The notes beneath the pieces are model-generated. The model saw only the letters and a list, made by a program, of their open reading frames with translations, searched no databases and was not told where the DNA came from. From a virus: a DNA stretch of 30,240 nucleotides. The position numbers and the translations under genes are program-made. Below, piece after piece: positions 1 to 30,240 of this stretch; the stretch's first letter is position 1, and every line of letters starts with the position of its first letter. The stretch is from positions 1 through 30,240 of IMG/VR virus record IMGVR_UViG_3300030107_002153; one strand, 5' to 3'.

Positions 1-386
1 AGCTTTATGATTTCCTCATAGTCTTTGTTCTCACTAGGTTCTAATGGAGATGGTGCTTTTGTTGGTTCGCCCACATCTACAAGTTTAGGACTTGCGTCCA
101 CTCCTAGCTGACAAGCTAACTCTCCTAGAGTAGTACAACCATCATAGTCATTAGTAGCACCCTCTATAAGTTGGTCTACTAACCATTCTTTATCTTTATC
201 TAAATCCCCATAATCATTATCTGAATGATAACCTTTTTCATTGAGACCTGTAGAATAAACATACTCGTGAGCAATCTCACTATAATCTAAATTCTGATTG
301 AATATCTTTTGTACTTCTTCTAGCGACAAATTATTCAAGTGATTAGTTACAGCTAGTTCTAGTCGTGTATCATTTATGTTTACCAT
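1..386 (-). CDS. Hypothetical protein, 3' part cut by window edge
   Basis: Open from an ATG at 386 through the left edge without a stop, so at least 128 residues; the C-terminus is missing. The start has a good ribosome binding site (AAAAGGATAA six bases upstream of ATG) and lies behind a TTGACA/TATAAA promoter at 419-446, which supports it as a real, separately transcribed gene. The visible protein is acidic and hydrophilic: a helical N-terminus (VNINDTRLELAVTNHL), a Tyr/Asp-rich middle and a Pro-containing linker near the cut. No membrane segment or known motif was recognised. It sits in the presumed early region next to other small unknown genes. Function unknown. Confidence 0.8.
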   Translation of the reverse strand, partial: MVNINDTRLELAVTNHLNNLSLEEVQKIFNQNLDYSEIAHEYVYSTGLNEKGYHSDNDYGDLDKDKEWLVDQLIEGATNDYDGCTTLGELACQLGVDASPKLVDVGEPTKAPSPLEPSENKDYEEIIK

Positions 387-418
387 TTTTTATCCTTTTA
401 TTTTTTGTATATCTATAT

Positions 419-446
419 TTTATAACAACTATTATAATTCTGTCAA
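419..446 (-). promoter_or_regulatory. Promoter P1 with overlapping operator-like inverted repeat
   Basis: On the minus strand TTGACA (446-441), a 16-base spacer and TATAAA (424-419) form a sigma-70-like promoter, 33 bases before the start at 386. An inverted repeat TTATAA-N6-TTATAA (plus-strand 420-437) covers the -10 box and most of the spacer, the layout expected of a repressor site. It is one of six similar promoters in the left 6 kb. Confidence 0.7.
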
Positions 447-451
447 ATAAG

Positions 452-718
452 TTAGTCTCTGAACAGGTGGTTTTCTAAACCCTCTATTCTTTTTTCCAAT
501 TCAATTCTATCAGTTACCATTGATGCGTATATCTTATCTAGAGTATCCATTCTCTTCCTATCATCTGCCATCTTATTTACCATTGCTACAAACCACTTTG
601 CTATATGGTTATTGTTTTCAAACAAACATTTCAAATCTTCTTTTATTTGCAACATTCTTTCGCCATCTTCAGCAGTTGGCTTGAATACTGAGTCGTGTAC
701 TTTTAGTTTTTTATTCAT
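452..718 (-). CDS. Small helical hypothetical protein
   Basis: Encodes 88 charged residues, mostly helix-forming, with likely coiled coil in the second half (about residues 45-85: MADDRKRMDTLDKIY, then RIELEKRIEGLENHL). There is no membrane segment and no recognised domain. The ATG at 718 follows a good site, GAGAGGATAAAT. It is preceded by a 208-base stretch without an obvious gene that carries promoter P2 and a possibly structured leader. Its stop at 452 lies just ahead of promoter P1, so it probably forms a one-gene transcription unit. Function unknown; possibly a small protein binding partner. Confidence 0.75.
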   Translation of the reverse strand: MNKKLKVHDSVFKPTAEDGERMLQIKEDLKCLFENNNHIAKWFVAMVNKMADDRKRMDTLDKIYASMVTDRIELEKRIEGLENHLFRD

Positions 719-896
719 ATTTATCCTCTCTTATTTTATGGGCAAGAGATAGGTACGCAACTGTTTCATCTCTTTTCAAACCATTTATGTCGGTTACCAA
801 GTTGCCTCAGTAATTAGTTATAACTCCTGTACCCTAACGAATAATTCTATCTACTGCAGTAATCAAGAATATCCTTTTTGATACCCATATTTATAT
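719..896 (-). other. Long untranslated leader, possibly structured
   Basis: Between promoter P2 and the start at 718 about 170 bases lack a convincing gene; the only frame is 13 codons (starting MGIKKDIL) right after the promoter. On the minus strand GGTAC then GCAAC can pair with one contiguous GTTGCGTACC further downstream, with an inner AACC/GGTT, so a branched RNA fold is possible. It did not match a riboswitch class that I know. Could be a regulatory leader or small RNA. Confidence 0.35.
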
Positions 897-923
897 TTTA
901 TAATGATTGTTATAAAATGTCAA
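897..923 (-). promoter_or_regulatory. Promoter P2 with operator-like inverted repeat
   Basis: TTGACA (923-918), 15-base spacer, TATAAA (902-897) on the minus strand. The 18-base repeat TTATAATGATTGTTATAA (plus-strand 898-915) is identical to the one in promoter P3. It drives the leader and the gene at 452-718 and lies directly after the DUF262 stop. Confidence 0.7.
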
Positions 924-926
924 ATC

Positions 927-2066
927 TTATTTTGTTGTTATTTTGTTGCTTAGTTTTTTGTCGATAACAGTATCAACTTTTTCTTCAAGGTCATTTGTCT
1001 CTTTCAAGATTTTTGTAATCCCTTTTAGTAAAAACTTATGCAACTCGTTCTGTCTATCTGCATTGTCTGTTTTGTGGAACTCTGCAAACGTAGAACCACC
1101 AAACCCAATCGTGTTCATCAAGAACTCCCCAAACTCTTTTTCTCTGCCATCAAGTTTGTAACCCTTATTCCTAACTAAGTCGTGATGAAGAAAAAGCGAC
1201 ATTCTTACGTGATTTTTCTTTAGTAATGCACTTGTTAACTTAGTACTCGATAGAAAACTTCTGACACTATCATCATTTTTATTAGTATAAGGTTTTAAAG
1301 ATTTTTCAAGATACTGAATTGACTCAATCATATTCTGTATAACTTCGTCATTAATAGATACAGATAGTATTTCCTCGCTTAAAGTTTGTCTTTCCAATTT
1401 CAAAGCAGACCTCTGAACCTTTGCAGAATTATTTAAGAAATTTTGTAGGACAAAATCTAAAATACTCCTGTGTCCTTCTCTGTCAGAAGTAGGGAGTATA
1501 TATTTTGGCTCTGCTGTTCTTGTAAACAAGCCACAAGTTTCTTGTATTTCCTTGAACACTTCAGTTAGTTTGCTGTTCATGGCTTTTCTTTTCTCTGCAC
1601 TATTCAAAGGTACACCACTATTTATCTTTAGATAAGTTTCTGACATATCTTTATCAGTCATAGTATCTTCTTTATAAATAAACTGTGGAATTTCAGCAGA
1701 TAATAAATGCTCTTTTACTTCATCATCTAATTCATCAAAGTAACAATTAGCAACTGAATGTCCATCAATATTTTCGCCACCCATCACTCTAAACTTATTA
1801 TTTATGAAATCTCTCAAAGCAGTCAATCTTTGCTGTCCGTCCATAATAGCTTGTTTGTTTCTTGAAGGTCTCGCATCTATGTAAATAGGAACAGTAATTG
1901 GATTTTTTATAGTATCATAGATAAACTCTCTTTGCTTTGCTAAATCCCAAGCAGAGTCATCTCTTTGATAAATCTCCTCAATCACATACTGCCCACTGGT
2001 AAATCTTTTTACCACCGAACCTATTTCGACATCTTTTCTGTCTATGTTTTGTTTATATCCTAACAT
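927..2066 (-). CDS. DUF262 domain protein (GmrSD N-terminal/ParB-like fold)
   Basis: 379 residues. The N-terminal part has the two hallmark motifs of DUF262: YQRDDSAW at about 33-40 and DGQQRLTALRDF at 76-87. In this family the D-G-Q-Q-R loop belongs to a ParB/Srx-like fold that binds or hydrolyses nucleotides, best known from the type IV restriction enzyme GmrSD. The rest is helical with no HNH (DUF1524) nuclease motif, so this is a stand-alone DUF262 protein rather than a full GmrSD fusion. The ATG at 2066 has a strong site (AAGGAGAAACAAC). It has its own promoter (P3) and is followed by P2. A DNA-associated or anti-defence role in early infection is inference; many phages carry such proteins with unknown roles. 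Confidence 0.85.
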   Translation of the reverse strand: MLGYKQNIDRKDVEIGSVVKRFTSGQYVIEEIYQRDDSAWDLAKQREFIYDTIKNPITVPIYIDARPSRNKQAIMDGQQRLTALRDFINNKFRVMGGENIDGHSVANCYFDELDDEVKEHLLSAEIPQFIYKEDTMTDKDMSETYLKINSGVPLNSAEKRKAMNSKLTEVFKEIQETCGLFTRTAEPKYILPTSDREGHRSILDFVLQNFLNNSAKVQRSALKLERQTLSEEILSVSINDEVIQNMIESIQYLEKSLKPYTNKNDDSVRSFLSSTKLTSALLKKNHVRMSLFLHHDLVRNKGYKLDGREKEFGEFLMNTIGFGGSTFAEFHKTDNADRQNELHKFLLKGITKILKETNDLEEKVDTVIDKKLSNKITTK

Positions 2067-2108
2067 GTTGTTTCTCCTTTACTTCTTAGTTTTTATTTAT
2101 ACTTACAC

Positions 2109-2136
2109 TTTATAATGATTGTTATAATTCTGTCAA
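2109..2136 (-). promoter_or_regulatory. Promoter P3 with operator-like inverted repeat
   Basis: TTGACA (2136-2131), 16-base spacer, TATAAA (2114-2109), upstream of the DUF262 gene. It contains TTATAATGATTGTTATAA at plus-strand 2110-2127, exactly the same 18 bases as in P2. It almost touches the stop of the preceding gene at 2138. Confidence 0.75.
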
Positions 2137-2137
2137 G

Positions 2138-2413
2138 CTACACATACTTGGTATGAAATCTCCAAGAGGTCGCTGACTTTCTGTTCTCTTCACTCAAATG
2201 CTCTATAAACAAATCACTGTTTATGACTTTGTTGTATTTAGTTATATTAGTTTGCCTTAGCTTTGTAGGTCTAGTTGAAGAGTAGACTGCCTGTCGTTCT
2301 GCGTAATTTGTTAGACAACTCTGACACCATCTAGTTATCTTCCCATTCTTTTTCAGCTTGAAACCCTGTACAACTGCTCTACTTCTACATACTGTGCATG
2401 AATCTGTAATCAT
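2138..2413 (-). CDS. Small zinc-ribbon protein
   Basis: 91 residues. Two Cys pairs, CTVC (6-9) and CQSC (30-33), spaced about 20 residues apart with basic residues between them, look like a treble-clef or zinc-ribbon site. A basic tail follows (RPTKLRQTNITKYNK, then SWRFHTKY at the end). The ATG at 2413 is two bases after the stop of the upstream coiled-coil gene, and its binding site AGGGATAG lies over that stop, so the two are probably translated together. Likely a nucleic-acid or protein-binding accessory factor; the exact function is unknown. Confidence 0.75.
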   Translation of the reverse strand: MITDSCTVCRSRAVVQGFKLKKNGKITRWCQSCLTNYAERQAVYSSTRPTKLRQTNITKYNKVINSDLFIEHLSEENRKSATSWRFHTKYV

Positions 2414-2415
2414 AT

Positions 2416-2769
2416 CTATCCCTTTCGCTTCCTCAAAAATGGTGGAAAGTCGTCATCATCATCTTCTTCCTCGAAGTCCAACATTCCTGTTTCTTCCATC
2501 TCTTTAATTTGCTCTTCCAATTCATTCATTGGTTTGTTATCCCAAAATTTCTTGGTTCTTCCCAACATCATTACAAGTGAAGCAAACCCACTATGCCTAG
2601 AATCAAACTTAAGAGTCTCAAACAATAAAGCTAGTTGCATACTTTGAATATTCAACTTCTCTTCCAACTCTACTGCTCGTTCAAATCTTTGTTTGTTCAC
2701 TTTCTGAAGTTTAGCAGTCTCTTCTTTTAGTAGCTTTACCATTTTTTGTAAATCATCTTTTGTCGGCAT
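2416..2769 (-). CDS. Coiled-coil protein with acidic patch
   Basis: 117 residues. Residues about 3-50 form a heptad-like coiled coil (DDLQKMVKLLKEETAKLQKV), followed by a central helical part, then EEQIKEMEET and a very acidic run (EEEDDDDD) ending in a basic RKRKG tail. The start at 2769 has an AAGGAAG site. It lies behind an intergenic hairpin (2786-2815) after the DUF932 gene, with no separate promoter seen, so it may be read through from P4. No known family recognised. Confidence 0.75.
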   Translation of the reverse strand: MPTKDDLQKMVKLLKEETAKLQKVNKQRFERAVELEEKLNIQSMQLALLFETLKFDSRHSGFASLVMMLGRTKKFWDNKPMNELEEQIKEMEETGMLDFEEEDDDDDFPPFLRKRKG

Positions 2770-2785
2770 TTTTCTTCCTTAGTTT

Positions 2786-2815
2786 ATGGTAGGGGTAAGA
2801 TGACAGGATTACCCC
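2786..2815 (-). other. Intergenic RNA hairpin
   Basis: On the minus strand GTGGGGGTAA and TTACCCCTAC pair as a 10-bp stem (one G-T pair) with a 10-base loop, between the DUF932 stop (2830) and the next start (2769). No T-run follows, so it is not a typical intrinsic terminator. mRNA processing or 3'-end protection is possible. Confidence 0.6.
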
Positions 2816-2829
2816 CACCTGTATATATT

Positions 2830-3876
2830 TTACACTAATTCTAGTGCAGTGTTAAATGCTCTAGCTTTAGCTTCGGCTCTTCCACCAAATAGTGTAGTAC
2901 CACTTGCAGTATGACCTCTCCTATAATCCTCAGTCTCTACTACTGCATTGTAGACTGCCCAAGGGGTGTTTGATAGTTTAGGAAACTCCTGATTGAATAC
3001 ATCAAGTCTTTCCTTAGCATTATCTTTTATTCTATCAACTCTACCTTGTCTCTTATCCCACTCCTCTTTCTGCTCTTTTTTATCATTTAGGATACGCTTC
3101 CACACATTTGAGGGTACGTCATCTGCAGATATGTTAGCTGAAAGTTTCAATCTTGTAGGTCTTGAAGCAGTTGGGTAAGCAGAGGTTAGTATACTTTCTA
3201 CTTCCTTAGCTTTCAATCTCGTCTTTGTCATAGTGTCCATTGCACTTACTACATTCTCTTGTGTCCTAGCCATCTGATTGAAGATGTCTAAATAGAATGA
3301 AGCATCAGTTTGAATTGATTTGTTGTGCTTTAGGTTTACTGAAACCTTAGCACTTCTCAATCCTGTAATCAAAGTGTTCTGACAAACTACTCTAACAGGT
3401 GTAAACGCAATACTCATTGCACCTGTTCCATCTCTATGGTCAGTTACTAACCAATATAGTTCGTGGTCCTCTCCAGCTATTGTAGAAGCACCAGCGTCCA
3501 TAGTCAAGAATATCTTTTCTCCATTTCCTATCGCACCCACTGTTTCCACTGGGAACTGTTCTGAAATAGGGTCTAACATCTTTCCTAGTTCACTAGCTTG
3601 TAAACATGTCCACTCTTTCCCCACAGTAGCTAGTACTCTATGCTCAGGGTCATCATGAGTAGGTTCTCTTACTACTGCATAAGAACCTGTCTCTAACTCC
3701 TTACCATCTTCCATCTTTACTATCTGAGGGTGTTTGTCAATCCCAAATAATATGTCGGCTTTTTTCATGCCCTCTGAAGCTAATACTTTTTCTTTCTGTG
3801 GGAACACCTTTCCCAATTTGTGCCATGCAGGTTCTCTTCGCCCTGCAAACCTGTCTCCAAATAAACTTGCTGTCAT
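2830..3876 (-). CDS. DUF932 family protein (phage/plasmid-like TIGR03299 type)
   Basis: 348 residues, the normal size for the family. The recognised features are an N-terminal PAWHKLG, a central domain with VTDHRDGTGAMSIAFTPVRV, and the signature VCQNTL followed by SAKVSVNLKHNKS (R..C.NTL...H), typical of DUF932. A charged C-terminal part follows (KKEQKEEWDKRQGRVDRI). Family members are common on phages and plasmids in early or accessory regions; their biochemical role is not established. The ATG at 3876 has an AAAGGATAATT site behind promoter P4. It begins a unit that may continue into the coiled-coil and zinc-ribbon genes downstream. Confidence 0.88.
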   Translation of the reverse strand: MTASLFGDRFAGRREPAWHKLGKVFPQKEKVLASEGMKKADILFGIDKHPQIVKMEDGKELETGSYAVVREPTHDDPEHRVLATVGKEWTCLQASELGKMLDPISEQFPVETVGAIGNGEKIFLTMDAGASTIAGEDHELYWLVTDHRDGTGAMSIAFTPVRVVCQNTLITGLRSAKVSVNLKHNKSIQTDASFYLDIFNQMARTQENVVSAMDTMTKTRLKAKEVESILTSAYPTASRPTRLKLSANISADDVPSNVWKRILNDKKEQKEEWDKRQGRVDRIKDNAKERLDVFNQEFPKLSNTPWAVYNAVVETEDYRRGHTASGTTLFGGRAEAKARAFNTALELV

Positions 3877-3914
3877 AATTATCCTTTCTACTTATTTATT
3901 TTAGTTATTATAAT

Positions 3915-3941
3915 TTTATACTAATTGTTTTATTTTGTCAA
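3915..3941 (-). promoter_or_regulatory. Promoter P4
   Basis: TTGACA (3941-3936), 15-base spacer, TATAAA (3920-3915) on the minus strand, upstream of the DUF932 gene. The spacer end ACAATTAG resembles the ACAATCA element of P2 and P3, but the full inverted repeat is missing. The -35 box overlaps the last codons of the gene ending at 3930. Confidence 0.7.
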
Positions 3942-4418
3942 ATGTGCTTTTTCTAAGATGTTATCATAACCTGTTAGCACAAGAGTATGTATCCTTTTAG
4001 CAAGAACCTCTGCTTCTTCTGAACCAATACTGTTTATACGTGCTACACGAATTTCTAGTGTGGAGTCTTCACTACGTTTAAGCAGTACGGGATAATTACA
4101 GTCTATACAATCTTCTCTATCTAAGAAAAAATCTTTACCCCTACTCCAATCCCACTTATCTTCCGAGACGTGTACAGGACAATAAGATGGAGAAAAATAA
4201 TGTGGTTTCATAGTATGGCTTGTATTGTATACTTCTCTTAATAACATCTCTTCAAATTTTTGTTTATCTGCTTCATAATCTTTTAGAGATTTACTAACAA
4301 GGTAGTGAGAACTTGTGAAAAAATCCCCATCACTAATACTCTCCTCGCCACTATCTATATCCTCTTCCCACTCATCATTGGTACAAACTGTTTGTATCCA
4401 AAATTCTACTAATAACAT
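3930..4418 (-). CDS. Hypothetical Cys/His-containing acidic protein
   Basis: 162 residues. The N-terminal third is acidic (DEWEEDIDSGEESISDGDFF). The middle has Cys and His spaced like a possible metal site (YCPVH near 79-83, then DCIDC near 98-102). A helical C-terminus follows (EEAEVLAKRIHTLVLTGYDN). The ATG at 4418 comes one base after the stop of the previous gene (TGAAATG), so translation is probably coupled. It is the last gene of the operon that begins at 5194. No family recognised. Confidence 0.75.
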   Translation of the reverse strand: MLLVEFWIQTVCTNDEWEEDIDSGEESISDGDFFTSSHYLVSKSLKDYEADKQKFEEMLLREVYNTSHTMKPHYFSPSYCPVHVSEDKWDWSRGKDFFLDREDCIDCNYPVLLKRSEDSTLEIRVARINSIGSEEAEVLAKRIHTLVLTGYDNILEKAHLTK

Positions 4419-4419
4419 T

Positions 4420-4665
4420 TCAATCTCTTTCTACCCAAATGGTTTCCATACTTGGTATGTTAGTTGCCATTGCACCAGCTTCGTTTCCCTCGTCATCTGA
4501 CATTGGTACTAAGGTAACTCCATTCTCTAAGGTAATTTGTATTGGTTGATTGTACCAATAGTCTGAAATATCCTCAGTCTGTTCCTTGGTAAGCCACCTA
4601 ACATCTGTTATCTTTTGACCCACCATGTGTTTATTTAATGTCTCTATGTGTTCTTTACTTGCCAT
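4420..4665 (-). CDS. Small conserved-looking phage protein
   Basis: I place the start at the ATG at 4665 (81 residues, MASKEHIETL) because GAGGAG lies seven bases ahead of it; an ATG at 4689 would add eight residues but has no binding site. The protein carries a pattern I associate with small phage proteins: ITDVRWLTKEQTED, then a hydrophobic strand (IQITLENGVTLVPMSDDEG) and NEAGAMAT. It overlaps the preceding gene by 11 bases and its stop lies one base before the next start, so it is part of a tight operon. Biochemical role unknown. Confidence 0.75.
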   Translation of the reverse strand: MASKEHIETLNKHMVGQKITDVRWLTKEQTEDISDYWYNQPIQITLENGVTLVPMSDDEGNEAGAMATNIPSMETIWVERD

Positions 4666-4876
4666 TATCTGTCTCCTCTTCCCACTCATCTAGTTTCTTT
4701 AGCAGTGTTTCTGCTAGTTCTGTACGACCTATGTAAATGTCCTCACTACCATCTGCCATCTCTTCTTCGCCACTTACTACAGGTTCGTTATGTTCTATCT
4801 CTTCATTCAACCAATCTCTAAGTCTTTGATTGCCACCCTTGTTGAAATAGTTTATTGTGTTATCTTCTTTACCCAT
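4655..4876 (-). CDS. Small acidic hypothetical protein
   Basis: 73 residues, very acidic (runs EEIEHNEPVVSGEEEMADGSED and EWEEETD), helical at the end. The start at 4876 is three bases after the upstream stop, and its binding site GAGGAG is made of the last glutamate codons of the upstream gene. The same device is repeated at its own 3' end, where the codons of EWEEETD supply the binding site for the following gene. No known domain. It may act as a small acidic inhibitor or DNA mimic, but that is only a guess from composition. Confidence 0.7.
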   Translation of the reverse strand: MGKEDNTINYFNKGGNQRLRDWLNEEIEHNEPVVSGEEEMADGSEDIYIGRTELAETLLKKLDEWEEETDNGK

Positions 4877-4879
4877 CTC

Positions 4880-5059
4880 TTACTCCTCTTCTTCTGATGC
4901 TTCAAAATAAACAAAGACATCTCCATACATTGTGCCTTTTGTCTCAGCTTGTTGCTTATCCCAAAACTCTTTAGTATCTGAAGAACGCCACGCCCAATTA
5001 GAATGGCCATACTGTTCTCTACAATAATCATCTATAACATCTGTTAAATCTCTACTCAT
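4880..5059 (-). CDS. Small acidic hypothetical protein, 59 residues
   Basis: A 59-residue frame starting MSRDLTDVIDDYCREQYGHS and ending FEASEEEE. It is supported by position rather than homology: it fills the space between neighbours with three-base gaps on both sides, and both junctions read GAGGAGTAAGA(T)ATG, in which the Glu codons of one gene form the ribosome binding site of the next. Rich in Trp and acidic residues (SNWAWRSSDTKEFWDK). Function unknown. Confidence 0.65.
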   Translation of the reverse strand: MSRDLTDVIDDYCREQYGHSNWAWRSSDTKEFWDKQQAETKGTMYGDVFVYFEASEEEE

Positions 5060-5062
5060 ATC

Positions 5063-5194
5063 TTACTCCTCTATTGGTACGTGTATTGTTATTGGTTTGT
5101 CGTAATCAAATTCATATCTCCAATCTTCTCCGAAGTATTGGGTTAGTACACCCTCTAGGTCCTCTAAGAAGTTAGACATCATTGCATCTTTCAT
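5063..5194 (-). CDS. Mini-protein opening an early operon, 43 residues
   Basis: 43 residues (starts MKDAMMSNFLEDLEG, ends ITIHVPIEE). The ATG at 5194 has an AAAGGATAGATT site and follows promoter P5 directly, so this is the first gene of the 5194-3930 operon. The final Glu-Glu codons serve as the binding site for the next start at 5059. The composition fits a short helix followed by a beta strand. Function unknown. Confidence 0.65.
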   Translation of the reverse strand: MKDAMMSNFLEDLEGVLTQYFGEDWRYEFDYDKPITIHVPIEE

Positions 5195-5232
5195 AATCTA
5201 TCCTTTACTATTTTTTATTGGTTACTATAAAT

Positions 5233-5260
5233 TTTATAATGGTTCGCATAAAAAAGTCAA
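5233..5260 (-). promoter_or_regulatory. Promoter P5
   Basis: TTGACT (5260-5255), 16-base spacer, TATAAA (5238-5233) on the minus strand. It drives the operon from 5194 to 3930. The -35 box begins only one base after the stem of the terminator at 5262-5283, and the T-run of that terminator lies inside this promoter. Confidence 0.65.
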
Positions 5261-5283
5261 GTGGGGGTATATTTCAACCCCCA
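5250..5283 (-). terminator. Probable intrinsic terminator after the 131-residue gene
   Basis: A minus-strand stem TGGGGGT (5283-5277) / ACCCCCA (5268-5262) with an 8-base loop, followed seven bases later by six T (5255-5250). It lies just downstream of the stop at 5290. The distance to the T-run is longer than usual, so termination may be partial. Confidence 0.55.
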
Positions 5284-5289
5284 AATGAT

Positions 5290-5685
5290 TTATAGCAGAT
5301 TAGGTTGCTCACCAAGTACACGTCTTGCTTCCTCGATGTTGTGTCTCCATACTCCACCTCTACCATAAGCATCTAGATATTCTCCACCTAGACTTTCAAT
5401 AATAGAGTCCATCAATTCAAATGTACTTAACACTTTCCCTGTTGGGTGGTCAGGGTTTCTACTCCACCCCAATCCTTTAGTATCGTAGAGTTCTTCTCGC
5501 CATAACCAATCGCCAAGACCAAAATGGTCTATGATGTCAGTTAAGACTTTAGAATCCTTTTCATTTGTTTGATGAAAGATAGTATGAGAACGCCCATCTT
5601 CAATCCAATCAATAAACCTTAGCTTCTGCTCAGTAGTGTGTGGCTCTAGGTTATTACCATTGGAATCAACATAGGGGTCTAACAT
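5290..5685 (-). CDS. Hypothetical protein, 131 residues
   Basis: A soluble protein of 131 residues with many aromatic residues (LGDWLWREELYDTKGLGW) and a helical end (HNIEEARRVLGEQPNLL). No motif or membrane segment recognised. The ATG at 5685 has a GAAAGGATAAACTT site behind promoter P6, and a terminator follows, so it looks like a single-gene unit. It is divergent from the only rightward gene of the window (5867-6004), with which it shares the intergenic control region. Function unknown. Confidence 0.8.
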   Translation of the reverse strand: MLDPYVDSNGNNLEPHTTEQKLRFIDWIEDGRSHTIFHQTNEKDSKVLTDIIDHFGLGDWLWREELYDTKGLGWSRNPDHPTGKVLSTFELMDSIIESLGGEYLDAYGRGGVWRHNIEEARRVLGEQPNLL

Positions 5686-5739
5686 AAGTTTATCCTTTCA
5701 TTTATCCTTGTATCCCAATAAACTATTGGTTAAGTAAAG

Positions 5740-5767
5740 AATATAACAGTTATTATAAAAAAGCAAA
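5740..5767 (-). promoter_or_regulatory. Promoter P6 with operator-like repeat
   Basis: TTTGCT (5767-5762), 16-base spacer, TATATT (5745-5740) on the minus strand, weaker than P1-P5. A repeat of the ATATAA-N6-TTATAA form (plus-strand 5741-5758) resembles the operator-like sites of P1-P3. It faces the rightward promoter at 5804-5811. Confidence 0.5.
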
Positions 5768-5803
5768 TTTAATAGATTTGTAACAAGAAAAAATAAAACA
5801 ATC

Positions 5804-5811
5804 AGTATAAT
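5804..5811 (+). promoter_or_regulatory. Rightward -10 element AGTATAAT
   Basis: ACAATCAGTATAAT ends at 5811 on the plus strand, 55 bases ahead of the TTG start at 5867. No good -35 box is seen at 15-18 bases. It is the only plus-strand member of the AGTATAAT group found upstream of several leftward genes. Confidence 0.45.
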
Positions 5812-5866
5812 GTCTAGGGCGATAATAAAGTTGCTTCCGAACAGTTCTCATAGGGGGAAATATAAA

Positions 5867-6004
5867 TTGAATAAACTTTCAAATTGGTTCCATAAAATCG
5901 TGGATTATGTAGATGACGCTGAGTTCAACAAAGACTTCAGGGAATACAAAAGCATAGAACACATCAAGGACACATGGCACTACAGGGGGTTCCACGACTT
6001 CTAG
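5867..6004 (+). CDS. Small hypothetical protein, only rightward gene
   Basis: 45 residues, read from a TTG at 5867 that has a strong site (GGGGGA, eight bases upstream). An in-frame ATG at 5810 lies inside the -10-like TATAATG with no ribosome binding site, so I reject it. The protein is helical and charged (MNKLSNWFHKIVDYVDDAE then YKSIEHIKDTWHYRGFHDF). Its stop overlaps the stop of the opposing gene in the palindrome CTAG (6001-6004), so the two units converge end to end. It is divergent from the 131-residue gene. A small regulatory role is possible from position, but there is no helix-turn-helix to support it. Confidence 0.55.
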   Translation: MNKLSNWFHKIVDYVDDAEFNKDFREYKSIEHIKDTWHYRGFHDF

Positions 6005-6252
6005 TTAGGGGTTCCTCTTGGTTCCTCGGGCATGTCGAGAGCCTTCCTCATCTTAATAGTCTCTTCCAATACTTCTTCCGATACTACTCGGACTCTTATA
6101 GATTCATCTTTTATCACAACAGTTTCAGACAACACCAAAGCACTTATATCTCTTATAGTTTTTGAAACCTTAAGTATCTTCCAATTTATAACAGTTAGTA
6201 TAAAGGAAAAGATTAGTATTGATATGGAGAAAATAATAGTAAGGGTTGTCAC
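6001..6252 (-). CDS. Small membrane-anchored protein
   Basis: 83 residues. Residues 3-23 form one clear membrane segment (LTIIFSISILIFSFILTV), followed by a soluble, helical, charged part with DESIRVRVVSEEVLEETIKMRK. The start is a GTG at 6252, two bases after the stop of the upstream gene (TAACGTG) and without its own binding site, so translation probably relies on coupling. An opposing 87-residue frame on the plus strand is taken to be a shadow. It could be a membrane-bound lysis or exclusion factor, but nothing specific was seen. Confidence 0.65.
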   Translation of the reverse strand: MTTLTIIFSISILIFSFILTVINWKILKVSKTIRDISALVLSETVVIKDESIRVRVVSEEVLEETIKMRKALDMPEEPRGTPN

Positions 6253-6253
6253 G

Positions 6254-6688
6254 TTAGTAGGGGTATTTTTCTTTTTCTTTGGGATTCTTGTTTAGTTGAA
6301 TGACATCGCTATTAGCTAATTCTTCCAACACTTTAGTTGCTTCCTCGTTCTCTTGGTTTATAGACTTAGGTTCTTCCTTTGAGAGATGCTCTTCCTCTTG
6401 GATACACCATTGGTCTGCTATGTTAGAAAGTTCACTTAATAATACTTTCTCCCATTTTTTATCAGAATGAGTAGCAGATACATCTGATACATAACCAATA
6501 TTGTCTTCCAATTCTTTCAGATAAGGCATTCTTCCTTCCCAAAATCCCCCACCATTCATCAATACCTGTAGTTCTTTACTACGTTTATAAACCTTTTTAA
6601 CATTACTTTTGGTTATTTTTACTATTCCAATGTAATGTAAAAGTAATCTAATTGCTTGTTCTATCGTTGTTGGTTCCTGTATTTGCAT
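6254..6688 (-). CDS. Hypothetical helical protein
   Basis: 144 residues from the ATG at 6688 (MQIQEPTTIEQAIRLL), which has an AGAGGAAAG site; a start at 6709 would lack one. The first half is helical and basic (KITKSNVKKVYKRSKELQ). The second half is acidic and low in complexity (EEEHLSKEEPKSINQENEE). It overlaps the preceding gene by 41 bases in another frame. No family recognised. It forms a small operon with the 175-residue gene upstream and the membrane protein downstream. Confidence 0.7.
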   Translation of the reverse strand: MQIQEPTTIEQAIRLLLHYIGIVKITKSNVKKVYKRSKELQVLMNGGGFWEGRMPYLKELEDNIGYVSDVSATHSDKKWEKVLLSELSNIADQWCIQEEEHLSKEEPKSINQENEEATKVLEELANSDVIQLNKNPKEKEKYPY

Positions 6689-7175
6689 CTTTTCTTTCCT
6701 CTTTATCATCTAAAGATATGTCTATATCTCTTGTAAGTTTATCAAAGAAGACTCGTTCCTGTATAGTGTCTTCCAATAGTAATCTATATATTTTTCTTAC
6801 CAAATTGTAACCGACAGGTTCATTATTCATTTTAACGTAAGACTGACAACACTCTCGCATTAGAAGTAATTCTGAAATAGTAAAATCTAACTCGGTCATC
6901 TGCATTGTATTTTTAGGGTCTGTCGTCATCAAAACCGCTAGGCCAATCCTTTGTATCATTTCAACTGGTACAGACATTCCAGCAGATGGTATAACTCCTC
7001 TCGCAGGTAGGTGAATACTTCCACTTTCTCTGTCATGCTCTATTAGAATAGTAAAGGTGTCACTTAAGAATAGGGCTTCGTTTTTACTAATGGTTAGGGT
7101 TTTTGTTTGGTTTAATTCTGCTTCCACCTCTTCGTCGTTTTTATACTGCTCAAAGTGGTCATTAGAATCCATCAT
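6648..7175 (-). CDS. Hypothetical protein, 175 residues
   Basis: The frame is open back to a TTG at 7259, but I place the start at the ATG at 7175 (followed by a second ATG): it has CAGGGGAAAAATATT ahead of it, and the region upstream codes for the zinc-ribbon gene 7162-7323 in a different frame. The protein is mixed alpha/beta with a segment that looks conserved among phages (TISELLLMRECCQSYVKM then EPVGYNLVRKIYRLL) and an acidic/polar tail. It overlaps its upstream neighbour by 14 bases and its downstream neighbour by 41. Function unknown. Confidence 0.7.
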   Translation of the reverse strand: MMDSNDHFEQYKNDEEVEAELNQTKTLTISKNEALFLSDTFTILIEHDRESGSIHLPARGVIPSAGMSVPVEMIQRIGLAVLMTTDPKNTMQMTELDFTISELLLMRECCQSYVKMNNEPVGYNLVRKIYRLLLEDTIQERVFFDKLTRDIDISLDDKEERKDANTGTNNDRTSN

Positions 7176-7323
7176 AATATTTTTCCCCTGTTCGCTTTGA
7201 ACATCTTCTACAAATGTAGTAAATCTTTTTAGACCCTTGTTTTGATGCCCACGCTTCAATTATAGGTGGGTTAGTATCATGACCTAGAACTAAACAAGTA
7301 ATAAACTTAAGTGTTCTAATCAT
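7162..7323 (-). CDS. Mini zinc-ribbon protein resembling DUF1660
   Basis: 53 residues from an ATG at 7323 with a good GGGAAAG site. It begins with a hydrophobic stretch and C-x4-G-H (FITCLVLGHD) and ends YICRRCSKRTGEKYYDGF. The pattern C...GH...CxxC is that of the short phage zinc-ribbon proteins called DUF1660. It overlaps the following start by 14 bases. An AGTATAAT element (7341-7348) lies 17 bases ahead of the start. Probably a small metal-binding accessory protein; the role is unknown. Confidence 0.7.
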   Translation of the reverse strand: MIRTLKFITCLVLGHDTNPPIIEAWASKQGSKKIYYICRRCSKRTGEKYYDGF

Positions 7324-7340
7324 AATTCTTTCCCTAATAT

Positions 7341-7348
7341 ATTATACT
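7341..7348 (-). promoter_or_regulatory. -10 element AGTATAAT
   Basis: GCTAGTATAATA on the minus strand, 17 bases upstream of the start at 7323 and just after the stop at 7356. No clear -35 box. It belongs to a group of such elements at unit starts. Confidence 0.4.
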
Positions 7349-7355
7349 AGCTTTA

Positions 7356-7517
7356 TCAATCTTCTCGGTTCCTATTAGAGTTCTGTTCTAATTCAATCAG
7401 TCTAGCTTTTAATGTATCAATCTCTTGCATCATTTTAGATTGTGAATCCATAATATCTGTATAATAACCTCGAGCCTCATCAGACATTTGAATTAGATAT
7501 TGCATTATATTAGCCAT
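7356..7517 (-). CDS. Small coiled-coil protein
   Basis: 53 residues from the ATG at 7517 (MANIMQYLIQMSDEARGYY). A longer frame from a TTG at 7547 is rejected because it would run over the membrane gene 7510-7635 and has no binding site. The start overlaps that gene's stop by eight bases (ATGGCTAA), which suggests coupling. The C-terminal half is heptad-like (MMQEIDTLKARLIELEQNS). Function unknown; it may associate with the co-translated membrane peptide. Confidence 0.6.
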   Translation of the reverse strand: MANIMQYLIQMSDEARGYYTDIMDSQSKMMQEIDTLKARLIELEQNSNRNRED

Positions 7518-7635
7518 CTGTACACCATAAGAAAACCTGAGATACAAGACTCAAAAGAATTATAAATTGTAAAATTCCTAACCAATACTTTAATGATTCA
7601 AACCAAGGCTCTTCTACTTTTTTATCTTTATTCAT
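7510..7635 (-). CDS. 41-residue single-pass membrane peptide
   Basis: A charged N-terminus (MNKDKKVEEPWFESLKYW) is followed by one membrane segment at about 18-37 (LGILQFIILLSLVSQVFLW). The ATG at 7635 has an AAAAGGATAAT site and a near-consensus promoter upstream (7664-7692). The next gene overlaps its stop. Very short phage membrane peptides are often lysis or exclusion factors, but nothing here decides the role. Confidence 0.65.
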   Translation of the reverse strand: MNKDKKVEEPWFESLKYWLGILQFIILLSLVSQVFLWCTDG

Positions 7636-7663
7636 ATTATCCTTTTAATACAGTTATACCTTA

Positions 7664-7692
7664 ATTATATCAAAAAGACTTCCGAGAATCAA
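7664..7692 (-). promoter_or_regulatory. Near-consensus sigma-70 promoter P7
   Basis: TTGATT (7692-7687), a 17-base spacer and a perfect TATAAT (7669-7664) on the minus strand, 29 bases ahead of the 41-residue membrane gene. It lies in the gap between the stop at 7699 and the start at 7635. Confidence 0.65.
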
Positions 7693-7698
7693 ATCTTA

Positions 7699-7872
7699 CT
7701 ATTCGTCCATCTTGCCTTGAAGTTTTTTAGGTGGAATCACTTTAATTTCTTTTTGCACAATACCTAAAGGGTAAATTTGTTTCAGACCAACATAGATTCC
7801 CCGTATTGAGGGATTCCTTTTACCTACTTCAATTAGTCTTCGCTCTTCTTCATTCATTGGATAATCAATCAT
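7699..7872 (-). CDS. Small basic hypothetical protein, 57 residues
   Basis: Starts MIDYPMNEEERRLIEVGKRN and ends in a basic stretch with IKVIPPKKLQGKMDE. No membrane segment. The ATG at 7872 lies five bases after the upstream stop; GGGG about ten bases upstream may act as binding site. It is flanked on both sides by genes of the small membrane-protein cluster and is the last gene before promoter P7. Function unknown. Confidence 0.6.
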   Translation of the reverse strand: MIDYPMNEEERRLIEVGKRNPSIRGIYVGLKQIYPLGIVQKEIKVIPPKKLQGKMDE

Positions 7873-7877
7873 TATTT

Positions 7878-8051
7878 CTAGCCCCTACTTCCGTCTGGAT
7901 AATAAAATCTTTCATAGATTTCATATTCTTTTAGTTGTTCTTCAGCGAGTTCTATTTGTACACTTAGCATATAATAAGTTGCGATAATATTTAATATTAG
8001 CGTTAACCATATACCTATTGCAATAAATATTAATGTTATTTTATTAGTCAT
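7878..8051 (-). CDS. 57-residue single-pass membrane protein
   Basis: One membrane segment at about 5-28 (ITLIFIAIGIWLTLILNIIA) followed by a charged helix (VQIELAEEQLKEYEIYERFY) that could form a coiled coil. The start overlaps the stop of the DUF5872 gene by one base (TAATG), so it is translationally coupled. The layout (membrane anchor plus helix) is seen in small lysis accessory proteins, but no lipobox or other marker is present. Confidence 0.65.
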   Translation of the reverse strand: MTNKITLIFIAIGIWLTLILNIIATYYMLSVQIELAEEQLKEYEIYERFYYPDGSRG

Positions 8052-8494
8052 TACTTCTTCCTATACTTTGCGGTCTTCCTTGCTATCTTCTTTGGTTGAG
8101 CAGAGAATTGCTTCCCTTGTTTAGTTGCCTTCCTCTTAGCTCTTGTTGTAGCTCCGTACTCTTGTGGGGATAAAGCTTGTCTAGCTTTCTTAGGTAAATA
8201 TCGTTCCCCTGTCTTCCTACTCGGCTTCCCAGACTTGGTTCCCCATTTCTGTTTAGTCCATCTAGACAAAGAAGATTTACCTGACTTCTTCCCTTTATAT
8301 CCGCCACCAGCTTTTTTATATCTCTGTACAGCTAGTTGAGCCTTCCGAGCCGACCATTGGCCGGGCTTCCCGCCCTTGCTTCCAGCTTTCACAGCAGATT
8401 TTATTCGTGACCACTTCTTTGGGTCCCGCCTTTTAACTGGTGCTTTAGTTATAATATCTGAAAATATATTTATTGCAATATCTAAATTGTCCAT
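8051..8494 (-). CDS. DUF5872 family, very basic protein
   Basis: 147 residues from the ATG at 8494, which overlaps the previous stop as TAATG; an ATG at 8512 would add six residues. From about residue 24 on, the protein is the DUF5872 pattern almost throughout: KKWSRIKSAVKAGSKGGKPG, QWSARKAQLAVQRYKKAGGG, RWTKQKWGTKSGKPS, GERYLPKKARQALSPQEY. It is extremely rich in Lys, Arg and Gly. DUF5872 is found in phages and large viruses; its function has not been established. The charge suggests binding to DNA or packaging in the virion (inference). It sits in the membrane mini-protein cluster. Confidence 0.85.
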   Translation of the reverse strand: MDNLDIAINIFSDIITKAPVKRRDPKKWSRIKSAVKAGSKGGKPGQWSARKAQLAVQRYKKAGGGYKGKKSGKSSLSRWTKQKWGTKSGKPSRKTGERYLPKKARQALSPQEYGATTRAKRKATKQGKQFSAQPKKIARKTAKYRKK

Positions 8495-8739
8495 TAATCC
8501 GTTCCCAACCATTGTTTTACTTTTGGCATCCTAGCTATCCAAGCTAAGATGATTCCGAATAAGACTGTTCCTATAAGTAACATGAGGTAATTAATTTCCG
8601 TGTACCTACCTAATGCCACTAAAGCTGCATCTTCTATAAAATGTAAAGCACTTATAATAAATGCAATTGAACCAAACTTCTTCACTAAAAACCCCTGTAT
8701 TCCTTTATAATATTTTCCTTTTCTGACTATAATAGTCAT
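8494..8739 (-). CDS. Small membrane protein with two segments
   Basis: 81 residues. A basic N-terminus (RKGKYYKGIQ), two predicted membrane segments at about 23-43 (GSIAFIISALHFIEDAALVA) and 50-68 (NYLMLLIGTVLFGIILAWI), and a basic tail. Length and topology fit class II holins, but many small phage membrane proteins look alike. The ATG at 8739 directly follows the 3' arm of a perfect 8-bp hairpin (8740-8771), and no Shine-Dalgarno is visible, so its translation may be controlled by this structure. Confidence 0.65.
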   Translation of the reverse strand: MTIIVRKGKYYKGIQGFLVKKFGSIAFIISALHFIEDAALVALGRYTEINYLMLLIGTVLFGIILAWIARMPKVKQWLGTD

Positions 8740-8771
8740 GGGTACGAGGGCTACTTGTAGTTGTCGTACCC
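8740..8771 (-). promoter_or_regulatory. Hairpin abutting a start codon
   Basis: On the minus strand GGGTACGA (8771-8764) pairs perfectly with TCGTACCC (8747-8740) across a 16-base loop, and the ATG of the next gene begins at 8739. The 5' arm is within the last codons of the upstream gene. No T-run follows, so control of translation or RNA processing is more likely than termination. Confidence 0.55.
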
Positions 8772-9104
8772 GCCATAAGTTCTAGTGTCACCATAACCAC
8801 TGATTCCAATGGTCTTTAGAACATCATTAAACCCACTATGGTCGGACATTATAGTTCGCATCTCATTATCAATAAGTGCATCCTTCTTCTCCAACTCAGC
8901 TATTTGATTATCAATCTTCTCAGTTAACTCTAGAACCCTTCTAGTTGCTTCCATGTGTTGAGCTTGTAGCTCGGCTATATTTCTTTCAGACTCTTCTACA
9001 GTACTATCTAATTGAGCTACGTACCATATTATTCCAAAAGCCTGTGCTATTATTATACCAATAATACCTATTGGTAGCTTGATATCTGATAAACTCGTAC
9101 TCAT
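8751..9104 (-). CDS. Membrane-anchored coiled-coil protein
   Basis: 117 residues. A short N-terminus, one membrane segment at about 11-29 (PIGIIGIIIAQAFGIIWYVA), then a long helical region at about 31-90 with heptads (NIAELQAQHMEATRRVLELT), and a Gly/Tyr-rich tail (ISGYGDTRTYGGYDNYK). The ATG at 9104 has a GGGGAAGCA site. Anchor plus periplasmic coiled coil is the layout of an i-spanin, which would suit the neighbouring holin candidate, but it is also seen in unrelated phage proteins. Confidence 0.7.
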   Translation of the reverse strand: MSTSLSDIKLPIGIIGIIIAQAFGIIWYVAQLDSTVEESERNIAELQAQHMEATRRVLELTEKIDNQIAELEKKDALIDNEMRTIMSDHSGFNDVLKTIGISGYGDTRTYGGYDNYK

Positions 9105-9113
9105 TGCTTCCCC

Positions 9114-9293
9114 TTACTTTTTTACTTTATACCATACGATACGTGCTAGTCCTATAACACCTATCACTACTGATGTCCAAGATACTATCTGGACAGTCAT
9201 TATGTCTTCCCCTAAGCCATGGCGTGATAAGTCTGCCATGATACCCCCAAATAATATTAAAGGTATTGGGAACCATTGTTTAATTATACTCAT
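9114..9293 (-). CDS. 59-residue membrane protein
   Basis: Starts MSIIKQWFPIPLILFGGIMA and has a second hydrophobic stretch at about 37-55 (SWTSVVIGVIGLARIVWY), ending in the basic YKVKK. It overlaps the stop of the holin candidate upstream by one base (TAATG) and lies ten bases before the next start. Function unknown; a partner of the holin candidate by position. Confidence 0.65.
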   Translation of the reverse strand: MSIIKQWFPIPLILFGGIMADLSRHGLGEDIMTVQIVSWTSVVIGVIGLARIVWYKVKK

Positions 9294-9586
9294 TATTTTT
9301 TATTCTCCGTTCGCATTCCAAACACCGAACCAGTTAGTAAAGCTCCAAAGCTAATGTGAAATATACCTCCATTGGTTAGGGTAAAGGGTTCGTGTCGATT
9401 GACACCTTGAGAAGCTATCTTTAGATACTCTAGTCGTACTATTGTGTCATCTAGCTCTGAAAGATTTTCTAAATAGTCCGCTGGGTTTGGTCTAGTTATT
9501 CCTATGTATGCAGGAACTATTACAAAATCAAAGAGGCAGATAACCACATATACAATAAGGGCTGTCCACCTCCAATAATTTGTCAT
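9293..9586 (-). CDS. Holin candidate
   Basis: 97 residues. The first membrane segment at about 8-28 lies in WRWTALIVYVVICLFDFVIV; a polar middle (ENLSELDDTIVRLEYLK) and a second hydrophobic segment at about 71-90 (LTNGGIFHISFGALLTG) follow. The combination of an N-terminal RWTA...CLFDF...P and a C-terminal GG.FH..FGA is one I associate with small phage holins of the three-segment type; holins form holes in the inner membrane at lysis. The neighbours are other membrane mini-proteins, which supports a lysis region, but no endolysin gene was found. The start at 9586 has a weak binding site. Confidence 0.65.
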   Translation of the reverse strand: MTNYWRWTALIVYVVICLFDFVIVPAYIGITRPNPADYLENLSELDDTIVRLEYLKIASQGVNRHEPFTLTNGGIFHISFGALLTGSVFGMRTENKK

Positions 9587-9593
9587 AACATTT

Positions 9594-9827
9594 TTATTCT
9601 GGTATTGATAACTTTTCTATAGCCTCTATAGAAACCTTAGAAAAGTCTTTTATTTCTTTTACGATTTGATTCTTTTCTTCGTTAGTTATTTTACCATCCT
9701 TTAAAGATGCACTGATAGATTGGATAATATCCATTCCTTCATCTACAATTACCTTCCCATCATCAGCAAGGCCTTTGTTCAAATTGTAAAATGTTAAACC
9801 TAAACTTATTATTTTCATTGGGTTCAT
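9594..9827 (-). CDS. Small helical hypothetical protein
   Basis: 77 residues: an amphipathic or weakly hydrophobic N-terminus (MNPMKIISLGLTFYNLNKGL), then a helical part with DGKITNEEKNQIVKEIKDFS, which resembles a single EF-hand-like turn but is too short to call. The ATG at 9827 has a strong AGGAGGTAACT site overlapping the stop of the Cys-rich gene, so these two are coupled. No family recognised. Confidence 0.7.
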   Translation of the reverse strand: MNPMKIISLGLTFYNLNKGLADDGKVIVDEGMDIIQSISASLKDGKITNEEKNQIVKEIKDFSKVSIEAIEKLSIPE

Positions 9828-9836
9828 AGTTACCTC

Positions 9837-9983
9837 CTAAGAACACCCGCAGTTACCACCACATGGGCAGCCTGCAAATATATCTACTTCCTCTAAACAA
9901 CCATTACAACCACACTCGCAGAAACAGGCGAAGGGCTCACAAGAGCAAACTTCGTCTATCACGCAACATGAGTTGTCTACCAT
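9837..9983 (-). CDS. Cysteine-rich mini-protein, metallothionein-like
   Basis: 48 residues, 13 of them cysteine (positions 6, 7, 13, 15, 20, 22, 24, 26, 29, 39, 41, 45, 47), many in C-x-C pairs such as CFCECGCNGC and the end GCPCGGNCGCS. This density and C-x-C spacing are like metallothioneins, which bind zinc, cadmium or copper ions in thiolate clusters. There is no signal peptide, and His is absent. The ATG at 9983 has a GGAG site, two bases after the previous stop; the stop overlaps the AGGAGG of the next gene. A metal-buffering role is inference; a disulfide-rich or structural peptide is the alternative. Confidence 0.7.
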   Translation of the reverse strand: MVDNSCCVIDEVCSCEPFACFCECGCNGCLEEVDIFAGCPCGGNCGCS

Positions 9984-9985
9984 TA

Positions 9986-10138
9986 TTATTCACTCTCCAA
10001 AACTTTCATTCCAAGTGCAATAATACCTCCAACACAACCAGTAGCAATTTCATTATATTCGTATATTACACCAATAGATGAAAGTACCCCTAGCACTATA
10101 ATGGCTAAAAATATCTGTGGCCTTAATTTGCCAAACAT
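9986..10138 (-). CDS. 50-residue membrane protein
   Basis: Begins MFGKLRPQIFLAIIVLGVLS; two hydrophobic stretches at about 9-27 and 30-46 (EIATGCVGGIIALGMKVL) with a charged end. The ATG at 10138 has a good AAAGGAGAATAAATT site. The stop is two bases before the Cys-rich gene. Small double-pass proteins like this are common in phage lysis regions; the function is unknown. Confidence 0.65.
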   Translation of the reverse strand: MFGKLRPQIFLAIIVLGVLSSIGVIYEYNEIATGCVGGIIALGMKVLESE

Positions 10139-10157
10139 AATTTATTCTCCTTTGGTT

Positions 10158-10490
10158 TTATGCTAATCCGAATGCTACGACTCTAATGTACACTGCAGAT
10201 AAGTCAGCAGTGTTACCTACTTCGTCTAATGCAGCACCGTCAGCTCCAGCTTCGTACACTTCAACTTTTTCATTACTGTAGTCGTATTGAGCTACATACC
10301 CAGAAGTTTCGGTGTCAATCATAACAGCATGTATGTCAGTAAAGCCAAGGTCTCCTGCAGTTAGAGATTCTCCACCTGTTGGGTAAGAGTCATCAAACTG
10401 TATTCTTTTGATAGTGAACTTACTAGGTGTTCCCCCAGAAACAGCAGGCCCTGTGTGAGCACCACTTGGTGTTGTTATTGATAATGCCAT
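10158..10490 (-). CDS. Small virion structural protein (probable)
   Basis: 110 residues, beta-rich, with a layout I recognise from small phage head or decoration proteins: FTIKRIQFDDSYPTGGESLT, then DLGFTDIHAVMID, GYVAQYDYSNEKVEVYEA, and the end DLSAVYIRVVAFGLA. Such proteins are usually virion components, but the exact place (capsid surface or head-tail) is not fixed. The ATG at 10490 has an AGGAGGAAACTAAAT site. An AGTATAAT element and an inverted repeat lie upstream, so it can be transcribed separately from the protease gene. Confidence 0.7.
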   Translation of the reverse strand: MALSITTPSGAHTGPAVSGGTPSKFTIKRIQFDDSYPTGGESLTAGDLGFTDIHAVMIDTETSGYVAQYDYSNEKVEVYEAGADGAALDEVGNTADLSAVYIRVVAFGLA

Positions 10491-10513
10491 ATTTAGTTTC
10501 CTCCTAAAATATT

Positions 10514-10532
10514 TAGATAGATTTTCTATCTA
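10514..10532 (-). repeat. Inverted repeat next to -10 element
   Basis: TAGATAG (10514-10520) and CTATCTA (10526-10532) form a perfect 7-bp inverted repeat with a 5-base centre, three bases from the -10 element at 10536-10543 and around the expected transcript start. It could be an operator or a 5' hairpin. Confidence 0.5.
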
Positions 10533-10535
10533 TTT

Positions 10536-10543
10536 ATTATACT
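10536..10543 (-). promoter_or_regulatory. -10 element AGTATAAT
   Basis: ACAATTAGTATAATA on the minus strand, 46 bases upstream of the start at 10490. It lies just after the end of the putative frameshift tail of the protease gene. No good -35 box at the usual distance. Confidence 0.45.
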
Positions 10544-10553
10544 AATTGTTTTA

Positions 10554-10688
10554 TTATTTCTTTTTTACCGCTTCAGCGATTTCGTCTCTTTTCTTTTCAC
10601 CCGGACTGCCTTCCTTGAAATTCCTATATCCAAGTTTTTTGGCTTGGGCTGTAGCAACTGCGAATGGGTTATCTACAGCCGCTAGTCT
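10554..10688 (-). CDS. Frameshift tail of the protease gene (-1 frame)
   Basis: A 44-codon frame without a usable start codon, entered by a -1 shift at TTTTTTA (10694-10688). It reads RLAAVDNPFAVATAQAKKLG then YRNFKEGSPGEKKRDEIAEA and ends VKKK. The segment NPFAVA..AKK.GY..F.EGS.G.KKRDEIAEA looks like the conserved C-terminal motif of many phage structural proteins, so the frame is probably coding. With the shift the protease would have 535 residues instead of 492. The alternative is a lost T in the six-T run, from mutation or sequencing, splitting a once continuous gene. Confidence 0.7.
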   Translation of the reverse strand, partial: RLAAVDNPFAVATAQAKKLGYRNFKEGSPGEKKRDEIAEAVKKK

Positions 10689-10694
10689 AAAAAA
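10647..10694 (-). promoter_or_regulatory. -1 ribosomal frameshift signal
   Basis: Slippery heptamer T TTT TTA in the zero frame (10694-10688), a 7-base spacer holding the zero-frame stop TAG, then a perfect 8-bp stem GGCTGTAG (10680-10673) / CTACAGCC (10654-10647) with an 18-base loop. ACCC in the loop could pair with a downstream GGGT to give a pseudoknot. All elements of a classic -1 signal are at standard distances. Confidence 0.7.
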
Positions 10695-12160
10695 TCAGTA
10701 GACCTCTGTATTGTTCCTTTATAATCAGCTGATTTTTGGAAACATGATTCACATGAACAAGACTGTTTGTATATATGATTTTTCTCTCTTGCCATCCAGT
10801 TGAAAAAATCATCTGACTTAGTAAGTCTTGTAGGCATTTCACTATATTCACCTGTAATAGCCTTTTTTGTTTTCCTGTTTGCTAAAGTAGATAATAAATT
10901 ACTAAAACCCTCAGCTGTATTTCTTTCTGATACTGGGGTTTCATAAGAGTTCCCACCCTCTACAACGCCTCTTTTTTTGTGTCCACCTAGCTGTGGAGTA
11001 GTCAAGGCCTCATCATAAAATCTTCTTCCAAGGTTACTTCCAGCTTCGTTTACTGCCCAAGGAACATATTTACTTCCACCGGGTGATGGGTCATCTTCAA
11101 TCACCGGAGTATTTCTAGCATACTCTGGTTCTAGTTCTCCCGGAAAACCATACTTATCTAAAAGTCTATGATGTTCTTCTTGTCTTGCTTGGGTGCTATA
11201 CAAAAGAGGAAATGCTTCTGCACCTGACTGAGGCATCTCTTTTTGCATAAAACTCATAAACGATTGAGTAAAATCAATCTCTCCATCGGATTTAAACATT
11301 AGTTCCACCTCCCTTTTAGGTTCTTCATGTTTATGTTCTTTAGTTATAAGACAGCTACCATCTATACAAGATGAAGTAGCAGCGTTTTCTGACTTTATTA
11401 TTTCAAAAGATGCAGCTTGATTGACTCCTTTTTCACAGACTGTAACTTCAGCCAGTTCTAATTCATCAACTTGCATTACATCTTGCAAACCTTTTTGTAT
11501 ATTTTTTGTCTTTAAAGCACTTCCAGCAATACTATAACTTTTTAGTTTGCCACTATGTATTTGTTCGGCTACTTTTTTTGCAATGTTTGTGTCATTACGT
11601 AATTCAGTTATAAAGAATAAACCATTACCATTTACACCAGACTTAAATATCTGGCCACTTTTACTTATATAAGCTGGTAATGCCCATCCTACTTGAACAT
11701 CAGAGTGTAATACCATAGCATTTCTGGTTCTGAAGTTTTTCATATATTTATCAAAAGCCTTGTCTAAGGCGTTTGTAGTTATCAAATGTCCCTCTCTATC
11801 AACTAATTCAATAGATGCTGGTCCACCAATAACTAATTTGTCATCATCGGAAATTTTTTCTTTCTTTAAAGCTTCAGTATATTTTCTGTTATTAGGGAAA
11901 GCTCTAGATAATGTTAGTAATTCGGCGGGAGAAGCTATTCCAGCTTTATGTAATCTTTCATACTCATCTAAAGCTTTGGTAATATCTTTCATTGAAACCT
12001 TACCATCAACGGTTTCGCCGCCATCCATAATTGCTTTTTCTAAAAACCCTACGCTAGGAGTCTCATCGCAACCACAATCATCAGAGGCAAAGCCATCATT
12101 AGCCCAATTTGAAGGACTTGGAATCTCACCTGCCATAGTTTTAATAGTTTGGGTTGTCAT
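10682..12160 (-). CDS. XkdF-like prohead maturation protease
   Basis: 492 residues in the zero frame. The protease-like part is at about 108-258: LVIGGPASIELVDREGHLIT, VLHSD with His152, a GLFFITELRND strand, KLKSYSIAGSAL with candidate nucleophile Ser210, and ELAEVTVCEKGVNQAASFEI. This order (His, then S-x-x-G, then a conserved acidic strand) matches XkdF-type phage serine proteases (Peptidase_S78_2), which cleave scaffold and capsid proteins during head maturation. The C-terminal 230 residues are unlike the protease and may be a virion domain, with a Cys cluster near the end (SCSCESCF). The gene lies after the capsid gene rather than before it, and ends in a probable -1 frameshift that adds 44 residues. 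Start at 12160 follows a GGGGAG site. Confidence 0.75.
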   Translation of the reverse strand: MTTQTIKTMAGEIPSPSNWANDGFASDDCGCDETPSVGFLEKAIMDGGETVDGKVSMKDITKALDEYERLHKAGIASPAELLTLSRAFPNNRKYTEALKKEKISDDDKLVIGGPASIELVDREGHLITTNALDKAFDKYMKNFRTRNAMVLHSDVQVGWALPAYISKSGQIFKSGVNGNGLFFITELRNDTNIAKKVAEQIHSGKLKSYSIAGSALKTKNIQKGLQDVMQVDELELAEVTVCEKGVNQAASFEIIKSENAATSSCIDGSCLITKEHKHEEPKREVELMFKSDGEIDFTQSFMSFMQKEMPQSGAEAFPLLYSTQARQEEHHRLLDKYGFPGELEPEYARNTPVIEDDPSPGGSKYVPWAVNEAGSNLGRRFYDEALTTPQLGGHKKRGVVEGGNSYETPVSERNTAEGFSNLLSTLANRKTKKAITGEYSEMPTRLTKSDDFFNWMAREKNHIYKQSCSCESCFQKSADYKGTIQRSTDFLD

Positions 12161-12161
12161 A

Positions 12162-13106
12162 TTATTCTGCTACTCCCCAGATTACACCAGTAAGTGTCGG
12201 GGTATTTTGGGCTGCTACCATTGAAATCTTTCCTCTAAAGTCTAATGGAACCTCACAATTGAATGAGTCTCCACCATAAATAGGAATACCATTAGCTGAA
12301 GTCGCTGTTTGGTCAAACGCTAAATAAATAATATCTGCGGCTGTAGCAGACCTATTAGTAAATTGGAACCCCTTGATTTTTGTTAAAGAAGGTTTCTTTA
12401 TAGAAGAAGATGCATTTGCTACACCTGTCCATTCATACAAAGGTCCCTCACCACCTGTTTGGTTACCATCTACATATGTAGAAACTGCTGTGGTGTCCTC
12501 TCTAATTTCAAACATAATTTTGTCTGCATAGAAGTCTATATTGTGTTGTGCAGTTGTTACTAAATACAATCTGTATTTAGCAGCATCTGTGTTTGCTGGG
12601 ATAGCATAAGTAGCTGATAGTTTTACAAAACCTGTAGTTAGGTTATGACTACCAGATGTTCCATGTAGTGTTGTTCCCCCAGAGTCCCTTAAGGTCAAGG
12701 TAACTGCTCCTGAAGCGGAAGCTCCACGAACTTCTAATTGAACTGATATATATTGTGTGTTTACACTTCTAGATACTAACTCTGATTCCCAATAGAACCC
12801 TTCACCAGCAGCAGAATTATCTGGGTTTATTAGTAAGGAGGCACCACCTTCGGCAGCTTGTGCAGTACTTCTAGACCTAGCTGAACCAGTTGCTACAAAT
12901 TCATCAACCGTACTTCCTTCTACGCCCGGATTTAAAACTAAGTTTGTTGCGATTTCACCACCATTTACTACTATTGAGTATACATCTTCAGCAGTTGTAC
13001 TAGCCGCATTTGATATTGCTACATATCTATTAGCAGGATGGACTGACTGTCTAGTCGAACTATCTACATCCCATCCTCTATAATCTGTGTGTCTTTCGTT
13101 AGCCAT
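12162..13106 (-). CDS. Virion protein with carbohydrate-binding-like domain
   Basis: 314 residues, Ala/Ser/Thr/Gly-rich and beta-rich. After an N-terminal segment (HPANRYVAISNAASTTAEDV), NLVLNPGVEGST at about 55-66 starts a jelly-roll domain of the CBM4/9 type (usual start NL..NPG.E), continuing through YISVQLEVRGAS and YRLYLVTTAQHNIDFYADKI; YVDGNQTGGEGPLYEWTG is the usual end of such domains in phage tail or decoration proteins. The C-terminal 80 residues form a separate beta-rich part. It may bind cell-surface sugars or decorate the head. ATG at 13106 has an AGGAG site. The next start lies two bases after its stop. Confidence 0.7.
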   Translation of the reverse strand: MANERHTDYRGWDVDSSTRQSVHPANRYVAISNAASTTAEDVYSIVVNGGEIATNLVLNPGVEGSTVDEFVATGSARSRSTAQAAEGGASLLINPDNSAAGEGFYWESELVSRSVNTQYISVQLEVRGASASGAVTLTLRDSGGTTLHGTSGSHNLTTGFVKLSATYAIPANTDAAKYRLYLVTTAQHNIDFYADKIMFEIREDTTAVSTYVDGNQTGGEGPLYEWTGVANASSSIKKPSLTKIKGFQFTNRSATAADIIYLAFDQTATSANGIPIYGGDSFNCEVPLDFRGKISMVAAQNTPTLTGVIWGVAE

Positions 13107-13118
13107 TTATATATTCTC

Positions 13119-13373
13119 CTATTTATTAATATTTATGATAGCCACAAAGCTACCCATAACAGCTGTTGTATGTACAACTAGCACTCCAATTGCTACTAGA
13201 ATACTTTTCATTCCGTACATTTTGCTCCGCCATTGAGAGATATCATCGACTTTAGTTTCAACCTTCTCTATGTTGTCAGAAAGTTTTTCGGTTAGGGCGG
13301 TTTGACTAGAAATATAAGAATCTAAACGTTCCATATAAACAGCTAAATTCACTTGTGTGTCCTTATCGGCCAC
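13119..13373 (-). CDS. Coiled-coil protein with C-terminal membrane segment
   Basis: 84 residues. The start is a GTG at 13373 with a GAGGACTGACAG site. Residues about 10-50 form a coiled coil (TALTEKLSDNIEKVETKVDD) and 57-79 a membrane segment (SILVAIGVLVVHTTAVMGSF). This is the layout of the XhlA-like and related small phage membrane proteins that accompany holins, but its place in the head module also allows a structural role. It is the first gene after the capsid terminator, so it depends on read-through or an unseen promoter. Confidence 0.65.
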   Translation of the reverse strand: MADKDTQVNLAVYMERLDSYISSQTALTEKLSDNIEKVETKVDDISQWRSKMYGMKSILVAIGVLVVHTTAVMGSFVAIININK

Positions 13374-13412
13374 CTGTCAGTCCTCACAAAATACACTAGT
13401 TTTTATAAAATA

Positions 13413-13436
13413 GCAGGGGGACCGAAGTCCCCCCGC
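13413..13436 (-). terminator. Strong intrinsic terminator after the capsid gene
   Basis: On the minus strand GCGGGGGGAC and GTCCCCCTGC form a 10-bp stem (one G-T pair) closed by a TTCG tetraloop (C-UUCG-G), followed by TATTTTAT. It lies 18 bases after the capsid stop at 13454. Placed here, it would keep expression of the capsid operon above that of the genes beyond. Confidence 0.85.
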
Positions 13437-13453
13437 AAGTATCGAACTAAACT

Positions 13454-14788
13454 TTATGCGTTTAGGTCAGCAATTTTTGCTTGTGTCCAAATGTTCTTAC
13501 ATCGCATCTCACCCATAGTGTAGAGTAATCCTCTAACAACTAGTGCGTTTGCTGCAAAGTAATCTCTGTTCTCTACATATTGCGTTGGTTGTGCAATCGC
13601 AATTTCTAGATAATCAGTATCCAAAACGTAAACATTAGAACCAAGTACAGCATCAGCAGATGATACAGACTTAGCAACGTCAGCGTCTGGGATAATTGGG
13701 ATACCTTGGTATGTAGCCAAGACTAGTCCAGTTCTTGTACCCGGGAAAGTTCTTTCAGAACCTACACCAACTTGGTACTCTTCCTGTCCTAAGTATCTTT
13801 GGTTTGAGTTAAGCAATCTTTCTAAGTTGAAGTATTGGTCGTGTCCCAAAAGGATTAGTTTTGGTTCTCCACCATTCTCTCTTATTTTTTGAATTGCAGT
13901 GTCTAATAAGTTTAGACTTAGTGCTCTTCCTGTTCCTGAGTTATAAGAAACAGAAGCACCAGCATTCCAAGCACCAGCTGTTCTACCACCTAGTGTCAAG
14001 TCATATGCTCTTACTCTTGATGATTGTCCACCAACAGCAGCCGCATCTTCAGCAACAATGTCATCAATAGATGTCATACCTGCTCTTGAATGAATGAAAG
14101 CTACGTCAGAGTCAGCAAATGTTGTACCAGTAGCAACTGTTACCACACCACTAGATGTGTTTACAGCAGAAACAACTGAACCTGAAGTTCTGTCGAATCC
14201 TGTTGCTGAGTTGTCATACTGTCCAACTGCGTCACCAATTTTGAAGTTCTTAGCAATAGCTGCTGGAACTGTGAATGAAGTTGTTGAACCGGCTGAAGCT
14301 AAGTAAGCTGAACCTGCATTCAATTCTTCGTTTATTTCTTTTATGTGGTCTAACTGAGCATTTTCATTTTCCAATGCTAGAACATCACCAACACCACCTT
14401 CTAGCTGTGCAGTGAACACTGATTTCACTGAAGCACCGAATGTAGTTGAAACAATTCTAGGTAAACTAGATACTGATTCAATGTTGGAGATATCAACTGT
14501 TGGGATAGAACCTGTTTCAGTTACTGGTCTTGAACGGCCAGAACCTCTATCAGTTCTTACCCTCCAACCAGCAGTATTTCCCCAGACCACTCTAGGGATA
14601 GCGTTGAAGAATCTGGTTTGGTTGTTTAGAGCCTGCCAGACTTTTCTACCATATGTAGTGTTGAATACACCTGTTGCAGAATCAACTGTAAAGTAGGATT
14701 GTTTCTGTAAGTATTCAGGTCCGAATACAGACTGATACAGTCCTCGTTGAGACTGAGCAAGATATTCACTTAAACTTGGGTTAGCCAT
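13454..14788 (-). CDS. Major capsid protein (HK97 fold)
   Basis: 444 residues, a usual length. It begins SEYLAQSQRGLYQSVFGPEY, then has FFNAIPRVVWGNTAGWRVRT and RPVTETGSIPTV (loop and spine-like elements), a central Gly/Ser/Thr-rich insertion (about 175-290), and a C-terminal half with KLILLGHDQYFNLERLLNSN, GIPIIPDADVAK, YVLDTDYLEIAIAQPTQYVE and LLYTMGEMRCKN, the typical axial-domain part of HK97-type capsid proteins that build the icosahedral shell. It follows the scaffold-like gene by 30 bases and has a strong AGGAGATTT site; a strong terminator follows. No long N-terminal delta domain, so the scaffold is likely the separate upstream protein. Confidence 0.88.
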   Translation of the reverse strand: MANPSLSEYLAQSQRGLYQSVFGPEYLQKQSYFTVDSATGVFNTTYGRKVWQALNNQTRFFNAIPRVVWGNTAGWRVRTDRGSGRSRPVTETGSIPTVDISNIESVSSLPRIVSTTFGASVKSVFTAQLEGGVGDVLALENENAQLDHIKEINEELNAGSAYLASAGSTTSFTVPAAIAKNFKIGDAVGQYDNSATGFDRTSGSVVSAVNTSSGVVTVATGTTFADSDVAFIHSRAGMTSIDDIVAEDAAAVGGQSSRVRAYDLTLGGRTAGAWNAGASVSYNSGTGRALSLNLLDTAIQKIRENGGEPKLILLGHDQYFNLERLLNSNQRYLGQEEYQVGVGSERTFPGTRTGLVLATYQGIPIIPDADVAKSVSSADAVLGSNVYVLDTDYLEIAIAQPTQYVENRDYFAANALVVRGLLYTMGEMRCKNIWTQAKIADLNA

Positions 14789-14818
14789 GTTTTTAAATCT
14801 CCTGTAGTTTGTTTATTA

Positions 14819-15655
14819 TTAACCTTCTAATAGTTCTCTAGGAACACCATCGGTGTTTCCTTGTTCTATTTGATGTTGCATTCTTCTTAATTCTGAGTAA
14901 GAAAGTTCTGCAAGTTGACCGGCTGTATCAGCAGTTGCTGCAGCTTTTTGGATAGGTGTTGTGTCATCTATACCAAAGCTGTTAACTACTTTTGGAGCCT
15001 GTAATCCAGTCTCTTCCCTGAATCCCATTTTTCTGAGTCTTGCTTCAGATTCAGTTTGAACAGCTTTTGAAATGTTAGTCTCAGTTTCAGCTAATTGCTT
15101 TTTCAAAGTGTCTAATTGTTTCTTCATTGCTTTCATGTCGTCAGAATCATCGTCATCATCATCCATACCCTTCTCATCTACAGGTTCGTCGGCTGCATCG
15201 TCATCGTCGTCCTTGTACATTCCCTTCTCTTCTTTGTCCTCATCTTCGTGAGCACCTTTTTCCATCTCTTTGTCTTTATCATCGCCGTGATATGCGGCTT
15301 GAATTGTGTTTTGCTGTTCCTCGATTTTTGCATCTATTCCTGCATCACTTTCGGAGTCGTCAGCACTTTGTGGTGTACCGCCTGTTGGGTCAGCTTTTCT
15401 TTCGTCACCAGAAGCATCTGAGCCAGCATAGCTGTCTCCTTCTGTGGCTTTAAGAACTGCTCTCACTTCTTCAGCGATAGATTTCACTAGTTCGGCTTTT
15501 GCAAGAGCTTCAGCTTTTTCCATCTCTTCTTCCTCTTTGTCAGCTTCTTCTTTAGCCAATCTTCCGTCCATTTTTTGTAGGACTTCGGCTACAGCTGCTA
15601 GAGCGAGATTTGTGCCTTCCATCTGCTTCTCAAGCCTTTCGTTTAAATCTGCCAT
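14819..15655 (-). CDS. Acidic scaffold-like protein
   Basis: 278 residues, very acidic. Residues about 1-75 form a helical Lys/Glu-rich part (ADKEEEEMEKAEALAKAELV), then a disordered Asp/Glu-rich centre (two runs with DDDDDAADEP and DDDDDDSDD), a coiled coil (MKAMKKQLDTLKKQLAETET) and a C-terminal region with LSYSELRRMQHQIEQGN. Composition and position just ahead of the capsid gene fit a capsid assembly scaffold that would later be removed by the protease. The ATG at 15655 has a very strong AGGAGGTTTTAAACT site behind a long regulatory gap. It could instead be an internal head protein. Confidence 0.7.
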   Translation of the reverse strand: MADLNERLEKQMEGTNLALAAVAEVLQKMDGRLAKEEADKEEEEMEKAEALAKAELVKSIAEEVRAVLKATEGDSYAGSDASGDERKADPTGGTPQSADDSESDAGIDAKIEEQQNTIQAAYHGDDKDKEMEKGAHEDEDKEEKGMYKDDDDDAADEPVDEKGMDDDDDDSDDMKAMKKQLDTLKKQLAETETNISKAVQTESEARLRKMGFREETGLQAPKVVNSFGIDDTTPIQKAAATADTAGQLAELSYSELRRMQHQIEQGNTDGVPRELLEG

Positions 15656-15826
15656 AGTTTAAAACCTCCTATGAATTAAATTTGTTCCTCTCATTCAACA
15701 TAAAAGGCTGGTCTTAGCCATCCGACCCTTTAAATTATGGAAAGAAATATAACGTTATATTTAACGCTATTTTATTATACTGAACAAATCGAAAAATCCT
15801 ACTCAATTATATTATATATTATATAA
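15656..15826 (-). promoter_or_regulatory. Control region before the scaffold and capsid genes
   Basis: No gene is seen. On the minus strand it holds AGTATAAT (15781-15774), then the perfect 18-base palindrome AAATATAACGTTATATTT (15762-15745) close to the expected transcript start, then a leader that can fold (AAAGG...CCTTT, 15731-15703, with an inner GGCT/AGCC) and the strong ribosome binding site. This looks like a regulated late promoter for the most abundant head proteins. Confidence 0.55.
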
Positions 15827-16033
15827 CTATTCGGAATCTGATAATCCTTTTGAGTCTAATTGAATCATTTCGTTACGAAAATCGTATAACGGAACTTGTA
15901 AAAGCTTCTTAAGTTTGTCACATTGATTACCTTCTGGCAGTGACGCTTCTACTAAATCTAATACTTTTCCTACCATCTTAGAATGTCGAGCTATAATAAA
16001 CTCTTGTGTTGGTGTTACTTTACTTATATCCAT
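15827..16033 (-). CDS. Small conserved-looking hypothetical protein
   Basis: 68 residues, helical: TPTQEFIIARHSKMVGKVLD, LVEASLPEGNQCDKLKKLL, VPLYDFRNEM. The pattern of a helix, then VEAS.P.G.Q...LKKL and a final helix with LYDFRNE looks like a small protein found in other phage head operons, whose role I do not know. It lies 18 bases after the previous gene. It ends the portal operon before the control region for scaffold and capsid. Confidence 0.7.
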   Translation of the reverse strand: MDISKVTPTQEFIIARHSKMVGKVLDLVEASLPEGNQCDKLKKLLQVPLYDFRNEMIQLDSKGLSDSE

Positions 16034-16051
16034 AATATTCCCCTATCCTCC

Positions 16052-16636
16052 CTATACTTCTGTAATTTGAATCACTTTGGGTAATTCTTTTTGTAAATGT
16101 TGCGGTAATGTTCTATATACTTTATCCCACGCATCCTGTAAAAAATTCCGCCTAATTCTTAGTTTTGCCATACGTAATCCAAAGTTATTTTCGGCACTAG
16201 CTGTGTACCAGTCCCCATCCTTGCCTTGTACAGGCTTATACCCTACTCTATAATATTTAGTATGAGCTCTAACCTGAACTCTACCCCCTCGTTTAGTTCT
16301 TCTAGAATGCTGTCTTGTGTCAGCAGAGTATCCATAAGGTTCCGAGGTATTAGGACTTATACCTTTGGGTCTAAATACAGACCCCCCACCAGACCTTTCA
16401 GGAAGAAAAACAGCATCAAATGTACTATCAAACTCTAATTCAAAACCATCTGGAGAGGCTTTAATTTCTACAGCATCTTTTAACCGTGATTGTATGTCCG
16501 CTGGGAAAATACTTTGGGCTTCTGCAAGAGTTTCTTCAGCTAACTCTTGAGAAAACTGAGTAGAAAGCTGGTCTACATTCATAGACATCTCTTCTCGTGT
16601 CGGAGTTCTTTTATTTGATTGTCTTCTTCTAGGCAT
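16052..16636 (-). CDS. Hypothetical head-region protein
   Basis: 194 residues. A very basic start (MPRRRQSNKRTPTREE), a helix (LSTQFSQELAEETLAEAQSI), a beta-rich middle with a Gly-rich loop (LPERSGGGSVFRPKGI), then RTKRGGRVQVRAHTKYYRVG and a basic helical end. Length, position between portal and capsid genes and the mix of helix and strands would suit a head-tail connection protein, but I see no decisive motif. The first ATG (16636) is only five bases after a TATAAT (16647-16642), suggesting a leaderless transcript; an inner ATG (MSMNVDQLS) preceded by GAGAAGAG is the other possible start. Confidence 0.65.
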   Translation of the reverse strand: MPRRRQSNKRTPTREEMSMNVDQLSTQFSQELAEETLAEAQSIFPADIQSRLKDAVEIKASPDGFELEFDSTFDAVFLPERSGGGSVFRPKGISPNTSEPYGYSADTRQHSRRTKRGGRVQVRAHTKYYRVGYKPVQGKDGDWYTASAENNFGLRMAKLRIRRNFLQDAWDKVYRTLPQHLQKELPKVIQITEV

Positions 16637-16641
16637 AAACT

Positions 16642-16649
16642 ATTATACT
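16642..16649 (-). promoter_or_regulatory. -10 element AGTATAAT close to a start codon
   Basis: GCTAGTATAATAG on the minus strand; TATAAT ends at 16642 and the ATG starts at 16636. If used, the transcript would begin at or next to the start codon. Confidence 0.35.
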
Positions 16650-16652
16650 AGC

Positions 16653-17972
16653 CTATGCTGTTAAGTCTCTCCAATTTTCTGGAATCTTATCTATGAATTT
16701 TCGCTTGCTATTATCATATCTATTTAAATAAATAACGTCTCTACCTATATATCCATAACGTGGATGCCAATAAGTAACTAACTGCTTAGGTTTAGTAGCT
16801 GCTTGTAACCTCTGTAATGCAAACTCATCAGGACCTTTCATAGTACCGCAGATATGTAATTCTCCGGTGCCTATATCTAGCTCATCAATCCTATGGAAAT
16901 GTCCAATCATTACACTGTCAAACTCTTCCTCTAAGTCTTCATCCATCGCACCTTCCAATTCACGTTGTAAAGTCTTTCTAAATTGAAAAACACTTCTTAA
17001 CTTAGTTATGGAATTAAGAATAGCACCACTACTACCTGCACCTGATATACAATCTCCATGTGTAATAAGAACTACTTTATCATGTATTTTAAAAGTTGTA
17101 ATAAAACTTCTAGGAATATGGAACTCTATATTTTCTTGGTTTTGACAAAATGTCGCTACCCATTGATATAGCATATAATCCCAATCCATATACTTATCTT
17201 TCATAGGAGGCTTCCTAGTCATCCTACCATGATTACCTACTACACAAGGAACTCTAATCTTTGCATAGTGAGGGGCTAAGTACATCAAAGCTTGTCCAAT
17301 AATGCTTGCTCCTCTAATCATTTGTTCCATGCAGTTAGCCATATTAGACCTAGCTAACTCTTCATGTATGTCACCGCTAATCATGTCACCTAACATAGGA
17401 ATAACTAATTCATCTACCGGTGCTATTTGTCTTCTATAAGATGTATGCTTTAGTATTTGGTTAGCCCAGCCATACATACGTTTATTAAATATTTCAAAGT
17501 TATATTCATTCAAGCCACGCATTTGGTCTTTAAATACATGTTCACCTATGTGGGTGTCTGATAAAGGTGTAACCATAATCTGTGGCTGATGCCCGAATGG
17601 GGTCTTATCTGTTTTGTCAATATATTTTAAAGGTACTGCTGGGAATCCCTTGGTATAGTCTTGAATGGTTTCAATGATAACTTCTTGCTTTATAGTATCC
17701 TTGAGAAGACCTGTATACAGTTTTTTATAGTAATCTGCTTCACCTTTATAGGTAGCAAGCTTCTTATCTAATTTGATTCGATTCTCAGTGCCTTCCTCGT
17801 TTACTAAGAGTTCGTCTTCCAGTTCCCAATGATTTTTGTCGAACCACTTTTGTATTGTTGTCCGATGCACCAGAATCCCATACTCTTCCTGTAACCACTC
17901 TGTTATCTTCGTCCATGTGGCTCCAAGGTTTCTTCTTTTTATTATCTCTGATTTTGCCTGCTCTGGAATCAT
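16653..17972 (-). CDS. Metallophosphoesterase with N-terminal HTH-like part
   Basis: 439 residues. Residues 1-50 look like a helix-turn-helix (RRNLGATWTKITEWLQEEYG, VHRTTIQKWFDK). Then come all calcineurin-type metal-site motifs: SDTHIGEH (Asp139, His141), LGDMISGD (Asp196), GNHGR (Asn247, His248), THGD (His305) and GHFH (His358, His360). Such enzymes hydrolyse phosphate esters, in some cases DNA ends (Mre11/SbcD group), using two metal ions. Here the gene lies among head genes, so a role in DNA processing during packaging or in dealing with host nucleic acid is inference. The N-terminal 188 bases overlap the zinc-ribbon gene in another frame. Start ATG at 17972 has only a distant GGAG. Confidence 0.85.
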   Translation of the reverse strand: MIPEQAKSEIIKRRNLGATWTKITEWLQEEYGILVHRTTIQKWFDKNHWELEDELLVNEEGTENRIKLDKKLATYKGEADYYKKLYTGLLKDTIKQEVIIETIQDYTKGFPAVPLKYIDKTDKTPFGHQPQIMVTPLSDTHIGEHVFKDQMRGLNEYNFEIFNKRMYGWANQILKHTSYRRQIAPVDELVIPMLGDMISGDIHEELARSNMANCMEQMIRGASIIGQALMYLAPHYAKIRVPCVVGNHGRMTRKPPMKDKYMDWDYMLYQWVATFCQNQENIEFHIPRSFITTFKIHDKVVLITHGDCISGAGSSGAILNSITKLRSVFQFRKTLQRELEGAMDEDLEEEFDSVMIGHFHRIDELDIGTGELHICGTMKGPDEFALQRLQAATKPKQLVTYWHPRYGYIGRDVIYLNRYDNSKRKFIDKIPENWRDLTA

Positions 17973-18114
17973 AACTAAACTGTATCTCCGTTACTAGTAT
18001 CTTTGCACAAATTATGCACTGTAAATCCTTATCTTGGTTTATATACATCGAACCCTTACACTTAGGGCACATTACAACATTATCACGTTTCAAACTATTA
18101 TGCAAATTACTCAC
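17785..18114 (-). CDS. Zinc-ribbon protein overlapping the phosphoesterase gene
   Basis: 109 residues. The N-terminal half has a clear zinc ribbon, CPKC (16-19) and CIIC (33-36), in VMCPKCKGSMYINQDKDLQC. The C-terminal half is basic and of low complexity (KIRDNKKKKPW, RRTLSKRGRH) and overlaps the start of the phosphoesterase gene by 188 bases in a different frame, so it may be non-conserved. The ATG at 18114 overlaps the preceding stop at 18107. The ribbon part is very likely real; how far the protein extends is less sure, as the frame simply runs to the next stop. Possibly a DNA- or RNA-binding partner of the phosphoesterase. Confidence 0.65.
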   Translation of the reverse strand: MSNLHNSLKRDNVVMCPKCKGSMYINQDKDLQCIICAKILVTEIQFSYDSRAGKIRDNKKKKPWSHMDEDNRVVTGRVWDSGASDNNTKVVRQKSLGTGRRTLSKRGRH

Positions 18115-19099
18115 CTAATAGTTTTTTATATAAGTCCTTCCCAATTACTTTTTCAAAAGGTATGTCCTCAGTTTCTTCATCAAGTTCTTCTACAACCCCA
18201 CCCTCTTTATCTTTAGAGCCACCTGTAACCAATGGACCTCTTTCAGAACCAGAGCCATATTGAAGTTGAACATTCAAGCCTGCTGGAGAAGTTTGACCAG
18301 CATCACCTTTTTCATCTGGCTTATTGTCTTTTATCTCCTCTTTATCATCTAAGTTGCGAATCTTTTGTTCCATATCTTTTTGTTCGATAACCGCATTTTT
18401 ATCGGGCTCTCCATCAAACTCAACAGGGTTTTTATTCTCTTCGTTTTTTGCAACTGCAGTTTGTGGGTTTATATCTTCTGAGCTAGTTTGCTGTCTAAAC
18501 TTAATATCATCTTTTTGTAATTCAGACGTAACCCATTGCACTAAGTCTAAAGTAAAATCTGAACTTTTCTTTACCATTTTTCTGTGTGGAGAAAAGTCGT
18601 TTACAAAATCAGCTAACCTATGAATACCTGTTCGCTTCTTTTTCTTCCTTTTCTTTCGTTGAGCTCGGCTTAGTTTTCTGCCACCACCACCACCATATGT
18701 TGGAGTAAAGAATCCAGAGTCAGTAGAAACAGCTACAGTACCACCGAATCCTCCTGTAGCACCGCCTCCGCCATTTCCACCACCGTTTCCGCCACCTCCA
18801 TTTTCTTTAGAGATAACTTCAGATTTTTCTAATTCTGGGTGGAATCTAAATGAAATTACTTTTGCGTCTTTAGAAACAGATTCACCGTCTATAAGAATTT
18901 CTATAGGATATACTTCCGGTTTGTCTAACCAATATGCCACTTCGTAACCACCATCTTTTAGTAGTTTTACTAATAGCCCTCGGTCATAGTCACCTTCTGC
19001 CTTTAGGATTTTTTGTTCTCCTACCGGTAAGTTTAGGTCAACTCGGTAAACATCTTGAATATCAGAATGATTATGTTCTTCTTTTTGAATATTACTCAT
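18107..19099 (-). CDS. Gly-rich and Lys-rich hypothetical head-region protein
   Basis: 330 residues. An N-terminal folded part of about 100 residues (VYRVDLNLPVGEQKILKAEG, VAYWLDKPEVYPIEILID), a glycine-rich linker (about 101-122, GGGGNGGGNGGGG), an extremely basic patch (RAQRKKRKKKKRTG near 146-159), a helical DUF-like centre (LDLVQWVTSELQKDDIKF), then a long polar disordered tail with Asp, Glu, Lys and Asn. It overlaps the portal gene by eight bases (ATGAGTAA), so it is coupled with it. Modular build and position suggest a virion protein that binds DNA or another head protein, but no family is recognised. Confidence 0.7.
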   Translation of the reverse strand: MSNIQKEEHNHSDIQDVYRVDLNLPVGEQKILKAEGDYDRGLLVKLLKDGGYEVAYWLDKPEVYPIEILIDGESVSKDAKVISFRFHPELEKSEVISKENGGGGNGGGNGGGGATGGFGGTVAVSTDSGFFTPTYGGGGGRKLSRAQRKKRKKKKRTGIHRLADFVNDFSPHRKMVKKSSDFTLDLVQWVTSELQKDDIKFRQQTSSEDINPQTAVAKNEENKNPVEFDGEPDKNAVIEQKDMEQKIRNLDDKEEIKDNKPDEKGDAGQTSPAGLNVQLQYGSGSERGPLVTGGSKDKEGGVVEELDEETEDIPFEKVIGKDLYKKLLGE

Positions 19100-21029
19100 C
19101 GTCTATATTTGTTTCAGTTGGTTCTGTTGCATTTTTAGTTTTACCCTTGGTACCTCTTGGTGGAATCTTTGTTGGGTCTGGAAAAATAGCTTTCTCTATT
19201 GTAGTTATACCATCAGTACTTAAGTCTGCTACGTAATCTACATTGTTTTGAGAAAACCACATCTTCGTTAAATCAGGATTTAGTTCTTTTATTACTGGAC
19301 TAGTAAAACCCTTTTCAGCTAAAGATTCAACCCAAGACTTTGATAAGGTTAATTCATTCTTTTTGGCCCGAGCTTCAGCATACTCATCAATATCTCTTTC
19401 TTCATCGGGGGTTTTATCACTCCAATCAGGTGTTACACCACCAGTTCTACCTTTGAACTTTCTTTGAGATGGTGGTTTATATGCCTTTAGCATAGCTTGA
19501 ATAGGTTCACCCTCTTCGCCTTCAGCCACCATTTCTTGTTGTTGTGCTTCCATTTCTTGCTGTTGTCTCATCTGTTCTTCTTGCAATTGCATTTGTTGTT
19601 GCTGTTGTTCAAGTTGCATTGCAGCTTGTTCGGCTTGCATTTTAGCTGTAGGAACAGGGTCACCACTAATAATAAAATCAGCTTCAAAAACATCAACATC
19701 TTGTTCTTTTAGTTTTATATCAAACCCTAATTGAGCAAATTGATTTACTATTTGTATCTTCTGTTGTGCATGGGCTATTCTAGTGTTTTCGGCTTTTTCT
19801 TCAGGTTGTGGTAAAACTATTTCATAGTCTGTAATACCAAAAGCATCTAATAGTTGTGGGAAAACTTTTTCATGCAGTAATCTTTGGTCACTTTCAACTA
19901 CACGACTCATAACTACTAATTGTTGTGTTTGTTGAGATAATCCACCAAAAGCATCTGGAGCCCCTTGCCATGCTGGAGTAACACCCCACATAGCAGACAC
20001 ACGTTCTCTAATTTCATCTCTAATAGGCAAATATTCCATTTCATTTAAACTATGGAATAATCTTACAAGGTCTACTCTACCCCTTTGGTTTCTAGCGGAT
20101 ACCGCTACCATAGGTATATAGTTAGGGTCCATTCTTGTTTGAGCCGCAATGTGTTCTCGTTCTCTACGTAATGACTCTGGGTCATCTGTAGTTACCATCA
20201 ACATACTTGCAGGCATTTTTCTTTCAAAGAAATACCTATATAGGTTTTTATCCATACCTACTAAGGTCAAGGCTTTTTCAAATATAGTAAGTATTGGAGA
20301 CCATCCATATGTTTCAGAGGGAGAAAATTTAGATAAATGTATTACCTCTTCATCAGAAAAATACAAATGAGCACTTCTGTGATAATACTTATACATTGCA
20401 GGTATTCTTTCAACACCTTTTTTAGACTTACCGGGTTCTTCAGATATGTCTGTTCTATCAATAGGGCAAATAAAATGTGAGTTTTTTGGAAGTCCTGCAG
20501 AATCTAAATCAAATTCAACTAATGCGGGATTTAGTCTTCTGATTTCTCTTAGTTTAGAAGAAACAGTACCATCCCCATTATCTCTATATTCTTTAGCTAA
20601 ATATAAAAATCCATCATCTAGCGTATTAACATCAAAATGAAATTGACGTAATACTTCTTCCATACTTTGGTCAAAGACATTACAGTCTTTTAGCCACCTA
20701 GTTAGCCTTTCTTTTTGTTCTGTGTCTGGCTTTTCACCCTTGGGAACCATTGTAATTCCTCTTCTAAATACCTCCCCAGTAATGTGGGAAACGGGTCCTC
20801 TGATTTCTTCAACAGAATAGGCAACAGTTTGAAGGTCTTGTATTAGTTGTTGGCGATATGCCATCTGATGTCTGACCCAAGTATTTACAATTTGGTCGAG
20901 ACCTATAGTAGGGGCTTTCCCTGTGTCCCCCGTAGCTTTCATTACATCTAATAAACTTATTTGTTTATTTAAGTCCGCCATTTGCTGCTGCATTTGAGGC
21001 ACTTGAGGTAGATATTCAGATAATTTCAT
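19092..21029 (-). CDS. Portal protein
   Basis: 645 residues. The portal core spans about 50-440: VRHQMAYRQQLIQDLQTVAY, GEVFRRGITMVPKG, FDVNTLDDGFLYLAKEYRDN, EVIHLSKFSPSETYGWSPIL, YFFERKMPASMLMV, EYLPIRDEIRERVSAMWGVT and AFGGLSQQTQQLVVMSR, the usual order in phage portals, which form the dodecameric DNA gate of the head. A long Gln/Glu/Met-rich helical stretch follows (about 475-515, QQQQQMQLQEEQMRQQQ), then a hydrophilic C-terminal extension of about 120 residues that ordinary portals lack. Start ATG at 21029 has an AGGGATTAATA site. Placement after terminase (with the reductase between) supports the call. Confidence 0.85.
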   Translation of the reverse strand: MKLSEYLPQVPQMQQQMADLNKQISLLDVMKATGDTGKAPTIGLDQIVNTWVRHQMAYRQQLIQDLQTVAYSVEEIRGPVSHITGEVFRRGITMVPKGEKPDTEQKERLTRWLKDCNVFDQSMEEVLRQFHFDVNTLDDGFLYLAKEYRDNGDGTVSSKLREIRRLNPALVEFDLDSAGLPKNSHFICPIDRTDISEEPGKSKKGVERIPAMYKYYHRSAHLYFSDEEVIHLSKFSPSETYGWSPILTIFEKALTLVGMDKNLYRYFFERKMPASMLMVTTDDPESLRREREHIAAQTRMDPNYIPMVAVSARNQRGRVDLVRLFHSLNEMEYLPIRDEIRERVSAMWGVTPAWQGAPDAFGGLSQQTQQLVVMSRVVESDQRLLHEKVFPQLLDAFGITDYEIVLPQPEEKAENTRIAHAQQKIQIVNQFAQLGFDIKLKEQDVDVFEADFIISGDPVPTAKMQAEQAAMQLEQQQQQMQLQEEQMRQQQEMEAQQQEMVAEGEEGEPIQAMLKAYKPPSQRKFKGRTGGVTPDWSDKTPDEERDIDEYAEARAKKNELTLSKSWVESLAEKGFTSPVIKELNPDLTKMWFSQNNVDYVADLSTDGITTIEKAIFPDPTKIPPRGTKGKTKNATEPTETNIDDE

Positions 21030-21031
21030 TA

Positions 21032-21472
21032 TTAATCCCTGCTTAGTTTAGTCATATCCTGCATTGATACTAACTTTAATATGTTATCCATAGCTTTTTC
21101 TTTTAGCTGATAGTCTTCTGAATGTTCAACATCTCGTATAACTTCAGATTTTTGTTCTTTCAACTTTAGTATCTCTTCATTTAATCTTTGAATTTCTTGG
21201 TCACGGTCTAAAATTATAGCTTCAAGCTCGGCTTCTCCAGTACCAAAGTTTGCATTTTCTAAAACTCCCGCACTAGCTGCTTCTTTTATCAAAGCAATAA
21301 ACTGTCCCTCAGATAATGCAACAACTGCGTCACTGTCATCTGGAATATCATCATCAGCAGTTAGCATCTTTAAATCTGCATGCCAAGTATCTAATATTCT
21401 CCATGTATTCTTATCATCTTTGATAGCTACATACTGTTGACCGCTCTCATTCATCATGTTTCCTAATACCAT
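21032..21472 (-). CDS. Hypothetical coiled-coil protein
   Basis: 146 residues. The N-terminus is a small mixed domain (QYVAIKDDKNTWRILDTW), followed by an acidic linker (ADDDIPDDSDAVV), and residues about 83-120 are a clear coiled coil (DRDQEIQRLNEEILKLKEQK). It lies between the reductase and portal genes; the stop is two bases from the portal start, so it is read with the portal. AGTATAAT (21504-21511) and an AGGAGAAGTTC site precede the ATG at 21472. No family recognised; a head-assembly helper is possible from context. Confidence 0.7.
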   Translation of the reverse strand: MVLGNMMNESGQQYVAIKDDKNTWRILDTWHADLKMLTADDDIPDDSDAVVALSEGQFIALIKEAASAGVLENANFGTGEAELEAIILDRDQEIQRLNEEILKLKEQKSEVIRDVEHSEDYQLKEKAMDNILKLVSMQDMTKLSRD

Positions 21473-21503
21473 GAACTTCTCCTAAAACTTTTCTATCTTT
21501 ATA

Positions 21504-21511
21504 TTATACTA
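21504..21511 (-). promoter_or_regulatory. -10 element AGTATAAT
   Basis: ATAGTATAATATAAAG on the minus strand between the reductase stop (21528) and the start at 21472. No good -35 box. It would let the portal operon be transcribed apart from the reductase. Confidence 0.45.
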
Positions 21512-21527
21512 TATTTTTCGTATTTAC

Positions 21528-23471
21528 CTACGCTATCTTACAAGCACTCCATCCGCAGGTCTTACAGGTCTCACACCCAGACTCAAAAACTATGTTGCAA
21601 CCCCCCGGACATTCATCTTTGGTGTCATAGTTAACTACAGAGTTTATTGCGTCTTCTTCTATAGCAAACCCATCAAGTTGGAGTTGCTCTGATTTTTCAG
21701 TATTACCCTTTACCAAAACTTCTTTTTCTCTACTGCCCGCTCGATATACTGTAATACCCTTACATCCTTCTTCCCAAGCAAGAATATAAGCTTTCTCTAC
21801 ATCTTCGTGAGTAGCTGAGTTTGCAAAGTTTATAGTTTTAGATATTCCAGAATCACAACCTTTTTGAAAAGCGGCTTGCATCAATACATGGTTTTCGGGG
21901 GAAATCTCAGGAGCAGTTGCGTATACTTCTTTAGCCCATTGTGGAACCTGTGGAACAGATTCTAATGAACCGCCCTCAGCTAGGTAATCCATCAAATCTT
22001 CAGAATAAAAGCCATGTTTTTTAGCGTCCGCTTCAAAATACTTATTTATGTAATTCAAAGTTTTACCATCTAAAATATTTTGTTTTTTCCAAGCTAATGC
22101 AAAGGTAGGTTCAATACCACTAGATGTATCAGCTATCATTGATATTGTTCCTGTTGGAGCAACAGTTAGTCTACAATGATTTCTAAATTTTTCTGTTTCT
22201 CTGTCATAGTTACTATTTTCCCATGCAGGGAAAGTTCCTCGTGATTCTGCTAACTGTAAAGATTTGTTGTCTGCCCAAGTTCTAACTTTAGACATCATAG
22301 TCATTCCAATCAGTTTAGCCAAATCAGATGAATATGCAACTTGTAGTTGAATAAGTAAATCGGCAAAGCCCATTATACCTAAGCCAATCTTCCGAGTTGC
22401 TTTCGTCATTTTCTCAATTTCTGGGGTTGCGTACTTGTTTGCATCTATAACATTGTCTAGAAAATGCACTGATGTTTCTACTACGTGTTGTAGCCTTGCC
22501 CAGTCTACCTTCTCTTGCCATGCATCAACAGGACCATCAACGTCTTTATAAAACTTCGCTAAATTAATTGAACCTAGATTACAAGATTCATTACCTAATA
22601 ATGGTTGTTCTCCACATGGGTTAGTAGCAATCATATCACCATATTGCTCAGTCACATGGTTATCTTTATTAACTTGGTCTAAGAATATCATTCCGGGCTC
22701 ACCATTTCTCCACGCCCCATCAACAATTTTATTAAATACCTCTCTTGCATTGAGCTGTCCAGCAATGGAATTGTCTTTAGGGTTTATCAAATTGTATTCC
22801 ATGTTGTTTACAACAGCTTTCATAAAATTAGAATCTACCCCTACAGAAATATTGAAGTTGTGTATTTCACCCTCAACTTTTTTACAGTCTATAAAATCTA
22901 AAATATCCGGATGGTAGATAGACATAACTGCCATATTTGCACCATCTCTTTTACCGCCTTGCGTTATCATAGAAGATACTCTTGATAGTGTCTTTAATAC
23001 CTCTATAGGACCACAAGCAATCCCATGAGTAGATTGAATTTTATCGCCTCTTGGTCTAAGTTTAGATAAGGCAAATCCAGTCCCACCACCGAATTTTTGT
23101 ACCATAGCAGCATCGTGTGATGCCTTCATAATCCCTTCCATACTGTCTTCTAATGGTAGAACAAAACAGGCAGATAATGTTCCTTGTTCAGTACCAGCAT
23201 TCATAAGTGTTGGTGAGTTAGGCACAAACTCTAAACTTTTCATTATTCTAAAAAATTCTTTTTCAGTCAAACTGGCTTCTACTGGTAGTGACAAATAATC
23301 ATTATCAATTGATGAAACAGCTTTTGCTACACGTCTAAATAAATCAGTGGGAGACTCAACAATTTCTGAATCTGTATTCTTTAATAAATACCTATGTTCC
23401 AATATAACCTTTGCTTGGTCGGATAATGTTACTTCTTCTAATGGGTTTGATTGTGTTATTTCTGTCGTCAT
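21528..23471 (-). CDS. nrdJ: Class II (adenosylcobalamin-dependent) ribonucleotide reductase
   Basis: 647 residues. It reduces ribonucleotides to deoxyribonucleotides for phage DNA synthesis. Visible key residues: Cys102 in LSACFVLPLE and Cys297 in GNESCNLGSINLA (redox pair), and the N-P-C-G-E motif with Asn284, thiyl-radical Cys286 and Glu288. The 11-residue spacing from Cys286 to Cys297 matches known B12-dependent NrdJ enzymes. The C-terminal tail has Cys at 621, 625, 633, 636, 639 and 644 (GCETCKTCGWSACKIA), the shuttle/zinc tail of NrdJ. No small (R2) subunit or activase gene is nearby, as expected for class II. Unusually, the gene sits between the large terminase and the portal operon. 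ATG at 23471 has an AAGGAGG site. The host must supply cobalamin. Confidence 0.92.
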   Translation of the reverse strand: MTTEITQSNPLEEVTLSDQAKVILEHRYLLKNTDSEIVESPTDLFRRVAKAVSSIDNDYLSLPVEASLTEKEFFRIMKSLEFVPNSPTLMNAGTEQGTLSACFVLPLEDSMEGIMKASHDAAMVQKFGGGTGFALSKLRPRGDKIQSTHGIACGPIEVLKTLSRVSSMITQGGKRDGANMAVMSIYHPDILDFIDCKKVEGEIHNFNISVGVDSNFMKAVVNNMEYNLINPKDNSIAGQLNAREVFNKIVDGAWRNGEPGMIFLDQVNKDNHVTEQYGDMIATNPCGEQPLLGNESCNLGSINLAKFYKDVDGPVDAWQEKVDWARLQHVVETSVHFLDNVIDANKYATPEIEKMTKATRKIGLGIMGFADLLIQLQVAYSSDLAKLIGMTMMSKVRTWADNKSLQLAESRGTFPAWENSNYDRETEKFRNHCRLTVAPTGTISMIADTSSGIEPTFALAWKKQNILDGKTLNYINKYFEADAKKHGFYSEDLMDYLAEGGSLESVPQVPQWAKEVYATAPEISPENHVLMQAAFQKGCDSGISKTINFANSATHEDVEKAYILAWEEGCKGITVYRAGSREKEVLVKGNTEKSEQLQLDGFAIEEDAINSVVNYDTKDECPGGCNIVFESGCETCKTCGWSACKIA

Positions 23472-23513
23472 GGAACTAAGGTCCTCCTTGTATTTTTACT
23501 TATTTTCTATTTA

Positions 23514-25190
23514 TTATTTTCTGTGCCCACAATAAAGGCATAATCCTCTTTCTGGAACCCAAAAAGAAGGACTACATACCATCTCTTTACACTGAGGATT
23601 CGGTGCCGAAGATGCTCGCTCAGAAGGATTAACTGGTTCCATCTGTAAAGGATTTAAAGAAGATAACTTTTTCTGTTGTTCTTCTGTAAGTCCTTTCATC
23701 TCATCCTGCATCATTTTGCGACTCTCAGGAGTCTCTCCCGGACTGATTGCATTGAACCAGTCGGTCGCACTTCCTAAATCTACAAATTTGTAAGCCGTAT
23801 CATGTGCTGCTTGTAAAGCCATTGCAATTGAAAAAAAAGCATCCCCATGACCCATTGGAGTATCGGGTGCTTTTAAGTCGTTGCTTACAGACAAAATGTG
23901 TTGCTTCTGTCGCTCATCCTTTATTAGTTTTAATATACCAGCATGGACAAATTTTTCAAAGACTCCAGCCATAGTATTTTTACTTTTTCTTGTGAAATTC
24001 ATGGGTCTCCATCTAGCATCCAACCCACGGTCTTCTAATTCTCCCCGAGTGTTATCAATGTACCCACCATCTAAATCAAAGTTATCAGCAACTTCGTTTA
24101 GAAATTCTATTTGGTCTGAGTAACTCCACCCATCTAAAAAAGAAGAATGAATTTGCTGTAACTCCTCACCTCGTTTTCTAAACAGAACTAAATGAGATGG
24201 GTGTTTTTTCTTACCTACATCAAATCCACCAAAAATCTGGTCTCCGCTTTCCCAACCAGTGAACCTTTTAGTAGATGGATATGACCTTAATGAGTCGTCT
24301 TCACACTTTGTGATATCCTCTTCGTTGAAATAAGACTCTGTAGCAAAATGAGGAATCAACATAAACTCTGAAGCAAAAGATTTAGGTCTAGCTTTTTGTT
24401 GTGCTAGCAAGTACTTCTCACTCATTATTTCTGGAGCCAATACTCTTCTACCCGGCACTGGGTCTAGTGCAGGTAATACTCTAGCTTTGAATCGTTCATC
24501 ACTTTGTAACTTAGCCAGTATATCGTTTGGCATCATAGGTGTACCCACAACAATGACAGGAGCATGTTTTAAGGGAATGAACATTGATTCTGTCATAAAG
24601 TGGTCTTCTACTTTAGTTATCTGTCCTATATTCAATGGGTTTTCAGGGTCTCTCAATACGTCATCGGCAATTAGTGCCCCATTCACGTGCATACCCCGTT
24701 TGAAAGAAAACAATCCACCATGCATGATTTCCATAGGTTTATTGTTTTTATAAAATCTAGCTGAGAAATCAGCCTTCGGGTTTCTGTTTATAAGAAGCTC
24801 AGGAATAATAGGATTTCTTGAAATAGTTTTATTTATCTCAGCAATATGATATTTCGCCATACCATCACTATAAGATAAGTAAAGTATAGACATATCTCTA
24901 GGGGCCTTCAACAATCTCCAAACACTAAATGCATGTCCTAAAATAGTTGATTTAAAATGTCCTCTGGGTAACACTCCGACATAATTCAAACCTGTTTCTA
25001 GACATTCTTCAATATCTTCTGCAAGTAAACTTACATGCCAAGCTTTAAAATACTCTGGGTTGTCATATGAATGAGCCCATATATTTTCAATAAACTCTCT
25101 AAAACTGCCGACTTCATACCTTTTTTGCTCAAGTAATCCATCAGATAACATATTAAAGGCATTTTCAACGCTTAAAATATCTTTAGCCAT
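23514..25190 (-). CDS. terL: Terminase large subunit
   Basis: 558 residues. It cuts concatemeric phage DNA and pumps it into the head through the portal. ATPase part: Walker A-like LPRGHFKST (about 74-82, Lys80) and Walker B ALIADDV (Asp176, Asp177), then VVGTPM as coupling motif. RNase H-like nuclease part: GGFDVGKKKH (Asp324), YIDNTRGE (Asp379) and GHGDAFFSIAMAL (Asp450). The C-terminal 90 residues are an addition, with a zinc-ribbon-like Cys set (534, 539, 551, 554; end LCLYCGHRK), which could bind DNA or the portal. Its start is two bases after the small subunit stop. Confidence 0.93.
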   Translation of the reverse strand: MAKDILSVENAFNMLSDGLLEQKRYEVGSFREFIENIWAHSYDNPEYFKAWHVSLLAEDIEECLETGLNYVGVLPRGHFKSTILGHAFSVWRLLKAPRDMSILYLSYSDGMAKYHIAEINKTISRNPIIPELLINRNPKADFSARFYKNNKPMEIMHGGLFSFKRGMHVNGALIADDVLRDPENPLNIGQITKVEDHFMTESMFIPLKHAPVIVVGTPMMPNDILAKLQSDERFKARVLPALDPVPGRRVLAPEIMSEKYLLAQQKARPKSFASEFMLIPHFATESYFNEEDITKCEDDSLRSYPSTKRFTGWESGDQIFGGFDVGKKKHPSHLVLFRKRGEELQQIHSSFLDGWSYSDQIEFLNEVADNFDLDGGYIDNTRGELEDRGLDARWRPMNFTRKSKNTMAGVFEKFVHAGILKLIKDERQKQHILSVSNDLKAPDTPMGHGDAFFSIAMALQAAHDTAYKFVDLGSATDWFNAISPGETPESRKMMQDEMKGLTEEQQKKLSSLNPLQMEPVNPSERASSAPNPQCKEMVCSPSFWVPERGLCLYCGHRK

Positions 25191-25192
25191 AC

Positions 25193-25693
25193 TTATAACT
25201 CTCGGTGTTTTTGTTCAATAGCTTTTAACTTTACCCCAATCCTTTGTAGAGTGTCTTGGTCTGTTACCTCTTCAATTAAAACAGTCATTATATCTTGGAC
25301 AAACTCCATGTTTATCATACCTTGAAGAACTTCTCTCTGTCCTTTTATCCCAATATCTGCTGCTCTAGCCGCATCTAAAGGTCTGTCAAAGGTAAGACCC
25401 TGTATTTCATTGCCTGCTTTGTTAGCAATCTTTGTATAAGTATCTAATTGCTCTGTTTGTAGTCGAGCAAATCTCTGTCCTTCAGATTCTGCTAAGTTTC
25501 TCTGAGTATCGGCAATAGCTACTGCTTTTTGTTCACCCCATCTGTCTCTTTTAGCCCACATATAAATAGTAGGCGGAGCAACCTTGTGCTCTTCCGTAGA
25601 AACTTCGTTAGCAATATCTTTAGCTGTTTTGTCTCCCTTTAAAAATAGTTCCATAGCTTTTAATTTTATTTCATTAGGTATATGTTTGGGCAT
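25193..25693 (-). CDS. Terminase small subunit (probable)
   Basis: 166 residues. The N-terminal 55 residues look like a helix-turn-helix (IKLKAMELFLKGDKTAKDIA, then PPTIYMWAKRDRWGEQKA), as in many small terminase subunits that recognise the packaging site. The remainder is helical and should support oligomer formation, ending AIEQKHREL. It lies immediately upstream of terL, with two bases between stop and start, which is the standard order. ATG at 25693 follows AGGACTAATAATT. The motif plus position make the call, as sequence conservation in this family is weak. Confidence 0.8.
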   Translation of the reverse strand: MPKHIPNEIKLKAMELFLKGDKTAKDIANEVSTEEHKVAPPTIYMWAKRDRWGEQKAVAIADTQRNLAESEGQRFARLQTEQLDTYTKIANKAGNEIQGLTFDRPLDAARAADIGIKGQREVLQGMINMEFVQDIMTVLIEEVTDQDTLQRIGVKLKAIEQKHREL

Positions 25694-25698
25694 AATTA

Positions 25699-26214
25699 TT
25701 AGTCCTTAAATTGGTCATAGATACTATTAGAGTCGTTCATTCCATACCCAGCATCAGAAACATGTTGAGAATCTATGTTTCCACCTAATGGGCTTCCATC
25801 TGAGTTTAGGAATTGAGAGAAATCCCAGTATCCTGTTTTATCTGTGTGTGCTGTATAACAACTAGGAACTTTTATTTTTGCTCCATGAGGCATCTTCATT
25901 TCTGTATATTGCATTCCTATTTCACCTCTAGTACATATGCCTGCCCAAATGTGCTCCTGCTCTACAATTGGGGTATACCCTACCTTTTTTAGTAAGGTTC
26001 CTGTAGTTGTTTGTAAGTTTTTTACTTGTTGATTACTGCCACATTTAGCAAATTTACACCATACGACAGTACCGTATTTCTTTTTTACATCTTCAAGTGT
26101 AGGTAAATCTTTAGGAAATTTATCTTTATACTCTCTTTTTATCTCTTCCTTTTTTCCCGGAAAAGCCATTTGAAAGCCTCTTACTACTTTCTGTAATCCT
26201 CCTGCAATACTCAT
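25699..26214 (-). CDS. Hypothetical protein between resolvase and terminase
   Basis: 171 residues, hydrophilic, with a basic helical start (GKKEEIKREYKDKFPKDL), a beta-rich centre with Cys (VVWCKFAKCGSN, IWAGICTRGEIGM, KIKVPSCYTAHTDK) and an Asp/Ser/Asn-rich tail. No known motif or membrane segment. ATG at 26214 has a strong GGAGGTTCTAGT site that overlaps the resolvase stop, and it ends five bases before the small terminase. Context would suit a packaging or DNA-end factor; this is only positional. Confidence 0.75.
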   Translation of the reverse strand: MSIAGGLQKVVRGFQMAFPGKKEEIKREYKDKFPKDLPTLEDVKKKYGTVVWCKFAKCGSNQQVKNLQTTTGTLLKKVGYTPIVEQEHIWAGICTRGEIGMQYTEMKMPHGAKIKVPSCYTAHTDKTGYWDFSQFLNSDGSPLGGNIDSQHVSDAGYGMNDSNSIYDQFKD

Positions 26215-26215
26215 A

Positions 26216-26671
26216 CTAGAACCTCCTTTTGTTCCATAACGCTATGCACGCCGCATCTGCGTAATCTTGTTCTGGGAATTTATCTCCCCACTTTTCTTCA
26301 GCAAATCTTTTAATTTCATCTTTTTTTACATTACCTTTACCAACAACATCTTTCTTCCAAGTATTGTTATCTACACGTACGGTTGGGATACCCTGTAAAA
26401 CTAGTATAGCCCAAACAGCTCCAACAACACTTGCAAGCGTACTTACCACACTTCTGTTTTGAGCAAAGATTGATGCTTCAATAGTTGCAAAATCTATTCT
26501 ATTTATTGTACTCAATTCATCTGAAAAATTCTTTATCAACTCTGGAAACCTTTCAGGAAATGGTTTTTTAGTATCACAATCCCATTTATATAAAGCAACT
26601 AATTCTTCATCAGGGTTTATGGCTGCCGCATGAATTGCTTTGCTAGAAGTATCTAAGCCCAAATATATCAC
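26216..26671 (-). CDS. RuvC-like Holliday junction resolvase
   Basis: 151 residues, RNase H fold. Acidic residues in the right order: Asp7 (YLGLDTSSKAIHAA), Glu65 (ATIEASIFAQN), Asp136 and Asp139 (QDYADAACIALW). It would cut four-way junctions and branches left by recombination before packaging. The start is a GTG at 26671 that overlaps the previous stop as GTGA with a GGGGAT site. It is placed with RecA-like and nuclease genes upstream and terminase genes downstream, which fits debranching of replicated DNA. Confidence 0.82.
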   Translation of the reverse strand: MIYLGLDTSSKAIHAAAINPDEELVALYKWDCDTKKPFPERFPELIKNFSDELSTINRIDFATIEASIFAQNRSVVSTLASVVGAVWAILVLQGIPTVRVDNNTWKKDVVGKGNVKKDEIKRFAEEKWGDKFPEQDYADAACIALWNKRRF

Positions 26672-27171
26672 AATCTATCCCCATTTGTTCGTAAAGTAAC
26701 TACTCTACTAACTGTATTATAAGCAGTTGTATATGTATTTAGTAAGCCTTGTATCTTTTTTAGTGAAGCTTCTTGTTCAATAATATCTCTTTTTAGCTGT
26801 CTTAGATTTCCATAAGTATCCATGATTTCACCTTTTAGCTCATCTTTAGTAGGTTTTTTTTGTTCTTTTTCTTCGTACATTTTGACTACTCGAAATATAG
26901 CAGTACTATAACCCTCGTCAAAAGCCGCATTTAAGGCACCTGCTTTAGATTCAATATCAGCTATTTTGGTTTCTAAATAAGCCTTGAATCCACCATACAT
27001 AGCTAAAAGGTCCGCAAGCATTTTGTTGTCGTAAGTGTTTAGTTTAGAAAATTCTAAAGAGTCATTTTCTTTTAGGTCAACTATCAATGGGGGCAATCCT
27101 AAAGCATCAGCTTCTTTCTGAGCTCTCCCTAAAGCTTTCATAGGAGTCCATTCTGTTTCACGTTCTTCCAT
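26668..27171 (-). CDS. Helical hypothetical protein in the recombination operon
   Basis: 167 residues, almost all helical: ADLLAMYGGFKAYLETKIAD, KAGALNAAFDEGYSTAIF, and a coiled coil at about 120-150 (LRQLKRDIIEQEASLKKIQG). No catalytic motif. It lies between the Cas4-like nuclease and the resolvase with overlap on one side and a single-base gap on the other, so it is expressed with them. A DNA-binding or mediator role would fit but is not shown by sequence. ATG at 27171 follows a GGAGAATTATTAAT site. Confidence 0.75.
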   Translation of the reverse strand: MEERETEWTPMKALGRAQKEADALGLPPLIVDLKENDSLEFSKLNTYDNKMLADLLAMYGGFKAYLETKIADIESKAGALNAAFDEGYSTAIFRVVKMYEEKEQKKPTKDELKGEIMDTYGNLRQLKRDIIEQEASLKKIQGLLNTYTTAYNTVSRVVTLRTNGDRL

Positions 27172-27172
27172 A

Positions 27173-27844
27173 TTAATAATTCTCCACTTTTCTACAATTA
27201 CACCAAGTAGCTCCAGAACATTTTTCTGGTGGCATCAACATTTCTTGGATTCTAAAACATCTATTTAAAATTTCATCCCACTGAATCGGGTCTTTCTCAA
27301 CAAGAAAAGCTTTTATATTTTGGTCATTTTTGTTTTCATATAATACAGTCCCTACATCATAACTGCCCATATTTAAATACATTTGAATTTGTATTTGATG
27401 TTCTACTTTAGGTTTTTGTAATTTACCAAAGCCTGCTGTATTTATAGATTTTAGTTCAATCGGGTGTGTACCATATTTATAATGATTGATTAAAAAATCA
27501 ATTCGTCCTGAGATAGGTGGTATTTCTTGTTTCACAGAAACTTCTCTATCTAATAAAATATTTAACTCTGTTAGCCAATGCCCAACTCGGTCTTCTAAAA
27601 AATTACCATTTTGAAAAATTCTGGCTAACTTGGCGGATAGAGGTTGGTCAACCATTCTGCCATGATAACATAGCCAAACGTATCGGTCACAAGTATTACT
27701 TATTACTGAGGGGTGAAACACACCTGTTCTAGGAGCAGACATTATACCAGTTAGGTAGTCATCTAAAATATCTGCCAACCATATATCTTTGGCTGTAGAC
27801 TTTTCTTTTATTTTTATTGGCTTAATTTGTTCAATTCCAGCCAT
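27173..27844 (-). CDS. Cas4/RecB-like PD-(D/E)XK exonuclease
   Basis: 223 residues. Nuclease core: SGRIDFLI (Asp116) and HPIELKS (Glu130, Lys132) form the D...E-x-K motif, and HQIQIQMYL (Gln/Tyr) is the following helix typical of RecB/Cas4 nucleases. Cys52 or Cys59 (SNTCDRYVWLCY) plus Cys209, Cys215 and Cys217 (KCSGATWCNCRK) have the layout of the Cas4/AddB four-iron four-sulfur site, with one Cys in front of and three behind the nuclease core. It would resect DNA ends for the RecA-like recombinase. Phage Cas4-like genes are common and no CRISPR genes are near. Overlaps the preceding gene by 31 bases. Confidence 0.82.
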   Translation of the reverse strand: MAGIEQIKPIKIKEKSTAKDIWLADILDDYLTGIMSAPRTGVFHPSVISNTCDRYVWLCYHGRMVDQPLSAKLARIFQNGNFLEDRVGHWLTELNILLDREVSVKQEIPPISGRIDFLINHYKYGTHPIELKSINTAGFGKLQKPKVEHQIQIQMYLNMGSYDVGTVLYENKNDQNIKAFLVEKDPIQWDEILNRCFRIQEMLMPPEKCSGATWCNCRKVENY

Positions 27845-28119
27845 AATTCTTCCTTTATATCTTTTTTAGTAATTCCTTTTATATGAATAATATCTTCTAT
27901 TTCATGATACTGTTTTAAATCAATATCTCTTTTGGCATCCCGTTTAGCAGAGTGACCATATACTCCATCAGCTTCCACTACTCTCTTTATCTCTGACACA
28001 TAAAAATCTACTATATATGGAGGAAAACTAGTTTGTTGTGAGTATCTCACGCCAAATTCGTCTAAGCATTCAGCAATAATGTTTTCTTGTTTAGTATATT
28101 CTTTAGGTGGTAAGTTCAT
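27814..28119 (-). CDS. DUF559/Vsr-like endonuclease
   Basis: 101 residues from the ATG at 28119 (MNLPPKEYTKQENII); a TTG at 28134 would add five residues. A PD-(D/E)XK core like that of DUF559 and the Vsr mismatch endonucleases: PPYIVDFYV (Asp38), VVEADGVYGH (Glu49, Asp51, His56), RDAKRD and a final helix with IIHIKGI. Such small nucleases nick or cut DNA; here it may act in replication, repair or degradation of foreign DNA. It overlaps both the recA-like gene (17 bases) and the Cas4-like gene (31 bases), in a compact recombination operon. Confidence 0.75.
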   Translation of the reverse strand: MNLPPKEYTKQENIIAECLDEFGVRYSQQTSFPPYIVDFYVSEIKRVVEADGVYGHSAKRDAKRDIDLKQYHEIEDIIHIKGITKKDIKEELWLELNKLSQ

Positions 28120-29068
28120 TTTGCAATTCTTCAAGTAATGTAGGAGCCTCTAAAAACAGTGACTTTAACCCATTTAGTCCTTGCACCTTTGTTCCTTGAT
28201 ATGTATACCAAGTCCCAGCTTGTTCAATAACACCAACCGCAATCCCGTCACGCATAAAGGTTTCAATAATATCTATACCCCCATCTGCTTTAAAGGGAAC
28301 TACAGCGGCTTTCCAATTTTCGCCACCTATTTTAGATTTATGCATTCTTACTTGCATATCAAATCCAACAGTCTCTTCGGTCCCATTTATTTTTTCTTTT
28401 ATCCACCCATCTCTTCTAACTTCTAACATAGCATGTGCAAAGAAAGTTTGTCCTTGTCCACCCGGCCAAGTATTTGTAGGACGTATTCCTCCAAGACTTT
28501 GTCTCATCTGATTGATAGCAATAAATGCTGAACCATTTTTTAAATAAGGAAACAGTTTAGGAAAGGAACTGTTTACAAATCTACCTTGCCATGCCATTGG
28601 AGAGTGGGCAAAATTACCTTTTTCAATCTCTTCGGTCATTGCTGTGGGTATAAGTCCTGCAATACTATCAAGTACAACTATATCTATACCTGCGGCTAGT
28701 CCTTCTCTAACATGTCCCATAGCTTCTTCACCTGTAGATGGTTGAGCAACTAGTATCTTAGACTGGTCTACGCCGCATCTACTCATCCAATCCTTATCAT
28801 ATGACATTTCAGTATCTACCCACATTGCTGTTCCGCCATCTTGTTGTGTTCTGGAAACAGCTAAAGAAGAAAGATAGGATTTTCCCACATTCGGAGGACC
28901 ATAAATTAAAGTAAATCTGTTCTTAGGTATACCACCACCTAGTAACTTATCTAGTTGAGGTAAACCAAAGGTTATTCTTTCAACTGAATCAGTGTCCTCA
29001 CCGAAAGAAAGGTTTAACCCTTTCGTCTTTAATAGTTTTTGTATAGCATTATTTGCGTCTGTATCCAT
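28103..29068 (-). CDS. RecA/UvsX-type recombinase
   Basis: 321 residues, about the size of the RecA core. Walker A GPPNVGKS (57-64), the catalytic Glu of VDTEMSYD (Glu87), Walker B DIVVLDSI (Asp134), and FIAINQMRQSLGG (DNA-binding L2 region) followed by GGQGQTFFAHAMLEVRR are all present in the RecA order. The N-terminal oligomerisation helix is short and the C-terminal part is compact. It forms filaments on single-stranded DNA and pairs homologous strands in phage replication and repair. It overlaps the preceding gene by one base and is followed at once by two nuclease genes and the resolvase. Confidence 0.9.
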   Translation of the reverse strand: MDTDANNAIQKLLKTKGLNLSFGEDTDSVERITFGLPQLDKLLGGGIPKNRFTLIYGPPNVGKSYLSSLAVSRTQQDGGTAMWVDTEMSYDKDWMSRCGVDQSKILVAQPSTGEEAMGHVREGLAAGIDIVVLDSIAGLIPTAMTEEIEKGNFAHSPMAWQGRFVNSSFPKLFPYLKNGSAFIAINQMRQSLGGIRPTNTWPGGQGQTFFAHAMLEVRRDGWIKEKINGTEETVGFDMQVRMHKSKIGGENWKAAVVPFKADGGIDIIETFMRDGIAVGVIEQAGTWYTYQGTKVQGLNGLKSLFLEAPTLLEELQNELTT

Positions 29069-29322
29069 TATTTGTGCCTCCTACGCACTGACTCCGCCCA
29101 CGATAAATAGGTAGCGGCTATTTCTACTAACTCAATAAAAAGTTTAGTGTCATTTCGGTTAAATATTTCTTTGATAACATCCCCATTTTTATCAGTTGTT
29201 ATAAGATTCCACCAAGAGTCATCATGATTTTGCTCACCATAAACTTTTGTTTGTCTTTCTTTTTCAGCTAATACTGCTTCTAATACACTTAATCCAACTA
29301 AATCTTCTTTATTTAGACTCAT
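29068..29322 (-). CDS. MazG-like protein lacking the usual EExxE motif
   Basis: 84 residues. The pattern EKERQTKVYGEQNHDDSWWN followed by LFIELVEIAATYLSWAESV matches short phage MazG-like (nucleotide pyrophosphatase) proteins at both ends. The middle, where E-E-x-G-E would hold magnesium, reads TTDKNGD instead, so catalysis by the usual mechanism is doubtful. It may be a degenerate or regulatory family member. It overlaps neighbours by 14 bases and by one base, so it is translated with the recA-like gene. Family call from pattern only. Confidence 0.6.
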   Translation of the reverse strand: MSLNKEDLVGLSVLEAVLAEKERQTKVYGEQNHDDSWWNLITTDKNGDVIKEIFNRNDTKLFIELVEIAATYLSWAESVRRRHK

Positions 29323-29527
29323 CTAGCATATCCACAATCTGAGCATCTACTTTTTCTTTTATAAATTCCCACACAACATCGGCTACTTTTTTAGATTCTT
29401 CTAACTGTGGTTCTATAGGAAGTTCAGTATCTATTTGGTCAACTGTCAAGTCAACTCTACCATATTGGTTTTGTTCTAGTGGTCCTACTCTAAATGTAAA
29501 TCCTAAATGTGCACTAACTTTTGGCAT
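29309..29527 (-). CDS. Small hypothetical protein
   Basis: 72 residues. A beta-rich start (SAHLGFTFRVGPLEQNQYGR) is followed by an acidic helical half (ESKKVADVVWEFIKEKVDAQ). The ATG at 29527 has an AAGGAGTTTTCAA site inside the end of the preceding gene, overlapping by 14 bases. The same 14-base overlap recurs at its own end. No recognised motif. By position it may serve with the DNA-metabolism genes. Function unknown. Confidence 0.7.
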   Translation of the reverse strand: MPKVSAHLGFTFRVGPLEQNQYGRVDLTVDQIDTELPIEPQLEESKKVADVVWEFIKEKVDAQIVDMLDESK

Positions 29528-29729
29528 TTGAAAACTCCTTTGGTTTAGCTTTATATATTTTTAATATTTTCTTTTTACTAAGTCTATAATTATGTCCTAA
29601 ATGATAACCCTCGTGTTTGTTGCAATAATAAAAGTCCATGTTTGAAAATAAAACCTGCTCTCTATAAATGGCAAGGGCGTTCTTTGCGTCAGACTTACAC
29701 TCATATATTATTTTTAAATCACAGTTCAT
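29514..29729 (-). CDS. Small Cys/His protein
   Basis: 71 residues. A helical start (CKSDAKNALAIYREQVLFSN), then YYCNKHEGYHLGHN and a basic tail (LSKKKILKIYKAKPKEF). The C-x2-H...YHLGH arrangement is like a short zinc-binding motif of phage and bacterial proteins (C..C...H.GH) with one Cys replaced by His. It could bind nucleic acid. It starts six bases after the upstream stop. The exact family and role are not known to me. Confidence 0.7.
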   Translation of the reverse strand: MNCDLKIIYECKSDAKNALAIYREQVLFSNMDFYYCNKHEGYHLGHNYRLSKKKILKIYKAKPKEFSNAKS

Positions 29730-29735
29730 ATTTTT

Positions 29736-29996
29736 TTACTTATCATTCTTATCATAAAAATGTAATAACAACATTGCATAGTGTATTATTTTTAGTATGT
29801 CCTTACGAGGTGTGCCTTTTTTATCATATCTTGAAGCATACTTTAAAATGTTACTTCTACAAAAGGCGGGGGCATCTCCACAAGCATCTATAAAGTCTAA
29901 AGTCTGTACTTCACCCTCACTGTAATGCTCATCATATGTATTATTTACATATTGAGTTATTTCTTTTATTATTTGCTCTTCGTTATACTTGCCCAT
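29736..29996 (-). CDS. DUF3310-like protein (SaV-like)
   Basis: 86 residues. The segment QTLDFIDACGDAPAFCRSNI then LKYASRYDKKGTPRKDILKI and IHYAMLLLHF follows the DUF3310 pattern: E or Q..DFI..........NI.KY..RY..KG...D..K...Y. Phage proteins of this type include a T7 homologue with nucleotide kinase activity; for the short forms the activity is not established. There is no Shine-Dalgarno before the ATG at 29996, but TATATA ends seven bases upstream, so a leaderless transcript is possible. It starts the recombination operon seen here. Confidence 0.78.
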   Translation of the reverse strand: MGKYNEEQIIKEITQYVNNTYDEHYSEGEVQTLDFIDACGDAPAFCRSNILKYASRYDKKGTPRKDILKIIHYAMLLLHFYDKNDK

Positions 29997-30002
29997 TGTG
30001 TT

Positions 30003-30010
30003 TATATACT
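30003..30010 (-). promoter_or_regulatory. -10-like element before the DUF3310 gene
   Basis: AGTATATAA on the minus strand between the stop at 30031 and the start at 29996. TATATA is six bases from the ATG, which lacks a ribosome binding site, so the transcript may be leaderless. No clear -35 box. Confidence 0.3.
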
Positions 30011-30030
30011 ATCATTTTTTATACTTATTT

Positions 30031-30240
30031 TCAACCCCAGCTTACTCCATTGCTATCTGTCACCGGAGCATCATCCCAATCAACAAAATCCTCAAGTGTT
30101 AGAATTTTCAACTCTTTCTTATTTGCCCACGATGGTGTACACAATTCCATATCAACTTTTAGAGGTATGTCTAAAGTATTTGTTTCTAATAAATCTCGTA
30201 TTGTATAGGGTACATTCTCTAATTCAGAGTCATGTATCTC
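30031..30240 (-). CDS. C-terminal part of an unidentified gene, cut by window edge
   Basis: The last 69 codons of a gene that enters from beyond 30240: it reads ELENVPYTIRDLLETNTLDI, PLKVDMELCTPSWANKKEL, and ends EDFVDWDDAPVTDSNGVSWG. The hydrophilic, acidic, Trp-containing end does not identify a family, and the N-terminal part is outside the window. It is followed by the DUF3310-like gene after 34 bases. By context a replication or DNA-metabolism gene, but this is a guess. Confidence 0.65.
   Translation of the reverse strand, partial: EIHDSELENVPYTIRDLLETNTLDIPLKVDMELCTPSWANKKELKILTLEDFVDWDDAPVTDSNGVSWG

Follow-up and report, generated by a model that had tools for sequence, protein, structure and literature searches.

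Frameshifting by −1 or +1 has been described in phages for tail chaperones and for extensions of capsid and tail proteins (PMC5009743, PMC10885494). In the tail assembly chaperone system gpG/gpGT, known from lambda and most long-tailed phages and also described for HVTV-1 and HCTV-1 (PMC5009743), a −1 slip takes place near the end of a virion-assembly gene. Frameshifted extensions of capsid or tail proteins are known for T7 (10B), T3, Lactobacillus A2 and Listeria A118, A500 and PSA (PMC5009743). For archaea, a review names only one confirmed case of −1 frameshifting (PMC8211752). In the part of the literature that is open access, to which our search was confined, we found no published case of programmed ribosomal frameshifting (PRF) in a phage head maturation protease, which agrees with a preliminary description of the present locus that knew of no precedent. 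Comparison of sequences now indicates that the protease taking part in shell assembly apparently exists in two forms in a marine virus and in about thirty of its relatives. We consider it very probable that the programmed −1 ribosomal frameshift is genuine and that its 535-aa product is real.

The DNA analyzed (the window) is a stretch of 30,240 nucleotides, a contig of a marine virus. Its zero-frame protease gene passes the threshold of Pfam Peptidase_S78 (PF04586; 31.1 bits against a cut-off of 21, 3e-07) and matches the PHROG head maturation protease at 1.5e-16. The gene is part of a head/packaging module, which encodes terminase, portal and an SU10-like major capsid protein on the same strand. 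Judged by its profile matches, it is an S78-type head maturation protease. The preliminary description had called it XkdF-like; the assignment as a maturation protease holds, but the XkdF family itself is narrowly missed, since Pfam Peptidase_S78_2 (XkdF) scores 23.1 bits, below its cut-off of 24.

The nearest annotated Peptidase_S78 relatives belong to Druskaviridae haloviruses (HVTV-1, HCTV-1/5), which have the same core with 30-32% identity over ~150 residues. Unlike the window’s gene, these halovirus protease genes are single-frame and lack a match to the window’s tail. The protease N-terminus in HVTV-1, HCTV-5 and HCTV-1 (L043, L044 and L045, respectively) is DNPDYSESRAYAICWSQ-like and loosely resembles the tail motif. 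The host signal is mixed: the window encodes a bacterial-type RecA with a RecA_C domain (28103-29068, minus strand), whereas its capsid and protease genes are closest to those of haloarchaeal viruses. An archaeal host, hinted at by the halovirus-like protease and capsid protein, was considered and dropped in view of this RecA and of a strong AGGAGG before the next gene. Between the tail and that gene (10500-10545, minus strand), a promoter-like TAGTATAATAAATAGATAG is present, with an inverted repeat and the AGGAGG after it. Parts of this stretch recur at 5782-5811 (plus strand) and 3916-3934 (minus strand), and many relatives have a similar sequence after the tail.

The features of the locus, in window coordinates, are as follows.

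12160-10682, minus strand: zero-frame protease gene, putative main product 492 aa, ending GAT TTT TTA GAC TAG
10694-10688, minus strand: slippery heptamer T_TTT_TTA, in zero-frame phase
10687-10681, minus strand: spacer GACTAGC, 7 nt, from heptamer to stem
10684-10682, minus strand: zero-frame stop TAG
10680-10673, minus strand: 5' arm of the putative stimulatory stem, GGCTGTAG
10672, minus strand: bulged A between outer stem and inner helix
10671-10668, minus strand: inner helix 5' arm TAAC, 4 pairs
10658-10655, minus strand: inner helix 3' arm GTTG, 4 pairs
10654-10647, minus strand: 3' arm of the putative stimulatory stem, CTACAGCC
10688-10554, minus strand: −1 frame tail of 44 codons plus TAA (at 10556-10554), RLAAVDNPFAVATAQAKKLGYRNFKEGSPGEKKRDEIAEAVKKK
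10667-10635, minus strand: tail helix 1, PFAVATAQAKK, predicted by an AlphaFold2 model
10604-10560, minus strand: tail helix 2, within SPGEKKRDEIAEAVKKK, predicted by an AlphaFold2 model

The arms GGCTGTAG and CTACAGCC form 8 perfect pairs, and the stem-loop has a minimum free energy of −15.4 kcal/mol (z −2.9 against shuffles). Because the −1 frame contains 44 codons before its TAA, the expected products are 492 aa and 491+44 = 535 aa long. The 535-aa product would give the junction peptides ...STDFLR... and LAAVDNPFAVATAQAK, and the zero-frame C-terminus would read ...STDFLD. These readings reproduce what the preliminary description had claimed: the heptamer, its phase, the 7-base spacer, the 8-bp stem and the 44-codon −1 frame are correct base for base and at the right coordinates, and reading the frames gives the same two forms of 492 and 535 residues. 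However, a heptamer alone is a common occurrence in this AT-rich window, so the case rests on relatives. In-phase T_TTT_TTA occurs 5 times among the 8,742 codons of the window’s ORFs, and the protease heptamer is the only one from which the −1 frame stays open for more than 20 codons beyond the stop. What raises this heptamer above chance is its conservation across 30 distinct homologous sites.

Relatives were collected from IMG/VR, where 39 loci have 56-94% identity to the window’s protease and profile searches found about 269 stretches encoding relatives; tail-only and DNA-pattern searches were also used. In GTDB genomes, 76 stretches fit a pattern, and none of these encodes a relative. Removal of identical cores left 125 entries for classification. 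The tail is in the −1 frame in 41 of them, within the same ORF in 18, in a second overlapping ORF in the +1 frame in 4, and on a separate same-frame ORF in 3; a further 42 have no recognized tail, and 17 are incomplete (truncated). More distant relatives encode the same tail in one continuous frame, which the preliminary description had proposed to look for. Because some loci are repeat fetches of one contig, we count distinct frameshift sites, of which there are 30, rather than loci.

Several relatives have unusual architectures. In L109-L118 the protease is split, and the C-terminal part with the tail starts from a +1-frame ATG that overlaps the first ORF at its end. In L105-L107 the protease ORF ends in hydrophobic repeats, and a separate ORF of ~460 codons further downstream encodes the Cys motif together with the tail. 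The protease of L078 (948-4001) has an in-frame insert of ~1.65 kb composed of repeated units (FTEPFPG..ARYL.QGETPAEGV.VHTT.QGASWVS); we considered an intein and dropped this idea, as the region is repeated, charged and of low complexity. In L207, L209, L211, L223, L225 and L228, the protease ORF is very long (862-1199 codons) and has no recognized tail. Finally, L083, a contig of 4.2 kb, encodes a different protease on each strand and is possibly a chimeric assembly.

Sites of −1 PRF are expected to have a heptamer of the form X_XXY_YYZ, in zero-frame phase and ahead of the zero-frame stop, and T_TTT_TTA in this arrangement, with a T run of exactly six, is present at 30 of 30 distinct sites. 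All 105 copies scanned have six T; they come from many separate assemblies, and many of them are repeat fetches of one contig. The surroundings of the heptamer are more variable. The zero-frame stop is TAG, TAA or TGA, and the gap from heptamer to stop is 3 nt, except in L024-27, where it is 12 nt. The codon before TTT encodes Asp, Asn, Tyr or Ser, and its final base is always T. Synonymous identity is 1.00 at all three heptamer codons (NNT, TTT and TTA), a value reached in only 7 of the 351 informative codon columns; among the other columns, the best values are 0.87 for Phe and 0.80 for Leu. The sequences with PRF share kinship and are not independent draws, but neighboring codons with the same history vary freely.

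In the relatives, a stem lies ~6-9 nt downstream of the heptamer. This agrees with the distance of 5-9 nt at which an RNA structure is expected downstream of a −1 PRF site; in L023 and L024, the structure is weak. In most members, GGCTGTAG/CTACAGCC is retained with wobble changes. The stem of L092 is different (GAGAA-GT-CGCAAC with GTTGCG-AC-TTCTC), and short, sequence-unrelated G/C stems are found at about the same spacing in L021, L024 and L028. A GGTGG/CCACC stem is possible in L023 and L084, where the minimum-energy fold of L084 is another one. These differences suggest that the stem re-evolved with a different sequence in some lineages. At the stem positions of the alignment, 95% of cells have standard pairs, versus 18-63% when the arms are slid, and 3 stem pairs have changes on both sides. 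We also compared each fold with 1000 recodings that are synonymous in the −1 frame. The native fold is within the most stable 5% for 13 of 15 sequences, and for L092 and L031 no recoding out of 1000 is as stable. In L023 (p 0.36) and L024 (p 0.19), the stem is not clearly better than its synonymous alternatives. For a Shine-Dalgarno-like stimulator ~10 nt upstream of the heptamer, no conserved candidate could be placed; matches are mostly 18-20 nt upstream, in a protein-conserved stretch, and we rejected this element as unsupported.

The main mechanistic rival is transcriptional slippage, in which the polymerase would add one U at the run of six T, so that seven-U mRNAs encode the fusion in one frame. 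The homopolymer run is at exactly the right place for this process, and the resulting fusion protein would be identical. However, transcriptional slippage usually needs a homopolymer run of eight or more, whose length is free to grow. Here, the run is exactly six in all copies and never longer, even though longer runs would be favored. The polymerase would also need neither the constrained phase, nor the final A, nor the 6-9 nt spacing to a re-evolved stem. Transcriptional slippage is accordingly disfavored by the pattern of conservation, and we see only a slim chance that it is correct. The heptamer, spacer and stem persist in homologues while neighboring synonymous sites vary, which is the outcome that the preliminary description had proposed to look for. 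Its interpretation as a −1 frameshift is supported by the heptamer, stem and −1 coding conserved at 30 distinct sites.

If this interpretation is correct, ribosomes on the protease mRNA would meet U_UUU_UUA with a hairpin 7 nt ahead. Most of them would decode GAC and stop at UAG, yielding the 492-aa protease. In a minority, both tRNAs would slip back by one base, and translation of 44 more codons would produce a 535-aa protease that ends in a 38-residue hairpin. Tandem slippage as the step, and the longer form as the minority product, are assumed by analogy with established knowledge of −1 PRF.

The protein encoded in the −1 frame is also under selection. Beyond the stem, the tail has a pN/pS of 0.133 when read in the −1 frame; read in the other two, the same bases give 1.46 and 2.39. 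Within the tail, synonymous sites are most constrained at the stem codons and less so elsewhere, while the amino acids stay fixed. Every member with PRF has a spacing of 2 mod 3 between the CxCExCF motif and the tail (62, 65, 68, 161, 182, 266), despite large indels, and members with an in-frame tail have a spacing of 0 mod 3 (42, 45). The length from core to tail changes only in steps of three. Homopolymer runs are common places for indel errors, and it is conceivable that a base was missed in assembly or that the gene was recently broken and is decaying. However, the out-of-frame state is found in 30 distinct sequences from many assemblies, and the length steps of three and the purifying selection on the tail refute an assembly error or pseudogene, to which we give essentially no credence. 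The preliminary description would have abandoned the frameshift if raw reads showed seven T; with six T in every copy from many separate assemblies, such a result is not credible. Taken together, the sequence comparisons indicate that the heptamer, its phase, the spacing, the stem and −1 frame coding are under selection.

An AlphaFold2 model of the 44-aa tail predicts a helical hairpin of 38 residues (mean pLDDT 86.1). The in-frame relative L082 is predicted to have the same hairpin at its end (block pLDDT 78-92), in a full-length model that is poor except for this hairpin (mean pLDDT 51.5). We found no convincing match to the tail among Pfam, PHROG and PDB sequences, no match among phage records, and no significant Foldseek match. 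A segment of cyanophage S-RIM8 gp114 (DPYAIGMAQAMK..KKAHKIAKAIKK) weakly resembles the tail and is a lead only. In L021 and L024-L028, the −1 tails are 76-115 residues long, with hydrophobic inserts before the hairpin motif.

The tail might instead be made as a separate small protein by re-initiation past the stop. This idea gains some plausibility from relatives L109-L118, in which an overlapping +1-frame ATG starts the C-terminal part and tail, and from L105-107, whose tail sits on a separate downstream gene. However, the −1 ORF in the window has no ATG, GTG or TTG start codon. In most relatives with PRF, the only ATG comes after helix 1, and the window has Leu at that position. Moreover, re-initiation leaves the heptamer unexplained. 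We therefore rejected it as very improbable.

The existence of in-frame and shifted states inside one gene family makes the switch between them traceable. In a phylogeny built from 170 columns of the protease core, members with PRF group inside relatives with an in-frame tail; the PRF node is moderately supported (83/69) and includes one in-frame row on a long branch, and the bootstrap is not settled. One nested group (L093, L096 and L102) lost the tail, and its heptamer is broken (G_TTT_TTA, GGT TTT TAG or TTG TTT AGC); L093 has a possible relic of the tail, EIAKAPK, after the stop. The signal is thus conserved beyond coding need and lost with the tail. From the Cys motif to the tail motif, the distance is 65 in the window versus 42 in the in-frame L082, a net gain of 23 nt, which suffices for the heptamer, stop, spacer and most of the 5' stem arm. 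PRF probably arose once, from an ancestor with an in-frame tail, by a net gain of ~23 nt that brought the heptamer, the stop and most of the 5' arm. The direction of this change, from in frame to shifted, is suggested by the outgroups.

A further reading is that the frameshift is real and its ratio serves no purpose. In this scenario, a ‘3n-1’ insertion broke a needed in-frame tail, slippage rescued it, and selection keeps the rescue. Relatives outside the clade do carry an in-frame tail, and the net gain is ~23 nt. However, a single indel would restore one frame, yet this has happened at 0 of 30 PRF sites, and several lineages rebuilt the stem with a new sequence. The rebuilt stem and the lack of reversion suggest a use for the zero-frame product and for the ratio itself, and we consider a purposeless ratio unlikely.

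The number of protease molecules per procapsid is limited: HK97 has ~60 to 415 shell subunits, and D3 has ~90 per prohead (PMC12749128). This limitation makes the rationing of a docking domain plausible. Our tentative proposal, which we hold at somewhat below even chances, is that the hairpin acts as a domain for docking or assembly and that frameshifting limits the copies of tailed protease entering or anchored in the procapsid. With similar caution, we suggest that this lineage may have taken an always-present docking hairpin and rationed it via a short frameshift cassette, such that slippage would set the amount of tailed protease per procapsid. Alternatively, the longer form may serve chiefly as a minor structural or scaffold-linking protein, not as a tagged enzyme. 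In L105-107 and L109-118 the tail is on a polypeptide apart from the protease domain, and some −1 tails have hydrophobic inserts (L021, L024 and L028). However, every member with PRF joins the tail to an intact protease whose core is highly conserved, and we regard this alternative as doubtful, though deserving of some weight.

Compared with known systems, the window’s protease is like gpG/gpGT in that the minority form is extended at the C-terminus. However, the gpG gene precedes the tape measure gene, whereas the gene in question here encodes an S78 head protease in a head module, not a chaperone upstream of a tape measure protein, and its extension is unrelated, consisting of a short 38-residue hairpin. 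Extensions of the T7 10B type resemble the window in that a frameshift of set ratio, placed where a head gene ends, adds a small C-terminal domain of a kind that is encoded in frame elsewhere. In that type, major shell or tail proteins gain mostly Ig-like domains, whereas here an enzyme gains a helical hairpin. Annotation pipelines will miss this tail. Because the family includes in-frame, shifted, split and lost states side by side, it is an unusually clean case for studying the origin and purpose of a frameshift signal. If our reading is true, this is the first frameshift known to us that sets the stoichiometry of a phage maturation protease, and the origin of its signal is visible in living relatives. 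Most known cases of phage frameshifting concern tail chaperones and shell proteins; here, regulation would act on an enzyme whose copy number per procapsid is limited.
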